A program made the translations under genes and the position numbers. 64,000 nucleotides of DNA, taken from assembly GCF_001442805.1 (NCBI RefSeq), contig NZ_CP011131.1, positions 744,001 through 808,000 of the forward strand, in the 5' to 3' direction. Under the pieces are notes generated by a model. That model saw nothing but the letters and a program-made list of their open reading frames with translations, was not told the origin of the DNA and searched no databases. Positions within the stretch are counted from its first letter, which is position 1, and each line of letters opens with the position of its first letter. Below, one piece after another: positions 1-64,000 of this stretch. This DNA is from Lysobacter gummosus (GTDB lineage: Bacteria; Pseudomonadota; Gammaproteobacteria; Xanthomonadales; Xanthomonadaceae).

Positions 1-399
1 GGCATGGAACGCGACGTCTACTTCCAGGTGGCGATGCTCACCACGGTGGGCTTGTCGAGTAAGAACGCGATTTTGATCGTCGAGTTCGCGAAGGAGAACC
101 TTGAGAAAGGCATGGACCTGATCTCGGGCACGTTGGCGGCCGTCCGCGACCGTCTGCGCCCGATCATCATGACCTCGCTGGCCTTCGGCCTGGGCGTGTT
201 GCCGCTGGCGCTGGCGAGCGGCGCGGGTTCCGGCGCGCAGCGCGCGATCGGCACCGGCGTGCTCGGCGGCATGGTGGTGGGTACCTTCCTGGGTATCTTC
301 TTCGTCCCGCTGTTCTTCGTGGTGGTCGAGAAAGTATTCGTCCGAAAGAAGCACGCGCCCGCTGAGCAGGGCACGCAAGGAGCGCAGAGCCATGAGTAA
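1..399 (+). CDS. RND efflux pump inner-membrane transporter (C-terminal part)
   Basis: This is the last 132 codons of an AcrB/MexB-type HAE1 transporter; the gene begins before the window. The fragment contains the conserved end of the second transmembrane bundle, with [14 protein letters not shown], then [20 protein letters not shown] and a final pair of hydrophobic helices ending in a basic tail. RND pumps export drugs or metabolites using the proton gradient and form a tripartite complex with a periplasmic adaptor and an outer membrane channel. The stop overlaps the downstream outer membrane factor gene by 8 bases, which indicates translational coupling in one operon. The substrate cannot be told from this fragment. 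Confidence 0.93.
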
Positions 400-1846
400 G
401 TTTTCGATCCACGCCCTGGCGCTCGCGATCGCGGTGGCGACCACCGGTTGCCTCAGCCTGGCGCCCAAGCTGCCCGAGCAGCAGGCGGCGATTCCGGCGC
501 AGTGGCCGCTGCCGCCGACCACCCAGTCCTTCGTCGGCGCGCAACCGCTGACCTCGGACCCGGCGGCGGCCTCCGCCGCGACGGATTCGTCCGTCGCGGT
601 GGCCGATATCGGCTGGCGCGATTTCTTCGCCGACCAGAATCTGGAAAACCTGATCGGCCGCGCGCTCGACAACAACCGCGATCTGCGCGTGGCCGTGCTC
701 AACGTCGAGAAGGCGCGCGCGCAGTACCGCATCCAGCGCGCCGACCGCGTTCCCGCGCTGGGCGCCAGCGCGCAGTTGGATCGCCGCGGCGGCGACAACG
801 TGCCGGTCACCGACCAGTACACCGCCGGCATCGGCATCACCAACTTCGAACTCGACTTGTTCGGCCGCGTGCGCAGCCTCAGCCAATCGGCGCTGCAGCG
901 TTATTTCGCCGAGGAAGAGGCGCGCCGCAGCGCGCAGCTGAGCCTGATCGCCGAAGTCGCCAACGCTTATCTGACCTTGGCGGCCGATCGCGAACTGCTG
1001 TCGGTGTCGGAAGCGACGCTGAAGAATCAGCAGGCCGCTTACGATCTGACCGAGAAGCGCCGCGAACTGGGCGCGGTGTCCGGGCTGGAACTGAGCCAGG
1101 CGCGGACCCAGGTCGAGCAGGCGCGCGCGGATTCGGCGCGTTATGCCGGCCAGGTCGCGCAGGACATCAACGCGTTGAATCTGTTGGTCGGCGAAACTGT
1201 CGATCCGGCGCTGCTGCCGCAGAAGCTCACCGACGGCGTCACCGGCCTGGCCGGGCTGCCGTCGGGTCTGCCCTCGGAAGTGCTGCTGCGCCGTCCCGAT
1301 GTGCTGCAGGCCGAGCACACCTTGCGCGCGCAGAACGCCAACATCGGCGCCGCGCGCGCGGCGTTCTTCCCGTCGATCAACCTGACCGGCTTCCTCGGCA
1401 GCGCCAGCAATGAGCTGTCGGGTCTGTTCGACTCGAACACGCGCGCGTGGACGGTGAACCCGGTGATCAACCTGCCGATCTTCCAGGGCGGCAAGCTGCG
1501 CGCGAATCTGGCCTCGGCCAAGGCCGATCAGCAGATCGCGCTGGCCCAGTACGAGAAGGCGATCCAGTCCGGTTTCCGCGACGTCGCCGACGCGCTGGCG
1601 CTGACCAAGACCCTGGCCGAACAGCGTCAGGCGCAGGAAGCGCTGGTCGAAGCGGCCTCGCGCGCCGATCAGCTTTCTACCGCCCGTTACAAGGCCGGCC
1701 GCGACAGCTACCTCAACCAGCTCGATGCGCAGCGCACGCTGTACGGTGCGCAGCAGGGCTTGGTGACCACGCGCCTGAGCGAACAGGCCAACCGGGTCAC
1801 GCTCTACAAAGTCCTCGGAGGTGGCTGGAACGAGCGCAGCCAATGA
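392..1846 (+). CDS. Outer membrane efflux lipoprotein, OprM/NodT family
   Basis: The 484-residue product has a lipoprotein signal peptide ending at a lipobox with Cys20 (TTGC), then the two repeated coiled-coil outer membrane efflux domains typical of TolC/OprM proteins (about residues 65-270 and 280-475). Length fits the family. It would form the outer membrane channel of the tripartite pump whose inner-membrane part is encoded just upstream. The start overlaps the transporter gene and the stop overlaps the next gene in an ATGA arrangement, so transporter, channel and regulator are one transcript. Family assignment is firm; the exported compound is unknown. Confidence 0.93.
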
Positions 1847-2457
1847 GCACTCCGGGCAAGCCGACCGCCAAGGCCGCCGCGCGCGCGCTGGCTCAGCGCG
1901 AGCGCATTCTCGTGGCGGCGCAGAAATGTTTCGTCGTGCACGGCTTCCACGCCGCGAGCATGGCCAACATCGCCGACACGGCGGGCATGAGCGCGGGCCT
2001 GATCTACCGCTATTTCAAGGGCAAGAACGACATCATCCTGGCCATTATCGAGCGCCAACTCGAAGAGGCCCGGGCCGATATCGCCAAGCTGCACGCGACC
2101 AGCGATCTGGTCGCGGGCATCGCGGAAGTGTTCGGGCAGTGGCAGGCCAACGATCCCAATGTCACCAGCGCGGCCTTGTTCCTGGAACTCACCGCCGAGG
2201 CCACGCGCGATGAGGAAATCGCCGTGGCCACGCAGGCGTCCGACCGCGTGTTCCGATCCTTGCTGGGCGATTGGTTCGTGCGCGCCGTCGCCGACGGCGG
2301 TTTGGGCGTGTCGCAGGATCAGGTCGCCACGCGCGTGCTGATCCTGCAATGCCTGATCGAAGGCCTGGCGATGCGCGCGATCTCGCAGCCGGACTTGAGC
2401 GTGGATCAGGTCAAGTCGGCGTTGAATCAGTTTCTGCCGAGTTTGTTGACGGCCTGA
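1843..2457 (+). CDS. TetR/AcrR family transcriptional regulator
   Basis: The 204-residue protein has an N-terminal TetR helix-turn-helix at about residues 20-65, with the signature ASMANIADTAGMSAGLIYRYF, followed by an all-helical ligand-binding domain. The ATG lies inside the stop of the efflux channel gene (ATGA), so it is co-translated with the pump. TetR proteins in this position usually repress their own pump operon and are released by a pump substrate; that role is inferred here from position. The start at 1843 is preferred over longer in-frame readings because those run through the channel gene. Confidence 0.92.
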   Translation: MSTPGKPTAKAAARALAQRERILVAAQKCFVVHGFHAASMANIADTAGMSAGLIYRYFKGKNDIILAIIERQLEEARADIAKLHATSDLVAGIAEVFGQWQANDPNVTSAALFLELTAEATRDEEIAVATQASDRVFRSLLGDWFVRAVADGGLGVSQDQVATRVLILQCLIEGLAMRAISQPDLSVDQVKSALNQFLPSLLTA

Positions 2458-2496
2458 CAGATCGGGGTCGAGATTCGACCGCGAATGCTTCCAGTG

Positions 2497-2525
2497 AAGG
2501 CCGCCCCGTGCGGCCTTTGTGCTTT
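2497..2525 (+). terminator. Rho-independent terminator of the efflux operon
   Basis: An 8-bp stem AAGGCCGC/GCGGCCTT with a 5-base loop lies 40 bases after the TetR stop and is followed by TGTGCTTTT. Position and T-rich tail fit termination of the pump operon. Confidence 0.7.
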
Positions 2526-2529
2526 TGCA

Positions 2530-2609
2530 GGAGGGAGCTTCAGCCCCGATGCTTCTCTTTCAGCTCCATCGATACCTGAAAGAAAAGCATCGGGGCTGAA
2601 GCTCCCTCC
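2530..2609. repeat. Large imperfect palindrome, 34-bp arms
   Basis: Arms at 2530-2563 and 2576-2609 are reverse complements with one mismatch, separated by 12 bases. The arms begin with GGAGGGAGCTTCAGCCCCGA. It looks like a dispersed intergenic repeat (REP/MITE-like). It sits between a plus-strand gene end and a minus-strand gene end, where it could also form a bidirectional RNA hairpin. Confidence 0.8.
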
Positions 2610-2655
2610 CACAAAACAGCCCGGAGTTCGCGCAGGCCTGGATTGTCTTCGCCGC

Positions 2656-4077
2656 TTACCCTTGCAAGCCCTTGGCCAACTCGCCCACGGTCTTCAATGC
2701 CGTTTCGATCTTCTTGTCCCACGGCTGCCCGCAACTGAGCCGCACGTGGTGGGCGTAGTCGCCGCGGTTGGAAAACAGATGCCCCGGCAGGATGCCGATG
2801 CCGCGCGCCATCGCCGCTTCGAACAAGGCCTGTCCATCGATCGCCGGCGGCAGCTCCACCCACAAGGTCATGCCGCCGGCCGGTTCGGCCACGCAGGTGC
2901 CGTCGGGCCAATGATCCAGCAAGGCCTGCCGATAGATCTGCGCGTTGCCGGCCAAGGTCCGGCGCAAGCGCCGCAAGCCGCGTTCCATGTCGTGGCGGGC
3001 GAAGAAATCGATCAGCGCCATCTGCGGCAGGGTCGCGGTGGCGACGGTGGAAAAGCTCTTGGTCCGTAGCAGTTCCGAGCGGCGCCGCCCACCGAGCATC
3101 CAACCCACGCGCAAGCCCGGCGCGAGCATCTTCGAGTACGAGCCGCAGGTGACCACGTGCTCGCCGTCGTCGTAACGGCGCAGCGGCGACGGGCGTTCGC
3201 CGGAATAGGCCAGTTCGCCGTACAGATCGTCTTCGATCAGGGCCGTGCCGTGGGCGGCGCAGGCGGCGACGATCTCGCGCTTGCTCGCTTCGCTGGTCAG
3301 GCTGCCGAGCGGATTGTTGAAGTTCGGCACCAGCAGCGCGGCGCGGACCGCGTGGCGTTCGAGCAGTTCGCGCAGTTGCGCCGGATCGATGCCGCGGCCG
3401 GGATGGTTGGGGATTTCCAGCACGCGCAGGCCCTGCGCCGACACCGCCTGCAGCAGGCCGTGATAGGTCGGCGATTCGAGAATCACGATGTCGCCCGGGC
3501 GGGTGATGGTGCGCAAGGTCAGGCTGATCGCCTCCATCGCACCGGCGGTGACGATCACTTCGTCCGGATCGATCTCCACGCCGCATTGCGCGTAGCGCTG
3601 AGCGATGCGCTCGCGCAGTTGCGGCAATCCCTGCGGCACGGTGTAGCTCAGCGCGGTGTGCGGATCGCGCCGCATCGCGCGCGCGACCGAAGCGGCCAGC
3701 GCCGCGGTCGGCAGCATCGAGGCGTCCGGGGTGGCGGCGTGCAGGGCGATCAGGTCGCGACGCGATTGCACGTCGAGCACGCCGAGCAGGGCGGGATTGC
3801 TCACCGGCATCGGCGCGCGGGCGAGGTGGCGCGCGCGCGAACCGCGCGGCGGCGCGCCGGCGGCGGCGCGCACGTAGTAACCCGAACGCGGCCGCGCTTC
3901 GATCAGGCCTTCGCGTTCGAGTTGCTGATACGCCTCGACCGCGGTGGCCAGGCTGATGCGCTGATCGCGACCGAGCCGGCGCAGCGACGGCAGGCGTTCG
4001 CCGGCGCGCAGCACGCCGCGCTGGATCTGGCGGCGCATGCGGTCGGCGAGGCGTTCGTAGAGCAGGTCTTGGGACAT
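2656..4077 (-). CDS. MocR-type regulator: GntR HTH fused to PLP aminotransferase
   Basis: The 473-residue protein has a GntR-type winged helix (about residues 5-75, with AGERLPSLRRLGRDQRIS) joined to a fold type I aminotransferase domain (about 110-470). The PLP-lysine region is YSKMLAPGLRVGW and the NPLG motif of the domain is present in the text FNNPLGS. MocR proteins are regulators of pyridoxal, amino acid or transport genes. The start at 4077 (MSQDLLYERL) removes an upstream extension that is translated from an intergenic repeat. The divergent DMT exporter gene 310 bases away is the most likely target, by position only. Confidence 0.9.
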   Translation of the reverse strand: MSQDLLYERLADRMRRQIQRGVLRAGERLPSLRRLGRDQRISLATAVEAYQQLEREGLIEARPRSGYYVRAAAGAPPRGSRARHLARAPMPVSNPALLGVLDVQSRRDLIALHAATPDASMLPTAALAASVARAMRRDPHTALSYTVPQGLPQLRERIAQRYAQCGVEIDPDEVIVTAGAMEAISLTLRTITRPGDIVILESPTYHGLLQAVSAQGLRVLEIPNHPGRGIDPAQLRELLERHAVRAALLVPNFNNPLGSLTSEASKREIVAACAAHGTALIEDDLYGELAYSGERPSPLRRYDDGEHVVTCGSYSKMLAPGLRVGWMLGGRRRSELLRTKSFSTVATATLPQMALIDFFARHDMERGLRRLRRTLAGNAQIYRQALLDHWPDGTCVAEPAGGMTLWVELPPAIDGQALFEAAMARGIGILPGHLFSNRGDYAHHVRLSCGQPWDKKIETALKTVGELAKGLQG

Positions 4078-4106
4078 GGGGGCAAATCCGATGACGTCTT
4101 CGGAGC

Positions 4107-4229
4107 CCCTCTCCCGCTGGCGGGAGAGGGGTTGGGGTGAGGGCCGGCAAGCGCTGATGAAAGCAACAGCATTCGCGCCTTCGGCGCTCACCCCCTCACC
4201 CTAACCCTCTCCCGCCAGCGGGAGAGGGA
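4107..4229. repeat. Pair of CCTCTCCCGC hairpin repeats
   Basis: Two copies of the hairpin CCTCTCCCGC...GCGGGAGAGG lie at about 4107-4131 and 4206-4228, in inverted orientation and flanked by TTGGGGTGAGGG and its complement CCCTCACCCTAA. The same element recurs near 10761, 27726-27960 and 52164-52290. It is a dispersed REP-type repeat occupying most of the gap between the MocR gene and the exporter. Confidence 0.85.
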
Positions 4230-4387
4230 ACAGATGCAGCTACGCGGTGACCGCGATGCGGTCTCGCGTCGTCTCAAACTGTACCGGTCGAAATTGATCC
4301 TAACTGAATCTGTATCGGTCCGCAGCCCGGTCCTAACCTGAGCTTCCCCGATCCCGTAGCCCCGGCGCGTGCACCGCGCAGCCTGCC

Positions 4388-5296
4388 ATGACCCCCGTCG
4401 CCACCCCCGCCGAATCGCGCACCGCCCTGATCCAGTTGCTGGTCGCCGAACTGCTGATCGGATCGGTCGGCGTGTTCGTGCACGAAAGCGGCCAGAACGC
4501 GATCACCGCGGTGCTGTTCCGCTGCGTGTTCGGCTGCCTGTTCCTGCTGGCCTGGGGCTGCGCGCGTGGTTTGTTCCGCGGCTTGCTCGGCGAGCGCGCG
4601 CTGATCCGCTCGGCGATCGTCAGCGGCGTGCTGCTGGTGCTGAACTGGGTGGCGCTGTTCGCCGGCATGGCGCGCTCGTCGATCGGCGTGGCGACGATGG
4701 TCTACCACTTCTTCCCGTTCGTGGTGATGGGGATGGCGGCGATGTTCTACGGCGAGCGCACGCGCGCGGCCGACCTGGGCTGGACCGCGATCGCCTTCGT
4801 CGGCGTGCTGTGCTCGGCCGATCCGTTCAAGTTGTGGAACAGCGCCGGCAGCGGCTATCTGATCGGCGTCGGCATGACCTTCGTGGCGGCCATTCTGTGC
4901 GGCGCGTCGTTGCTGCTGTCGCGGCGGATCAGCCGAGAGCGGCCGTTCGCGGTGGTGCTGATCCAATGCCTGGTCGGCGTGGTCATGCTGGCGCCGTTCG
5001 CCGATTACGCCGCGGTGTGGACGCCGGGCAGCCACTGGTTCTGGCTCGCCGGCCTGGGCCTGATCCACAGCGGCGTGTGCTACGTGCTGTTCTATTCGTC
5101 GTATCCGCGCCTGCAGGTGGCGACGATCGCGGTGCTGGCCTTCATCTATCCGGTGATCGCACTGCTGCTGGATTATCTGCTCTACGGCCGCACCTTGGCG
5201 CCGGTGCAGAGCCTGGGCGTGGCGCTGATCGTGCTGGGCACCCTGGGCGTCAATCTGAAATGGCAGTGGCGCCGGCCGCTACCGGCGCGGGCCTGA
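4388..5296 (+). CDS. DMT superfamily transporter (EamA-type exporter)
   Basis: The 302-residue protein has ten predicted hydrophobic segments and two EamA repeats (about residues 12-145 and 160-295), the usual size for drug/metabolite transporters. It lacks a signal peptide beyond the first helix. Such proteins export amino acids, purine metabolites or drugs across the inner membrane. It is transcribed divergently from the MocR-type regulator, which suggests regulation by that protein; the substrate is not visible from sequence. Confidence 0.88.
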   Translation: MTPVATPAESRTALIQLLVAELLIGSVGVFVHESGQNAITAVLFRCVFGCLFLLAWGCARGLFRGLLGERALIRSAIVSGVLLVLNWVALFAGMARSSIGVATMVYHFFPFVVMGMAAMFYGERTRAADLGWTAIAFVGVLCSADPFKLWNSAGSGYLIGVGMTFVAAILCGASLLLSRRISRERPFAVVLIQCLVGVVMLAPFADYAAVWTPGSHWFWLAGLGLIHSGVCYVLFYSSYPRLQVATIAVLAFIYPVIALLLDYLLYGRTLAPVQSLGVALIVLGTLGVNLKWQWRRPLPARA

Positions 5297-5440
5297 GCGT
5301 TCGCGAACGCCGTACGTTTTTCTCGACCCGGCCCGTCGTCTGGACGGGGCAGCAGGCGATGCCTGCTCGGCCGGCGCAAGGACGCGCCGGCTGGGTATTT
5401 GTCGTTCGCCGATACGATGCCGCAGTGAGCCGATCGCGGC

Positions 5441-5734
5441 TCAGTCCGCGAGCACCAGCCGCCAGGCGCCTTCGACATCGTCTTCGATCAGCGTCCACGG
5501 CACCTGCTCGGTACCGCGCAGGCGTTCCCAGCCCCGGGCCAGTTCGTCGCGGATGTCGTCCCAGTGGCGCTCGCCGTGATGCAGGCGCGCGCCGATGCCG
5601 TAGGTGATCGCCAGCTCGCGGGTGTGATGCGAGATCGCCGCCGCGCTCGCCGAAGCCGGGTCGCCCGGTTCACTCTCGGGCGAAGAGGAAAGCCAGTCGA
5701 CGTAGCGAGGGGGCATGGGAGGATCCGTTGGCAT
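5441..5734 (-). CDS. Hypothetical protein, 91-97 residues
   Basis: The product is a small soluble acidic protein of unknown function with no signal peptide or membrane helix. The C-terminal half is rich in Trp, Glu and Asp (WDDIRDELARGWERLR) and looks helical. The reading frame has the GC-rich third positions of its neighbours. Two starts are possible: 5734, where AAGGA abuts the ATG, and 5716 (MPPRYVDWL), which has no clear ribosome site. It faces the exporter gene tail to tail. I do not recognise the family. Confidence 0.6.
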   Translation of the reverse strand: MPTDPPMPPRYVDWLSSSPESEPGDPASASAAAISHHTRELAITYGIGARLHHGERHWDDIRDELARGWERLRGTEQVPWTLIEDDVEGAWRLVLAD

Positions 5735-6019
5735 TCCTTTTGCATTAGGACGATATCGGTTTTATGTTCGGCCGGGGTTACGAGACGTGGCTAGCTCACA
5801 TCCGAAACGCGAGCCAGGTCGCAAACATGCATTCGGGTTTTCGCGCGTTCGTTCGTCCTCCGCCGAAAGTCGGAGGCGCGGCGCCGTCAAACTGAACCTT
5901 GAGTGGGGCGGGTGCTGAATGCGCAGGATGTTCGCGGGTACGCCGCGTCGCGGCCGCGCGACGGACTGGCCGTCGATAAACCATTCGTTTCCACGGGCGC
6001 CGCCGGATGCACCGCCGGC
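5735..6019. other. Intergenic region without a recognised gene
   Basis: This stretch between the small unknown gene and the rtcB terminator holds no reading frame I would support. It contains one region of lower GC (about 5735-5850). No repeat or clear promoter was found. Confidence 0.4.
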
Positions 6020-6047
6020 AAAAAAACGCCGCCCACCAGGGGCGGCG
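6020..6047 (-). terminator. Rho-independent terminator of the slipin-rtcB operon
   Basis: Read on the minus strand, the 8-bp stem CGCCGCCC/GGGCGGCG (6040-6047 with 6027-6034) has a short loop and is followed by seven T residues. It lies 20 bases past the rtcB stop. Confidence 0.9.
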
Positions 6048-6066
6048 CCCGAGCGCTTCCGTGCGC

Positions 6067-7287
6067 TCAACCCTTGATGCAGATCACCTGACGCAAGGTG
6101 TGAACCACCTCGACCAGATCGGTCTGAGCCGCCATCACCGCTTCGATCGGCTTGTACGCCGCCGGTGATTCGTCGATGACCGCCGCGTCCTTGCGGCATT
6201 CCACGTGGGCCGTGGCCTCACGATGGTCCTTCAGCGTGATCTTCTGCCGCGCCTGCGTACGGCTCATGACCCGGCCGGCGCCGTGGCTGCAGCTGTGGAA
6301 GCTGTCCGCGTTGCCCTTGCCGCGCACGATGTAGCTGCGCGCGCCCATGCTGCCGGGGATGATGCCGAGCTCGCCTTCGCGCGCGCTGACCGCGCCCTTG
6401 CGGGTCACCCACAACGATTCGCCGAAATGTTCCTCGCGCTGCACGTAATTGTGGTGGCAGTTGACCGCGGTTTTTTCCAGCTGGAACTTCGGCAGCTGGA
6501 TGCGCATCGCGTGCAACACCCGCTCCATCATCGCTTCGCGGTTATGGCGGGCGTAGTCCTGCGCCCAGCCGACCGCTTCGACGTAGTCGTCGAACAAAGG
6601 CTCGCCTTCCAGCAGGAAAGCCAGGTCCTTGTCCGGCAGATGGAAGCCCAGCACGCGCCGTTCCAGTTTCAGCCGCGCCAGCTCGATGAAGTAACTGCCG
6701 ATCAGGTTGCCGGTGCCGCGCGAGCCGGAGTGCAGCATCACCCACACCGCGCCGGCCTCGTCGAGACAGACTTCGATGAAGTGGTTGCCGCCGCCGAGCG
6801 TGCCGATCTGCTTGTCGAGCTTGTCGGTGCGCAGCTTGCGGTGCTTGCCGTGGATGACCTCCAGCCGCGACGCCAGACCCGACTTGGCCAGGCGCGTGGC
6901 GTGGCTGTCGGGCAGGCGTCGGTGCTCGCCTCCGCGGCCGTTACCGACGGGCACGCAGTGCTCGATCGCCGAACGCACCTTGGCCAGGCTGTCGGGCAGA
7001 TCCTTCGCCCGCAGCGTGGTGCGCACCGCGGCCATGCCGCAGCCCAGATCGACGCCGACCGCGGCCGGGATGATCGCGCCGCGCGTAGGCACCACCGAGC
7101 CGACGGTGGCGCCCTTGCCCAGGTGGACGTCGGGCATCACCGCGACCCAGGGGCCGACGTGGGGCAGGGCGGCGATGTTGCGCAGCTGCCGCCGCGCGCC
7201 TTCGTCGACCGTCACTCCGCGCACCCAGCCTTTGACCGGCACCGCGCCTTCTTCGGCGTAGAGCAGTTCGAAGCTTGATGTACTCAT
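6067..7287 (-). CDS. rtcB: RNA-splicing ligase RtcB
   Basis: RtcB joins RNA 2',3'-cyclic phosphate or 3'-phosphate ends to 5'-OH ends using GTP and Mn2+. The 406-residue protein has all the landmarks of the family: DLGCGM (Asp80, Cys83) and GGGNHF (His169) for metal binding, HSGSRG (His186), NCHHNY, and SCSHGAGR with His335 as the guanylylated nucleophile. Length matches the bacterial family. It is the last gene of a minus-strand operon, one base after the Cys-cluster protein, with a strong terminator behind it. No archease or rtcA gene is present in the window. The role is repair of cleaved tRNA or other RNAs; the specific substrate is inferred below. Confidence 0.97.
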   Translation of the reverse strand: MSTSSFELLYAEEGAVPVKGWVRGVTVDEGARRQLRNIAALPHVGPWVAVMPDVHLGKGATVGSVVPTRGAIIPAAVGVDLGCGMAAVRTTLRAKDLPDSLAKVRSAIEHCVPVGNGRGGEHRRLPDSHATRLAKSGLASRLEVIHGKHRKLRTDKLDKQIGTLGGGNHFIEVCLDEAGAVWVMLHSGSRGTGNLIGSYFIELARLKLERRVLGFHLPDKDLAFLLEGEPLFDDYVEAVGWAQDYARHNREAMMERVLHAMRIQLPKFQLEKTAVNCHHNYVQREEHFGESLWVTRKGAVSAREGELGIIPGSMGARSYIVRGKGNADSFHSCSHGAGRVMSRTQARQKITLKDHREATAHVECRKDAAVIDESPAAYKPIEAVMAAQTDLVEVVHTLRQVICIKG

Positions 7288-7288
7288 G

Positions 7289-8200
7289 TCAATGTTCCTT
7301 GTTGCGCGGGCCGACTCGTGCGGGCCCGCGGTGTTGGTTTCTTCGCCGGGGCAATCGGTCGCCGGGCTCGCCCGTAACCTGCGAGTCCGCCCCGGTTTCG
7401 TTCTTCAGCCGGTGCCGTTGCAGTTCGACGCGGCTCAACTGACGCTTGCTGCGGGCATACACATCGCCGCGGTCGTACAACCGACCGCCGCAGTCGCGAT
7501 CGCAGCGACCGCAGGCCGAGCACGCGTGCGACAACGCCGGCCGCCGCGCGATCACGTCGAAAGGCTGCAAGTACGCCAAAGTGCGCCGTTTCTGCTCCGA
7601 TCCGGGACGGGCCGGAATCGCCGGGATCGGCGCCAGCTCGACTTCGTACCAGACCCCACCGATGCAGCGCAGCTGGGTCCATTCGTCGATCGCCACCACG
7701 TCCTGCCGTTCCGGGTCGCGACGTCGCCGACGCTTCTCGTACCAACCCAGGCGCTGCTCGTACATGAAGCGGATACCGGCCTGATTGAACAGCAGCAGGC
7801 CGTTGTCCGGGTGCACATAGAGCCGTTGCCCGGATTGCGCCAGCGGCCTGGGACCGCCGTAACGCCCCAGTTCGTACAACTCGCCGTCGACGGCGCCCAC
7901 CTTCGTGGCAACGAAATCATCCAGGTGCTGATGAATATGCTGCTGCACGGTATTGCGCCGGTCGATGCCGCTGCACAGGTCCGAGAACACCCGATCCCAC
8001 GGTCGGCCGACCTGACGTTCCAGGTAGCGTTGCAGCGGGCGCAGGTTTTCGTTGAGCCACTTGGGATGGCGTTGATGGCGAAAGCGCAGGCTTTCGTACT
8101 GTCTTTCGTCTTCGCGATCGCCAGGCGGACGCGGGCGCGGAGTGTCGAGTCCTCCTTGCCGCGGCCGCTCGACGATCACTTTGAACATGTCCTTTCGCAT
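7289..8200 (-). CDS. Unknown protein of the rtcB operon with a four-Cys cluster
   Basis: The 303-residue protein is basic and soluble. It starts with FKVIVERPR, has a charged central region with conserved-looking Trp and Tyr, and carries CSACGRCDRDC (Cys227, 230, 233, 237), a possible zinc-binding or metal cluster, followed by a very basic tail rich in Arg. The start may instead be Met5 (8188), where GAAAGGAC precedes the ATG. It ends one base before the rtcB start, so the two are translationally coupled. A role in RNA binding or repair is inferred only from position and charge. Confidence 0.85.
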   Translation of the reverse strand: MRKDMFKVIVERPRQGGLDTPRPRPPGDREDERQYESLRFRHQRHPKWLNENLRPLQRYLERQVGRPWDRVFSDLCSGIDRRNTVQQHIHQHLDDFVATKVGAVDGELYELGRYGGPRPLAQSGQRLYVHPDNGLLLFNQAGIRFMYEQRLGWYEKRRRRRDPERQDVVAIDEWTQLRCIGGVWYEVELAPIPAIPARPGSEQKRRTLAYLQPFDVIARRPALSHACSACGRCDRDCGGRLYDRGDVYARSKRQLSRVELQRHRLKNETGADSQVTGEPGDRLPRRRNQHRGPARVGPRNKEH

Positions 8201-8349
8201 ACAAACTTTGATCCGATAGATAACCCCGCGTCGCGGCTTGCGACCGCGCGCGGTGAGATGGCCGCCCCGTTCGGGGCGGCGTTCGCGTTTGCTCGACGGC
8301 GTGCGCGCTATCGGAAGCCGGACGGCGATGGCGCCGTCCGGTCCTGCGT

Positions 8350-9480
8350 TCAGCCGTTGCCCTTCAGGCTGACCAATTGCTTCATGACTCCCTCCAGACC
8401 GCCGAACACGGTCAGCTTGTCGATCTTCTCGGTGATCTTTTCCAAGGCCTCGAGCTCCTTCAGGCGCATCAAGACCGGGCTTTCCTCGATCAGCTTGGCG
8501 GTGTTGAGCAGGCTGCGCGTCGCGTTCGCCTCTTCGCGGCGACGGATCACGTTGGCCTGCGCGGTCTTCTCCGCCTGCACCACGCCGTTGAGGATGTCCT
8601 TCATCTCGCCCGGCAGGATCACGTCCTTGACGCCGACGCCGAGCACTTCCAGTCCCGCCTCGGCGACCGGCCCGCGCACGTAGGCGAAGATGTCCGCGTC
8701 GAGCGAAGCCTTGTCGCCGAGCAATTCGTCCAGGGTCTTGGACGAGATCGCCTTGCGCAGGCCGTACTGCAGCTCGCGATAGACGTGATCCAGGTACTTG
8801 GCGACGCGGGTACGCGCCGCGACCGGGTCGGTCACGCGCAGGCTCGCGGCCAGGTTCACGCGCAGCGACACCTTGTCGCGGGTCAGCAACTCCTGGCCCG
8901 AGACTTCCATCGCCTGCACGCGCAGTTCCACCACCTCGACGGCGACGTTCTTGCGCAGATTCCAGAACGCATACGCGCCCGGCTCCAGACGGCGCACGAA
9001 CTTGCCGTCCACGAACAGCAGTCCGGCCGATTCGGTCGGCACGTTGCCGGCGACCGCGACGCGGTCGAGGTAGCTGAGCTGACGCAGGCCGTTGGCGACC
9101 TCGCGCTCGACTTCCAGGCCTTCGCTCAGAGCGATGGCGCGGATCTCGATGCTGGCCAGGCCCTTCCAGTACAAACGGCGGGTGCCTGGCGCCAGCACAT
9201 CGGCGATACGGCCGTTGCGCAGCACCAGCCCGACTTCGTCGTTGCCGATGTCGGCCAGGACGAAATGCATCTGCAGGCGCTCGCCCAGGCCGGCGATCAA
9301 CGCCTCGCCATCGTTACCGGTGTACTGGCTGTTGCCGATGTCGTGCGTGACCAGCACCAGCTCGCGCTTGAAGTCGCTGAGGCGATGGACGCCGGCGCCG
9401 AGCACGCGCTCGATGCGGCGATTGCGGTAAACCAGGACGCGCTCGGCATCGCCGACCACGACCTTCTTCATCCAGAACAT
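8350..9480 (-). CDS. Slipin family protein (SPFH/Band 7)
   Basis: The 376-residue protein has an SPFH/Band 7 domain at about residues 140-320 (ending VAEAGLEVLGVGVKDVILPG) with the typical ANVIRRREEANATRS coiled segment after it. The N-terminal part (residues 1-130) is a duplicated, non-membrane extension rather than the usual hydrophobic anchor. The start at 9480 (MFWMKKVVV) has AAGGAGA seven bases upstream. It is first in the slipin, Cys-cluster protein, rtcB operon, separated from the next gene by about 150 bases with two GC-rich hairpins. Slipins form membrane-associated oligomeric assemblies; how this relates to RNA repair is not known to me. Confidence 0.92.
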   Translation of the reverse strand: MFWMKKVVVGDAERVLVYRNRRIERVLGAGVHRLSDFKRELVLVTHDIGNSQYTGNDGEALIAGLGERLQMHFVLADIGNDEVGLVLRNGRIADVLAPGTRRLYWKGLASIEIRAIALSEGLEVEREVANGLRQLSYLDRVAVAGNVPTESAGLLFVDGKFVRRLEPGAYAFWNLRKNVAVEVVELRVQAMEVSGQELLTRDKVSLRVNLAASLRVTDPVAARTRVAKYLDHVYRELQYGLRKAISSKTLDELLGDKASLDADIFAYVRGPVAEAGLEVLGVGVKDVILPGEMKDILNGVVQAEKTAQANVIRRREEANATRSLLNTAKLIEESPVLMRLKELEALEKITEKIDKLTVFGGLEGVMKQLVSLKGNG

Positions 9481-9925
9481 GGTGTTCTCCTTGAGGTTCC
9501 GGTGGGTCCGATCCGTGGTGGTGACCGTTGCGACCGAATCGGTCGTCGCAAGGGCGCGGTGAAAAACGAGGGCGGTCGTGGCGCCCGCGGGCGCAGCGAT
9601 GGGTCCGCCGTGCGCGCCGGGCGCGCAGGGCGTTGGAGCTTGTTCGCCGCGCGAGTCGGCGAACGCAAAAGGTGGAAACGCCCCTGACGCCGTCACCGCG
9701 AAACCCGCGCGCGGACTGCGCGGAGCCGGTGCCGCCAGGCATCGCGACGATCCTTGTCGCCGATGCTTGCGCCGCGCCGTTCCTGCGCCTTCAAGGCGTG
9801 GGTCCGGCGGTGCCGCCGCTGCTGCGTTTCGTTGCGCGTCCTGTAACAGCGGCGCTTGGCGAAACGCCGCACGGGGCGTTTCCTGGGTTGGAACTTTCGT
9901 TCCTTCAAGACTGCTTTTCAGGCAG
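9481..9925. other. Leader between tRNA-like RNAs and slipin gene; possible operator
   Basis: There is no supported gene in this 445-base stretch. An imperfect 24-base palindrome at 9528-9551 with outer arms TTGCGA/TCGCAA and inner CCGA/TCGG lies about 50 bases upstream of the slipin start and is a candidate operator or leader hairpin. No sigma-54 promoter of the type used by RtcR was found. Confidence 0.35.
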
Positions 9926-10000
9926 TGGATGGGATAACGGGAATCGAACCCGCGACCACAGCATCGAGACGCTGCGCTCTACCGACTGAGCTATATCCAA
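9926..10000 (-). ncRNA. tRNA-like RNA with encoded CCA, upstream of slipin-rtcB
   Basis: Read on the minus strand, this 75-base element folds as a tRNA: acceptor TTGGATA/TATCCCA (one mismatch at pair 2-71), bases 8-9 TA, D-arm GCTC-AGTCGGTA-GAGC, T-arm GCGGG-TTCGATT-CCCGT, then T and an encoded CCA end. The anticodon arm is abnormal: stem GCAGC/GCTGT encloses eight bases, GTCTCGAT, and the variable loop is four bases, so no anticodon can be read in the usual frame. It could be a degenerate tRNA gene or a dedicated tRNA mimic. It lies two bases from a second element and on the same strand as the rtcB operon. Confidence 0.75.
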
Positions 10001-10071
10001 TTCGAAAGGGCCGGACTCGAACCGACTACCTGCGCACTAAGTCGCCGCTCTAACCTGTGAGCTACCTTCCA
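10001..10071 (-). ncRNA. Second tRNA-like RNA, tandem to the first
   Basis: On the minus strand the acceptor TGGAAGG/CCTTTCG pairs fully (with G-T pairs), bases 8-9 are TA, the D-arm is GCTC-ACAGGTTA-GAGC and the T-arm is GTCGG-TTCGAGT-CCGGC. The anticodon region is only 20 bases with the weak stem GCG/CGC around ACTTAGTG, so a normal anticodon is absent. No CCA is encoded. It runs directly into the first tRNA-like element, which suggests one precursor transcript. Confidence 0.7.
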
Positions 10072-10119
10072 GGGCAGCACCTATTCGCGCACTCGGCATA
10101 CGCAACGGCACGGCCGCGC

Positions 10120-10201
10120 GCACCGGACGGGATACGAACCCGTACCGCTGTAATGCGTTTCATCGGATGCTGCCTATTGCCGTGTGTCTCCACACGGCAA
10201 T
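10120..10201 (-). ncRNA. T-arm-like element with GAGA-tetraloop hairpin
   Basis: On the minus strand a perfect 11-bp hairpin with a GAGA (GNRA) loop (10176-10201) is followed by a canonical T-arm ACGGG-TTCGTAT-CCCGT (10127-10143) and CCGGTGC, which could pair with the sequence CACACGG with a bulge. No D-arm was identified. It may be a third, more degenerate member of the tRNA-like series. Confidence 0.4.
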
Positions 10202-10381
10202 TCGTTCGGGCGCAAGCGCCCATGTGAGTCGATCGCGCACGCACCGCTCGTGCCGAAGCACCGGAGCACAGCGCTCAAAGCGCCTCTGCGGTCGAACCCC
10301 TGTGTCTACGATGCTTCGGGGCCGTGTGCGATCAAGCTTGTTTTCAAGGGTTATGGTGTCCTTTGCGAGCGCTGAAACGAA

Positions 10382-10410
10382 AACGCCCCCGGTGTTTGAC
10401 CGAGGGCGTT
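10382..10410 (-). terminator. 12-bp hairpin, possible terminator
   Basis: The stem AACGCCC[CT]CGGT/ACCG[AG]GGGCGTT has a five-base loop and one G-T pair. On the minus strand it is followed by TTCGTTTC. It could end a minus-strand transcript or insulate the tRNA-like region. Confidence 0.45.
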
Positions 10411-10419
10411 CGCTTCCTC

Positions 10420-10443
10420 GGAAGATCGGGCGACCGATCTTCC
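10420..10443. other. Hairpin with GCGA tetraloop
   Basis: A perfect 10-bp stem GGAAGATCGG/CCGATCTTCC closes a GCGA (GNRA) loop when read on the plus strand. Function is unknown; it adjoins the preceding hairpin. Confidence 0.6.
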
Positions 10444-10749
10444 TTGGCAAAGAAGATCAATCCGGCGTGTGTTGCGCCTGGCGACCGCGCATCGACAACG
10501 CGCAGTCGAACAGACCGGGGCACGAGGGCCGCAGTTCGTTCTGTTTGGCGATGTGGTTGTCGAGATGCATGTGAAGGCGGTCGGTTGATTGCGTCGCAAG
10601 GACGATGGGCGCGAACTCTACGCTCGCGAAATTACGGATGCAAGACCGTTCGTCGTCCCGCGAAAGGTTTTTTCGCGGTCGGTGTGATCGATTCGGGGGG
10701 ATGTGGCGAGAGGTTTTTAGTTGCGATGATGGTTTGAGGTTGCGCGTGC

Positions 10750-10788
10750 CCTCACCCCGGCCCTCTCCCGCAAGCGGGAGAGGGAGGG
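10750..10788. repeat. CCTCTCCCGC hairpin repeat
   Basis: The hairpin CCCTCTCCCGC-AA-GCGGGAGAGGG (10761-10784) with flanking CCCTCACC is another copy of the dispersed element seen at 4107 and 52164. Confidence 0.85.
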
Positions 10789-10825
10789 AAAGCGGTGCAG
10801 GACGGTGCGCATGCGTTGCGTGCGA

Positions 10826-11392
10826 TCAGAATTCGCCGACTCTCGCCAACAACGCATCGGTATCGATCACTTCGGCAAACTCCGCGCGCAACGTAGCCAG
10901 ATGCGCGCGGCTGATCGCTTCGGCCGCGATCACCGTCCCGTCGGCGTCGGTCAAATCGAAACAGCAGCAGGCATCGCCGACCACGATCGTGCGATAGCCC
11001 AGGTTGCTCGCGATGCGCGCGGTGGTGGATACGCACATGTCGGTGCTGATGCCGAACAGCACGACGGTGTCGATGCGCAACCGGCGCAGGCGCAAGTCCA
11101 GATCGGTGCCGATGAAGGCGGCATTGACCGATTTTCCGACGATCGTTTCGCCATCGAGCGGTTCGAAGCCATCGCGAAAGGCGTGGCCCGGATGCGTGGA
11201 CTGCAACGGCGAGCCATCGTGAATGGAGTCGTGGCGCACATGGATCAACGGCAAGCCGCGTTCGCGCCAGGCCGCGAGCAGGCGTTGGCCGTTGTGCTCC
11301 ATCGCCGGATTGTTGCGAGGCCCCCACGGCGGATAGTCGAAGCCGCGCTGGACGTCGATGGGGATGAGGGCGGTGCGATGCGATGAGTTCAT
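10826..11392 (-). CDS. Cysteine hydrolase, isochorismatase-like family
   Basis: The 188-residue protein has the Asp-Lys-Cys triad of the isochorismatase superfamily: Asp13 (PIDVQRGF), Lys87 (IVGKSVN) and Cys120 (GISTDMCVSTT). Members hydrolyse amides or vinyl ethers, such as nicotinamide, ureidoacrylate or isochorismate; the substrate cannot be fixed here. The start at 11392 (MNSSHRTALIPID) gives the normal family length. It follows an ABM-domain gene by 40 bases on the same strand, so they probably form an operon, divergent from an Lrp/AsnC regulator. Confidence 0.9.
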   Translation of the reverse strand: MNSSHRTALIPIDVQRGFDYPPWGPRNNPAMEHNGQRLLAAWRERGLPLIHVRHDSIHDGSPLQSTHPGHAFRDGFEPLDGETIVGKSVNAAFIGTDLDLRLRRLRIDTVVLFGISTDMCVSTTARIASNLGYRTIVVGDACCCFDLTDADGTVIAAEAISRAHLATLRAEFAEVIDTDALLARVGEF

Positions 11393-11432
11393 GGGGATCG
11401 GTTCGTTCCGGTGGAATGGGGCGCGCGGGCAA

Positions 11433-11795
11433 TCAATCGGCATCGCGCCGCGGCCCGCCGTAAGCGCGATGCACGATCGCGACGCGTTGTTCGAAGCGCT
11501 GGTACCAACGCCGATGGCCCAGGTCCCGCGCGGCCGCGTGTTCGGCCTGATCGCGCCAGGCGCGGATCGACTGTTCGCTGTCGAAATAGGCCACGGTGAT
11601 GCCGAAGCCGTCGCCGTCGCGAGTGGATTCGAAGCCGAGGAAGCCCGGTTGCCGGCCGACCAGCTCGACCATCCGCTCGGCGGCGACGGCGTAGCCGGCC
11701 TCGTCCTGGCCGCTGCGCTGGGAGGAGAAAATCACCGCGTAGTAGGGCGGCGCGGGCAGATCGGCGAAGCGGGAAGCGGAATCGGACGCGGACAT
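11433..11795 (-). CDS. Antibiotic biosynthesis monooxygenase (ABM) domain protein
   Basis: The 120-residue protein contains one ABM dimeric alpha-beta barrel domain (about residues 15-110), with PPYYAVIFSSQRS at the start and the pattern PGFLGFESTRDGDGFGITVAYF. Proteins of this kind (YgiN-like and others) act on quinones, haem or unknown aromatics. The start at 11795 was chosen because the upstream frame runs into the intergenic region shared with the Lrp gene. It is probably co-transcribed with the cysteine hydrolase and possibly controlled by the divergent Lrp/AsnC regulator. Confidence 0.85.
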   Translation of the reverse strand: MSASDSASRFADLPAPPYYAVIFSSQRSGQDEAGYAVAAERMVELVGRQPGFLGFESTRDGDGFGITVAYFDSEQSIRAWRDQAEHAAARDLGHRRWYQRFEQRVAIVHRAYGGPRRDAD

Positions 11796-11917
11796 GGTCG
11801 GGACGGGCGCGGCGCGCTGGGCGATGCGGCATGGTGCGCATTGCTCCGTGCCGGTCTCAACCCGGCACAATGACGGTCCCGGCCGGCGCGGCCGGACAGC
11901 CGCCACGGGTTCCCATC

Positions 11918-12352
11918 ATGAAGACGCTGGACGAAGTCGATCGCAAGCTGATCGCGTTGCTGCAGGACAACGCCCGTCTGTCGACGGTGGCCCTGGCCAA
12001 GGCGGTGGGCCTGTCGCGCAGCACCGTGCAGGAACGTCTGCAGCGCCTGGAGGCGGCCGGGGTGATCGCGCAATACACCGTGCGCCTGGGCAGCGGCGGC
12101 GATCCGCTGTGCGCGTGGCTGATGCTGCGTTACGCGGAAGGCTTCAGCTGCGACGACATCGTGCCGCCGTTGTCGCAATGGCCGCAGGTGCGGCTGGTGC
12201 ACAGCGTGGCCGGCGAAACCGATCTGATGGTGCTGGTGGAAACGCGCTCGCCCGGCGAGTTGGCCGACCTGCGCGAGCGGGTCGCGGCGATGAAGGGCGT
12301 GGACGATGTCACCACGATCCCGATCCTGCGCACGGCGCTCGATCGCAGGTAA
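11918..12352 (+). CDS. Lrp/AsnC family transcriptional regulator
   Basis: The 144-residue protein has an N-terminal AsnC helix-turn-helix (residues 4-60: LDEVDRKLIALLQDNARLS, then STVQERLQRLE) and a C-terminal RAM ligand-binding domain (about 70-140). The start at 11918 places MKTLDEVDRK at the usual N-terminus. It is divergent from the ABM/cysteine hydrolase pair, which is its likely target by position. It converges on the deacetylase gene with 7 bases between stops. Confidence 0.92.
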   Translation: MKTLDEVDRKLIALLQDNARLSTVALAKAVGLSRSTVQERLQRLEAAGVIAQYTVRLGSGGDPLCAWLMLRYAEGFSCDDIVPPLSQWPQVRLVHSVAGETDLMVLVETRSPGELADLRERVAAMKGVDDVTTIPILRTALDRR

Positions 12353-12359
12353 GCGCGGC

Positions 12360-13373
12360 TTACTCCGAATCCAGCTTCGCCAGCGTCAACACCCAGTCCG
12401 GCACCGTGGGTTCGCCGGCGAAGAAGCTCGTAGGTTGCTTCGCGCCGATCGCCCAGCGATGCAGCCAGCTCGGTCCGGCCGGGCCGGTGTAGGCGTCGGT
12501 GCGCTGGTAGGCGCGATCGCGCATGGCTTCGTCCAGGCCGATGAAGCGGTAGCCGCGTTTGCGCGCCATCGTGATCAGGTCGCCGTAGCTGGCGGCGTTG
12601 AGCGCGTTGGCGTGGATCAGCCACACCTGCGGCAGGTTGTAGCCGAGCAGGGCGATCGACTGCTGCTCGTAGTAGTCGAGCTTGCTGCCCATGTACTTGA
12701 TGTAGTCGCGGCGCAGCCTGGCCTTGAGCTTGGCCGCGCCAGGGCGTTCGGCGGCGTGCAGATAGGCCGCGGCCCATATCCAGTCGGAGTTGTCCACGGT
12801 CACCGACGCGATGCGGTAGCCGTGCGCGTCGAGGAATTTCGCCAGATCGATCTTGTCCTGCGCGCTGCGCCCGGCGCGCAGGTAGGGATGGCGGAACCAG
12901 TGCGGGGTCTGCCCGCGCGCTTGCAGCATCGGCCGCAGTTGCCGCTCGCCGCGCAGGATGTCGTCTTCATACGCTTTCAGTCCCACCGCGTGCAGATCGG
13001 CGTGGTTGTAACTGTGATTGCCCAGGGTGGCGCCGGCGTCGAGCCAGTCGCGCAGCATCGCCACGCGTTCGGTCTGCAACTGGCCGCCGTCTTCGAGCTT
13101 GCCTTCGTTGACGAAACCGATCACCGGCACGCCGGCGCGGCCGATCGCGGCGATCAGGCGGTGGTGGTCGGCGATGATCTGCGCGGTCGGTACGGCGGGC
13201 AATTGCACCCAGGGCAGATCGTCCACGGTCATCGCGATGCGCCGGTCCGGCGCGGTCTTGGCTTGCGGCGCCGCGGCCGCCGCGCTGCCTGCGAGCAGCA
13301 ACAGGCCGGCGAAGAGGTAGCGCAAGAGCGTGGAATGGGCGAGCGTCGAATGGAGCGTGGCGAACGGGCGCAT
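12360..13373 (-). CDS. Secreted polysaccharide deacetylase (CE4/NodB fold)
   Basis: The 337-residue protein has a signal peptide (to about residue 35, ending AAAAAPQA) and a NodB domain with the catalytic pair Asp51-Asp52 (MTVDDLP), the zinc motif His120-x3-His124 (GNHSYNH) and motif 3 RHPYLR (161-166). CE4 enzymes remove acetyl groups from chitin, peptidoglycan or other N-acetylglucosamine polymers. Export to the periplasm or outside is expected. It stands alone on the minus strand. The substrate is not evident; a role in cell wall or exopolysaccharide modification is an inference. Confidence 0.92.
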   Translation of the reverse strand: MRPFATLHSTLAHSTLLRYLFAGLLLLAGSAAAAAPQAKTAPDRRIAMTVDDLPWVQLPAVPTAQIIADHHRLIAAIGRAGVPVIGFVNEGKLEDGGQLQTERVAMLRDWLDAGATLGNHSYNHADLHAVGLKAYEDDILRGERQLRPMLQARGQTPHWFRHPYLRAGRSAQDKIDLAKFLDAHGYRIASVTVDNSDWIWAAAYLHAAERPGAAKLKARLRRDYIKYMGSKLDYYEQQSIALLGYNLPQVWLIHANALNAASYGDLITMARKRGYRFIGLDEAMRDRAYQRTDAYTGPAGPSWLHRWAIGAKQPTSFFAGEPTVPDWVLTLAKLDSE

Positions 13374-13536
13374 GCGGACCTCCGATCGGGGATGCGCCGA
13401 TCATCGCCGCGCCGGCGCCGCCTGCCTATCGCCGCGGTTCGCAGTCGCGGCATGGGTCGCTAAATGGCCGGTCGCGTTCGCCGCCCGCGTCCTGCGACGC
13501 GGGCCGGCGTGCGCCGCCGAGCCCGGGGGGCGCGCC

Positions 13537-13860
13537 TCAGTCGAGCTTGCGCGAAATGAAGTAGTAGGCCAGATTGCCGATCCCGATCGCGCCGAGCAGC
13601 ACCGCGACGGTGCCGGGGTTGGCGTCGCGCCAGCCGGCGCTTTCGATGATGCCGAAGCCGATCGCGAGCAGGACCATGACGATGCCCCAGCGCAGGGCGC
13701 CGTGGCGGCGGCGGATGTCTTCGTCGCGGGCCATCGAGCGCAACAGCTCTTCGGCGCCACCGGTCTGCAGCAGTTTGCTGCGGAAACGCGCTTCCACGAC
13801 GATCTTGATCGCGAAGACGATGCAGACGAACAGGGAGATGGGGACGAGGATCTCGGGCAT
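13537..13860 (-). CDS. Small inner-membrane protein, unknown function
   Basis: The 107-residue protein has three predicted membrane helices (about residues 3-22, 62-80 and 85-102) with a charged cytoplasmic loop between the first and second. It resembles the DUF6249-type small membrane proteins found near ECF sigma genes in Xanthomonadaceae, though I assign this by general appearance only. The start at 13860 gives MPEILVPISL. It is divergent from the ECF sigma factor gene, suggesting shared regulation. Confidence 0.75.
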   Translation of the reverse strand: MPEILVPISLFVCIVFAIKIVVEARFRSKLLQTGGAEELLRSMARDEDIRRRHGALRWGIVMVLLAIGFGIIESAGWRDANPGTVAVLLGAIGIGNLAYYFISRKLD

Positions 13861-14108
13861 GGCGGCAGTCTCTGTGGGTTCGGGTCTGGCTGCAATGGAT
13901 ACGGGGCCCTCGCCGTCGGTTGCAGTCGGCCCCGCCGCCGGCCGGGCCCGGCCCGGAAGCACGCGGGACGGCGCCGCCGCCCCCGGCCCCATCGCCGGCC
14001 CGACGCGGCGGCGGGCAAGTGACAGGTATCACCGCGCGAGCGGTGCGCTCGCCACTGCAACCGCGCGCGCCCTGACCGCATCCTCTGGGCCATGACCGGT
14101 ACATCCCC

Positions 14109-14675
14109 ATGAACGACGACCGCACTCTGGTCGAAGCCGTACTGGCGCGCGCGCCGGGCGCGTTCGAGCGTCTGGTGCGCGAGTACCAGGGGCTGTGCTG
14201 GCACATCATCCAGCGCATGGTCCGCCACCCCGACGACACCCGCGAGCTGTGTCAGGAAGCCTTCCTGCGCGTGCACCAGTGCCTGCACCAGTACCGTCAC
14301 GAGAGCCCGCTCAAGTCGTGGATCGGCCAGGTCGCGTATTCGGTCGCCAAGCGCCATCTGGAGCGCAAGCGGATTCCGATCGTGGAAGTGGCCGACGACG
14401 AGGATGCGCTGTCGCCGCTGGACCGGGTCAGCGACGGCTTCGATCTGGAAGCGGCCTGCGCCGACGAGGAAATCGCCGCCGGCCTGCATGCCGAGATCGA
14501 GGCGCTGCCGCCGTTGCAGCGCACGCTGCTTACCCTGTATCACCTGGAAGAAGTGCCCATCGGCGAAATCGCGCAGATCACCGGCCTGGCCGAGGGCACG
14601 ATCAAGAGCCACCTGTTCCGCACCCGCGCGCGCCTGCGCCAGCGCCTGGAAGCCCGGTTGGGAGAATTCGCATGA
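14109..14675 (+). CDS. RNA polymerase ECF sigma factor (RpoE-like)
   Basis: The 188-residue protein has sigma region 2 (about 20-85: ELCQEAFLRVHQCLHQYRH) and region 4 (about 125-180: LPPLQRTLLTLYHLEEVPI then EIAQITGLAEGTIKSHLFR). It is the usual length of an ECF sigma factor. The stop overlaps the next start in an ATGA arrangement, so the neighbour is probably its partner protein. Target promoters are not known. It is separate from the second sigma-type gene at 15651, which belongs to the R-body locus. Confidence 0.93.
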   Translation: MNDDRTLVEAVLARAPGAFERLVREYQGLCWHIIQRMVRHPDDTRELCQEAFLRVHQCLHQYRHESPLKSWIGQVAYSVAKRHLERKRIPIVEVADDEDALSPLDRVSDGFDLEAACADEEIAAGLHAEIEALPPLQRTLLTLYHLEEVPIGEIAQITGLAEGTIKSHLFRTRARLRQRLEARLGEFA

Positions 14676-15157
14676 ACCGCAAACCCGAAAACACCGCCGC
14701 CGACGCCGCGGCCCGCTTCGACGATCCGCGCATCGCCCGCGAATGGGAGTTGCAGGAACGCGCCCAGCGCGAGGAACGCGGCGGTGCGCCGATGGATGAG
14801 GCCGATCCGCGCCTGGCTCAGTACCGCCTGCTGACCCGGGCCTTGCGTGCGCCGGTGACAGAGCCCATTCCGTACGGCTTCGCGGAACAGGTCGCGCGCC
14901 GCGCGCAGGCCCTGGCCGCCGGCAACGACCGGGTCGAACGCTATCTGCAGCAACTCCTGCTCGCCGCGCTGGTGGTGGCGGGCGTGGCGATAGTCTGGTC
15001 GAGCAGCGACAGCTGGTGGCCGGCATTGCAGACGCAGGTGCCGGCCGGCAGCCTGTCCTGGGGCGCGCTGGCCGGCGGCTGCTGTCTGCTGACCTGGGGC
15101 TGGCAAGGCGTCGCCCGCGCGATCGGCCTGGACGCCCCGCCCCGGCATACGGCGTGA
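14672..15157 (+). CDS. Membrane protein coupled to ECF sigma factor (possible anti-sigma)
   Basis: The 161-residue protein has a soluble charged N-terminal region of about 90 residues and two membrane helices (about 92-110 and 126-148). Its ATG overlaps the stop of the ECF sigma gene. This is the position and topology of an anti-sigma factor, but no zinc HxxxCxxC motif is visible, so a zinc-binding anti-sigma is unlikely. The anti-sigma role is inferred. Confidence 0.75.
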   Translation: MNRKPENTAADAAARFDDPRIAREWELQERAQREERGGAPMDEADPRLAQYRLLTRALRAPVTEPIPYGFAEQVARRAQALAAGNDRVERYLQQLLLAALVVAGVAIVWSSSDSWWPALQTQVPAGSLSWGALAGGCCLLTWGWQGVARAIGLDAPPRHTA

Positions 15158-15650
15158 TCGGCTGAGCGCCCGCCGCGCCGCGGTCTGCGGCGGCGCGCGC
15201 AGCGATGACGGCAACGCCCGGGTCCACGGCGTTTGCCGCTGCGGAAATTTTCTATCCCGTTCGAACAAGCGGCCGCGTCGCGCACGCGCCGGTCGGGCGA
15301 TCCCGCGCCTGCGATGGCATGCCTTGCCCCGCATCCGCCCATCGCCGGATGTGAACCCCCGCATGCTTTGAACGCCGCCTCGCGCAAGCTTGCGCGCGCG
15401 TCCTCGCGTGCGCGCGCGAGCGCGAATCGGCGAGGTTCGTCGTGGGAGGGGCTCAAGCCTGCGCCACAACAACCTCGAAACGGGCGGACCGCTCGAGCAA
15501 AACGCGAAACCGCATCCGCGCATTTGCGGTATCGCGACGGCGTGCGCAGTTCGCTGTCATCAGTGCCCTGCGCGTGTCACCCAAGTAACAGCCATCGCCG
15601 GACCCCCTCACCAGACTCGCCTGACATGCATACAACAGGAGAGGCGAGTG
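15158..15650. other. Intergenic region upstream of the R-body locus
   Basis: This 493-base gap separates the ECF sigma pair from the R-body locus. It contains alternating CG-rich runs (about 15390-15425) and no reading frame with a ribosome site. A promoter for the R-body sigma gene must lie here, but I could not assign one. Confidence 0.4.
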
Positions 15651-16208
15651 ATGGAACGTACAGGACTCGAACGTCCCGATTTCAAGGCCGCCGATGAAAT
15701 GTTCGCCAACGCGTGGCGGGCGAGCCTGCCGGAGCTGGAAGCGCGGGCGCGGCGCTTCGCCGAAGGCCAGCGCGACCGCGCCGAGGAATTGCTGGCCAAT
15801 ACCGCGATCAAGGCCCTGCTGTTCATGCGCCGCTCGCCGCAGACCATCACCGATCCGTGCGGCTTCCTGTTCGTGGTGCTGCGTCACGTATTTCTCGACA
15901 GCGTGCGCCGGCGCGGGCGCGACCGCGAGGTGTTCGACCGCAACCGCGAGGTCGATGGCGACTCGGCCGGTTTCGCCCACGACGGCCTGACCGCCTTGCA
16001 GAAGCTGGAACTGGACCAGCAGCTCGACCGCGTGGTCGATGCGGTGGCGCGGATGAGCCGCGAGCAACGGCGCTTGTTCGCCTACCGCTTCATCGACGAC
16101 CTGCCGTATCCGGTGATCGCCGAGAAACTGCACATCAATCAGCCGCTGGCGCGCAAACGGGTGGAGCTGCTGCGCAATCGCCTGAAGCTGGTGATGTCGC
16201 GCGATTGA
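15651..16208 (+). CDS. Sigma-70 family protein heading the R-body locus
   Basis: The 185-residue protein resembles ECF-type sigma factors: a helical region 2 (about 45-90, TDPCGFLFVVLRHVFLDSVR) and a region 4 helix-turn-helix (about 125-180, with MSREQRRLFAYRFIDDLPY and VIAEKLHINQPLARKRVELL). The start at 15651 has CAGGAGAG ten bases upstream; GTG at 15648 is an alternative. It is followed by the RebB genes on the same strand after 92 bases. It is probably the activator of R-body expression; that role is inferred from position. No anti-sigma gene is beside it. Confidence 0.85.
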   Translation: MERTGLERPDFKAADEMFANAWRASLPELEARARRFAEGQRDRAEELLANTAIKALLFMRRSPQTITDPCGFLFVVLRHVFLDSVRRRGRDREVFDRNREVDGDSAGFAHDGLTALQKLELDQQLDRVVDAVARMSREQRRLFAYRFIDDLPYPVIAEKLHINQPLARKRVELLRNRLKLVMSRD

Positions 16209-16300
16209 ACCGGCGCGGCCGCGCGCCGCGCTTCACAAGCCCACCGGGACCGCGTTCCACCCGGATAGACCCATAACGAACTCAACCCAAGGACAGGCTC

Positions 16301-16534
16301 ATGGCCGATACCCCCGTCAACTCGCAGATCACCGACGCCGTCACCCAGACCAACGTCAAGGTGGTCGCCGAAGCGCCGGCGCAGGCCATCGCTTCGTTGT
16401 ACCAGGTGTCCAGCCATTCCACGGGCCTGGCCTTGCAGAACGCCGTGCACAGCCAGCAGGTGCTCAATCAGATCTCGACCGCGGTGGTGTCCAAGGCGGT
16501 GCAGCTGATCATGGCGGTGGGCGACAAGACGTGA
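16301..16534 (+). CDS. RebB family R-body protein, short
   Basis: The 77-residue protein shows the RebB family pattern NSQITDAVTQTNVKVVAEAP followed by SSHSTGLALQNAVHSQQ. RebB proteins polymerise into R-bodies, ribbons coiled inside the cell that unroll under acid and break membranes, first described in Caedibacter symbionts of Paramecium. This copy lacks the C-terminal 30 residues present in the two copies at 21159 and 21617. AAGGA lies eight bases upstream of the ATG. It is the first structural gene of the locus. Confidence 0.9.
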   Translation: MADTPVNSQITDAVTQTNVKVVAEAPAQAIASLYQVSSHSTGLALQNAVHSQQVLNQISTAVVSKAVQLIMAVGDKT

Positions 16535-16604
16535 TGCGCCCGCTGCCGACCATGCATGCCGGGATTGAGCGGGAAGAGGGTTTTCGACGCGCGGGAGAGG
16601 TGCG

Positions 16605-17603
16605 ATGACGTTCTGGTTCGGTAAAGACAAGGACCCCGCGGCGCCGGCGAGCGGCGTTGCCGCGCCTTCGCCCGCGGTCGGCGCGCCGCCAGCCGCGGCG
16701 GTCGCGCCCGAGTCGGTTGCGTCTTCGCCTGCGGCGCCGACGTTGGCCGCGACTGCGGAAGTCGCGCCCGCGTCGTCTGCGCCCGCTGCCGTTGCCGCGG
16801 CCGCCGCGCCAGCCGCGTCTCCTGTCACGCCATCGCCTGGCGGTGGTGCGGCCGCGTCGTCGCCACCGTCCTCCGGCGGCGACGCGACCGCGCCTTTGGC
16901 CGCAGCCGCTACGCCTGCATCAACCGCCGCGCCGAACTCGAACGCGAGCACGAACGCGTCCAACGCGGCGCCCGCGAACGCAGCCGCGGCCGATCCGAGT
17001 CCGAGTCCGACCGCCGCCGCCGCCACGCCATCGCCTGTATTCGCCGCCGCGCCGCCGAAAACACCGCTGGCGGCGGCGCGCGAACGCGCGGCCCAGGGCG
17101 GCGGCACGACACCGCCGGGAGCATCGGCAACGCCGCCCACTACGCCGCCGACAACACCACCGACACCGCCGCCGCCGCCCCCGCCGCCGCCGACCGACGC
17201 GCTCAATCAGAAGATCGTGCAGGCGGTGCAGTTCACCAACGCCGAAATCGCGTCGTACTCGCCTTCGCAGATCGCCACCGGCCCGGACATGATGATCAGC
17301 CAGGCCGCCGGCCTGGTCGCGCAATCGGCCGCGGTGTATTTCGACGGCGTCACCAAGATGGCGCTGGCCAGCCAGGGCGTGCTGATAAAGCAAATGACGC
17401 AGGAACTGGTCGAAGGCAACATCGAACCGGCCGCGGAAGACGCTTTGGGCATCCTCGCCACGGACATCTTCATTGCCGCCGCCGCCGCCGTCGCCGCCGC
17501 CGCGGGCGCGATGGAAGCCGCATCGGCGAGCTACGCCATCGATCAAATCGACAAGAGCATCGACAAGTACTCCACCTTGTTGCAGAACCGCAAGAGTTCC
17601 TGA
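16605..17603 (+). CDS. RebB-domain protein with long Pro/Ala-rich leader
   Basis: The 332-residue protein begins with WFGKDKDP, then a low-complexity stretch rich in Ala, Pro, Ser and Thr (about residues 10-195) ending in a run of prolines. From residue 200 a RebB-type domain follows, with NQKIVQAVQFTNAEIASYSP and AAGLVAQSAAVYFDGVTKMA, then an Ala-rich segment and a helical tail. GGAGAGG precedes the ATG. The fusion suggests a variant R-body subunit, such as a cap, anchor or nucleator with a flexible arm. That is inference. Confidence 0.8.
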   Translation: MTFWFGKDKDPAAPASGVAAPSPAVGAPPAAAVAPESVASSPAAPTLAATAEVAPASSAPAAVAAAAAPAASPVTPSPGGGAAASSPPSSGGDATAPLAAAATPASTAAPNSNASTNASNAAPANAAAADPSPSPTAAAATPSPVFAAAPPKTPLAAARERAAQGGGTTPPGASATPPTTPPTTPPTPPPPPPPPPTDALNQKIVQAVQFTNAEIASYSPSQIATGPDMMISQAAGLVAQSAAVYFDGVTKMALASQGVLIKQMTQELVEGNIEPAAEDALGILATDIFIAAAAAVAAAAGAMEAASASYAIDQIDKSIDKYSTLLQNRKSS

Positions 17604-17768
17604 GCGCTCAGCGCTCGGGAACGCGCCGCCGCCGTATCGCCGTAGCCGTTTCGTTTCATCGCTCCGTCCGACATTCCGTCACCACCGTCGCCGCCGCCAG
17701 CGCGCGGGCGCTGCATTCGCGCCCGCCACGCCGCGCTGTCGCCGCGAATTTCGCAAAGGATCCAGGCC

Positions 17769-20081
17769 GTGGCTTACTTTTCCCTGCCCTCGCTGACGCT
17801 GCCCTGCTACCGATTCGATTACCACAGCCATTTCGGCGGCATCCTGCCGGTCGAGGACGAGACCGCGACGGCCGCGCAGGCGGTGCAGCTGCCGGTGGCC
17901 TACACCCAGCAAGGCCGCGACGGCACCATCGAGGTCGATGTCAACGTGCAGATCGCGCAAGGCCAGCAGTTGTCGCTGGCCGGCGCGTTCGGCGGCGCCG
18001 CCGATGCCGGGCAGGGACGGCGCGGCGCCTTGTCGTTGTTCCTCAAGGCGCTGGCGCTGATGGAGGAAAGCAATCCGCTGGCGATCCTCGCCGCCAGCGG
18101 CAATCGCCAGCGCTACGAGCGCGGCGAATGCATCGCGGAGGACATCTACATCGCCTGCGTGTGCCTGGTCCGGCGCCTGGAACTGGCCGACCTGAGCGGC
18201 GCGGCGGCGACCGATCCGGTGTTGTACAAGACCGTGCGCGGCGCGCTGGAATCGATCGCCAAGCGCTCGTCCTTGCCGGGCGCGGCCGATACGCTGGCGC
18301 CGCTGCTGCCGACGCTGCGCTACTTCAACGACAAGATCTACAGCGCGAGCAAATACACTCCGTTCGACGATGCCTACCGCGCGCGTTCGTTCGCTTTGAA
18401 GAAGCTGCGCGCCGAGCCCGGCGGCGAAGAGCGCTATCTGCAATGGATGGCGATGAGCCTGCTGTATCTGGAAAATGAAGGCATCGGCCATGCCCAACTG
18501 GCCTTGGGCGAGGACGAGATCCGCGCCGCCAATGCCGTGGCCAGCAGCTACAACACCGCGCGCAGCACCCAGTACAAGCTGCTGGGCCACACTTCGGCGG
18601 TGTACGGGGGCGACAAGGAACTCGAACGCGACCTCAACACCAAGCTGTTGCCGCTGTTCCAGGACGCGAGCCTGACCGAAGTGGTCGGCATCGATCTGCT
18701 CGGCAGCGAGAACAAGGTCGGCAACTACGCCGAGCTGTTCGCCTTCCTGACCGTGCAGGCCAGCCAGGCGACGCCGCCGTTGACGCAGTACTTCGGCAGC
18801 GGCGCGAATGCGCGCGCGCTGCAGTTCGTCAATCACATCCACTGCGGCGAAGGCATGGGCGTGGCCGCCGACAACCGCTCGGCGATCGGCTATGCGATGG
18901 CGTACTCGGCGCAATTGCCCGACGCGCCGTTCTACCGCGCCTACGCCGACTACGTGCTGACCTGCCTGGCCGCCGCACAAGGGCGCCAGGCCGATCATCC
19001 GCGCGGCAGCGCCGGCACCCACGCGCTGTCGGACAATCAGGTCTCGGGCCTGTTCGACGAGTTGTTCCGCAACGACGCGCTGACCGTCGGCGGACTGACC
19101 CTGCGCCGCTACGACGGCAACAGCGCGCGCACCCGCGAACTGGTCGCGTATGCAGGCAAGCGCAACATGATGGCGCTGTGCGAATCGCTGGATCTGGCGT
19201 CGGCGCCGCCTCCCGCGGGCGCGCCGCCGTCGCCGCCACCGCCGCCCGCGCCCAGTTACTACACGCTGCTGACCGCGCCGGCGACGTTGCTGAGCTTCCG
19301 CCTGGGCCACGCCTACTACTACCGCAGCTTCGTCGCCGCGCGGTATCCGGTGATCGCCTTCGACACCAACCTGGGCAGCAACGCGATCACCGGCGCCTCG
19401 GGCCTGTTCGCTTCGGTGGAGGGCTACCGGCTCAATCGCGGCTTCCGCCATCTCGACGGCTATGTCGATACCGACCTGCTCGCCGCCGTCACCGACACGG
19501 TGATGTTCACCGGCTTGCAGGCCCTGAGCGCGGATCAGGTCAATCAGCTGATGGAACTGGCGCGCAGCGCGAAGACCCTGCCGCTGCTGTTCACCGCCGG
19601 CGCGCCGGTGATCACGCCGATGCTGAGCGCGGCGATGGCGCCGATCATCCAGAGCATCGGCGCGGCGAACTGCTACCAGGGATTCCAGACCCTGGTCGCG
19701 GCGATGATCGGCGAAAATCAATCGCGCAGCGTGTGGTTCGCCGCTCTTGCGCGCGCGCTGAACCTGTTCATCAACTGGCGCTGCTATCTGCTCGGCTCCG
19801 ACGCGCAAGGCGTGGAGCACACCGACATCCAGGACGAATACCTGCGCAGCGTGCTGCTGCTGGCCTACAACCTGGTGCCGTTCGATTCCGCGCCGGGCGC
19901 GACCGACGTAGTCGGCACCCAACTGCAGCAACTGGTCGGCGATGTCGCCGCCGCTTACTGGCAAAGCACCATCGGGCCGTTGGCGGGCTATTCCAGCCAG
20001 CGTCAGACCACCGCGACCATCGCCGGCTACAAGGCGCCCGCGTCGGTCGTCACCGTGACGCGCAGCGCGGCCCCGGCCTGA
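17769..20081 (+). CDS. Adenosine deaminase-like protein within the R-body locus
   Basis: This 770-residue protein carries, in family order, motifs of the adenosine/AMP deaminase branch of amidohydrolases: His19-x-His21 (YHSHFGG), VVGIDLLGSE (305-314), His358-C-G-Glu361 (NHIHCGEG) matching HAGE, RLGHAYY (His514) matching RIGHGYH, FDTNLGSNAITG (531-542), and Asp567/Asp569 (YVDTDLL) where NTDDP would be. It is about twice normal ADA length because of insertions after residue 25 and between 361 and 511; the latter includes a proline-rich linker (479-496). No signal peptide is seen. GTG start, AAAGGA nine bases upstream. The function as deaminase is inferred; it might be a catalytically altered relative. 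Confidence 0.75.
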   Translation: MAYFSLPSLTLPCYRFDYHSHFGGILPVEDETATAAQAVQLPVAYTQQGRDGTIEVDVNVQIAQGQQLSLAGAFGGAADAGQGRRGALSLFLKALALMEESNPLAILAASGNRQRYERGECIAEDIYIACVCLVRRLELADLSGAAATDPVLYKTVRGALESIAKRSSLPGAADTLAPLLPTLRYFNDKIYSASKYTPFDDAYRARSFALKKLRAEPGGEERYLQWMAMSLLYLENEGIGHAQLALGEDEIRAANAVASSYNTARSTQYKLLGHTSAVYGGDKELERDLNTKLLPLFQDASLTEVVGIDLLGSENKVGNYAELFAFLTVQASQATPPLTQYFGSGANARALQFVNHIHCGEGMGVAADNRSAIGYAMAYSAQLPDAPFYRAYADYVLTCLAAAQGRQADHPRGSAGTHALSDNQVSGLFDELFRNDALTVGGLTLRRYDGNSARTRELVAYAGKRNMMALCESLDLASAPPPAGAPPSPPPPPAPSYYTLLTAPATLLSFRLGHAYYYRSFVAARYPVIAFDTNLGSNAITGASGLFASVEGYRLNRGFRHLDGYVDTDLLAAVTDTVMFTGLQALSADQVNQLMELARSAKTLPLLFTAGAPVITPMLSAAMAPIIQSIGAANCYQGFQTLVAAMIGENQSRSVWFAALARALNLFINWRCYLLGSDAQGVEHTDIQDEYLRSVLLLAYNLVPFDSAPGATDVVGTQLQQLVGDVAAAYWQSTIGPLAGYSSQRQTTATIAGYKAPASVVTVTRSAAPA

Positions 20082-20129
20082 AATCCGCCCGCATTGCGTA
20101 TCGCATGACTTGTAGGACCGGAGTTCGCT

Positions 20130-20444
20130 ATGGACGAGAATCTGCATTATCTGTTGCATGAGGAGCTGGAAGGCCTGTTCGATTCGCCGGTGGCGCCGGA
20201 AAAAACTGCGAGCGTCGGGGCGGTGACGGGCGCGGCCGCCATGCCGGCGCCACAACGCGTAACGGCGGCCGAGCCGGCCGTCACCGCCGCATCGACTGCG
20301 ACAACTGCGACGGCCGTCGCGCCGCCGTCGGCGCAGACCGCCGAGCTGGAGCTTTCGACCGAGGCGATGATCAAGCGCCTGATCGAGCTGCTGGCCGAAC
20401 CGAAAGTGTTGCAGGCGCTGACGCGTCTGCTGGGCGTGCGCTGA
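20130..20444 (+). CDS. Unknown 104-residue protein of the R-body locus
   Basis: The protein has an acidic N-terminus (MDENLHYLLHEELEGLF), an Ala/Thr/Pro-rich middle (about residues 22-70) and a short amphipathic C-terminal helix (STEAMIKRLIELLAEPKVLQ). GGAG lies eight bases upstream. Its stop is directly followed by the ATG of the next gene, so the two are coupled. I do not recognise a family. The layout, two interaction helices joined by a disordered linker, suggests an adaptor. Confidence 0.75.
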   Translation: MDENLHYLLHEELEGLFDSPVAPEKTASVGAVTGAAAMPAPQRVTAAEPAVTAASTATTATAVAPPSAQTAELELSTEAMIKRLIELLAEPKVLQALTRLLGVR

Positions 20445-21101
20445 ATGTCGGCCGTGGCGAAACATCCGCTTGCCGCGCAGGCCGCGCGCTCGGGCCTGGA
20501 CGAGCAACTGCGCGTGTTCGCGCGCAATTACTTCGACCTGGAGCTGACCGAGGCGCAACGCGCCGAGCTGGCCCTGCACTTGACCGCGTCGGATGCGCGC
20601 ACGGCGGCCGGCGGCCGCCGCGGCCAGGCCGGGGATGCGATCGACGAAGAGCGCCAGCGCATCCAGGCGGTGATCAAGCAAAGCCTGGGCCGCGCGCAGG
20701 CCGCGCTGATCAGCAACGCCCAGGCCGAGCGCGCGGCCGAGAGCGCCGTGCTCGGCGCGCTGGAACGCACCGACTCGCTCGAAGGCCTGCGTCCGAAGGA
20801 TCTGCCGCCGGGCGCCCAGCCGCCGTTGATCTCGCAGATCGCAGGACGCCTTACCGAGCTGATCAAGGCCGAAGTCGATGCCTGCTTCCAGCAACAGTTC
20901 GGCCCGCTCGCATTGCAACTGCAGGCGGTGATCGACACCGCCCAGGCCAAGGGCCTGCTGCCGAAAAAAGACCAAGACGACACTGCCGGCGACGCGTCGA
21001 AAAGCGAAAAAAACACGGAAAAAAAAGCTGCCACCGCCGCCGCGGGCGAAGCGCGCGACAAGTCCGCCAAGAGCGCGGCGCCGGCTTCACAACGCGATTG
21101 A
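20445..21101 (+). CDS. Unknown 218-residue helical protein of the R-body locus
   Basis: The protein is predicted mainly helical (residues 1-170) with a charged Lys/Asp/Ala tail (175-218) that is probably disordered. Segment ERQRIQAVIKQSLGRAQAAL and the region around 135-165 could form coiled coils. It begins at the base after the stop of the 104-residue gene. No family is recognised. It may be a scaffold or assembly factor for R-bodies, inferred from position only. Confidence 0.75.
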   Translation: MSAVAKHPLAAQAARSGLDEQLRVFARNYFDLELTEAQRAELALHLTASDARTAAGGRRGQAGDAIDEERQRIQAVIKQSLGRAQAALISNAQAERAAESAVLGALERTDSLEGLRPKDLPPGAQPPLISQIAGRLTELIKAEVDACFQQQFGPLALQLQAVIDTAQAKGLLPKKDQDDTAGDASKSEKNTEKKAATAAAGEARDKSAKSAAPASQRD

Positions 21102-21158
21102 TGACTCGTTCTTCAGCAACGTACGGCATCGGCCGTACTTCATCCTAAGGAGCTCGAC

Positions 21159-21482
21159 ATGGCATTCCCTACCGCCGTCAACGATCAAATCACCGATGCC
21201 GTCACCCAGTCCAACGTCAAGGTCATCGGCGAAGCGCCGGCCTTTGCGATGGGTTCGATCTATCAGTCGATGGCCCACTCCACCGGCATCTTGTTCGAGA
21301 ACGCAGTCTCGGCGCAGCAGCAGCAGAACACGCTGGCGCAGGCCGCCGCCAACCAGGGCGTGATGCAGATCTACAGCCTGGATACCACCGCCGCCGCCGG
21401 CGCCACCGAGAAGGTCGCCCAGACCGGTGTGTCCGACAACCTCACCAGCCTGATGACCGTGCTGCAGGCGTTCAAGTCCTAA
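21159..21482 (+). CDS. RebB family R-body protein
   Basis: The 107-residue protein has the full RebB pattern: NDQITDAVTQSNVKVIGEAP, AHSTGILFENAVSAQQQQN, and a C-terminal TGVSDNLTSLMTVLQAFKS. AAGGAG lies eight bases before the ATG, a strong ribosome site as expected for an abundant structural subunit. By eye it differs from the neighbouring copy at 17 of 107 positions. It is probably a main ribbon subunit. Confidence 0.93.
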   Translation: MAFPTAVNDQITDAVTQSNVKVIGEAPAFAMGSIYQSMAHSTGILFENAVSAQQQQNTLAQAAANQGVMQIYSLDTTAAAGATEKVAQTGVSDNLTSLMTVLQAFKS

Positions 21483-21616
21483 GCCGTCGATCGCCGCGAT
21501 CCGGCCGCACCGGTCGGATCGAAGATGCCGGCTCGCGGTTGGTATGAGCCGGGCCGGCATCGGCCTTCGTCGCTTGTGACGCTTGAAATCCGATTACCGC
21601 TACCGAGGATTCACTC

Positions 21617-21952
21617 ATGGCATATCCCACCGCAGTCAACAACCAGATCACCGACGCCGTCACCCAGTCCAACGTCAAGGTCATCGCCGAGGGCCCCGCC
21701 TTCGCGATGGGCTCGATCTTCCAGGCCTCGGCGCATTCCACCGGCATCCTGTTCGAGAACTCGGTCGCCGCTCAGCAGCAGCAGAACACCTTGGCGCTGG
21801 CCGCGGCCAACCAGGGCGTGATGCAGGTCTACAGCGTCGACACCACGGCCGCCGCGGGCGCGACGGAAAAGATCGGCCAGACCGGCGTGGCCGACAACCT
21901 GACCAGTCTGTTGACCGTGTTGAACGCGTTCAAATCGCCGTCCGGCCTGTAA
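21617..21952 (+). CDS. RebB family R-body protein (duplicate copy)
   Basis: The 111-residue protein is about 84% identical to the RebB just upstream (hand count) and ends with four extra residues, PSGL. It starts AYPTAVNNQITDAVTQSNVK after a GAGGA ribosome site. The two genes are tandem duplicates separated by 134 bases. R-bodies in Caedibacter need more than one Reb protein, so the copies may be co-assembling subunits rather than redundant. Confidence 0.93.
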   Translation: MAYPTAVNNQITDAVTQSNVKVIAEGPAFAMGSIFQASAHSTGILFENSVAAQQQQNTLALAAANQGVMQVYSVDTTAAAGATEKIGQTGVADNLTSLLTVLNAFKSPSGL

Positions 21953-22214
21953 GCCGCGACGGACGCGATGCCGGACCGCCGCAGGGCGCCGGCATCGTAG
22001 CGGCCACGCGCGCCGCGAGCAGCAGTACGGCAACGACGCCACGACTGCAGGGGAACCATCGCTGTTTCGGCCATCGTCCTCGCCGCGGCTTTCGAACGCA
22101 GACGTCCACAGGGGGCGTTATGAAACCTGCCACCGGCCGCGGTCGCGGCCGTCATCACCTGGGCGCCCGCAGCGGTCGCCACGCCGCCGCCGCTGCCGGC
22201 GCGCGGCCGAGCTT

Positions 22215-22988
22215 ATGTCCCTGACACCGGACGACGGCAACGCGGTGCGCCGGCGCCGTTGGGGCCTGGACCGCTGCGCGCTGCTGCGCGGCCTGCCGCC
22301 GACGTTGCTGGAGCACATCGCGCGTCACAGCACCGAACTGAATCTGGAAGAAGGCGACGCGCTGTTCTTCAAGAACGATCCCAGCGATTTTCTCGCCTTC
22401 GTCGTGCACGGGCGGATCTACAAGCTGCTGTACGGGCCCGATGGGCAGGAGTTGATCGTCGATACGATCGAAAGCGGCGAGACGGTCGATGAGACGCCGC
22501 TGCTGGATACGCATTCGCACACCTTCACCGCGGTGGCCTACAGCGCCACGCGGGTGTTGCTGCTGTCGCGGCGGCACTTTCCCAGCCTGACCTGCGATCC
22601 GGGAGTGATCGAACGCGCCCACGTATCGCTGTGCCTGCGTTTGCGGCATGCGGTCGAGAGCCTGGAGACCATGTGCCTGCATCGGCTGGAGTCGCGTCTG
22701 GCGCGTTATCTGCTTTCGCTGATGCACAACCAGTCGCGACCGCGCGAAGGCGATTTCGAAGTGGCCTTGCCGCCGACGCAGAGCATTCTGGCGGCGATGG
22801 TCAACGCCAGCCGGCCGAAGTTGAACGCGCAATTGCAGACCTGGCATCGCAGTGGCCTGGTGAGCCGCAAGCGCAATATCCTGCGCATCAACGATATCGA
22901 CCAGTTCCGCTGCAAGGCGTATCTGGGGCGCGATGCGGAGCGGCCGGATCAACGCGCGCGGTCGACGGCGGCACGGCGTAGTGCGTGA
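22215..22988 (+). CDS. Crp/Fnr family transcriptional regulator
   Basis: The 257-residue protein has an N-terminal cyclic-nucleotide-type sensor domain (about 20-140, with LNLEEGDALFFKNDPSDFLA) and a C-terminal Crp helix-turn-helix (about 170-235, with LPPTQSILAAMVNASRPKLN). It lacks an N-terminal cysteine cluster, so an Fnr-type iron-sulfur sensor is unlikely. It closes the R-body locus, 262 bases after the last RebB gene, on the same strand. Control of reb genes is inferred from position. Confidence 0.88.
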   Translation: MSLTPDDGNAVRRRRWGLDRCALLRGLPPTLLEHIARHSTELNLEEGDALFFKNDPSDFLAFVVHGRIYKLLYGPDGQELIVDTIESGETVDETPLLDTHSHTFTAVAYSATRVLLLSRRHFPSLTCDPGVIERAHVSLCLRLRHAVESLETMCLHRLESRLARYLLSLMHNQSRPREGDFEVALPPTQSILAAMVNASRPKLNAQLQTWHRSGLVSRKRNILRINDIDQFRCKAYLGRDAERPDQRARSTAARRSA

Positions 22989-23056
22989 TTTTGGCATCGC
23001 GCGCCGTCGTGGCGTGCGTTTCCCCAATAACGCCGAACCCCGAAATTGCTGCTGTT

Positions 23057-23553
23057 CTCCCCTTTGAGAAAGGGGGGGTAGGGGGGATTTGCTTTTAGCC
23101 GCACGTCGCGAAGAGCAACAGCAAAAGCAAATCCCCCACGTCCGCTTCGCGGCCGTTCGCCCCCTTTGTCAAAGGGGGCAACAGCAAAGGTAGCGGCGTA
23201 ACGACAAGACGCGAACCGTTCCGTAGTACCGGATACCCTCCTTTGAAAAAGGGGGGCTAGGGGGGATTTGCTTTTAGCCGCACGTCGCGAAGAGCAACAG
23301 CAAAAGCAAATCCCCCACGTCCGCTTCGCGGCCGTTCGCCCCCTTTGTCAAAGGGGGGGCAACAGCAAAGGTAGCGACGTAACGACAAGACGCGAACCGT
23401 TCCGTAGTACCGGATCCCCCCTTTGAAAGAGGGGGGGCTAGGGGGGATTTGCTTTTTAGCCGCACGTTGCGAAGAGCAACAGAAAAAGCAAATCCCCCAC
23501 GTCCGCTTCGCGGCCGTTCGCCCCTTTTGTCAAAGGGGGCAACAGCAAACGCT
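23057..23553. repeat. Three tandem copies of a 180-bp repeat
   Basis: The block CCCTTTGA(A)AAGGGGGG...GATTTGCTTTTAGCCGCACG...AAATCCCCCACGTCCGC... occurs three times with a constant period of 180 bases (the AAATCCCCCACG element starts near 23128, 23308 and 23488). Each unit contains inverted G/C runs able to form hairpins. Related sequences occur at 31700-31852. Copies differ by a few bases and small indels. Confidence 0.9.
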
Positions 23554-23567
23554 GCGGCGAAGCGATC

Positions 23568-24386
23568 TCACTTCAACATCGGACCCAACTTCGTCCACAC
23601 ATGGTCGCGCAGCTTCGGTTGCGCGCTGGCGATCGGATGCAGGTTGTCGGCCTGGAATGCGGCGCGATCCATCGCGACCGGTTCGAGCAGGAACGGCAGC
23701 AACTGGGTGCGGTACTTCTGCGACAGCTCGCGATAGTTGCGCTCGAAGCCTTCCGTGTATTCCTTGCCCAGGTTCGGCGGCATGCGCATGCCGATCAGCA
23801 GCACCTGCGCCTTGGCGCCCTGCGCGGCCTGGATCATGCGCTCCAGATTGGCCCGGCTCTGCGCCAGTTGCAGGCCGCGCAAACCATCGTTGGCGCCCAG
23901 TTCGATCACCACCACGGCCGGTTTATTGCGCTGCAATTCGCCGGCGACGCGCGCCGCGCCGCCGGCCGTGGTTTCGCCGCTGATGCTGGCGTTGACCACG
24001 CGCCAGCCGGGCTGGGTCTTGGCGATGCGCTCGGCGGTCAACGACACCCAGCCCTGCGAGGCGGCCAGGCCGTAACCGGCCGAAAGCGAATCGCCCATGA
24101 ACAACACCGTGCGCGCGGCCTTGGCCGCGGGGGCCGCCGCCGCCGGTTTGGCGGCCGGCGCGGGCTGGGCCGAAAGCGGCGCCCAGGCGCTCAGCAGCAC
24201 GGCCGCGGCCAACAATGCGGCCCGTGCGCCGCCCCTGCCGGCCTCGCGGGCATGGCCGATGGCCCATTGAACCGGGCCGCGCCGTGCCGCATATCCTTCA
24301 TTCGCGCGAGTGTCGTCAGCGGCATCGGCGCCGCCGTAGTGCAGGCTCGCGGCGGCATGCCGGGCGCCAAGGTTCTTAAAGATCAT
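23568..24386 (-). CDS. tesA: Arylesterase / acyl-CoA thioesterase I (TesA-like, SGNH hydrolase)
   Basis: TesA hydrolyses thioesters and aryl esters in the periplasm. The SGNH blocks are present: GDSLSAGYG (block I, nucleophile Ser), SGETTAGG (block II), GANDGLRG (block III) and DNLHP with the catalytic Asp-His. The mature domain is about 180 residues. The called start gives an unusually long N-terminus; a hydrophobic signal segment (AALLAAAVLLSAWAPLSAQ) begins only at residue 56, so translation may start later at a non-ATG codon. It is divergent from a YbbA/YbbP-type ABC system, the arrangement known in E. coli. Confidence 0.88.
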   Translation of the reverse strand: MIFKNLGARHAAASLHYGGADAADDTRANEGYAARRGPVQWAIGHAREAGRGGARAALLAAAVLLSAWAPLSAQPAPAAKPAAAAPAAKAARTVLFMGDSLSAGYGLAASQGWVSLTAERIAKTQPGWRVVNASISGETTAGGAARVAGELQRNKPAVVVIELGANDGLRGLQLAQSRANLERMIQAAQGAKAQVLLIGMRMPPNLGKEYTEGFERNYRELSQKYRTQLLPFLLEPVAMDRAAFQADNLHPIASAQPKLRDHVWTKLGPMLK

Positions 24387-24433
24387 TTAATAACGTCTCC
24401 CGATGATGCGGCGAGGCAAGCAGAAGGACGATC

Positions 24434-25201
24434 ATGGCAGTTTCCAATCTCGCTGATTCGATCATGGCCGAGGGCATCGTGAAAGACGGTGACGAACCGC
24501 AGGCTGAAGCGAGGCAACCGGCGGCGCGCGGCGTGGCGACGCTGGAAGTCGATGGCCTGGGCAAGCACGTCGCGTTGCCGTCGGGCGAACTCACCATCCT
24601 CGATGGGGTCGGTTTCTCGATCGCCAAGGGCGACACCGTCGCCATCGTCGGCGCGTCGGGCTCGGGCAAGAGCACGTTGCTGTCGCTGCTGGCGGGCCTG
24701 GATTCGCCCAGCACCGGCACGGTCAAGCTCGACGGCGAAAACATCTCGGCATTGGACGAAGACGGCCGCGCGCGCGTGCGCGGCGAGAAGGTCGGCTTCG
24801 TGTTCCAAAGCTTCCAACTGCTGCCGTCGCTGACCGCGTTGGAAAATGTGATGCTGCCGCTGGAGTTGCGCGGCGATCGCGATGCGCGCACGCCGGCGCA
24901 GGCGATCCTGGACAAGGTCGGGCTGGGCCAGCGACTGGAGCACTATCCGCGCCAGTTGTCCGGCGGCGAGCAACAGCGCGTGGCGCTGGCGCGCGCGTTC
25001 GTGACCCGGCCGTCGCTGTTGTTCGCCGACGAACCCACGGGCAATCTCGACACCCACACCGGTCAGGCGATCATCGAATTGCTGTTCCAGCTCAACGCCG
25101 ACGCCGGCACCACGCTGGTGCTGGTGACCCACGATGAGCATCTGGCCGAACGCTGCCATCGCCGCATCCGCCTGGACAGCGGCCGACTGGTGCAGGGCTG
25201 A
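24434..25201 (+). CDS. ABC transporter ATP-binding protein, YbbA/LolD type
   Basis: The 255-residue protein has Walker [11 protein letters not shown]-loop [10 protein letters not shown], signature [14 protein letters not shown] and Walker [10 protein letters not shown], and belongs to the MacB/LolD class of ATPases that drive mechanotransmission rather than simple transport. An N-terminal extension of about 30 residues precedes the domain. It ends three bases before the large permease gene and is divergent from tesA, as ybbA is in E. coli. The precise role of this complex is not established. Confidence 0.92.
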
Positions 25202-25203
25202 CC

Positions 25204-27708
25204 GTGGGCCGGATCATCGGGATGGCGTGGCGGCAATTGCGCCGCGACCTGAAAGCCGGCGACGTGCGCATCCTGCTCGCCTCGCTGGTGTTGGCGGTGC
25301 TGGCGGTGACCGCGGTCGGTTTCGTCACCGATCGCGCCGAGCGTGCGCTGGCGATCGAAGCCAACCGTCTGCTCGGCGGCGACGCGGTGATCCGCGCCGA
25401 TCAGCCGATCCAGGGCAAGTTGCGCGAAGCCGCTTCGGTGGCGCAGCTGCGCCGCGCCGAAGCCACCGAATTGCAGACCATGATCCGGGTCGGCGAGCGC
25501 CTGCAACTGGGCGATCTGCGCGCGCTGGGGCGGGGCTTTCCGCTGCGCGGCAGCTTCCGCATCGCCGATCGCGCCGGCGGCGCCGAACGCGATGCGACCG
25601 GCGTGCCCGCGCCGGGCACGGTGTGGATGAGTCAGGCCGGGGCCGACACGCTCGGGGCGAAGATCGGGCAGGACATCGCCATCGGCGATTCGCGCCTGCG
25701 TCTGGCCGCGCTGGTCACGCAGGAACCCGACGCGTCGCTGGACTACTTCAACATCGCGCCGAAGGTGTTTCTCAGCCTCGCCGATCTGCCCGCGACCGGA
25801 TTGATCCAGCCCGGCAGCCGCATCCGTTATCGAATGGTCGTCGCCGGCGCGCCCAACGCGGTCGAACGCTTCGTCGCCGCGGCCAAGCCCGCGCTCGGCC
25901 GCGGCCAGCGTCTTGAGACCATTTCCGATGCGCGCCCGGAAGTGCGCTCGGCGCTCGATCGCGCCGGGCGTTTCCTCGGCCTGGCCGCGCTGGTGTCGGT
26001 GGTGCTGGCCGCGGTCGCGGTGGCGATGGCCGCGCGTCGGCACAGCGAGCGCCATTTGTCCGGCACCGCGGTCATGCGTTGCCTGGGCGCGAGCCAGCGC
26101 ACCTTGGTCGGCATCCACGTCGGCGAGATGGTGTTGCTGGGCTTGATCGCCAGCGCCATCGGCGTCGCGCTCGCCTTCGGCCTGCAATGGGCGATCGGCG
26201 GCTGGCTCGAACAATCCTTGAAGATGTCGATCCCGGCCGCGAGCGCGATGCCGGCGCTGCAGGGCTTCGGCGTCGGTCTGGTGGTGCTGCTCGCGTTCGG
26301 CGCGCCGCCGGTGCTGGCGCTGCGCCGGGTGCCGGCGCTGCGCGTGCTGCGCCGCGACCTGGACCCGACCGAACCCAGCGCATGGCTGGTCGGTGTCGCC
26401 GGCCTGATCGGGCTGGGCGCGTTGCTGTGGTGGAAGGCCGGCTCGGTGGCCTTGGGCGCGTACATGCTCGCCGGCATCGCCGCGACCTTGGCGGTATTGG
26501 CGTTGCTGGCCTGGGGCATGATCGTGCTGGTGCGCCGGTTGCGTTCGCGCCTGCGCGGCAGCCTGCGCTACGGCCTGGCCAATGTCAGCCGCCGCGCCGG
26601 CACCAGCATCGCCCAGGTCTCGGCGTTGGGACTGGGATTGATGGCGCTGTTGCTGCTGACCTTCGTGCGCACCGATCTGCTCGATCGCTGGCAGCTGGCG
26701 TTGGCCAGCGATGCGCCCAACCGTTTCATCATCAACGTGCAGCAGGATCAGCTGGTCGATGTGCGCAAGTTCATCGGCGCGCAAGGGCTGGCCGCGCCGA
26801 CCTTGTTTCCGATGATCCGCGCACGGCTGGTGTCGTACAACGGCAAGCCGGTGACCGGCGACAGCTACGCCGAACGCGGCGATCGCGCCAAGCAACTGGC
26901 CGAGCGCGAGTTCAATCTGTCGGTGGCGCAGACGCTGCGTGCGGACAACAAACTGGTCGACGGCAAGTTCTGGGCGCCGCGCAAGCTCGCTCAGCCGGAG
27001 GTTTCGGTGGAAGAAGGCTTCGCCGAGACGTTGGGCTGGAAGGTCGGCGACACGGTCGGTTTCGATATCGCCGGGCAAGCCTTCAGCGCCAGGATCACCA
27101 GCCTGCGCAAGGTCGATTGGGAGAGCTTCCGCCCGAACTTCTTCGTGATCGCCTCGCCCGGATCGATGGACGGCTACGCCGCCAGCTACATCACCGCGAT
27201 CAGCGTGCCGCCGGCGCAGACCCGCTTCACTTCGCAGCTGGTCGAGCAGTTCCCGAATCTGTCCGTGATCGACGTGGAAGCCGTGCTCAAGCAAGTGCGC
27301 AGCACCGCCGATCAAGTGTCGACCGTGGTCGAGGTGGTGTTCTATTTCTCGCTGATCGCCGGCTTGCTGGTGCTGATGGCGGCGGTGAGCGCGAGCCAGG
27401 ACGAACGCTTGCTTGAAGGCGGGGTGATGCGCGTGCTCGGCGGCAGCCGCAGGCAGTTGCGCCTGGCGCAAGCCTCGGAGTTCGCCGCGATCGGTTTGTT
27501 GTCGGGCTTGACCGCGGCCATCGCCGCTTCCGTGCTGGCCGGCGTGGTCGCGGTGCAGGTGTTCGATCTGCCGTGGGAATTCGATTGGCGCATGGCCGCG
27601 ACCGGCGGCGGCCTGGGCGTGCTGGCGGCGTTGGCGGCCGGCATGTTCGCGACGCGACGGGTGCTGGATGCGCCGCCTTCGGTGACGTTGCGCGAGTTGC
27701 AGGGCTGA
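25204..27708 (+). CDS. FtsX-like ABC permease, YbbP type
   Basis: The 834-residue protein has the YbbP layout: an N-terminal helix, a periplasmic domain, four helices in the middle (about 260-480), a second periplasmic domain and a final FtsX domain (about 715-830). There are ten hydrophobic segments in all. GTG start two bases after the ATPase stop. It would form a complex with that ATPase in the inner membrane. A link to envelope or lipid handling with TesA is suggested by conserved neighbourhood. Confidence 0.92.
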   Translation: MGRIIGMAWRQLRRDLKAGDVRILLASLVLAVLAVTAVGFVTDRAERALAIEANRLLGGDAVIRADQPIQGKLREAASVAQLRRAEATELQTMIRVGERLQLGDLRALGRGFPLRGSFRIADRAGGAERDATGVPAPGTVWMSQAGADTLGAKIGQDIAIGDSRLRLAALVTQEPDASLDYFNIAPKVFLSLADLPATGLIQPGSRIRYRMVVAGAPNAVERFVAAAKPALGRGQRLETISDARPEVRSALDRAGRFLGLAALVSVVLAAVAVAMAARRHSERHLSGTAVMRCLGASQRTLVGIHVGEMVLLGLIASAIGVALAFGLQWAIGGWLEQSLKMSIPAASAMPALQGFGVGLVVLLAFGAPPVLALRRVPALRVLRRDLDPTEPSAWLVGVAGLIGLGALLWWKAGSVALGAYMLAGIAATLAVLALLAWGMIVLVRRLRSRLRGSLRYGLANVSRRAGTSIAQVSALGLGLMALLLLTFVRTDLLDRWQLALASDAPNRFIINVQQDQLVDVRKFIGAQGLAAPTLFPMIRARLVSYNGKPVTGDSYAERGDRAKQLAEREFNLSVAQTLRADNKLVDGKFWAPRKLAQPEVSVEEGFAETLGWKVGDTVGFDIAGQAFSARITSLRKVDWESFRPNFFVIASPGSMDGYAASYITAISVPPAQTRFTSQLVEQFPNLSVIDVEAVLKQVRSTADQVSTVVEVVFYFSLIAGLLVLMAAVSASQDERLLEGGVMRVLGGSRRQLRLAQASEFAAIGLLSGLTAAIAASVLAGVVAVQVFDLPWEFDWRMAATGGGLGVLAALAAGMFATRRVLDAPPSVTLRELQG

Positions 27709-27725
27709 GGCGGCCCTCACCCCAG

Positions 27726-27960
27726 CCCTCTCCCGCAAGCGGGAGAGGGAGTACTTGCGACTCGGAACTTGAAGCCCCTCTCCCGCTTGCGGGAGAGGGA
27801 GTACTTGCGTCTCGGAACTTGGAGCCCCTCTCCGGCTTGCGGGAGAGGGAGTACTTGCGTCTCGGAACTTGGAGCCCCTCTCCGGCTTGCGGGAGAGGGA
27901 GTACTTGCGACTCGGAACTTGGAGCCCCTCTCCCGCTTGCGGGAGAGGGGTTGGGGTGAG
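27726..27960. repeat. Tandem 50-bp repeats built on the CCTCTCCCGC hairpin
   Basis: Four copies of GTACTTGCG[AT]CTCGGAACTT start at 27751, 27801, 27851 and 27901, exactly 50 bases apart. Each unit also holds a CCTCTCC[CG]GCTTGCGGGAGAGG hairpin, with a fifth hairpin closing the array. It is an expansion of the dispersed repeat, not a CRISPR, since the whole 50 bases are repeated. Confidence 0.92.
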
Positions 27961-27969
27961 GGAACGCTC

Positions 27970-28227
27970 TTAAACCTGCAACTGCGGCTGCGCCTGAAAC
28001 CTGCGCGCATAGCCGCGCTCTTCCGCCACGCGCTCGACCTCGGTATCGGCCAGGTCCGCCGCCGCGTACACGACGTACACCATCGCTCCTTCGCGCAGGC
28101 CGACATGATGCAATCGATAACGCTGAGTGCCGCTGCCGGTATCGGGCGGGTAATGCAGCGGCGGCTCGCCGCTGTCGAAGTCGAGTTCGCTGTTGTCGAC
28201 GGTGCCGCCGACGAATAGGGCTCGCAT
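27970..28227 (-). CDS. Hypothetical protein, 85 residues
   Basis: The small soluble protein has the pattern GGTVDNSELDFDSGEPPLHY near the start and ends in a Gln-rich tail. It is acidic in the middle, with no membrane segment. AGGAG-like sequence GGAGCGACAAC precedes the ATG on the minus strand. I do not recognise a family. It lies between the repeat array and the TspO-like gene. Confidence 0.65.
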   Translation of the reverse strand: MRALFVGGTVDNSELDFDSGEPPLHYPPDTGSGTQRYRLHHVGLREGAMVYVVYAAADLADTEVERVAEERGYARRFQAQPQLQV

Positions 28228-28350
28228 CAGTTGTCGCTCCTGATTCAGGGATCGTCTTGCATCGTCCCCATCGCGGCGTTGCGATGCGATGAAGCCGGCG
28301 TTGCGCCAGCGCGAAATCGCAGCGAGATTTGCGATAAGCGCGAGGCGCGC

Positions 28351-29127
28351 TCATTCGCCCGGCGACAGATGCCCGGAAAACACCCGATGACGCGGATGCA
28401 GCCGCAGCCACAAGGTCTGCGCCAGCAACAGCGCCGCGACGGCGAGCGCGGCCCACGCGGCGATGATGGCGCCGCTCAGCGCCGAATCGGCCTGCTTCAC
28501 ATAAACCGCGGCCAAACCCCACAGCGCGGCGAGGGTGTAGCCGGTGCTGCCGCGCATGCGCGCGTTCAGCGCCAGCAGCAACGCCGCCGCCAGCGCCAGC
28601 AATGCCAAACTCCATGCCAGCATGCGATCGGTCGGCAGCAGCCGATAGGCCACGATCACCTGCGCGGTGTTCAGCAGCGCCGCCAGCGACAGCCAGCCGG
28701 CGTGCAGGGATATCGCGAACTTGGCCCAGATCGTCTGTCCGGGCAGGGGCGAGAGGTCGCGGGCCAGCACCACCGCGGCCCAGGCCATGCACGCCAGCGC
28801 CAGCCAGATCGCCGCCAGGGCCAGCCAGAACCACTGCTGCGAGAAGATCGGCATCCACAGCGCGGTCAGGGTGAAACCGGCCGCCACCGCCGGGCGCAGC
28901 CGCAGCAGGGTCTCGTGCTCGCGCCAGCGTCCGCGCAGCTGCCACAGCGCGAAGGCCAGATCGAGCAGGAAAATCAGGCCCCAGATCGAGAACGCGTAAC
29001 CGGCGGGCACCAGCAAAGTGGGGTAGCGATCGGAGATTTCGCCGGTGTCGGGGCCGAAATAGCCCTGCTGCGCGAACCAGGCCACCGCCGGCATCAGCGC
29101 AGCCGCGATCAGGACGGGCAGGCGCAC
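28351..29127 (-). CDS. Membrane protein distantly like TspO/MBR family
   Basis: The 258-residue protein has seven to eight hydrophobic segments and is rich in Trp and Leu. The pattern YPTLLVPAGYAFSIWGLIF in the first loop and second helix resembles TspO/MBR-related proteins. The GTG start at 29127 was chosen because AAGGAGG lies five bases upstream; an ATG at 29154 is in frame but lacks a ribosome site. Function is unknown; TspO proteins bind tetrapyrroles. Confidence 0.75.
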   Translation of the reverse strand: MRLPVLIAAALMPAVAWFAQQGYFGPDTGEISDRYPTLLVPAGYAFSIWGLIFLLDLAFALWQLRGRWREHETLLRLRPAVAAGFTLTALWMPIFSQQWFWLALAAIWLALACMAWAAVVLARDLSPLPGQTIWAKFAISLHAGWLSLAALLNTAQVIVAYRLLPTDRMLAWSLALLALAAALLLALNARMRGSTGYTLAALWGLAAVYVKQADSALSGAIIAAWAALAVAALLLAQTLWLRLHPRHRVFSGHLSPGE

Positions 29128-29211
29128 GGCATCCTCCTTGCGATCCAATGCCACACCCTAGCGCGCAGCCGCGTAAAATCGGCGCGATGATCGAATCCCT
29201 TCGCAATTGCC

Positions 29212-30288
29212 ATGCGCGTTGATCCCTCCGACGACGCGCTCGATACCCTGTTCCAGCCTTTCGCCGACGGCGTACTGAGCTGGCCCGAACACGGCGGCGT
29301 GCTGTTCCTGCGCGCGCGCGACGGCGTCGGCCTGCGCCAGCGGCCGCGTCCGGGCCTGGTCTGCGAGCAGGATTACAAGCCCGCGCTCGATGCCCTGCAT
29401 CGCGGCGGCCTGGATACGATCGAGCTCGAATCGGCCGATCCCGAACAAGCGGCGTCCAAGCGTTATCCGCTGGTGCTGGTGCTGCCGCCGCGCCAGCGCG
29501 ATGAAGCGCGCGCGCTGTTCGCGCAGGCGATCGCGCACACCGCGCCGGGCGGGCGGGTGGTCGCCTGCCTGCGCAACGACGAGGGCGCGCGTTCGGGCGA
29601 GGACGATCTGGCCCGCATCGCCGGCAAGGTCGCCAGCCTGTCCAAGCGCAAATGCCGGGTGTTCTGGACCCCGCCGCTGGACGGCGCGCCGGATCCGCAA
29701 CTGGCGCGGCAATGGGCCGCGCTGGACGCGCCGCGCGAGATCCTCGGCGGCCGTTTCCGCAGCCGTCCGGGCCTGTTCGCCTGGGACCGGGTCGATCCGG
29801 CCTCGGCGCTGCTGGCCGAGCACCTGCCGGCCGATCTGGCCGGTCGCGCCGCCGATCTGGGCGCCGGTTACGGCTATCTGTCGGCGGAACTGCTGGCGCG
29901 CTGCCCGCGCATCACCGCGCTGGATCTGTACGAAGCGCAGGGGCGTGCCGTGCAATTGGCGCGGATCAACATGCAGCGCATCCAGAGCGCGGTGCCGATG
30001 GAATTCTTCTGGCACGACGTCACCGCCGGCCTGTCCAAGCGCTACGACGTGATCGTCAGCAATCCGCCGTTCCACGCCCAGGGCCGCGAGGAGCGTCCCG
30101 ACATCGGCCGCCGCTTCATCGCCGTGGCCGCCGAGGCGCTCAATCCCGGCGGCCGCCTGTGGCTGGTCGCCAATCGCCATCTGCCCTACGAGGTCGTGCT
30201 CGACGAACGCTTCGGCCAGGTGCGCACGGTCGCCCAGCAGGGCGGCTTCAAGGTGGTCGAGGCGATCAAGGCGCGGGGCCGCGCATGA
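29212..30288 (+). CDS. rsmC: 16S rRNA (guanine-N2) methyltransferase, RsmC-like
   Basis: RsmC methylates G1207 of 16S rRNA. The 358-residue protein has the two-domain RsmC layout: a degenerate N-terminal methyltransferase-like half and a C-terminal catalytic half with AADLGAGYGYLSAELL (SAM binding, about 218-233) and the substrate motif NPPFH (about 283-287). Length fits. The stop overlaps the rsuA-like start in an ATGA. The related RlmG is the main alternative assignment. Confidence 0.88.
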   Translation: MRVDPSDDALDTLFQPFADGVLSWPEHGGVLFLRARDGVGLRQRPRPGLVCEQDYKPALDALHRGGLDTIELESADPEQAASKRYPLVLVLPPRQRDEARALFAQAIAHTAPGGRVVACLRNDEGARSGEDDLARIAGKVASLSKRKCRVFWTPPLDGAPDPQLARQWAALDAPREILGGRFRSRPGLFAWDRVDPASALLAEHLPADLAGRAADLGAGYGYLSAELLARCPRITALDLYEAQGRAVQLARINMQRIQSAVPMEFFWHDVTAGLSKRYDVIVSNPPFHAQGREERPDIGRRFIAVAAEALNPGGRLWLVANRHLPYEVVLDERFGQVRTVAQQGGFKVVEAIKARGRA

Positions 30289-30986
30289 AGCTGGTCAAGC
30301 TGATCGCCAACCTGGGTTACGGCAGCCGCAAGGACGTGACCGCGATGTTCCGCCAGGGCCGCATTACCGATGCCGACGGCGAGGTGTTGTACGCCGACGA
30401 CAAAGTCGAGCACGCGGCCATCCGCATCGACGGCGAAGCGATCGATCCGCCGCTGGGCTTGACGATTCTGTTGCACAAGCCGGTCGGCTACACGTGTTCG
30501 ACCAAGGACCCCGGCCGCATCGTCTACGACCTACTGCCGCCGCGTTATCGTCTGCGTTCGCCGCTGCTGTCCACGGTCGGCCGGCTGGATCGCGACACCA
30601 GCGGCATGCTGCTGCTGACCGACGACGGCGGCCTGCTGCACCGGATCGTCTCGCCCAAGGCCAATCTGGCCAAGGTCTACGAGGCCACGCTGGCCTCGGA
30701 TCTGCGCGGCGATGAAGGTGCGATCTTCGCCAGCGGCGAGCTGATGCTGGAAGCGGAGAAGACGCCGCTGGCGCCGGCCGCTCTGGAAGTGCTGGAACCG
30801 CGCCGGGCGCGGCTGATCCTCACCGAGGGCCGTTATCACCAGGTGCGGCGCATGTTCGCCGCGGTCGGCAACCACGTGGACGCGCTGCATCGCGCGCGCA
30901 TCGGCGGTTTGTCGCTGCAGGATCTGCCGAGCGGGCAATGGCGCACGCTCGATTCCACCGACCTTGAGACCTTGTTCCGTGGATGA
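30285..30986 (+). CDS. rsuA: 16S rRNA pseudouridine synthase (RsuA family)
   Basis: The 233-residue protein starts with an S4 RNA-binding domain (residues 1-55) followed by the pseudouridine synthase domain with the catalytic motif GRLDRDTSG (about 101-109) and the C-terminal TEGRYHQVRRMF. RsuA makes pseudouridine 516 in 16S rRNA. It overlaps rsmC upstream and the HAD gene downstream, so two ribosomal RNA modification genes and a phosphatase share one transcript. Confidence 0.92.
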   Translation: MKLVKLIANLGYGSRKDVTAMFRQGRITDADGEVLYADDKVEHAAIRIDGEAIDPPLGLTILLHKPVGYTCSTKDPGRIVYDLLPPRYRLRSPLLSTVGRLDRDTSGMLLLTDDGGLLHRIVSPKANLAKVYEATLASDLRGDEGAIFASGELMLEAEKTPLAPAALEVLEPRRARLILTEGRYHQVRRMFAAVGNHVDALHRARIGGLSLQDLPSGQWRTLDSTDLETLFRG

Positions 30987-31698
30987 GTTCGCCGTGCGTC
31001 CGCTCGATTTCGTCCCCGCCGCGGTGTTGTTCGACATGGACGGGCTGATGCTCGACAGCGAACGGGCGATGCTGGAAACCTGGCGCGAAGCGGCGTTGAC
31101 CGAGTCGATCGACGCCGACGACGGCCTGTGGCTGTCGATGGTCGGCATGCACGATCGCGCCAGCTTCGCGATGCTGGCCGGGCATCTGGGCGAAGACGCG
31201 GCGACACGGCTGCGCGATACCAGTTATCGCCTGTACGACGAGCGCGTGGTCGCCGGCTTGCCGCGCAAGAACGGTTTGCTGGAATTGCTGGATCTGCTGG
31301 AAGCCCGCGGCATCGCCAAGGCGGTGGCGACCTCGACCCGGCGCGAGCGCGCGCTGAGCAAGCTCGCCGCCAGCGGGCTGATCGATCGCTTCGGCGTGAT
31401 CGTGACCGGCAGCGATGTCGAACATCCCAAGCCGGCGCCGGACATCTATCTGCTGGCCGCGCGCGAGCTTGGCGTGGACCCGCGCCGGTGCGTGGTGCTG
31501 GAAGACTCCGAACCCGGCGTGCGCGCGGCGCTCGCGGCCGGGGCGACGCCGATCCAGGTGCCGGATCTGGTCGCGCCCGGAGAGGAGTTGCGCGGCTTCG
31601 GCCATCGCATCGTCGCCTCGCTGGGGCGGGCGCATGAATTGCTCGATGCGGTGCTGCGGGGTGGGGATGGGCGGGTTGCGGGTGGGGTTCGCGGTTAA
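30979..31698 (+). CDS. HAD family phosphatase (beta-phosphoglucomutase-like)
   Basis: The 239-residue protein has HAD motif I DMDGLMLDSE, motif II Thr/Ser in ATSTRR, motif III Lys in HPKPAPD and motif IV EDSEPGV, with an inserted helical cap between I and II. This is the subgroup containing beta-phosphoglucomutases and sugar phosphatases. GTG at 30979 overlaps the rsuA stop by eight bases; a TTG at 30964 is less likely. The substrate is unknown. Confidence 0.9.
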   Translation: MDEFAVRPLDFVPAAVLFDMDGLMLDSERAMLETWREAALTESIDADDGLWLSMVGMHDRASFAMLAGHLGEDAATRLRDTSYRLYDERVVAGLPRKNGLLELLDLLEARGIAKAVATSTRRERALSKLAASGLIDRFGVIVTGSDVEHPKPAPDIYLLAARELGVDPRRCVVLEDSEPGVRAALAAGATPIQVPDLVAPGEELRGFGHRIVASLGRAHELLDAVLRGGDGRVAGGVRG

Positions 31699-31699
31699 G

Positions 31700-31852
31700 A
31701 GCAAATCCCCCCTGGCCCCCCTTTTTCAAAGGGGGGAAGCGTTCTTGGGGAGGCGAAGGGGCGGATGGGCGCGCGACTTCGTTGCGAGCAATCTTTTGCT
31801 GTTCCCCCCTTTGAAAAAGGGGGGCAGGGGGGATTCGCTTTTGCTTCTAAGC
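31700..31852. repeat. Inverted pair of CCCCCTTTTTCAAAGGGGGG repeats
   Basis: GCAAATCCCCCCTGGCCCCC at 31701 is mirrored by GGGGGCAGGGGGGATTCGC ending near 31838, each with an internal CCCCCTTT...AAAGGGGG hairpin. It is the same element as the 180-bp tandem units at 23057. Confidence 0.85.
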
Positions 31853-31869
31853 GATAAACCCAAATTCCC

Positions 31870-32415
31870 CTAACCCATCAACCGCCGCCACCCCTCAAAC
31901 CCCAACTTGTCCAACGTCTCCAGATTCCGCTCCACGATCACCTCCGGATCCGGAAACGCCGCCACCGCGCGCTCGACGCTGAGCTCGCGCAGCAGATGCA
32001 AGGTCGGGTAGGGCGAACGGTTGGTGCAATTGCCGACATCGTCGAAATCGGTGCCGGCGAACTGATAGTCGGGATGGAAACTGGCGACCTGAATCTCGCC
32101 CTCCAGGTCCAGCGCCGCGACCGCGCCGTCGGCGAGGTCGAGGAAATCGTTGAAGTCCAGAAAGTCGGTCAACACCTTCGGATGGATCAACAAGGTCGTG
32201 TCGATCTTCTCCGGATCGCTCTGCTCCAGCAGCACCAGTTCCGAGGCCAGCTCTTCGAGCAAATCCTCGGGCGTGAGCGCCTGGCTCAGCACGAAGCGCA
32301 CCTGGCCCTTGGCCAGCACCGCCTTGGCGAACGGACACAGGTTCAGGCCGATCACCGCGCGCTCCAGCCAGCGGCGGGTCGTTTCGATCGGGTCGGCGGC
32401 GGGGGCCTGGCTCAT
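31870..32415 (-). CDS. DUF1415 family protein
   Basis: The 181-residue protein matches the DUF1415 family by its opening TRRWLERAVIGLNLCPFAKA and the central HPDYQFAGTDFDDVGNCTNR. The family is widespread in proteobacteria and its function is unknown. It lies seven bases downstream of yajQ on the same strand, so they are probably co-transcribed. Confidence 0.92.
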   Translation of the reverse strand: MSQAPAADPIETTRRWLERAVIGLNLCPFAKAVLAKGQVRFVLSQALTPEDLLEELASELVLLEQSDPEKIDTTLLIHPKVLTDFLDFNDFLDLADGAVAALDLEGEIQVASFHPDYQFAGTDFDDVGNCTNRSPYPTLHLLRELSVERAVAAFPDPEVIVERNLETLDKLGFEGWRRLMG

Positions 32416-32422
32416 GGCGAAC

Positions 32423-32905
32423 TCAGTCGCGGAAGTTGTCGTACTGCAGCGGCCGCTCGAAGGTGCTGGACTTCAGCAGCGCGATCGCGGTCTGCAGGTC
32501 GTCGCGCTTCTTGCCGGTGATGCGCAGCTTGTCGCCGTTGATCTGGGTCTCGACCTTGAGCTTGGCGTCCTTGATCGCCGCGGCGATCTTCTTCGCCAGC
32601 TTCTGCTCGATGCCCTGCTGCACGGTGACTTTCTGCCGCGCGCCGGCCAGATTGCTCTCGACCTCGCCGAATTCCAGGCAGCGCGCATCGATCTGCCGCG
32701 CCGCCAGGCGCTGGCGCAGGATCAAGGTCATCTGTTCGAGCTGGAACTCGCTCGGAGCCGATTGGGTGATGTGCTTGTCGTCGAGCACGAACTTGGCGTC
32801 CACGCCTTTGAAATCGAAGCGGGTGGACAGTTCGCGATTGGCCTGATCGACCGCGTTGGTCAATTCGTGGGTGTCCACTTCGGACACGACGTCGAAAGAA
32901 GGCAT
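32423..32905 (-). CDS. yajQ: YajQ family protein (cyclic di-GMP / nucleotide binding)
   Basis: The 160-residue protein has the standard YajQ sequence: MPSFDVVSEVDTHELTNAVD at the N-terminus, FDFKGVDAKFVLDD and the C-terminal RPLQYDNFRD. YajQ proteins have two ferredoxin-like domains and bind RNA or cyclic di-GMP; in Xanthomonas campestris a YajQ protein is a cyclic di-GMP effector. It is first in a two-gene operon with the DUF1415 gene. Confidence 0.96.
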   Translation of the reverse strand: MPSFDVVSEVDTHELTNAVDQANRELSTRFDFKGVDAKFVLDDKHITQSAPSEFQLEQMTLILRQRLAARQIDARCLEFGEVESNLAGARQKVTVQQGIEQKLAKKIAAAIKDAKLKVETQINGDKLRITGKKRDDLQTAIALLKSSTFERPLQYDNFRD

Positions 32906-33157
32906 GGCGCACTCGCAGGTAATGAAGGGAAACGCCGCAAAGGGTAACGCAAGCGCGGCGGCGATACGCAGCGTTGCAGCCGCGATGCGGTCAACTATCG
33001 GCCGGTTTGACGCCGCCGGCGCATCGCCGGCCTAGAATGGCCGGGCACCGTTTCGGCTTCGGCGCCGGCGCATCCGCCGCCCGCCCGGTCCCCGCAGTCC
33101 CCGCGACCGCACCGACCCCTCGCCGCCGCGCCCGTCTCCACTTCACCTGGAACCGCC

Positions 33158-34213
33158 ATGCACAAGACCGCTGCCTACGCCGCGCAGAACGCGCTTTCGC
33201 CCCTGGCCCCGTTTTCGATCGACCGCCGCGAGCCCGGCCCGGACGAGGTGCTGATCGACATCCTCTATTGCGGCGTTTGCCACTCGGACATCCACCAGGC
33301 CCGCGACGAATGGGGCGGGTCGGTGTTCCCGATGGTGCCGGGCCACGAAATCGTCGGCCGGGTCGCCCAGGCCGGCGCCAACGTCACCCGGTTCAAGCCC
33401 GGCGACGCGGTCGGCGTCGGCTGTTTCGTCGATTCGTGCCGGCAATGCCCGCAGTGCAAGGCCGGCGATGAGCAATATTGCGACCAGGGCATGACCGGCA
33501 CCTACAACTCGCGCGAACGCGCCACCGGCGCGCCGACCTACGGCGGCTACTCGACCCGCATCACCGTCGATCAGGCCTATGTGCTGCGCATCCCCGAGTC
33601 GATTCCGCTCGATCGCGCCGCGCCGCTGCTGTGCGCGGGCATCACCACCTATTCGCCGTTGAAGTATTACGGCGTGAAGGCCGGCGACGAGGTCGCGGTG
33701 GTCGGCCTGGGCGGCCTGGGCCATATGGCGGTCAAGCTGGCGGTGGCGATGGGCGCGCACGTGACGGTGCTGAGCACGTCGGAGTCCAAGCGCGCCGACG
33801 CGCTGGCGCTGGGCGCGCACGCCTTCGCCGCGACCCGCGATCCGGCCACGTTCAAGCAACTGGCGCGCAAGTTCGATTTCATCATCGACTCGGTCTCCGG
33901 CGAGCACGACTACAACGCTTACCTGGGCCTGCTCAAGGTCGATGGCACGATGGTGCTGCTGGGCATTCCCGAAACCCCGGCGCCGGTCGCGGCGGGCCTG
34001 TTGATCAGCAAGCGCCGCAAGCTGGTCGGCTCGATGATCGGCGGCATTCGCGAAACCCAGGAAATGCTCGACTTCTGCGCCGAACACGGCGTGGCTTCGG
34101 ATATCGAGCTGATCGACATCGACCAGATCAACCAGGCCTACGAGCGCATGCTCAAGGGCGATGTGCGCTATCGCTTCGTGATCGATATCGCCAGCTTCGA
34201 CAAGGCGGCCTGA
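33158..34213 (+). CDS. NAD(P)-dependent zinc alcohol dehydrogenase (YahK/CAD type)
   Basis: The 351-residue protein has catalytic zinc ligands Cys41 (CGVCHSD) and His63-Glu64 (PGHEIVG), a structural zinc cluster in CRQCPQCKAGDEQYC, and the cofactor motif GLGGLGHMAVKLA. Sequence style matches the cinnamyl alcohol dehydrogenase subgroup, in which YahK reduces a broad range of aldehydes with NADPH. It stands alone. Aldehyde detoxification is the likely role, by family. Confidence 0.93.
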   Translation: MHKTAAYAAQNALSPLAPFSIDRREPGPDEVLIDILYCGVCHSDIHQARDEWGGSVFPMVPGHEIVGRVAQAGANVTRFKPGDAVGVGCFVDSCRQCPQCKAGDEQYCDQGMTGTYNSRERATGAPTYGGYSTRITVDQAYVLRIPESIPLDRAAPLLCAGITTYSPLKYYGVKAGDEVAVVGLGGLGHMAVKLAVAMGAHVTVLSTSESKRADALALGAHAFAATRDPATFKQLARKFDFIIDSVSGEHDYNAYLGLLKVDGTMVLLGIPETPAPVAAGLLISKRRKLVGSMIGGIRETQEMLDFCAEHGVASDIELIDIDQINQAYERMLKGDVRYRFVIDIASFDKAA

Positions 34214-34240
34214 GGCGGCGCGACGGTCGCCGGTTTCGAA

Positions 34241-34311
34241 GCCGCTGTCCCCGTGAAGGCGGGGACGGCGCGGCTTCGTTCCAAGCCATCATCCCCGCGA
34301 AGGCGGGACTC
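34241..34311. repeat. Short hairpin repeats GTCCCCGTGAAGGCGGGGAC
   Basis: GTCCCC-GTGAAGGC-GGGGAC at 34247-34266 is followed by the related ATCCCCGCGAAGGCGGGA at about 34290-34308. These resemble dispersed short repeats. No promoter for the next gene is evident. Confidence 0.55.
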
Positions 34312-34371
34312 CACAGACGTCCGCGCCCGCTCGCCACGCCCCACCGCATCGCAGCCGGGTAAGCTGCGGCC

Positions 34372-34917
34372 ATGCCGCTACTGCTGCTGATTCCCCTGCT
34401 GCTGTTGGTCCTGCTGGCGCTGTGGGCGCTGCTGATTCCGATCGGCCTGATCCAACGCTACCGCTACGGCAAAGCGCGGCGCCGCGCGCTGCCGTGGGCG
34501 GTCGCTCTGGCGACGGCGCTGTCGCTGATCTCGCTGTTGCTGTTCTTCGCCAGCGCCTGGGTGATCGGGCACTGGATCGACGACGCGCCGGTGTACGCGG
34601 CCGCCGGGCTGACGGCGGGCTGCGCGCTCGGCGCTCTGGGCCTGGTGCTGACCCGCTTCGAAGACGAAGCTCGGGGCCTGTACTACACCCCCAACCGCTG
34701 GCTGGTGCTGGGTCTGACCCTGATCGTCGCCGCGCGCGTCGTCTACGGCCTGTGGCAGGCCGCGCACGCCTGGAGCGACATGCACGAAGGCTGGCTGCCG
34801 CGCCAAGGCAGCCTGCTCGCGGTCGGTGGTGTGCTGCTGGGTTACTACCAGATCTACACCCTGGGACTGCGGCGGCGCCTGCGCCGGCATGCGCGCGCGT
34901 TCGCCGCGGCGCGATGA
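34372..34917 (+). CDS. Inner-membrane protein of unknown function
   Basis: The 181-residue protein has five to six hydrophobic segments (about 2-24, 42-65, 72-92, 104-124, 142-160) and a basic cytoplasmic tail. The segment YYTPNRWLVLGLTLIVAARV faintly resembles the CcdC/DUF1453 family. It has no clear partner genes. Confidence 0.7.
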   Translation: MPLLLLIPLLLLVLLALWALLIPIGLIQRYRYGKARRRALPWAVALATALSLISLLLFFASAWVIGHWIDDAPVYAAAGLTAGCALGALGLVLTRFEDEARGLYYTPNRWLVLGLTLIVAARVVYGLWQAAHAWSDMHEGWLPRQGSLLAVGGVLLGYYQIYTLGLRRRLRRHARAFAAAR

Positions 34918-35044
34918 GGTGACACAGCGCAGGTGACGCACCCGCCGCGGGCGCGGCATGATGACCGGTCCCGTTCGTGCCGGCCGCCATGACAGTCCTG
35001 CTTCGTCCCCGCATCCCTCCGTGCAGCGCCCGCGGGCGTACGCC

Positions 35045-35929
35045 ATGACCGCGATCGCGTCGCGGCAGCGCCGCGCGATCGCGAGCATGCTGATCGCGGT
35101 GCTGATGTTTTCGATGATGGACGCGCTGCTCAAGCTGCTGTCGGAGCACTATCCGCCGTTTCAGGTCGCGACCCTGCGCGGCCTGTCGTCGTTGCCGTTC
35201 GTGCTGACCTGGGCGCTGGCCAGCGTCGGCCTGCGCGCGCTGTTGCGGGTGCGCTGGCCGCTGCATCTGCTGCGCGGCGTGCTGGGCGTGGGCATGATGG
35301 CCGCCTTCGTCTACGGCGTGAACCGGCTGCCGCTGTCCACCACGTACTCGGTCTTCTTCATCGCGCCGCTGCTGATCACCGCGCTGTCCGGGCCGATCCT
35401 CGGCGAACGGGTCGGGCCGCGGCGCTGGATCGCGATCGGCGTCGGCCTGCTCGGCGTGCTGGTGCTGCTGCGCCCCAGCGGCGAAGGCATGCTCAGCACC
35501 GCCGCGCTGGCGGTGGCGGCCGCGTCGCTGGCGTATGCGGTCACCGCGATTACCGTGCGCGTGCTGTCGCGTACCGACAGCACCCAGTCGATGATGGTGT
35601 GGCTGATGGTGATGATCAGCCTGGGCGCCGGCGCCCTGGCCTGGTCGGGCTGGGTGCCGGTGCGCGGCGAGGACTGGTGGCTGATCCTGGGCCTGGGCGT
35701 GGCCGGTTCGCTCGGCCAGTACGCGATCACCGAGGCGTTCCGTCTCGGCGAGGCCTCGCTGATCGCGCCGCTGGAATACACCGCGCTGATCTGGGGCGTG
35801 ATCCTCGATCTGAGCCTGTGGGGCGTGCTGCCCGATTCGATCACCTGGGTGGGCGCGGCGATCATCGTCGCCAGCGGCCTGTACCTGCTGCGCCGCGAGC
35901 GCGTTCACGCGGAAGCTGAACATCCTTAA
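35045..35929 (+). CDS. DMT superfamily transporter (EamA family)
   Basis: The 294-residue protein has ten hydrophobic segments and two EamA domains (about 10-140 and 150-285); the second includes GQYAITEAFRLGEASLIAPL, typical of this family. It is the second such exporter in the window and is not closely similar to that at 4388. The start at 35045 (MTAIASRQRR) gives the usual short cytoplasmic N-terminus. Substrate unknown. Confidence 0.88.
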   Translation: MTAIASRQRRAIASMLIAVLMFSMMDALLKLLSEHYPPFQVATLRGLSSLPFVLTWALASVGLRALLRVRWPLHLLRGVLGVGMMAAFVYGVNRLPLSTTYSVFFIAPLLITALSGPILGERVGPRRWIAIGVGLLGVLVLLRPSGEGMLSTAALAVAAASLAYAVTAITVRVLSRTDSTQSMMVWLMVMISLGAGALAWSGWVPVRGEDWWLILGLGVAGSLGQYAITEAFRLGEASLIAPLEYTALIWGVILDLSLWGVLPDSITWVGAAIIVASGLYLLRRERVHAEAEHP

Positions 35930-36112
35930 GCGCGATCTCGCGCAAGCGGATCGGTAAACGCCGCGATCACGCGTCTATACAGTTGTCCCGCAACCTCGCG
36001 TGCGCGGTCGCGTGTGAACGAGAGTGAACATGCGTGCGCGCTTCGCCGCAGCGCGCCATGACGATCGCTTCGCCACGGCGTAGTGTCGAAGCGTAGTCAG
36101 GGGAGAAGCAAC

Positions 36113-36913
36113 ATGACCGCGCTCGTCCACGCTCCCGGGGCACCGTGCTGGTTCGAGTTGGCGAGCGACGATCAACCCGCCGTGGAGGCTTTCTACTGCG
36201 CGCTGTTCGGCTGGACGGTCGAACGCACACCGATGCCCGACGCCAGCGCGTATACGATTTTCAAACTCAACGGCCTGGATGTCGCCGGCACCTACAGTCT
36301 GGTGCCCGGCGCCTTGCCCGGGCCCGACGGCAACACCGCCTCGCACTGGGGCGTGTATTTCCGCGCCGCCGACTGCGACGTGGTGGCCGCGCGCGCGGTG
36401 GCCTTGGGCGGGCAGATGATCGCCGCGCCGTTCGAACTGATGGAACACGTGCGCATGGCCGTATGCGCCGATCCGGAAGGCGTGGTGTTTTCGCTGGCGC
36501 AGCAGCGCGCGCATCCGGGCGTGGACGCGATCGGCGTGGACAACGCGGTGTGCTGGGCGGAACTGGCGACCCGCGACATCGCCCGCGCCGAGGCCTATTA
36601 CCAGCGCTTGTTCGGCTGGCGCATGCAGGCGCATCCGCATGCGCCGACCGGCTATCGCGTGTTCGTCGATGAGCAGCGCATGCTCGGCGGCCTGTTGCAG
36701 ATGCAGCCCGACTGGGGCGATCTGCCGCCGCACTGGTCGATCTACGTGCAGGTGCCGGATGTGGACCTGTACGTGGAGCGCGCGCTGGCGCTGGGCGGAC
36801 AACTCGCGTTCGCGCCGTTCGACGCCACCGGCGTGGCCCGCATCGCCCGCCTCAACGATCCGACCGGCGCGGGGTTCTACGTGATCCATTTTGTCGGCGA
36901 AGCCGGGCGCTAG
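36113..36913 (+). CDS. VOC family protein (two glyoxalase-like domains)
   Basis: The 266-residue protein is a tandem of two vicinal-oxygen-chelate domains (about 5-125 and 135-262), each starting with a [CW]-[FA]-E-L-A pattern and containing AFYCALFGW or AYYQRLFGW. Such two-domain proteins (for example the CFP30B/hydroxylase-like group) have varied or unknown roles. AGGGGAG lies seven bases upstream of the ATG. Confidence 0.9.
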   Translation: MTALVHAPGAPCWFELASDDQPAVEAFYCALFGWTVERTPMPDASAYTIFKLNGLDVAGTYSLVPGALPGPDGNTASHWGVYFRAADCDVVAARAVALGGQMIAAPFELMEHVRMAVCADPEGVVFSLAQQRAHPGVDAIGVDNAVCWAELATRDIARAEAYYQRLFGWRMQAHPHAPTGYRVFVDEQRMLGGLLQMQPDWGDLPPHWSIYVQVPDVDLYVERALALGGQLAFAPFDATGVARIARLNDPTGAGFYVIHFVGEAGR

Positions 36914-36929
36914 CGCGGTCGCGCCGCCA

Positions 36930-36963
36930 CAAAACAGAACGGGCCCCAAAGGAGCCCGTTCTG
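36930..36963 (-). terminator. Rho-independent terminator of the porin gene
   Basis: The 10-bp stem CAGAACGGGC/GCCCGTTCTG read on the minus strand is followed by TTTTG. It lies 85 bases past the stop of the OmpW-like gene and also separates it from the convergent VOC gene. Confidence 0.8.
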
Positions 36964-37047
36964 GTACTGCTTACTGCCGCTGCGGTGTCGCTGCAGCGTC
37001 TACTGCAACTGCGTTACTGCGCTTGCCGTTTCAACCGGCCCGGTCGA

Positions 37048-37677
37048 TCAGAAGCGCGCGCCGATGCCGACGCCGACGGTGACCGGGTTCAGTTCGGCTT
37101 CGCCGACCTTGACGCCGTCCAGCTTCACGTCCGGCTTGCCCTGCATGTAGCGCACGTCGGCGCGGGCGAACCAGGTCGGGTTGATGTTGAGATCGACACC
37201 GGCCGTGGCCATGGCGCCCTTGGCGTTTTCCACGCCCAGGCGCTGACCGCCCGACAGCGATTCATTGCTGTAGTTGGCTTCGTAATAGCCCAGGCCCACG
37301 AACGGACGCACGATGGAGTCGGCGCCGCGGAAGTGGTACTGGCCGCTCAGCGCGATCGGCTGCGAATCGACGCTGCCGATCTTGCCGCCGCCGGCGTTGA
37401 CGCGGTGGCCGAACTTGTCCGCCGAACCCCACGCCTCGATGGCGATGTTGTCGTTGATGAAGTAGCTGGCGCTGAGCGTCGGCGCGCCGTCACCGTCCAG
37501 GTCGGTGCGGGTGCCGGCGATCTGCGGATTCTTGGTCGGCTGCGTCAGCGCATAGCCGCCGACGATGGCGAAGCGCTTGCCGCTGGCGCTGTCGGTGGAC
37601 GCATCCTGAGCGAAGGCGGCGGGGGCGAACGCCAGCGCGCCGATCATGGCAAGGGTCAAATGACGAAAACGGATCAT
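37048..37677 (-). CDS. OmpW family outer membrane protein
   Basis: The 209-residue protein has a signal peptide (MIRFRHLTLAMIGALAFAPA, cleaved after AFA) and alternating beta strands ending in Phe (GVGIGARF), as in eight-stranded OmpW barrels. OmpW forms a narrow hydrophobic channel. AGGAG lies eleven bases before the ATG. An AT-richer upstream region probably holds its promoter. Confidence 0.87.
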   Translation of the reverse strand: MIRFRHLTLAMIGALAFAPAAFAQDASTDSASGKRFAIVGGYALTQPTKNPQIAGTRTDLDGDGAPTLSASYFINDNIAIEAWGSADKFGHRVNAGGGKIGSVDSQPIALSGQYHFRGADSIVRPFVGLGYYEANYSNESLSGGQRLGVENAKGAMATAGVDLNINPTWFARADVRYMQGKPDVKLDGVKVGEAELNPVTVGVGIGARF

Positions 37678-38340
37678 GGAGTGGACTCCTGTTGTTGTGT
37701 TGTGTGTTGCACGACGCCTTGGGGGAGGCGGTGCGCAAGGTAACAACGCATCCATGAACCGAACTTGCCGCGCGAATCGGTGTGAAGGAACTTTTCACGC
37801 GAGAAGCGTGTTAGATGCCTGTTTTCAAGGGAAAAATGAACGAAATGAATATATTCGGACTGGTCGGAAACGGTGTTTGATTTTTTATCGCCGCGTGTTG
37901 TTCAGTGTTTGACGTTTGCGCTCATATGTTCGCTCATGGCAGCGAAAAGCCTTTGAAACAGCGATTTCCGTGCGTTCATGCGCTCGATGAACGAATCGTG
38001 GATCGCATGAATTGCGATCCGAAGGCGATGCGTTCAACGCGGTTGACGCGATCGGAATATCTTCAGCGCGCACCTAAACAGCGTAGAAACGCCTGTTTTT
38101 CTGCATCGAATTGAAAGCTGGATCCATGCGTGGAACTTTCTCATCGTATGGATAAGCGCGGACCATTCGCGGCTGTCCACTGCGCTCCAAATGTTTCCTG
38201 ACTGGCACACGCCGCACCTCGCGAACCGCCACAACCGGCACGGCGAATAGCCATGACTAATGTCACGCCATCCAACGGCACGGGCAGCGCGCGGGCCTTC
38301 AAGGCAATCTGAATGCCATTCCACCGTCGAGGATCTGACG
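37678..38340. other. AT-richer intergenic region of 660 bases
   Basis: The gap between the divergent porin and DUF2884 genes is visibly poorer in GC than its surroundings (about 37790-38110), with runs such as GAATATATTC and GATTTTTTATC. No reading frame here has the codon bias of the neighbours. It may hold promoters for both genes or a remnant of foreign DNA. Confidence 0.5.
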
Positions 38341-39105
38341 ATGCGCACTCGCCTTCCGCTCCGACTCACCGCCCTGGCCGCAATGACGCTGGCCTGCGGC
38401 GCCGCCTTCGCCGACGTCCATGTGGACGCCAACTGCGAAATCGACAGCCCCTTCGAGCTGACCCTCAACGAGCGCAGCCTGATCCTGACCCGCGAGGACG
38501 GCGCGCCCAAGGCGATCGTCATGCGCCAGGGCCGGATGTTCGTCGATGACCGCTGGGTGCAACTGAGCAGTGCCGACGCCGTACGCATCGCCGAGTTCGA
38601 GCGCGGCACGCGCGCGGCCATGCCCGAGGCCCAGCACATCGGCCGCGAGGCCGCCGATATCGCCTTCACCGCGCTCGGCGAAGTCGCCGCGGTGCTCGGC
38701 AACCATCCCGACCGCACCCGTGCCCACGTCGACAAGGCGCGCAAGCAGCTCGACACCCGCCTGAGCCACGTCATCACCCCGACCCGTTTCAGCGGCAAGG
38801 CGCTGGGCGACGGCATCGCCGACGCGCTCGGCGAGACCCTGCCGACCGTGATCGGCGAATTGGTCGGCGGCACCGTCACCGCCGCCTTCAGCGGCGACAC
38901 CGACAAGTTCAAGCGCCTGGACAATCTGGACGCGCAGATCGAAGCGGCGGTGCAGCCCCGCGCCGACGCGCTGGGCCGCCGCGCCGACGGCCTGTGCCGG
39001 CGCATGCGCGAGCTGGACGCGCTCGACAATGCCTTGAGCTACCGCTTCGATGGTCAGCCGCTGGAGCTGCTCAAGGTCGAGGCCAGGGAAAAGCAGGCGA
39101 AGTAG
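38341..39105 (+). CDS. DUF2884 (YggN-like) periplasmic protein
   Basis: The 254-residue protein has a signal peptide cleaved after ACGAAFA and then the YggN/DUF2884 pattern: HVDANCEIDSPFELTLNERS, a helical middle and a C-terminal CRRMRELDALDNAL. The family is periplasmic and of unknown function. The start at 38341 follows from the signal peptide position. Confidence 0.88.
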   Translation: MRTRLPLRLTALAAMTLACGAAFADVHVDANCEIDSPFELTLNERSLILTREDGAPKAIVMRQGRMFVDDRWVQLSSADAVRIAEFERGTRAAMPEAQHIGREAADIAFTALGEVAAVLGNHPDRTRAHVDKARKQLDTRLSHVITPTRFSGKALGDGIADALGETLPTVIGELVGGTVTAAFSGDTDKFKRLDNLDAQIEAAVQPRADALGRRADGLCRRMRELDALDNALSYRFDGQPLELLKVEAREKQAK

Positions 39106-39338
39106 TCGGCCATCCCGGGCGTTGACGTGCTTCCCGCGGCGCCGCCCCCCGACTCGGCAACCCGGACGACCCATCGAAGCGACCGGGTCGTTTCCCAGTA
39201 CTGTGGCGTACGCAAGTCCGCCACGGCGCGCCGGCTGTGCCGCTTAGGCCTTTAGTACTGCACCGTGCCCTGTGCGGTTGGCGTGACCGCCTGCACACGC
39301 CACAATAGGGTTTTCGCGCATTGCGGAGCCCCACGAAC

Positions 39339-40760
39339 ATGGCTGATCTGAAGGAAGCACGCGTCCCCGACATCGGCGACTACGACGGCGTACCCGTCAT
39401 CGAATTGCTGGTCGCGGTCGGCGACACGGTGACCCAGGACCAGGGACTGGTCACGCTGGAATCCGACAAGGCCACCATGGAAGTGCCGGCGCCGTTCGCG
39501 GGCATCATCCGCGAACTCAAGGTCAAGATCGGCGATCAGCTGGCTGAAGGCAGCGTGGTGGCGTTGATCGAGCCAACCGAAGGGGAAGCAAAAGCGGCGC
39601 CAGCGCAACCGCAAGAATCCGCAAAACCCGCCGCCCCGGCCGCGCCCGCCGCCCCGGCCAAAGCCGAAGCCCCCGCGCCCGCGAAACAGGAAGCCCCGCA
39701 ACCCGCGGCCCCGGCCAAGTCCGAAGCTGCCCCCGCGCCCATCGCCGGCGCCAATGCCGGCACCGACCCGGAAGCCATGCCTCCGCGCACGCCGCCGGTC
39801 GCCTTCACCGCCGACGAGCTCATGCCCGACAAGGTGCCCTATGCCAGCCCGGCCGTGCGCCTGTTCGCGCGCGAGCTCGGCGTGGATCTGGCGCGGGTCA
39901 GCGGCAGCGCCCGCGGCGGCCGCATCAGCAAGGAAGACGTGCAGTCCTTCGTCAAGGGCGTCATGCAGGGCGGCGGCAGTGCGCCGGCCAGCGCCGGTGC
40001 GGCGCCGAGCCTGGGCGGCGGCCTCAATCTGCTGCCGTGGCCGAAGGTCGATTTCAGCAAGTTCGGCGAGACCGAAACCAAGCCACTGTCGCGCATCCAG
40101 AAGCTCTCCGGCGCCAATCTGGCGCGCAACTGGGCGATGATCCCGCATGTCACCCAGCACGACGATGCCGACATCACCGACCTGGAAGCGCTGCGCGTTG
40201 CGCTCAACAAGGAGAACGAGAAGGCCGGCCTGAAGCTGACCATGCTCGCCTTCCTGATGAAGGCCTCGGTGTCGGCGCTGCAGAAGTTCCCGAACTTCAA
40301 CGCATCGCTGGATGCGACCGGCGAAAATCTCACCCTGAAGAAGTACTTCCATATCGGCTTCGCCGCCGACACGCCCAACGGCCTGGTCGTGCCGGTGGTG
40401 CGCGACTGCGACAAGAAGGGTGTGCTGCAGATCGCGAAGGAAACCGGCGAACTCGCCGCCAAGGCGCGCGACGGCAAGCTCGGCCCGGCCGACATGAGCG
40501 GCGGCTGCTTCTCGATCAGCTCGCTCGGCGGCATCGGCGGCACCGCGTTCACGCCGATCGTCAACGCGCCGGAAGTCGCCATCCTCGGCGTGTCCAAGTC
40601 GGCGACCAAGCCGGTGTGGGACGGCAAGCAGTTCGCGCCGCGCCTGATCCTGCCGCTGTCGCTGTCCTACGATCACCGCGTCATCGACGGCGCCGCCGCC
40701 GCGCGTTTCACCGCGTATCTGGCGCAGTTGCTGGCCGACATGCGCCGCGTGCTGCTGTAA
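39339..40760 (+). CDS. aceF: Dihydrolipoamide acetyltransferase, E2 of pyruvate dehydrogenase
   Basis: E2 transfers acetyl groups from lipoyl-lysine to CoA in the pyruvate dehydrogenase complex. The 473-residue protein has one lipoyl domain with Lys44 (LESDKATME), a long Ala/Pro/Lys linker (about 85-150), a peripheral subunit-binding domain (about 165-205, YASPAVRLFARELGVDL) and the catalytic domain with SYDHRVIDGAAAARF. Only one lipoyl domain is present, fewer than in E. coli. The E1 gene is not in the window; lpdA follows after one small secreted protein gene. Confidence 0.96.
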   Translation: MADLKEARVPDIGDYDGVPVIELLVAVGDTVTQDQGLVTLESDKATMEVPAPFAGIIRELKVKIGDQLAEGSVVALIEPTEGEAKAAPAQPQESAKPAAPAAPAAPAKAEAPAPAKQEAPQPAAPAKSEAAPAPIAGANAGTDPEAMPPRTPPVAFTADELMPDKVPYASPAVRLFARELGVDLARVSGSARGGRISKEDVQSFVKGVMQGGGSAPASAGAAPSLGGGLNLLPWPKVDFSKFGETETKPLSRIQKLSGANLARNWAMIPHVTQHDDADITDLEALRVALNKENEKAGLKLTMLAFLMKASVSALQKFPNFNASLDATGENLTLKKYFHIGFAADTPNGLVVPVVRDCDKKGVLQIAKETGELAAKARDGKLGPADMSGGCFSISSLGGIGGTAFTPIVNAPEVAILGVSKSATKPVWDGKQFAPRLILPLSLSYDHRVIDGAAAARFTAYLAQLLADMRRVLL

Positions 40761-40908
40761 CGCGCCGATCGCACGTCAAGTCTGCGGTCGATGCGCGGCG
40801 GTTTCGCCCCGCATCGCCGCCCGCGCCGTCGCCGACGGCGGCCGAATTCGCGCCGCCCTCGTGTTCGAGATTCGTCACCGCCGTCGCCCAACAGGATCCC
40901 CCGCCGCA

Positions 40909-41595
40909 ATGATTCGTTCCTCGCGTACCGCTTCCGCCTCCCGCCGCCTGGCCTGGCTCGGCCTCGCCGCCGCGCTGGCCGCGCCGTTCGCGCAGGCCGC
41001 CGATCAGTGCCAGTTCGCGCTCGGCCGCGGCTGGCCGCCGGCGACCGAGAATCACGGCTCGGCGGTGGAACAACTGCTGGCGGCCAAGGCCGAAGCGCGT
41101 CTGACCTTGACCTACCTGCCCACCCGCGGCACCGAAAGCGGCCTGCTGCTGATCCCCGGCAGCGGCGACGCCGACTGGACGCTGCGTCACGCCATGCCCA
41201 ACGAGCGCGTCGCGGTGTGGAACACCGGGCGCGCCAGCGGCGCCCTGCAACTGCGCGTGGAGCAGGAAGTCGATAACGAGGAAGCGCCGATCCCGGCCGC
41301 GCTCGCGCAGCGTCTGGTCGCCGGCTGGAAGCGCGCGCTGGAAAGCATGGCGCCGAAGGACAAACCGGCCGAATACCAGGACAAGGACCAACTGCTGTTC
41401 GTGGTCGATGGCCTGCGCGTGAGCGGCGTGCGCCCGGATTGCGGCGCCGGCGAAATCATCATGAAGCAGGCGAGTTTGTTGACCGAGGCCTCCAACGAAA
41501 GCGCCTCCAAGCGCGAGCGCCGCTGGCGCGCGCTGGGCGAGTCGCTGGACGAACTCGACAAGGAATTGACGGACACCGCGGCGCCGGCCCGATAA
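40909..41595 (+). CDS. Secreted protein of unknown function between aceF and lpdA
   Basis: The 228-residue protein has a signal peptide (LAWLGLAAALAAPFAQAADQ) and two cysteines in the mature part (QCQF and PDCGAG) that could form a disulfide. The C-terminal 40 residues are a charged helix. The start at 40909 gives the signal peptide a typical basic N-terminus. I do not recognise the family. Its place between two pyruvate dehydrogenase genes is notable but may be incidental. Confidence 0.8.
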   Translation: MIRSSRTASASRRLAWLGLAAALAAPFAQAADQCQFALGRGWPPATENHGSAVEQLLAAKAEARLTLTYLPTRGTESGLLLIPGSGDADWTLRHAMPNERVAVWNTGRASGALQLRVEQEVDNEEAPIPAALAQRLVAGWKRALESMAPKDKPAEYQDKDQLLFVVDGLRVSGVRPDCGAGEIIMKQASLLTEASNESASKRERRWRALGESLDELDKELTDTAAPAR

Positions 41596-41748
41596 GCCGC
41601 GCGCCGGCCCGCGCTGCCTCAGCGCATCGCCGGGCAAGCATCGCAGGCGCCGGCCTTCGCGGCGGGCGCCGAACGCACGGCCTGGCCGTGCGCCCCCACG
41701 ACGGACGCGCACCGCGCGCCCGCAACGCACCGAAGAGGACGCAGCGCG

Positions 41749-43566
41749 ATGGCCAGCAGCATTGAAGTAAAGGTTCCCGACATCGGCGATTACGACGGCG
41801 TCCCGGTCATCGAATTGCTGGTCGCGGTCGGCGACACGGTCAAGAAGGATCAGGGCCTGGTCACGCTGGAATCGGACAAGGCGACGATGGAAGTGCCGTC
41901 GTCGGCCGACGGCGTGGTCAAGTCGATCAGCGTCAAGATCGGCGACAAGGTGGCCGAGGGCGCGGTGATCGCGATCCTGGAAACGCAGGGAGAGGGCGAT
42001 GCGCCCAAGCCGGCCGCGGCCGAAACCAAGCCGGCCGCCGCAGAAGCGCCGAAAGCCGCGCCGGCACCGGCGCCCGCCGCCAGCGCGCCGCCGGTTGCCG
42101 CTGCCGCGGGCGCACCCGCGCCCAGCGCCGCCGCCGCGAGCGGCCGCAAGGCCGACGTGGAATGCCGCATGCTCGTGCTCGGCTCCGGCCCCGGCGGCTA
42201 CACCGCCGCGTTCCGCGCCGCCGACATCGGCCTGGACACGGTGCTGGTCGAGCGCTACGCCAGCCTCGGCGGCGTCTGCCTCAACGTCGGCTGCATTCCG
42301 TCCAAGGCGCTGCTGCACGCCGCCGCGGTCATCGACGAAGCCAAGCACGCCAGCGATTACGGCGTCAGTTTCGGCGAGCCGAAGATCGATCTCGACGCAC
42401 TGCGCAGCTACAAGGAAAAAGTCGTCGGCCAGTTGACCAAGGGCCTGACCGGCATGGCCAAGCAGCGCAAGGTGCGCGTGGTCGCCGGCACCGGCAAGTT
42501 CATTTCCGCGAACGAACTGGAAGTGACGGGCGAGGGCGGCACCCAGCTGATCCGCTTCGAGCAATGCATCATCGCCGCCGGTTCCCAGGCGGTGAAGCTG
42601 CCCGGCTTCCCGTGGGACGACAAGCGCGTGATGGATTCCACCGACGCGCTGGAACTGGCTGAGATCCCGAAGAAACTGCTGGTCGTCGGCGGCGGCATCA
42701 TCGGTCTGGAAATGGCTACCGTGTACCGCGCGCTGGGCAGCGAAGTCACCGTGGTCGAGTTCCTCGATCAGCTGATGCCAGGCGCCGATCCGGACCTGGT
42801 CAAGCCGCTCGCCGATCGCCTGAAGAAGCAGGGCGTGGCGGTGTATCTCAAGACCAAGGCCGCGGGCACCGAAGCGCTGAAGGAAGGCATCAAGGTCACT
42901 TTCGAAGGCGAAAAGGCGCCCGAGGCGCAGGTGTTCGATCGCGTGCTGGTCGCGGTCGGTCGCTCGCCCAACGGCGGCAAGATCGACGCCGACAAGGCCG
43001 GGGTCGGCGTCACCGATCGCGGCTTCATCCCGGTGGACCGGCAGATGCGCACCAATGTGCCGCATATCTTCGCCATCGGCGATCTGGTCGGTAACCCGAT
43101 GCTCGCGCACAAGGCCACGCACGAAGGCAAGCTCGCCGCCGAAGTCGCCGCCGGCGAGAAGAAGGAATGGGTCGCGCGGGTGATCCCGTCGGTGGCCTAC
43201 ACCGATCCGGAAATCGCCTGGGTCGGCGTCACCGAGACCGAAGCCAAGGCCAAGGGCCTGAAGGTCGGCGTCGGCAAGTTCCCGTGGGCCGCCAGCGGCC
43301 GCGCCATCGGCATCGGCCGCACCGAAGGCTTCACCAAGCTGATCTTCGACGAAGCCACCCACCGCATCGTCGGCGGCGGCATCGTCGGCGTGCACGCCGG
43401 CGATCTGATTTCCGAAGTGGGCCTGGCGATCGAAATGGGCTGCGAAGTCGCCGACATCGGCCACACCATCCACCCGCACCCGACCTTGAGCGAATCGGTC
43501 GGCATGGCGGCGGAAGTGTTCGACGGCACCATCACCGATTTGTACATTCCGAAGAAGAAAGGCTGA
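41749..43566 (+). CDS. lpdA: Dihydrolipoyl dehydrogenase with N-terminal lipoyl domain
   Basis: E3 reoxidises dihydrolipoamide with NAD+. The 605-residue protein has a lipoyl domain (Lys44 in LESDKATME), an Ala/Pro linker (about 85-130), the FAD domain GSGPGGYTAAFRAAD, redox pair in GGVCLNVGCIPSKALL, an NAD domain (VVGGGIIGLEMA) and the C-terminal catalytic HPHPTLSES. The extra lipoyl domain is about 130 residues longer than in plain LpdA and is nearly identical to that of the upstream E2. This form is typical of pyruvate dehydrogenase E3 in Xanthomonadaceae and Neisseria. Confidence 0.97.
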   Translation: MASSIEVKVPDIGDYDGVPVIELLVAVGDTVKKDQGLVTLESDKATMEVPSSADGVVKSISVKIGDKVAEGAVIAILETQGEGDAPKPAAAETKPAAAEAPKAAPAPAPAASAPPVAAAAGAPAPSAAAASGRKADVECRMLVLGSGPGGYTAAFRAADIGLDTVLVERYASLGGVCLNVGCIPSKALLHAAAVIDEAKHASDYGVSFGEPKIDLDALRSYKEKVVGQLTKGLTGMAKQRKVRVVAGTGKFISANELEVTGEGGTQLIRFEQCIIAAGSQAVKLPGFPWDDKRVMDSTDALELAEIPKKLLVVGGGIIGLEMATVYRALGSEVTVVEFLDQLMPGADPDLVKPLADRLKKQGVAVYLKTKAAGTEALKEGIKVTFEGEKAPEAQVFDRVLVAVGRSPNGGKIDADKAGVGVTDRGFIPVDRQMRTNVPHIFAIGDLVGNPMLAHKATHEGKLAAEVAAGEKKEWVARVIPSVAYTDPEIAWVGVTETEAKAKGLKVGVGKFPWAASGRAIGIGRTEGFTKLIFDEATHRIVGGGIVGVHAGDLISEVGLAIEMGCEVADIGHTIHPHPTLSESVGMAAEVFDGTITDLYIPKKKG

Positions 43567-43587
43567 TCGCGATCGCGCGTTCGCCAT

Positions 43588-43619
43588 GAAAAACGCCGCC
43601 GTTTCCGGCGGCGTTTTTT
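43588..43619. terminator. Bidirectional rho-independent terminator
   Basis: The stem CGCCGCC/GGCGGCG (43594-43600 with 43607-43613) is flanked by AAAAA on the left and TTTTTT on the right, so it can end both lpdA and the convergent outer membrane protein gene. Confidence 0.93.
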
Positions 43620-43635
43620 GTTTGCGTCACGTCGG

Positions 43636-44439
43636 TCAGAACGAGAACGTCACGCCCGCCATCGGCCCCTTGAAGCGCTGGTCCAGGCCGATCACGCCGT
43701 CGTTGCCGCCGCGGCGGGCGTCGATCTTGAACCAGTCGTAGCCGACGAACACGCCGAAGCCTTCCGTGAAGCGGTACTCGGCCAGCGCGTTGGCGCGGCT
43801 GATGTCGCCCTTGTAGTCGCCGAAATCGCCCCAGCCCGCGTCCAGGTACTGTCCCTGCACGACGAAGCGCCAGTGATCGCTGGGCGACAGGGTCACGCGC
43901 GTGCCGACCACCGGCGCGTAGCCGTCTTCGCTGGAACTGGTGTGATAACTGGCAGTGCCGGCGGCGGCGTCGAGCTTGCCTTCGAGCTTGGCGTATTCCA
44001 CGCCGATCTGCAGGCCCCAGCTGACCGTGTCGGTTTCGATCACCGAGTAGTCGTACATCACGCTGGCCAGTTCGAATTTGGCCTTGGCCTTGGCGAAGCT
44101 GCCGGCCGGGATGGTGGTGTCGTCGAAGGAGACGTTCTCGTTCAACGTGGCGCGCTTGCTCTTGTCGTAACCCCAGTAGTTGAACAGCAGGCGGTTGCGT
44201 TCGCTGAAGCGGAACAGGCCTTCGATGCGCGGCACGGTTTCCTTGCTTCCGAAGTCGAAGTCCTGGCTGAAACGATAGGGCTGGCCTTGGAAATTGGTGC
44301 CGGCGCTGAGTTCGCCGCTGGTATCGACCGACATTGCGCCCAGGCGCACGGTGAAGCGGTCGTCTTCTGCGTGCGCGGGCAATGCGTACGCGGCGCACGC
44401 GGCCAGCGCGAGCGACAGGGGAAGAAGTTTGGCAGTCAC
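43636..44439 (-). CDS. Outer membrane beta-barrel protein, unknown
   Basis: The 267-residue protein has a signal peptide (AKLLPLSLALAACAAYALPA, cleaved after AHA) and a beta-barrel pattern of alternating residues ending AGVTFSF. The GTG start at 44439 was chosen because GGAGTGAACTT precedes it and the signal peptide then has a normal length. No specific porin family is recognised. It shares the terminator with lpdA. Confidence 0.82.
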   Translation of the reverse strand: MTAKLLPLSLALAACAAYALPAHAEDDRFTVRLGAMSVDTSGELSAGTNFQGQPYRFSQDFDFGSKETVPRIEGLFRFSERNRLLFNYWGYDKSKRATLNENVSFDDTTIPAGSFAKAKAKFELASVMYDYSVIETDTVSWGLQIGVEYAKLEGKLDAAAGTASYHTSSSEDGYAPVVGTRVTLSPSDHWRFVVQGQYLDAGWGDFGDYKGDISRANALAEYRFTEGFGVFVGYDWFKIDARRGGNDGVIGLDQRFKGPMAGVTFSF

Positions 44440-44590
44440 AAGTTCACTCCGTATGCGGGGGAATACAGCACATTCGTGTACTGGTGCGTACATGAATGCC
44501 AATCGCGGGGTGGAGTGATCGTGAAAAAAACGGGGGTGGCCGATTCGGCAAAGCCGTATCGGCAATAAGGTGAACTGTTTCACAAAAGGC

Positions 44591-44619
44591 GAAGCCCCGG
44601 CGGGTCATGCCGGGGCTTC
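44591..44619 (-). terminator. Rho-independent terminator of the DUF2061 gene
   Basis: The 11-bp stem GAAGCCCCGGC/GCCGGGGCTTC with a 7-base loop is followed on the minus strand by GCCTTTTG. It lies about 110 bases after the DUF2061 stop. Confidence 0.8.
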
Positions 44620-44729
44620 GGGGTGCCCACCGCAGCTTTTGCCATTGACGAGGAGAGAGTGGCGGCGGGCGTTCACTGATACTGACCGGTGCTTCGGCGA
44701 AAGGTTCCGCAATCGGTCAAAGATTTCGA

Positions 44730-44939
44730 TCAAGTCGCCAACGCGTTGGCCGATGCGTTCTCGGCGCGGCGGCGTTCGATGCGTTTCCAGACCTTTTCGT
44801 GCAGGTGGAAGGCCACCGTGTTGCAGGCCGGTTCGACCAGGGCCAGCGCGCCGCCGACCCAGATGCTGCCGGTCATCACGTATCCGACCAGGAAGGCCAC
44901 GCAGAAATGTATGCAGGCGAAGCTGAGGGTCTTGCTCAT
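44730..44939 (-). CDS. DUF2061 small membrane protein, probably Fur-controlled
   Basis: The 69-residue protein has two membrane helices (FACIHFCVAFLVGYVM and GGALALVEPACNTVAF) followed by the basic tail HLHEKVWKRIERRR, which is the DUF2061 pattern. Its function is unknown. A Fur-type inverted repeat lies 15 bases before the start codon, so iron-responsive expression is likely. It is monocistronic by the terminator behind it. Confidence 0.88.
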   Translation of the reverse strand: MSKTLSFACIHFCVAFLVGYVMTGSIWVGGALALVEPACNTVAFHLHEKVWKRIERRRAENASANALAT

Positions 44940-44953
44940 GGGGGTGGCCTAGA

Positions 44954-44968
44954 TGAGAATGATTCTCA
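44954..44968. promoter_or_regulatory. Fur box, perfect 7-1-7 inverted repeat
   Basis: TGAGAAT-G-ATTCTCA is a perfect 7-1-7 palindrome, differing from the Fur core TGATAAT-N-ATTATCA at one symmetric pair. It lies just upstream of the DUF2061 start on the minus strand. Confidence 0.8.
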
Positions 44969-45180
44969 ACATACGCCGACCCAAGGAAAAAGCAAATCGA
45001 ATGTAGCGACCGCTTCGATAGCCGTCGGCTATGGCGGATGGGTCCGGCGGCGCCTTGCTTACCTCCCAGGTAATTCAACGCACTAGCCGCTCGCCTCATA
45101 GTTGCGGGCATGAAACCGGACGCGATCGCTGTAGTGACTAGGCAACATCCGGCCTATGGCGGTCCCGTGACTGCCGCCGG

Positions 45181-45209
45181 TTGCCGCAAAGTCGCCCGCG
45201 TTCTATACT
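45181..45209 (+). promoter_or_regulatory. Sigma-70 promoter of the ATP synthase operon
   Basis: TTGCCG (45181-45186) and TATACT (45204-45209) are separated by 17 bases, matching the -35 and -10 consensus at four and five of six positions. The atpI start is about 55 bases further on. Confidence 0.7.
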
Positions 45210-45263
45210 TTTGCGGCTCTACCGGGCGCTTTGCAGCGCCAACCCCAGACCGACGAGACCCGC

Positions 45264-46842
<1,579 letters not shown>

Positions 46843-46931
46843 TCAGGCAGAACCGTGCCCCGACCGGGGCACGATTCGGCAATCCGGGCCGGCGCTAGCC
46901 GGCCCAACGTAAGCAACGTCGAGGACCCGTC

Positions 46932-47402
46932 ATGAATCCCAACATGACTTTCTTCGGTCAGATGCTCTCCTTCGCGATCCTCGTATGGTTCACGATGAAG
47001 TTCATTTGGCCGCCGCTGAACGCAGCGATCGAAGCGCGCCAGAAGAAGATCGCCGAAGGTCTGGCGAACGCTGAAGGCGCCGAAGTTCTCATCCAGCAGG
47101 CCAAGGCGCAGGCGGACGAGATCGTGCGCGAGGCTCGTACCAAGGCCAACGAAGTCATCGACCAGGCTCATCAGCGCGGCAATCAGATCGTCGATCAGGC
47201 CAAGACCGATGCGATGGTCGAAGGCACGCGTCTGAAGGCGCTGGCCGATGCCGAAATCGCCGCGGCGGCCGACCGCGCCCGCGAGGATCTGCGCAAGCAG
47301 GTGTCCGCGCTGGCCGTGACCGGCGCCGAAAAGCTGCTCAAGCGCGAAATCGACGCCAACGCCCACAAGGCGTTGCTCGACGAGCTCGCCGCAGAAATCT
47401 GA
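46932..47402 (+). CDS. atpF: ATP synthase Fo subunit b
   Basis: The 156-residue protein has one N-terminal membrane helix (about 5-27) and a long charged coiled-coil helix (30-156), the form of the b stator stalk. It connects Fo subunit a to the F1 head through delta. Length is standard for gammaproteobacteria. Confidence 0.96.
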
Positions 47403-47421
47403 TCGGGGATAGCCCAACGCG

Positions 47422-47949
47422 ATGAGCCAGAACCTCACCCTCGCCCGTCCGTACGCCCGCGCTGCATTCGCGCTGGCGCGCGAAGCCGGCCGCCCCGGCG
47501 ACTGGTCGCAGGCGCTCGCCTTTTCGGCGCGCGTTTCGGCCGATCCGCAGGTGCAGTCGCTGCTCGGTCATCCGCAGCTGACCTCCGGCGACGCCGTCGC
47601 CCTGGTCGCGATCGATGGCGCGGACGAGTCCGTGCAGCGCTTCCTGGCGCTGCTGGCCGACAACCGCCGTCTGTCGCTGCTGCCGGAAATCTCCGGCATG
47701 TTCGAGCAACTGCGCGCCGAAGCCGACCGTGTGGTCAAGGCCAAGGTCACCTCCGCCAGCGATCTGCCCGCGGCCGAACTCGATGCGATCAAGGCCGCGC
47801 TGATCAAGCGCTTCGGCCGCCAGGTCGAAGTCGAGACGGCGGTCGACGCATCGCTGATCGGCGGCGCGGTGATCGATGCAGGCGATGTGGTGATCGACGG
47901 CTCGCTCAAGGGCAAGCTCGCGCGCCTGCAGACGGCATTGGCCGGTTAA
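47422..47949 (+). CDS. atpH: ATP synthase F1 subunit delta
   Basis: The 175-residue protein has the OSCP/delta pattern [17 protein letters not shown] at the N-terminus and a C-terminal domain with [20 protein letters not shown]. It links the b dimer to the top of F1. It starts 20 bases after atpF. Confidence 0.96.
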
Positions 47950-47952
47950 CAG

Positions 47953-48028
47953 CTGGGATTCGGGATTCGGGATTCGGGATTCGCAAAAGCTTCAGCGAAT
48001 CCCGAATCACAAATCCCTAATCCCGACC
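47953..48028. repeat. Inverted repeat of GGGATTC units between atpH and atpA
   Basis: Four GGGATTCG units (from 47955) are mirrored by GAATCCCGAATC...AATCCC (to 48025), so the spacer can form a long hairpin in the operon mRNA. No terminator T-run is present. Confidence 0.85.
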
Positions 48029-48082
48029 AAAAGAAAGCACCCGCGCGTCGCCCCATCGCGATGCAGGACCAAGGAAACGACA

Positions 48083-49633
<1,551 letters not shown>

Positions 49634-49640
49634 TCAAGGC

Positions 49641-49729
49641 CGGGATTCGTGATTGGGGATTCGGGATTCGGCAGCGCCGAACCCGGTCCCCGCTCTGACG
49701 AATCCCGTATCCCCAATCCCCAATCCCAC
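49641..49729. repeat. Inverted repeat between atpA and atpG
   Basis: GGATTCGTGATTGGGGATTC at about 49643 is mirrored by GAATCCCGTATCCCCAATCC at about 49700, forming a long hairpin with a loop of about 30 bases. It belongs to the same family as the spacer repeats at 47953 and 50610. Confidence 0.85.
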
Positions 49730-49743
49730 GAGCGGAGCGAGTA

Positions 49744-50607
49744 ATGGCCGGCGGCAGAGAAATCAAAACCAAGATCAAGAGCGTGCAGAACACCCGCAAG
49801 GTGACGCGCGCGCTCGAAATGGTCTCGGCTTCCAAGATCCGCAAGGCGCAGGATCGGATGAAGACCTCGCGTCCGTATGCGCGCGTGATCAAGCAGGTGA
49901 TCGGTCATCTGGCCCAGGCCAACACCGACTACCAGCATCCGTACATGGTCGAGCGCAAGGATCCCAAGCGCGTCGGCTATGTGATCGTGTCCTCCGACCG
50001 CGGTCTGGCCGGCGGCCTCAACAACAACCTGTTCCGCAAGCTGCTCGGCGAAATCCGCAAGTGGCAGGAACAGGGCGTCGAGGTCGATGTGGTCACCATC
50101 GGTCAGAAGGCCTCGGTGTTCTTCCGCCGCATCAAGGTCAACATGCTGGCCTCGGTCACCCACCTGGGCGACCAGCCGCATCTGGAGCAGCTGGTCGGCG
50201 TGATCAAGGTCATGCTCGACGCCTACAGCGGCGGCACCATCGATCGCGTGTTCCTGAGCTACAACGACTTCGTCAACACGATGACCCAGCGCGCGGCGTT
50301 CGATCAGCTGCTGCCGCTGCCGGCGCCGGAGACGCAGGTCGCCAAGCACGATTGGGACTACATCTACGAACCCGATGCGCAGACCGTGCTCGACCACGTG
50401 CTGACGCGCTACATCGAGTCGCTGGTGTACCAGGCGGTGCTGGAGAACGTGGCGTCCGAGCATGCCGCGCGCATGGTGGCGATGAAGTCGGCCAGCGACA
50501 ACGCGACCAAGCTGATCGGCACCTTGAACCTGGTCTACAACAAGGCCCGTCAGGCAGCGATCACGCAGGAAATCTCCGAAATCGTCGGCGGCGCCGCGGC
50601 GGTTTAA
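49744..50607 (+). CDS. atpG: ATP synthase F1 subunit gamma
   Basis: Gamma is the rotating central stalk. The 287-residue protein begins [20 protein letters not shown] and ends in [20 protein letters not shown], both diagnostic of AtpG N- and C-terminal helices. Length matches E. coli (287). Confidence 0.98.
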
Positions 50608-52155
<1,548 letters not shown>

Positions 52156-52163
52156 ACCCACGG

Positions 52164-52290
52164 TTCCCTCTCCCGCGCAGCGGGAGAGGGTTAGGGTGAG
52201 GGCGCTGTTGCTCGTTTGACCTAAGTGACGTTCGCGCTTTTGCCCCGTGTGCCCTCACCCCTGCCCTCTCCCGCTTGCGGGAGAGGGGGA
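52164..52290. repeat. Inverted pair of CCTCTCCCGC repeats between atpD and atpC
   Basis: Two CCCTCTCCCGC...GCGGGAGAGGG hairpins (about 52166-52190 and 52265-52288) with TTAGGGTGAGGG and CCCTCACCCCTG inside form an inverted pair like that at 4107. It lengthens the atpD-atpC gap to 157 bases. Confidence 0.88.
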
Positions 52291-52312
52291 CAATGAATAG
52301 AGGCGTTTTTTT

Positions 52313-52738
52313 ATGGCAACCACGTTCCGTTGCGACATCGTCAGCGCCGAGGAAGAAATCTTCCACGGCGAGGCGACGCTGCTCGTCGCCACCGGCGAGA
52401 TCGGCGAACTCGGCATCGCGCCGCGTCACGCGCCGCTGATCACGCGCCTGAAGCCGGGCAAGGTCGTGGTGACCCTGCCCAGCGGCGAACAGCTGGATTT
52501 CGCCGTGTCCGGCGGCATCCTGGAAGTGCAGCCGCAGGTCGTGACCGTGCTGGCCGACACCGCGATCCGCGCGCAGGACATCGACGAAGCCGCCGTGCGC
52601 GCCGCCAAGGAAGAAGCCGAACGCGCGCTGGCCAACCGCGGCCCGCAGATGGACGTCGCCCAGGCTCAGGCCAAGCTCGCCGAAGCGATGGCGCAGCTGC
52701 AGGCGCTGGAGCGTCTGCGCAAGAGCATGAAGCACTGA
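52313..52738 (+). CDS. atpC: ATP synthase F1 subunit epsilon
   Basis: Epsilon is the small rotor subunit that inhibits ATP hydrolysis. The 141-residue protein has the beta-sandwich domain (1-85, with [20 protein letters not shown]) and a C-terminal helical hairpin (90-140, ending [11 protein letters not shown]). It ends the operon. Confidence 0.96.
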
Positions 52739-52762
52739 GCCGGCGATACACCGCCGCTTACG

Positions 52763-52790
52763 AAAACGCCGGCCTCGCGCCGGCGTTTTT
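52763..52790 (+). terminator. Rho-independent terminator of the ATP synthase operon
   Basis: The stem AACGCCGG/CCGGCGTT has a seven-base loop and is followed by TTTTTCG. It lies 25 bases past the atpC stop. Confidence 0.92.
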
Positions 52791-52828
52791 CGTTTCAGGC
52801 GCGCGCTAGCCGCGACGGCTTCGCGCGG

Positions 52829-53248
52829 CTAGCGGCGATACACCCAATGCCGCGACACCAGGAACCCGACGCCGGCCAGTATCACCTCGATCACCGGCTT
52901 CGCCGCCCACGTCCACTTGAGCCCGGCGTAGGTGTCGATCAGGCTGATCGCGCAGGTGCTGACCAGGGTGGTGCCGAGCCACAGCATCACGAAGCGGCCG
53001 AATTGGCGCTTGCCGACCGCGGTGTTCTCGCTGGCGAAGGTGAAGCGGCCGTTGAGCCAGAACCCCAGCATCGCGCCGCTGATGCGGCCGGCGAGATTGG
53101 CCGCTTCCACCGGCATGCCCAGATGGCTCAGGCCGACCATCACGCTCCAGTCCACGCAGTACTGCAGCGCGCCGAAGATCAGGTAGTTGCGGCCCTGCCG
53201 GGACAGGCTCACGCGCGCGCCCCGGCGGCCGGACGCGGCGGCGGGCAT
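52829..53248 (-). CDS. GtrA family membrane protein
   Basis: The 139-residue protein has four membrane helices in the GtrA pattern: NYLIFGALQYCVDWSVMV, GFWLNGRFTF and a final VGFLVSRHWVYRR. GtrA-type flippases move undecaprenyl- or polyprenyl-linked sugars across the inner membrane. The start is uncertain; 53248 gives the usual family length. It is divergent from a family 2 glycosyltransferase that could make the lipid-linked sugar. Confidence 0.86.
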   Translation of the reverse strand: MPAAASGRRGARVSLSRQGRNYLIFGALQYCVDWSVMVGLSHLGMPVEAANLAGRISGAMLGFWLNGRFTFASENTAVGKRQFGRFVMLWLGTTLVSTCAISLIDTYAGLKWTWAAKPVIEVILAGVGFLVSRHWVYRR

Positions 53249-53356
53249 GGCGGAAGCGGGCGCGATGGCAGGACGGGGGCGGCTACGGTCATGGCCGTAT
53301 TCTAGCCAGACGCTCCACGGCAGACCCTGTACCATCGCGCGATCCGGATATCGAGA

Positions 53357-54289
53357 GTGGCGGTAGTGCGCAGCGCGGTACTGATCCCCTGCTACAACGA
53401 AGCGCGCACGGTGGCCAAGGTCGTCGCCGATTTCCGCCGCGCGCTGCCGCAGGCCGACATCTGGGTGTTCGACAACGCCAGCACCGACGGCACCGCCGAA
53501 CTGGCGCGCCAGGCCGGCGCGCAGGTGTACCGGGTGTCGGCCAAGGGCAAGGGCAACGTGGTGCGGGCGATGTTCCGCGAGGTCGAGGCCGACGTCTATC
53601 TGATGGTCGACGGCGACGACACTTATCCTGCCGACCACGCCGGCGAATTGCTCGAAGACATCATCGAAGGCCGCGCCGACATGGTCGTGGGCACGCGCCT
53701 GGAACAGCACGACAGCGCCTCGTTCCGGCGCTTCCACGGCTTCGGCAACAAGCTGGTGCGCTGGAGCATCGGCCGTTTGTTCGGTCAGCCGGTGCGCGAC
53801 GTGCTTTCGGGTTACCGCGCGTTCTCGCGCCGCTTCGTCAAATCCATGCCGGTGCTCTCGCGCGGCTTCGAAATCGAAACCGAGATGACCGTGTTCGCGA
53901 TGGCGAACGCCTTCGTGCTGAGCGAGCGCACCGTGCCTTACGGCGTGCGCCCGGAAGGCAGCGAATCCAAGCTCAGCACCTTCCGCGACGGTTTCCGCGT
54001 GCTGCGCACCATCGGTTTTCTCTACAAGGACCTGCGCCCGCTGCTGTTCTTCGGCAGCGCCGCATTGCTGGCCGGACTGGCCAGCCTGGGTTTCGGCGCC
54101 TTCGTGTTCCACGAGTTCAGCCTGACCGGCGAAGTCAGCCATCCCTCGACCGCGGTGCTCGCCGCGGCCTTGGCGCTGACCGCGTTCATCCTGCTCGCCA
54201 CCGGATTGATCCTGGATACGGTGAATCGGCGCTCGAACGAAATCCTGCGGCTGATTACCGACCAAGTGGTGCATCGCAAGTCGGAGTAA
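53357..54289 (+). CDS. Family 2 glycosyltransferase, dolichyl/polyprenyl-phosphate sugar synthase type
   Basis: The 310-residue protein has a GT-A catalytic domain (about 5-225) with CYNEARTVAKVV, the metal-binding VDGDDTYPAD and DVLSGYRAFSRRFVKSMP, and two C-terminal membrane helices (about 235-260 and 270-290). This is the layout of dolichol-phosphate mannose synthases and bacterial GtrB-like enzymes. GTG start. Together with GtrA it could build a lipid-linked sugar for surface glycan modification; that is inference. Confidence 0.9.
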   Translation: MAVVRSAVLIPCYNEARTVAKVVADFRRALPQADIWVFDNASTDGTAELARQAGAQVYRVSAKGKGNVVRAMFREVEADVYLMVDGDDTYPADHAGELLEDIIEGRADMVVGTRLEQHDSASFRRFHGFGNKLVRWSIGRLFGQPVRDVLSGYRAFSRRFVKSMPVLSRGFEIETEMTVFAMANAFVLSERTVPYGVRPEGSESKLSTFRDGFRVLRTIGFLYKDLRPLLFFGSAALLAGLASLGFGAFVFHEFSLTGEVSHPSTAVLAAALALTAFILLATGLILDTVNRRSNEILRLITDQVVHRKSE

Positions 54290-54395
54290 GCCTCGCGCGT
54301 GTCGCGGTTCCGCGTGCGCAGAGCGGCGCCGTCGCGCGATCGAATCGCGACGACGGCCGGCGGTCATGCACCCATCACTGCAGCGGCGGCGAGTC

Positions 54396-56006
54396 CTATT
54401 TCCCCGCCACGCAAATCGGCGCGAACGGCGCGCGCGCCAGCGGGCACAGTTCGATCTCGGCCAGGCTGTCTGCGACCGGCAGGCAGGCGCCGCCGACGCT
54501 GAGGCCGTACAGCGCCATGCGTTCGGCGGCGGGGTGATCCACGCGCACCGGGCGCAGCAGCCACAACGGGCCGGGGTGGGTCGCGACGGTGCGCTCCACG
54601 CGTTCTTGCAGGCGCGTGCAGCGCTGCGGGTCCATGAAGTTGTTGCGGATCGCCATCGCCGGCACCTCGCGCGGCAGGAAGGCGACGGCGTGCGCGATCG
54701 GATTCTCGGTGCTGGTCAGCACGATGCTGCCCTGGGGCAAGGCCGGGAAGGTCACCTCGATCATCGGCGAGCGGAACGGGTCGCGGCCCCAGTTGGGATG
54801 CTTGGTCGGCGCGATCACCAGCACCATCGCGATCAGCATCGCGGTGCGGGTCCAGCGCTGGGCGAACAGCATCGACACGACGCCGACGATCAGCAGCGAG
54901 AACAGCAGTTCCAGCGGCATCAGGTAGCGGTAGATGCCGTAGAAGGTCAGCCAGGAGAAATAGCCGACCGCGACGAAGGCCAGCAGCGGCCAGCGCAGCG
55001 CGGCGGCGTTTTGCTCGGCGGCGATGAGTTCGGGATCGGCCTGCGCCGGGCCTGGAACGGCCTGCGCCGCCTCGATGCGGCGATCGCGGCGCAGCCACAG
55101 CCACGCCGCGAGCGCGCACAGGCCCAGCAGCACGCGCGGGTCGGCCAGCAGCGGTTCGGAGAAGTCGCGGCTGCGGCGCAGCAGGCGCAGCGGCGCGTCG
55201 AGGACCTCGACCGCGCTCTCGGGCAGATAGCGCTTATCGCGCCAGGAATCGGCGATGGTGTCGGGCGACAGGAACCATTGATTGAAATACGGGAACAGCG
55301 GATTGCCGTGGTGCTGCCACAGGTACCAGCCCCACGGCCCCCAGCACAGCGCGGCGGCGACGCCGCCGCCGACTGCCAGCGCGCCGATGCGCAGCGGCAG
55401 TTGCCGCACCGGCCCGGCCACCGCGGCCGCGGCGATGAAGCCCAGGCAATAGGTCACGCCGGTCAGCTTGAAGCCGGCGGCGGCGCCGGCCATCAGCCCG
55501 ATCGGCAGCCAGGTCGCGACCGGCCCGCGCCGCTGCTGCGACTGCGCCAGCCACAGCAGCGCGCCGAGCATGAACGCGGCGACGATATGGTCGTTGAAGA
55601 TCGCCGCCGTGCCCGGATAAACCGCCGCGCCGGTGATCGCCACGAAACCGGCGATCCAGGTGCGCGCGCGGCTGCGCTGCGCCGGCATCAGCGTGTCCAG
55701 CAGGCGCAGGCCGAAATACAGCGCCAGCAGGCTGGGAATCGCCAGCCAGATCGCGATCGGCACGCCGCCCAGGCCGGCGCGGACCATCAGCGCGAAGGGG
55801 ATATCGACGATCGGGTTGTGCCAGCTCTGCAGCTGCGCCGGCGCGATGTCGCCCGCCAGCCGGCCTTCCAGCCATGCCAACGGCGTATACAGGTGATAGT
55901 TACGCAGATCCCAGTTCGCGTCCTGGCGCAGCGCGATGGTGGCGATCGCGGTGAAGAATAGGGCGACCAGCGCGGCGGTCCGCCGGGAAGCGCGCTCAGC
56001 GGGCAT
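54396..56006 (-). CDS. Polytopic membrane protein, GT-C glycosyltransferase-like
   Basis: The 536-residue protein has about ten to eleven membrane helices and a soluble C-terminal domain. The first loop has DANWDLRNYHLYTPLAWLEG, with acidic residues placed as in GT-C enzymes that use polyprenyl-phosphate sugars. With the GtrA and GT2 genes beside it, it may transfer sugars in the periplasm. No exact family is recognised and the acceptor is unknown. Confidence 0.75.
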   Translation of the reverse strand: MPAERASRRTAALVALFFTAIATIALRQDANWDLRNYHLYTPLAWLEGRLAGDIAPAQLQSWHNPIVDIPFALMVRAGLGGVPIAIWLAIPSLLALYFGLRLLDTLMPAQRSRARTWIAGFVAITGAAVYPGTAAIFNDHIVAAFMLGALLWLAQSQQRRGPVATWLPIGLMAGAAAGFKLTGVTYCLGFIAAAAVAGPVRQLPLRIGALAVGGGVAAALCWGPWGWYLWQHHGNPLFPYFNQWFLSPDTIADSWRDKRYLPESAVEVLDAPLRLLRRSRDFSEPLLADPRVLLGLCALAAWLWLRRDRRIEAAQAVPGPAQADPELIAAEQNAAALRWPLLAFVAVGYFSWLTFYGIYRYLMPLELLFSLLIVGVVSMLFAQRWTRTAMLIAMVLVIAPTKHPNWGRDPFRSPMIEVTFPALPQGSIVLTSTENPIAHAVAFLPREVPAMAIRNNFMDPQRCTRLQERVERTVATHPGPLWLLRPVRVDHPAAERMALYGLSVGGACLPVADSLAEIELCPLARAPFAPICVAGK

Positions 56007-56092
56007 GCATAGTCCTGAGTAAGGCAGTTGGTAAGATTCGGCCCTGACGGGGGGCCCACGTCAAGCAACCGAATGTAAGGAAGGTTTCATAC

Positions 56093-57481
<1,389 letters not shown>

Positions 57482-57526
57482 GCGGCGGCGGGGCGCGAGG
57501 CTCCGGGCAAACCGTTCGTTGCGAAG

Positions 57527-57558
57527 ACTCGGGACGCCGATCGGCGTCCCGAGTTTCT
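57527..57558 (+). terminator. Terminator after glmU
   Basis: A perfect 28-base palindrome ACTCGGGACGCCGA/TCGGCGTCCCGAGT is followed by TTCTG. It lies 45 bases past the glmU stop; the T-run is short. Confidence 0.65.
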
Positions 57559-57636
57559 GATACGCCCCGGCGATGTCGCGGTGGGGCCGATCATCGAACA
57601 CTTACGAACCGATGCCTTGCCTTTCGGCGAGCGCGA

Positions 57637-58506
57637 TCAGGGAACGTAGGTCACCGTCTCGGTCGAGCCCACCTGCGCCTTGACGATCTGCGTGTAGTAG
57701 GCGGCGGCCGTGGTGGTGTCGAGGAAAGCGTTCGGCGCCCAGATCATCACGCCTTGATAGCCGTTGCTGGACACGCTGCCGGCGATCGTTCCGGCTTGCG
57801 AGGCCGAACTGAACTGCGGCGAGATGCCCAGGAACAGGTTGCTCTTCAGCATGCCGTAGCCGACATAGGGCGCGAGATAGCTGACGCTGCCGCCGTAGGT
57901 CATCTCATAGCCTTCGGTGAGCTGCGTGGCCGCGTTGGTGGGCGCGCTGAAATACTGCGAGTCCGACCACAGCGCCTTGCTCAAGGTCTTGCCGGAAAAA
58001 TACGGGTTGGCGCGGATCGCCTTGAGCACGTTATAGAACGCGGTCGCGTTGCCGGAACAGGTGGAGTATTCGTCATCGACGCTGATGCCGTTGAGGTCGT
58101 ACTTCACCACTTCGGCCACCATCGCGTTGCCGAGCTTGGTCGCGGCCTTGGTGGTCATGTTGCACGACCAGCCCGCGTTCTGGTGATTGCCCAGGTACGA
58201 GATCTGGACCTTGATCCCCTTCTGCTGCAACTCCCGCACGATGTCGATGTTGTCGTTCAGGATCGCGCTCATCTGCGAGTTGTAGTACAGCACGGGCGAG
58301 TTGGGCGTGCTGCCGTTGATGTTGGCGGCGAACAGCACCAGGTCGGAGAAGAACGGCTTGCCGGTGCTTGTGACGACATAGTGCCCGACGTCTTTCACGT
58401 CCTGCGGCGATGGATTGTTCAGGAATACGACGTTGCGCGCGCAAGCCGCGAAACTTGCAAGGAATGCCATTAGACCGGCGGCCAAAAGCGTAGATTTGCG
58501 AAGCAT
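57637..58506 (-). CDS. Secreted GH18 family glycosidase, endo-beta-N-acetylglucosaminidase type
   Basis: The 289-residue protein has a signal peptide ending near FAACA and a compact GH18 barrel resembling Endo H/Endo F1. The active-site motif NGISVDDEYS (139-148) retains the catalytic Asp144 and Glu146 of the DGxDxDxE consensus but has Asn and Ser at the first two acidic places. The start at 58506 has GGAG nine bases upstream. Such enzymes cleave the chitobiose core of N-glycans or related glycans. Target in this organism is unknown. Confidence 0.85.
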   Translation of the reverse strand: MLRKSTLLAAGLMAFLASFAACARNVVFLNNPSPQDVKDVGHYVVTSTGKPFFSDLVLFAANINGSTPNSPVLYYNSQMSAILNDNIDIVRELQQKGIKVQISYLGNHQNAGWSCNMTTKAATKLGNAMVAEVVKYDLNGISVDDEYSTCSGNATAFYNVLKAIRANPYFSGKTLSKALWSDSQYFSAPTNAATQLTEGYEMTYGGSVSYLAPYVGYGMLKSNLFLGISPQFSSASQAGTIAGSVSSNGYQGVMIWAPNAFLDTTTAAAYYTQIVKAQVGSTETVTYVP

Positions 58507-58838
58507 TGGCGAATCTCCTGTTCTGTTTTTTGGAAAAAACATTCGATTTGACGGGCGCGAACGTCCTGTCGCGATTGAGGTTCACGACCCTCCTGTCTAG
58601 AAACGGAGACGAAGGCCACTCCCCTACATCGACGATCGTAGATTCAATGCTTCGCGCGCGATGCGATCACGTGCGCAACTTCGCCGCGATACCAAGGGGC
58701 GCTTACCCGGCCATTGCGGCGAGGTGGATACGGGCGGCATCGCCCGCGACTGCGATGCAGTGAATGCACGGCGCCATCGCTTATCGATTGCGATATCGCG
58801 CAGGCCGCGCGTCGAACATCGCTGCATCGCCCATACGC
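58507..58838. other. Intergenic region without recognised features
   Basis: This stretch lies upstream of the GH18 gene (minus strand). I see no supported reading frame or repeat. A promoter for the GH18 gene is expected in the AT-richer part near 58520-58550. Confidence 0.4.
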
Positions 58839-58884
58839 AAAAAAAAGCGCTGCGCGCCGCGATCGAAACCGCGGCGCGCAGCGC
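58839..58884 (-). terminator. Strong rho-independent terminator of the SDR gene
   Basis: The 15-bp stem GCGCTGCGCGCCGCG/CGCGGCGCGCAGCGC with an eight-base loop is followed on the minus strand by eight T. A second perfect palindrome, GAACCTCCGCGATCGCGGAGGTTC (58894-58917), lies between it and the gene. Confidence 0.95.
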
Positions 58885-58924
58885 GATGGATCGAACCTCC
58901 GCGATCGCGGAGGTTCGCCTTGCC

Positions 58925-59674
58925 TCAGCGCGTACCGCCGCCGGCCAGCAACTGCTCGCCGGTGAGCCAGTACGAATCGTCCGAGGCCAGGAACACCGCG
59001 ATCGACGCGATGTCGTTGGGCTGGCCGATGCGGCCCAGCGGCGTCTGTCCGACCGCCCAGGTTTCGAAGTCCGAACCGATGAAGCCGGCCGACACCGTGC
59101 CCTCGGTTTCGATCATGCCCGGGTTGAGCGAATTGACCCGGATCTTGCGCGGGCCCAGTTCGCGCGAAAGCACGCCGGTGATCGCGTCCACCGCGCCCTT
59201 GGTGCCGGTGTAGACCGCGCTGTCGGCGGGCGTGATGCGGCTGACGACCGAGCCGATGTTGATGATGCTGGCGCCTTCGCCCAGATGCGGCGACGCCGCC
59301 TGGGTGGTCAGCAGCAGGCCGAGCACGTTGACGTTGAACTGCTGGTGGAAGTGTTCTTCCGTGATTTCCGCCAGCGGCGCGAACGCGTAGACACCGGAGT
59401 TGTTGACCAGGGTATCGAGACGGCCGAACTGCTTGATCGTGGCATCGACGATGGCCTTGGCGTCGGCGGCCTTGGACACGTCGCCCTGCACGGCGATGGC
59501 CTTGCCGCCGGCCGCTTCGATGGCCGCGACCACGGCGTCGGCGCCGGCCTTGCTGGAGGCGTAGTTGACCGCGACCGACGCGCCCTGCGCGGCCAGCGAT
59601 TTGGCGATGGCCGCGCCGATGCCCTTGGATGCGCCGGTGACCAGGGCGACCTTGCCTGCGAGTTTGTTGCTCAT
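58925..59674 (-). CDS. SDR family oxidoreductase (glucose dehydrogenase/FabG-like)
   Basis: The 249-residue protein has the classical SDR cofactor motif TGASKGIG, NNSGVYAF (NNAG-like), the catalytic Tyr-Lys as YTGTKGAV with Ser upstream (GSVVSR), and the C-terminal LASDDSYWLTGEQLLAGGG. It is NAD(P)-dependent; substrate unknown. Start at 59674 (MSNKLAGKVALVTG). It is divergent from an ArsR-type regulator with an operator-like dyad between them. Confidence 0.93.
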   Translation of the reverse strand: MSNKLAGKVALVTGASKGIGAAIAKSLAAQGASVAVNYASSKAGADAVVAAIEAAGGKAIAVQGDVSKAADAKAIVDATIKQFGRLDTLVNNSGVYAFAPLAEITEEHFHQQFNVNVLGLLLTTQAASPHLGEGASIINIGSVVSRITPADSAVYTGTKGAVDAITGVLSRELGPRKIRVNSLNPGMIETEGTVSAGFIGSDFETWAVGQTPLGRIGQPNDIASIAVFLASDDSYWLTGEQLLAGGGTR

Positions 59675-59722
59675 GACGGTTGATTCCTGTGGGGGTGGGT
59701 GAAGTGGGGTTAAATTCCAATG

Positions 59723-59748
59723 GTTCAAAACATATGAACTATTGAACT
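59723..59748. promoter_or_regulatory. Operator-like dyad between SDR and ArsR-type genes
   Basis: GTTCA-AAACATA-TGAAC (59723-59739) is a perfect 5-7-5 inverted repeat, followed by another TTGAAC half-site (59743-59748). It lies 30 bases before the regulator start and 49 bases before the SDR start, suited to controlling both. Confidence 0.65.
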
Positions 59749-59776
59749 AGAAATCAAGGGCCGATAAGATGGCGCC

Positions 59777-60157
59777 ATGAAACCGCTGGTGCACCCCTCG
59801 ATCGAGGACATCACCGTGGAGGGCGTTCTCCACGCACTGTCCGACCCCGTGCGCGCGGCGATCTATGCCCAGATCGCCGGGTCGGCCTGCGCCATGAACT
59901 GCTCGAACTTCCTGCAGATCAGCGACCGCGACATCCCCAAGTCCACGCTGTCCCTGCATTTTCGCGCCTTGCGCGAGGCCGGGTTGATCCGCAGCGAGCG
60001 CCGCGGGGTGGAGATGCACAACACCACGCGTTGCGCCGATATCGAACAGCGCTTCCCCGGATTGCTGCCGGCGATCCTGCAGGCGCACGCCGCGCAATCG
60101 GCCGAGCGCGCGCGCGCGGCCAAGCGCCGCCAGAGCGCGGCGAAAAAAGCCGGCTGA
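59777..60157 (+). CDS. ArsR-type helix-turn-helix regulator
   Basis: The 126-residue protein has a winged-helix domain (about 15-95) with VEGVLHALSDPVRAAIYAQI and STLSLHFRALREAGLIRSER, typical of ArsR-family repressors; the metal-binding ELCVCDL motif is missing, so a metal response is unlikely. The C-terminus is a basic Lys/Arg/Ala tail. It probably represses the divergent SDR gene. Ligand is unknown. Confidence 0.9.
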   Translation: MKPLVHPSIEDITVEGVLHALSDPVRAAIYAQIAGSACAMNCSNFLQISDRDIPKSTLSLHFRALREAGLIRSERRGVEMHNTTRCADIEQRFPGLLPAILQAHAAQSAERARAAKRRQSAAKKAG

Positions 60158-60204
60158 TCAGGCGAAGGGGTGAGCGGCGCGGAGCGGTCCGCTCCGGCTC
60201 GCGA

Positions 60205-61509
60205 TCAATCCGGCAACACCATCGACACGCACAGGCCGCCGCCGTCGCGATTGAGCAGGGCGATGCGGCCGCCGTGCGCTTCGGCGATCTCGCGCGCCAG
60301 CGCCAGTCCCAGGCCGGTGCCGTTGCGCTTGGTCGAATAGAACGGCAGCAGCGCGTTGGATAGCACCGCATCGTTCATGCCGGTGCCGCGATCGAGAATG
60401 TCGATGCGCCAGGCATCCTGCACTCGCCGCAACTGCAGCCGCACTTCATCGGCCGGCGATCCGGATTCGTGCGCGTTCTTGAGCAGATTGATCAGGCACT
60501 GTTCGAGCTGGGCCACGTCCACCCGCGCGATCGCGTCGCCCTGCACGCCGTCGTAGGCGAAATCCACCTGGCTGCGCAGTTGTTCGACGAAGCGCGACCA
60601 TTCGATCGGCTCCAGCCGCGGCGAGGGCAGCTTGGCGAAACGCGCGTAGTCGCGGATGAAGCCTTCCAGATGGCGCGCGCGTTCTTCGATGGTCTTCAGG
60701 GCGGTCGGCAACCGTTCGTACTGGCCACGCCGCACCAGCTCGGCGCCGGAATGGGCGAGCGAGGCGATCGGCGCCAGCGAGTTGTTGAGCTCGTGGCTGA
60801 TCACCCGGATCACTTTCTTCCAGGTCTGCACTTCCTGCCGGCGCAGTTCCGCGGTGAGCTGGCGCAGCAGCACCAGTTCGTGGGCGCGGCCGTTGAGACG
60901 GAAGATGCGCCGCGACAGGTGGTAGATCTCTTCGTTCTCGATATCGCCGACGCTGAACATGCCGTCGCCGCCGCGTTCGATGGCTTCCTGCATCGGCACC
61001 GGCGCGCGCGACAACAGCTCGCGGAAATCCTGCCCTTCCAGTCTGCGGCCTTCGCCGAGCATCTTGCGCGCGGCCAGATTGCCGTGGACGATGCGCCGCG
61101 ACGGATCGACCAGCATCATCGCCACCGGCGTGTTCTGCACCATCGTGTCGAGCAGCAGTTCGCGCTGCACCAGACTCAGACGTTGTTCGCGCAGCGCGTC
61201 GCCCAGGCGGTTGTGGCTGGCGACCAGCTCGCCCAGATCGCCCTTGCCGGACCAGTTGAAGCTGATCGAATAATCGCCGTCGCGATAACTGGCGACCGAG
61301 CCGGCCAGGGCGCGGAACAGCGAATTCATCGGCGCGAACGCGCGCCGCACCTGATAGACCAGCAGCGGCGCCAGCACCGCCAGCACGATCGCCAACGCCA
61401 GCCACGGCCGCGCCAGATACTGCGACAGCCACAAGGTCGCCGCCGCGCCGACCGCGAGATAGGCCAGCGCGATCGCACTGAACACCAGACTCAAGGGTAG
61501 CCGGCGCAT
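60205..61509 (-). CDS. Sensor histidine kinase, NtrY-like
   Basis: The 434-residue protein has two N-terminal membrane helices (about 8-28 and 35-53), a HAMP-like segment, a PAS domain (about 115-210), the phosphoacceptor motif VISHELNNSLAPI with His239, and an HATPase domain with NLLKNAHESG, DRGTGM and GTGLGLAL. Its start lies nine bases after the stop of the response regulator gene. It belongs to the NtrY/NtrB-like group that signals to sigma-54 activators; stimulus unknown. Confidence 0.92.
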   Translation of the reverse strand: MRRLPLSLVFSAIALAYLAVGAAATLWLSQYLARPWLALAIVLAVLAPLLVYQVRRAFAPMNSLFRALAGSVASYRDGDYSISFNWSGKGDLGELVASHNRLGDALREQRLSLVQRELLLDTMVQNTPVAMMLVDPSRRIVHGNLAARKMLGEGRRLEGQDFRELLSRAPVPMQEAIERGGDGMFSVGDIENEEIYHLSRRIFRLNGRAHELVLLRQLTAELRRQEVQTWKKVIRVISHELNNSLAPIASLAHSGAELVRRGQYERLPTALKTIEERARHLEGFIRDYARFAKLPSPRLEPIEWSRFVEQLRSQVDFAYDGVQGDAIARVDVAQLEQCLINLLKNAHESGSPADEVRLQLRRVQDAWRIDILDRGTGMNDAVLSNALLPFYSTKRNGTGLGLALAREIAEAHGGRIALLNRDGGGLCVSMVLPD

Positions 61510-61518
61510 GATCGCTCC

Positions 61519-62880
<1,362 letters not shown>

Positions 62881-63024
62881 CAGAGTTCCGTTGTGATGAA
62901 AGAGCGCAATGCCCGCGATTGCGCCGTGCCGAGTATGCCAGCGGCGAAGCGGGGCGGCGAATCGCCGGCGCGGCGGCGACGCCCGTCGCGATGGGCAAAC
63001 AGGCCTCGCGCGCTCACGGTGCGC

Positions 63025-64000
63025 TTACTTCGCGGCCTTGGCCGCGGCGCCGCGCTGGGTCGCCGCGATCCACGCATCGATCCGCGTTTCCAGCTCGCGC
63101 AGCGGCAAGGCGCCGCCGCCGAGGATCTGGTCGTGGAAGACGCGGCGGTCGAAGCGCTTGCCCAGCTTGGCCTGCGCCCGCGCGCGCAGCTCGCGGATTT
63201 TCAGCTGACCCATCTTGTACGCCAGGGCTTGGCCGGGCCAGGCGATGTAGCGATCGGCCTCGGCCTGGATATTGGGTTCTTCCATGTCCGAGTGATCGCG
63301 CATCCACTGCACCATCTGCTCGCGGGTCCAGCGCTTGTAGTGGACGCCGGTGTCGAGCACCAGACGATTGGCGCGGATCAGTTCCTGCGAGAGCCGGCCG
63401 AAATCGCTGTACGGGTCCTGGTAGAACCCGACTTCCTTCCCCAGGTCTTCCGAATACAGGCCCCAGCCTTCGATGAAAGCGGTCTGGCCGAGCAGGGTGC
63501 GGAATTTCGGCAGCTCCGGCAGCGCGCGCGACATCGACAATTGCAGGTGATGGCCGGGCACGCCTTCGTGATAGGCGACCGCCTCGATGGTGGTCAGCAG
63601 GCGCTTTTCGGGTTCGCCGGTGTTGACCGTGATCAGGCCCGGCCGCTTGCCGTCCGGCGTGCCGGCCATGTACTGCGCGGCCGAGGCTTCCTTCTCGCGC
63701 CAGGCTTCCACCGACTGCACCTGCACCTGGGTGGTCGGCAGGGTGGCGAACAGTTCCGGCAGCTTGGTTTCCATCTTCGCCAGATACTCGCGATACAGAT
63801 CGAGAATCTGCTCGCGCGAGGTCGCATGGCGTTTGGGATCGGCGGCGACGGCCTCGCGCATGGACTTCAGGTCGGCGTAGCCCAGCGTCTTCGCGATGCG
63901 AGTCTGCTCTTTCTCGATCCGGGTCACTTCGCTCAGGCCCAGCTGGTGAATCTTCTCGGGCGAGGTCGAGGAGGTGGTGAACTGCTCGATCGCATAGCGG
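63025..64000 (-). CDS. DUF885 family metallopeptidase-like protein (C-terminal part)
   Basis: The gene runs off the right edge, so the N-terminus is missing; the last 325 codons are present. The zinc-type motif HEGVPGHHLQ and, further on, EGWGLYSEDLG match the DUF885 family, thought to be thermolysin-like metallopeptidases, usually secreted. The frame continues without a stop to base 64000. It is on the same strand as the two-component genes but 145 bases away. Confidence 0.9.
   Translation of the reverse strand, partial: RYAIEQFTTSSTSPEKIHQLGLSEVTRIEKEQTRIAKTLGYADLKSMREAVAADPKRHATSREQILDLYREYLAKMETKLPELFATLPTTQVQVQSVEAWREKEASAAQYMAGTPDGKRPGLITVNTGEPEKRLLTTIEAVAYHEGVPGHHLQLSMSRALPELPKFRTLLGQTAFIEGWGLYSEDLGKEVGFYQDPYSDFGRLSQELIRANRLVLDTGVHYKRWTREQMVQWMRDHSDMEEPNIQAEADRYIAWPGQALAYKMGQLKIRELRARAQAKLGKRFDRRVFHDQILGGGALPLRELETRIDAWIAATQRGAAAKAAK

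Follow-up and report, generated by a model that had tools for sequence, protein, structure and literature searches.

The window, a 64,000-nucleotide stretch of Lysobacter gummosus DNA (positions 744001-808000 of a single-contig genome of 6.06 Mb), carries a nine-gene cluster for R-bodies, protein ribbons that are coiled and able to spring open; all nine genes read on the forward (+) strand. It opens with an ECF-type sigma factor (15651..16208, its start chosen within a longer ORF), recognised by Pfam Sigma70_r4_2 (E 5.2e-7) and by homologues in related clusters, and corresponding to FecI2 of the reb cluster in P. aeruginosa. A short Reb protein at the RebD position (16301..16534; Pfam RebB, E 1.9e-26) comes next and then the RapA counterpart (16605..17603), in which a long Ala/Pro-rich N-terminal part precedes a conserved C-terminal part and whose profile matches in 46 of 53 collected loci, these loci not being a random sample. 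The gene at 17769..20081 encodes a 770-aa protein assigned from conservation, models and segment register as an ADA-fold metal-dependent hydrolase and probable deaminase. Behind it lie a small protein of about 100 aa (20130..20444; unmatched in Pfam and NCBIfam) whose phmmer homologues lie in several Lysobacter clusters, among them L044, a locus without a recognised deaminase-like gene, and a 218-aa protein, coiled-coil-like by eye and a candidate adaptor (20445..21101; profile in 35 of the 53 loci, no Pfam match). Two RebB-type R-body structural proteins (21159..21482, Pfam RebB E 1.2e-29, and 21617..21952, E 5.9e-25) and a Crp/Fnr-type regulator, the RcgA counterpart (22215..22988; Pfam cNMP_binding 3.2e-14, HTH_Crp_2 2.8e-13), complete the cluster. 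Gene picking put wrong frames in several of the collected loci, and statements made there rest on profile matches. A fourth RebB match, of 65.6 bits, lies in a 285-aa frame some 380 kb from the cluster (G000:C1:1147529-1147723), and tandem 50-bp repeats (CCCTCTCCCGCTTGCGGGAGAGGG...) occupy 27726-27975.

The deaminase-like frame begins with GTG, with AAAGGA just 5' of it, and runs for 770 codons with its stop at 20081, which bears out the 770-residue protein that the earlier note had placed inside an R-body cluster; Reb genes indeed adjoin. Its start position is common to the aligned relatives, most of which begin MAYF. The protein has no match in Pfam, NCBIfam, PADLOC or PHROGs. A search of 5.8 billion proteins, in which scoring covered the 8000 candidates with the most shared words, yielded 104 entries including the query itself, most of them 713-791 aa long, and a profile search again gave 104; an alphaproteobacterial relative used as query retrieved 20 entries including itself, with Thalassovita and Pseudophaeobacter among them. 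The closest named relatives are from Lysobacter (the locus of Lysobacter sp. ISL-50, L003, is 97% identical), and others are from Lysobacteraceae, Luteimonas, Xanthomonas, Dyella, Azoarcus and Pseudomonas aeruginosa. All are called hypothetical or uncharacterised save P0104, a chimera listed as cobyric acid synthase of P. aeruginosa; it and P0103 (744 aa each) join a CobQ-type N-terminus to a C-terminal deaminase-like part, apparently across a fusion junction. Alignment A2 comprises 83 of 105 proteins and leaves out fragments, read-through variants, the query copy, P0016 and P0019, while retaining P0011 and P0013-P0015 despite their changed sites.

Modelling predicts that the protein is a probable ADA-fold (amidohydrolase-superfamily) metal-dependent hydrolase. 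The earlier note had read it as adenosine-deaminase-like and had proposed structure prediction, with a TIM barrel present or absent, as the check; the model contains an ADA-type TIM barrel. Its strands lie at 16-21 (ending HSH), 241-247, 268-275, 305-310 (GIDLLG), 353-358 (ending at H358), 508-513 (followed by H514), 530-533 (FDTN) and 563-567, with D678 in a bridge behind a long insertion. By these positions the large insertions number three and not two as had been thought, at about 22-240 after strand 1, 362-507 after strand 5 and 535-673 before D678, and the proline-rich linker reported in one of them corresponds to a proline-rich stretch within the second. HxH, HxxE, H and the metal Asp come in order on the expected strands, as judged from conservation, strand positions and, for the first three, segment register. 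H19, H21, H358 and D678 are the likely metal ligands and E361 and H514 the likely catalytic residues; D678 would take its place on the strength of its conservation, of the model for an alphaproteobacterial relative and of the C-terminal range that the alignments cover, rather than from coordinates.

Counted over rows having a residue at the column, in a 110-row alignment that includes decayed copies and fragments, H19 is kept in 104/105 and H21 in 99/105, D309 in 109/109 and E314 in 105/109, H358 in 104/110 and E361 in 107/110, H514 in 106/110 and N538 in 104/109, and D678 (LLG[SA]D) in 107/109. The motifs thus sit where they had been placed, and their conservation across 110 rows argues against chance. 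Across the 34 rows of A3, which extend to the alphaproteobacterial relatives and include no decayed copy, the key residues do not vary; the sole PDB sequence listed with the A3 profile is that of the deaminase Cad1, whose E of 1.3 is not significant. Foldseek alone gave weak matches and a whole-profile hhalign against one ADA a probability of 0.2%. In segment hhalign (97 of 117 proteins, against a 12-member ADA alignment) HxH, GIDLLGSE/HCGE and RLGHA fall in register with P 0.027-0.097, little or no better than the 0.079 and 0.069 of the out-of-place segments 526-600 and 655-705, and so only register and order are informative there. The gene, the predicted fold and a conserved centre are in this way established for the 770-aa protein.

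The VDTD sequence at 566-569, claimed earlier as a further metal or catalytic match, is present at that position but is probably not the metal motif: it is weak (D567 in 82/109 rows, D569 in 83/109) and was not found in the five alphaproteobacterial-type relatives aligned. The second model has no strand there, its strand 628-630 instead running into GSD633, and alignments to ADA1 reach residues 742-746. One point in favour of VDTD is the strand that the model of the window's protein places at 563-567, at a distance from strand 7 that fits the strand spacing of ADA. Conservation and the second model make D678 the likelier Asp ligand.

In canonical ADA a second Asp (TDD) follows the metal Asp and contacts the purine. 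In the deaminase-like family the residue after D678 is Gly in 87, Ala in 19 and Asp in 1 of 110 rows, and since this second Asp is missing the substrate may be other than adenosine. Of the ADA-like interpretation, then, the fold and the HxH/HxxE/H/Asp order stand; the second Asp does not, nor does a match to Pfam A_deaminase, PF00962 having no hit at E<=1 for the window protein, P0079 or P0115. Compared with ADA1 and PF00962 the window protein is more than twice as long. With ADGF/ADA2, the secreted adenosine deaminases, it shares 11% identity over the aligned part, and differs in lacking the second Asp of TDD, in its larger insertions and in its R-body linkage, and from Cad1, the CRISPR-associated CARF-adenosine deaminase, in having no CARF domain by Pfam scan and cluster genes without CRISPR. 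Deamination of a small molecule, purine or nucleotide-like, seems the most likely chemistry.

The same fold and likewise large insertions are found in RdrB of RADAR, which according to the accessible text of PMC9994260 forms a dodecameric shell and converts ATP to ITP, and so a RADAR-type anti-phage defence, with the R-body cluster acting as a host-suicide device, was weighed. It is highly improbable: the RdrB Z score is no higher than the 15.2 of AtzA, ADGF and ADA match better, and the context here is that of R-bodies. No PADLOC family was matched at E<=1 by 8 ORFs (two that overlap real genes, the other six belonging to the nine-gene cluster), in keeping with the earlier caveat that no RdrA-like ATPase is present, and no relatives were found in plasmids by tblastn or in viral contigs by a pattern scan. 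Least credible of all is an ordinary purine-salvage enzyme present in the cluster by accident, which would have the fold of salvage deaminases to recommend it; the linkage to Reb genes speaks against it, as does an ordinary A_deaminase elsewhere in the genome (E 1.1e-93).

Two peptide patterns scanned over 84,980 species genomes gave 22 deaminase-like loci, every one (22/22) with a Reb gene within the locus. Among 297 host-family genomes 68 match RebB at E<=1e-3 (67 above the cut-off), and the deaminase-like gene occurs in 25, all of them Reb-positive, and in none of the 229 Reb-negative ones (P 1.8e-18 by simple counting, which ignores kinship). Most Reb-positive genomes surveyed lack it, and the gene belongs to a subset of R-body clusters. 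Its position varies, since in Xanthomonas bonasiae (L019) and in L061 it sits at the opposite end of the cluster, ahead of the sigma factor. In a Rhodobacteraceae locus (L023, 26% identity) it is again behind Reb genes and is followed by a cyclase-domain protein and a Crp-type regulator; the former (L023:11417-14389) is 991 aa long and combines a class III nucleotide cyclase domain with an AAA region. Because it was found only together with R-body genes in these searches, the protein is a candidate enzyme carried by R-bodies. The group 2 synteny reb clusters (Raymann 2013; Wang 2021) have in common with the present one the sigma factor, the Crp-type regulator, Reb proteins and RapA, and differ in that the deaminase-like gene occurs in only part of the clusters.

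Identity of the deaminase-like protein with RapA was considered and rejected. RapA (PA14_27680), as the available part of Wang et al. 2021 (PMC8322103) describes it, is shared by every pseudomonad that has a reb structural gene, occurs in R-body fractions and is required for host effects, and a 2026 survey, in the part available (PMC13430693), places rapA in group S4 of the secondary Reb proteins. Of 398 Pseudomonadaceae genomes, themselves a draw from a larger group, 13 were Reb-positive above the cut-off, and of these 12 have the gene after RebD and 3 the deaminase-like gene; this distribution and the S4 Reb class assign RapA to 16605-17603, and so the phenotypes of rapA mutants are not to be credited to the deaminase-like gene. 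In P. aeruginosa the RapA counterpart directly precedes the deaminase-like gene (read-through entry P0080), and the tags run 27700, 27690, 27685, 27680, 27675, 27660, 27650, 27640, 27630 (roles from the accessible parts of PMC8322103 and PMC6902481). By this order, rather than from a tagged PA14 sequence, the P. aeruginosa gene would be PA14_27675. In delta-pel biofilms, according to the accessible text of PMC8322103, the product of PA14_27675 was specific to the SDS-insoluble fractions and reached half the level of RebP; in the wild-type preparation it was not detected. These published data taken with the gene order suggest that the deaminase-like counterpart is present in R-body preparations.

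A different protein occupies the slot elsewhere. In 7 of the 13 Reb-positive Pseudomonadaceae a C92-like protein of about 210 aa follows the RapA counterpart and is itself followed by a coiled-coil-like protein (L033:3892-4542, L034-L037, L040 and L042); it lies between rapA and rebP in clusters without the deaminase-like gene. The Peptidase_C92 match is weak (Pfam E 0.0078 and 0.042, below cut-off, in 2 of 3 copies scanned), and by eye the H and C motifs resemble those of permuted papain-type (C92) hydrolases. The 218-aa profile matches the coiled-coil-like protein in 3 of the 7 C92-type clusters (E 1.3e-9, 1.9e-9 and 6.2e-27, values that coiled-coil composition could inflate). The deaminase-like and C92-like proteins alternate: across the 53 loci the first is present in 27, the second in 7 and both in none, and 14 have the RapA counterpart with neither enzyme. 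The C92-like protein is on its sequence a candidate second R-body enzyme. It may even be that R-bodies of this lineage are enzyme carriers at large, with a slot beside rapA filled interchangeably by a deaminase or a C92-type hydrolase, a shared adaptor and delivery at extension, a generalisation that is speculative and rather unlikely as it stands.

The reading preferred here, at a probability of roughly 0.4, makes the protein an ADA-fold metal-dependent hydrolase that most likely deaminates a purine or a nucleotide-like small molecule, bound to R-bodies as an optional passenger and exposed or released when the ribbon opens. It is the best of the readings because it accounts together for the linkage, for a gene that is optional and interchangeable, and for the published co-purification. 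We infer catalysis, substrate, binding partner and delivery along the following lines. The sigma factor and the Crp-type regulator would switch the cluster on, the Reb proteins together with RapA would build the ribbon, and the enzyme would bind to it, possibly via RapA or the neighbouring 218-aa protein. On springing open, for example in a predator's acidic vacuole, the ribbon would expose or release the enzyme, which would then modify a target there.

Were the enzyme instead to act within the producing cell, on a nucleotide signal that the Crp-type regulator senses, it would have an analogue in the Leptospira cAMP deaminase CadD, which affects cAMP signalling (Goble et al. 2013, as cited in the accessible part of PMC4398509). 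A Crp-type homologue in 22/22 loci and the class III cyclase domain protein beside the gene in L023 fit such a regulatory deaminase. In the cassette of CRP an Arg binds phosphate. By cassette comparison the window's own regulator reads HTFTA there, without Arg, and the regulator is kept without the deaminase in the seven C92-type clusters and in several with neither enzyme, and so regulation through a nucleotide signal becomes less likely; the probable presence of the protein in an SDS-insoluble fraction also sits badly with it, and overall the regulatory deaminase is quite improbable.

What R-bodies release or carry is unidentified according to the introduction of PMC8322103, and the accessible part of PMC3583457, in its account of synteny, places a sigma factor, a regulator and hypothetical proteins without names next to the reb genes. 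The word deaminase occurs 0 times in PMC3583457 and PMC13430693, and PMC8322103 is not among the open-licence papers having both R-bodies and deaminase. As had been anticipated, no earlier report linking R-bodies with an (adenosine) deaminase was found in the open-licence literature, the co-mention in the accessible part of PMC12114261 being unrelated. To this the present analysis adds a predicted fold, likely catalytic residues, another candidate enzyme for that slot and a published preparation of R-bodies that seems already to have contained the counterpart, and the question of R-body cargo comes down to a simple assay and a gene-deletion test. If R-bodies of this lineage are enzyme carriers at large, the active factor associated with R-bodies would be encoded within the cluster itself.

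The most telling evidence for another role comes from decayed copies. All six key residues are kept in 23 of the 27 deaminase-like loci, one is cut by a contig end and three are changed. Catalytic residues are lost at about full length in L059, L060, L061, P0011, P0013-P0016 and P0019, and in L059-L061 the decayed gene is still beside Reb genes; the D678 column in L059 and L060 is Gly or Asp depending on the alignment, with other key residues changed in both. On a tree of 104 tips (22 listed proteins left out, 9 loci added) the changed copies fall into one eight-tip clade (support 0.79), which is nested together with P0003 and the window's protein in a larger one (support 0.91), and a single tip beside a Xanthomonas protein, a pattern that on these sequences amounts to two separate losses of catalytic residues.

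By simple pairwise NG86, dN/dS is 0.34 for L059/L060, within what four catalytic-type pairs give (0.15 for window/L003, 0.365 for window/L002, 0.29 and 0.30), and is lower in the cluster neighbours (RapA counterpart 0.28, Crp 0.135, Reb 0-0.04). In the decayed clade some role other than chemistry probably keeps the frame intact. That preserved frame is the best evidence for a structural or assembly role, in which an ADA-fold scaffold would cap, nucleate or tune the R-body and catalysis would be ancestral or secondary. The two separate losses at full length also speak for it, as does the neighbourhood of RapA, an R-body component by the accessible account of PMC8322103. The scaffold role is a serious contender but unlikely on balance, given the intact key residues in most loci and throughout A3, the many surveyed Reb-positive genomes that manage without the gene, and a dN/dS of 0.66 for the window against L059, which points to constraint relaxed or changed when the active site decayed. 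The lineages with decayed sites are natural pseudoenzymes, and as such provide a natural control for a catalytic versus a structural role.
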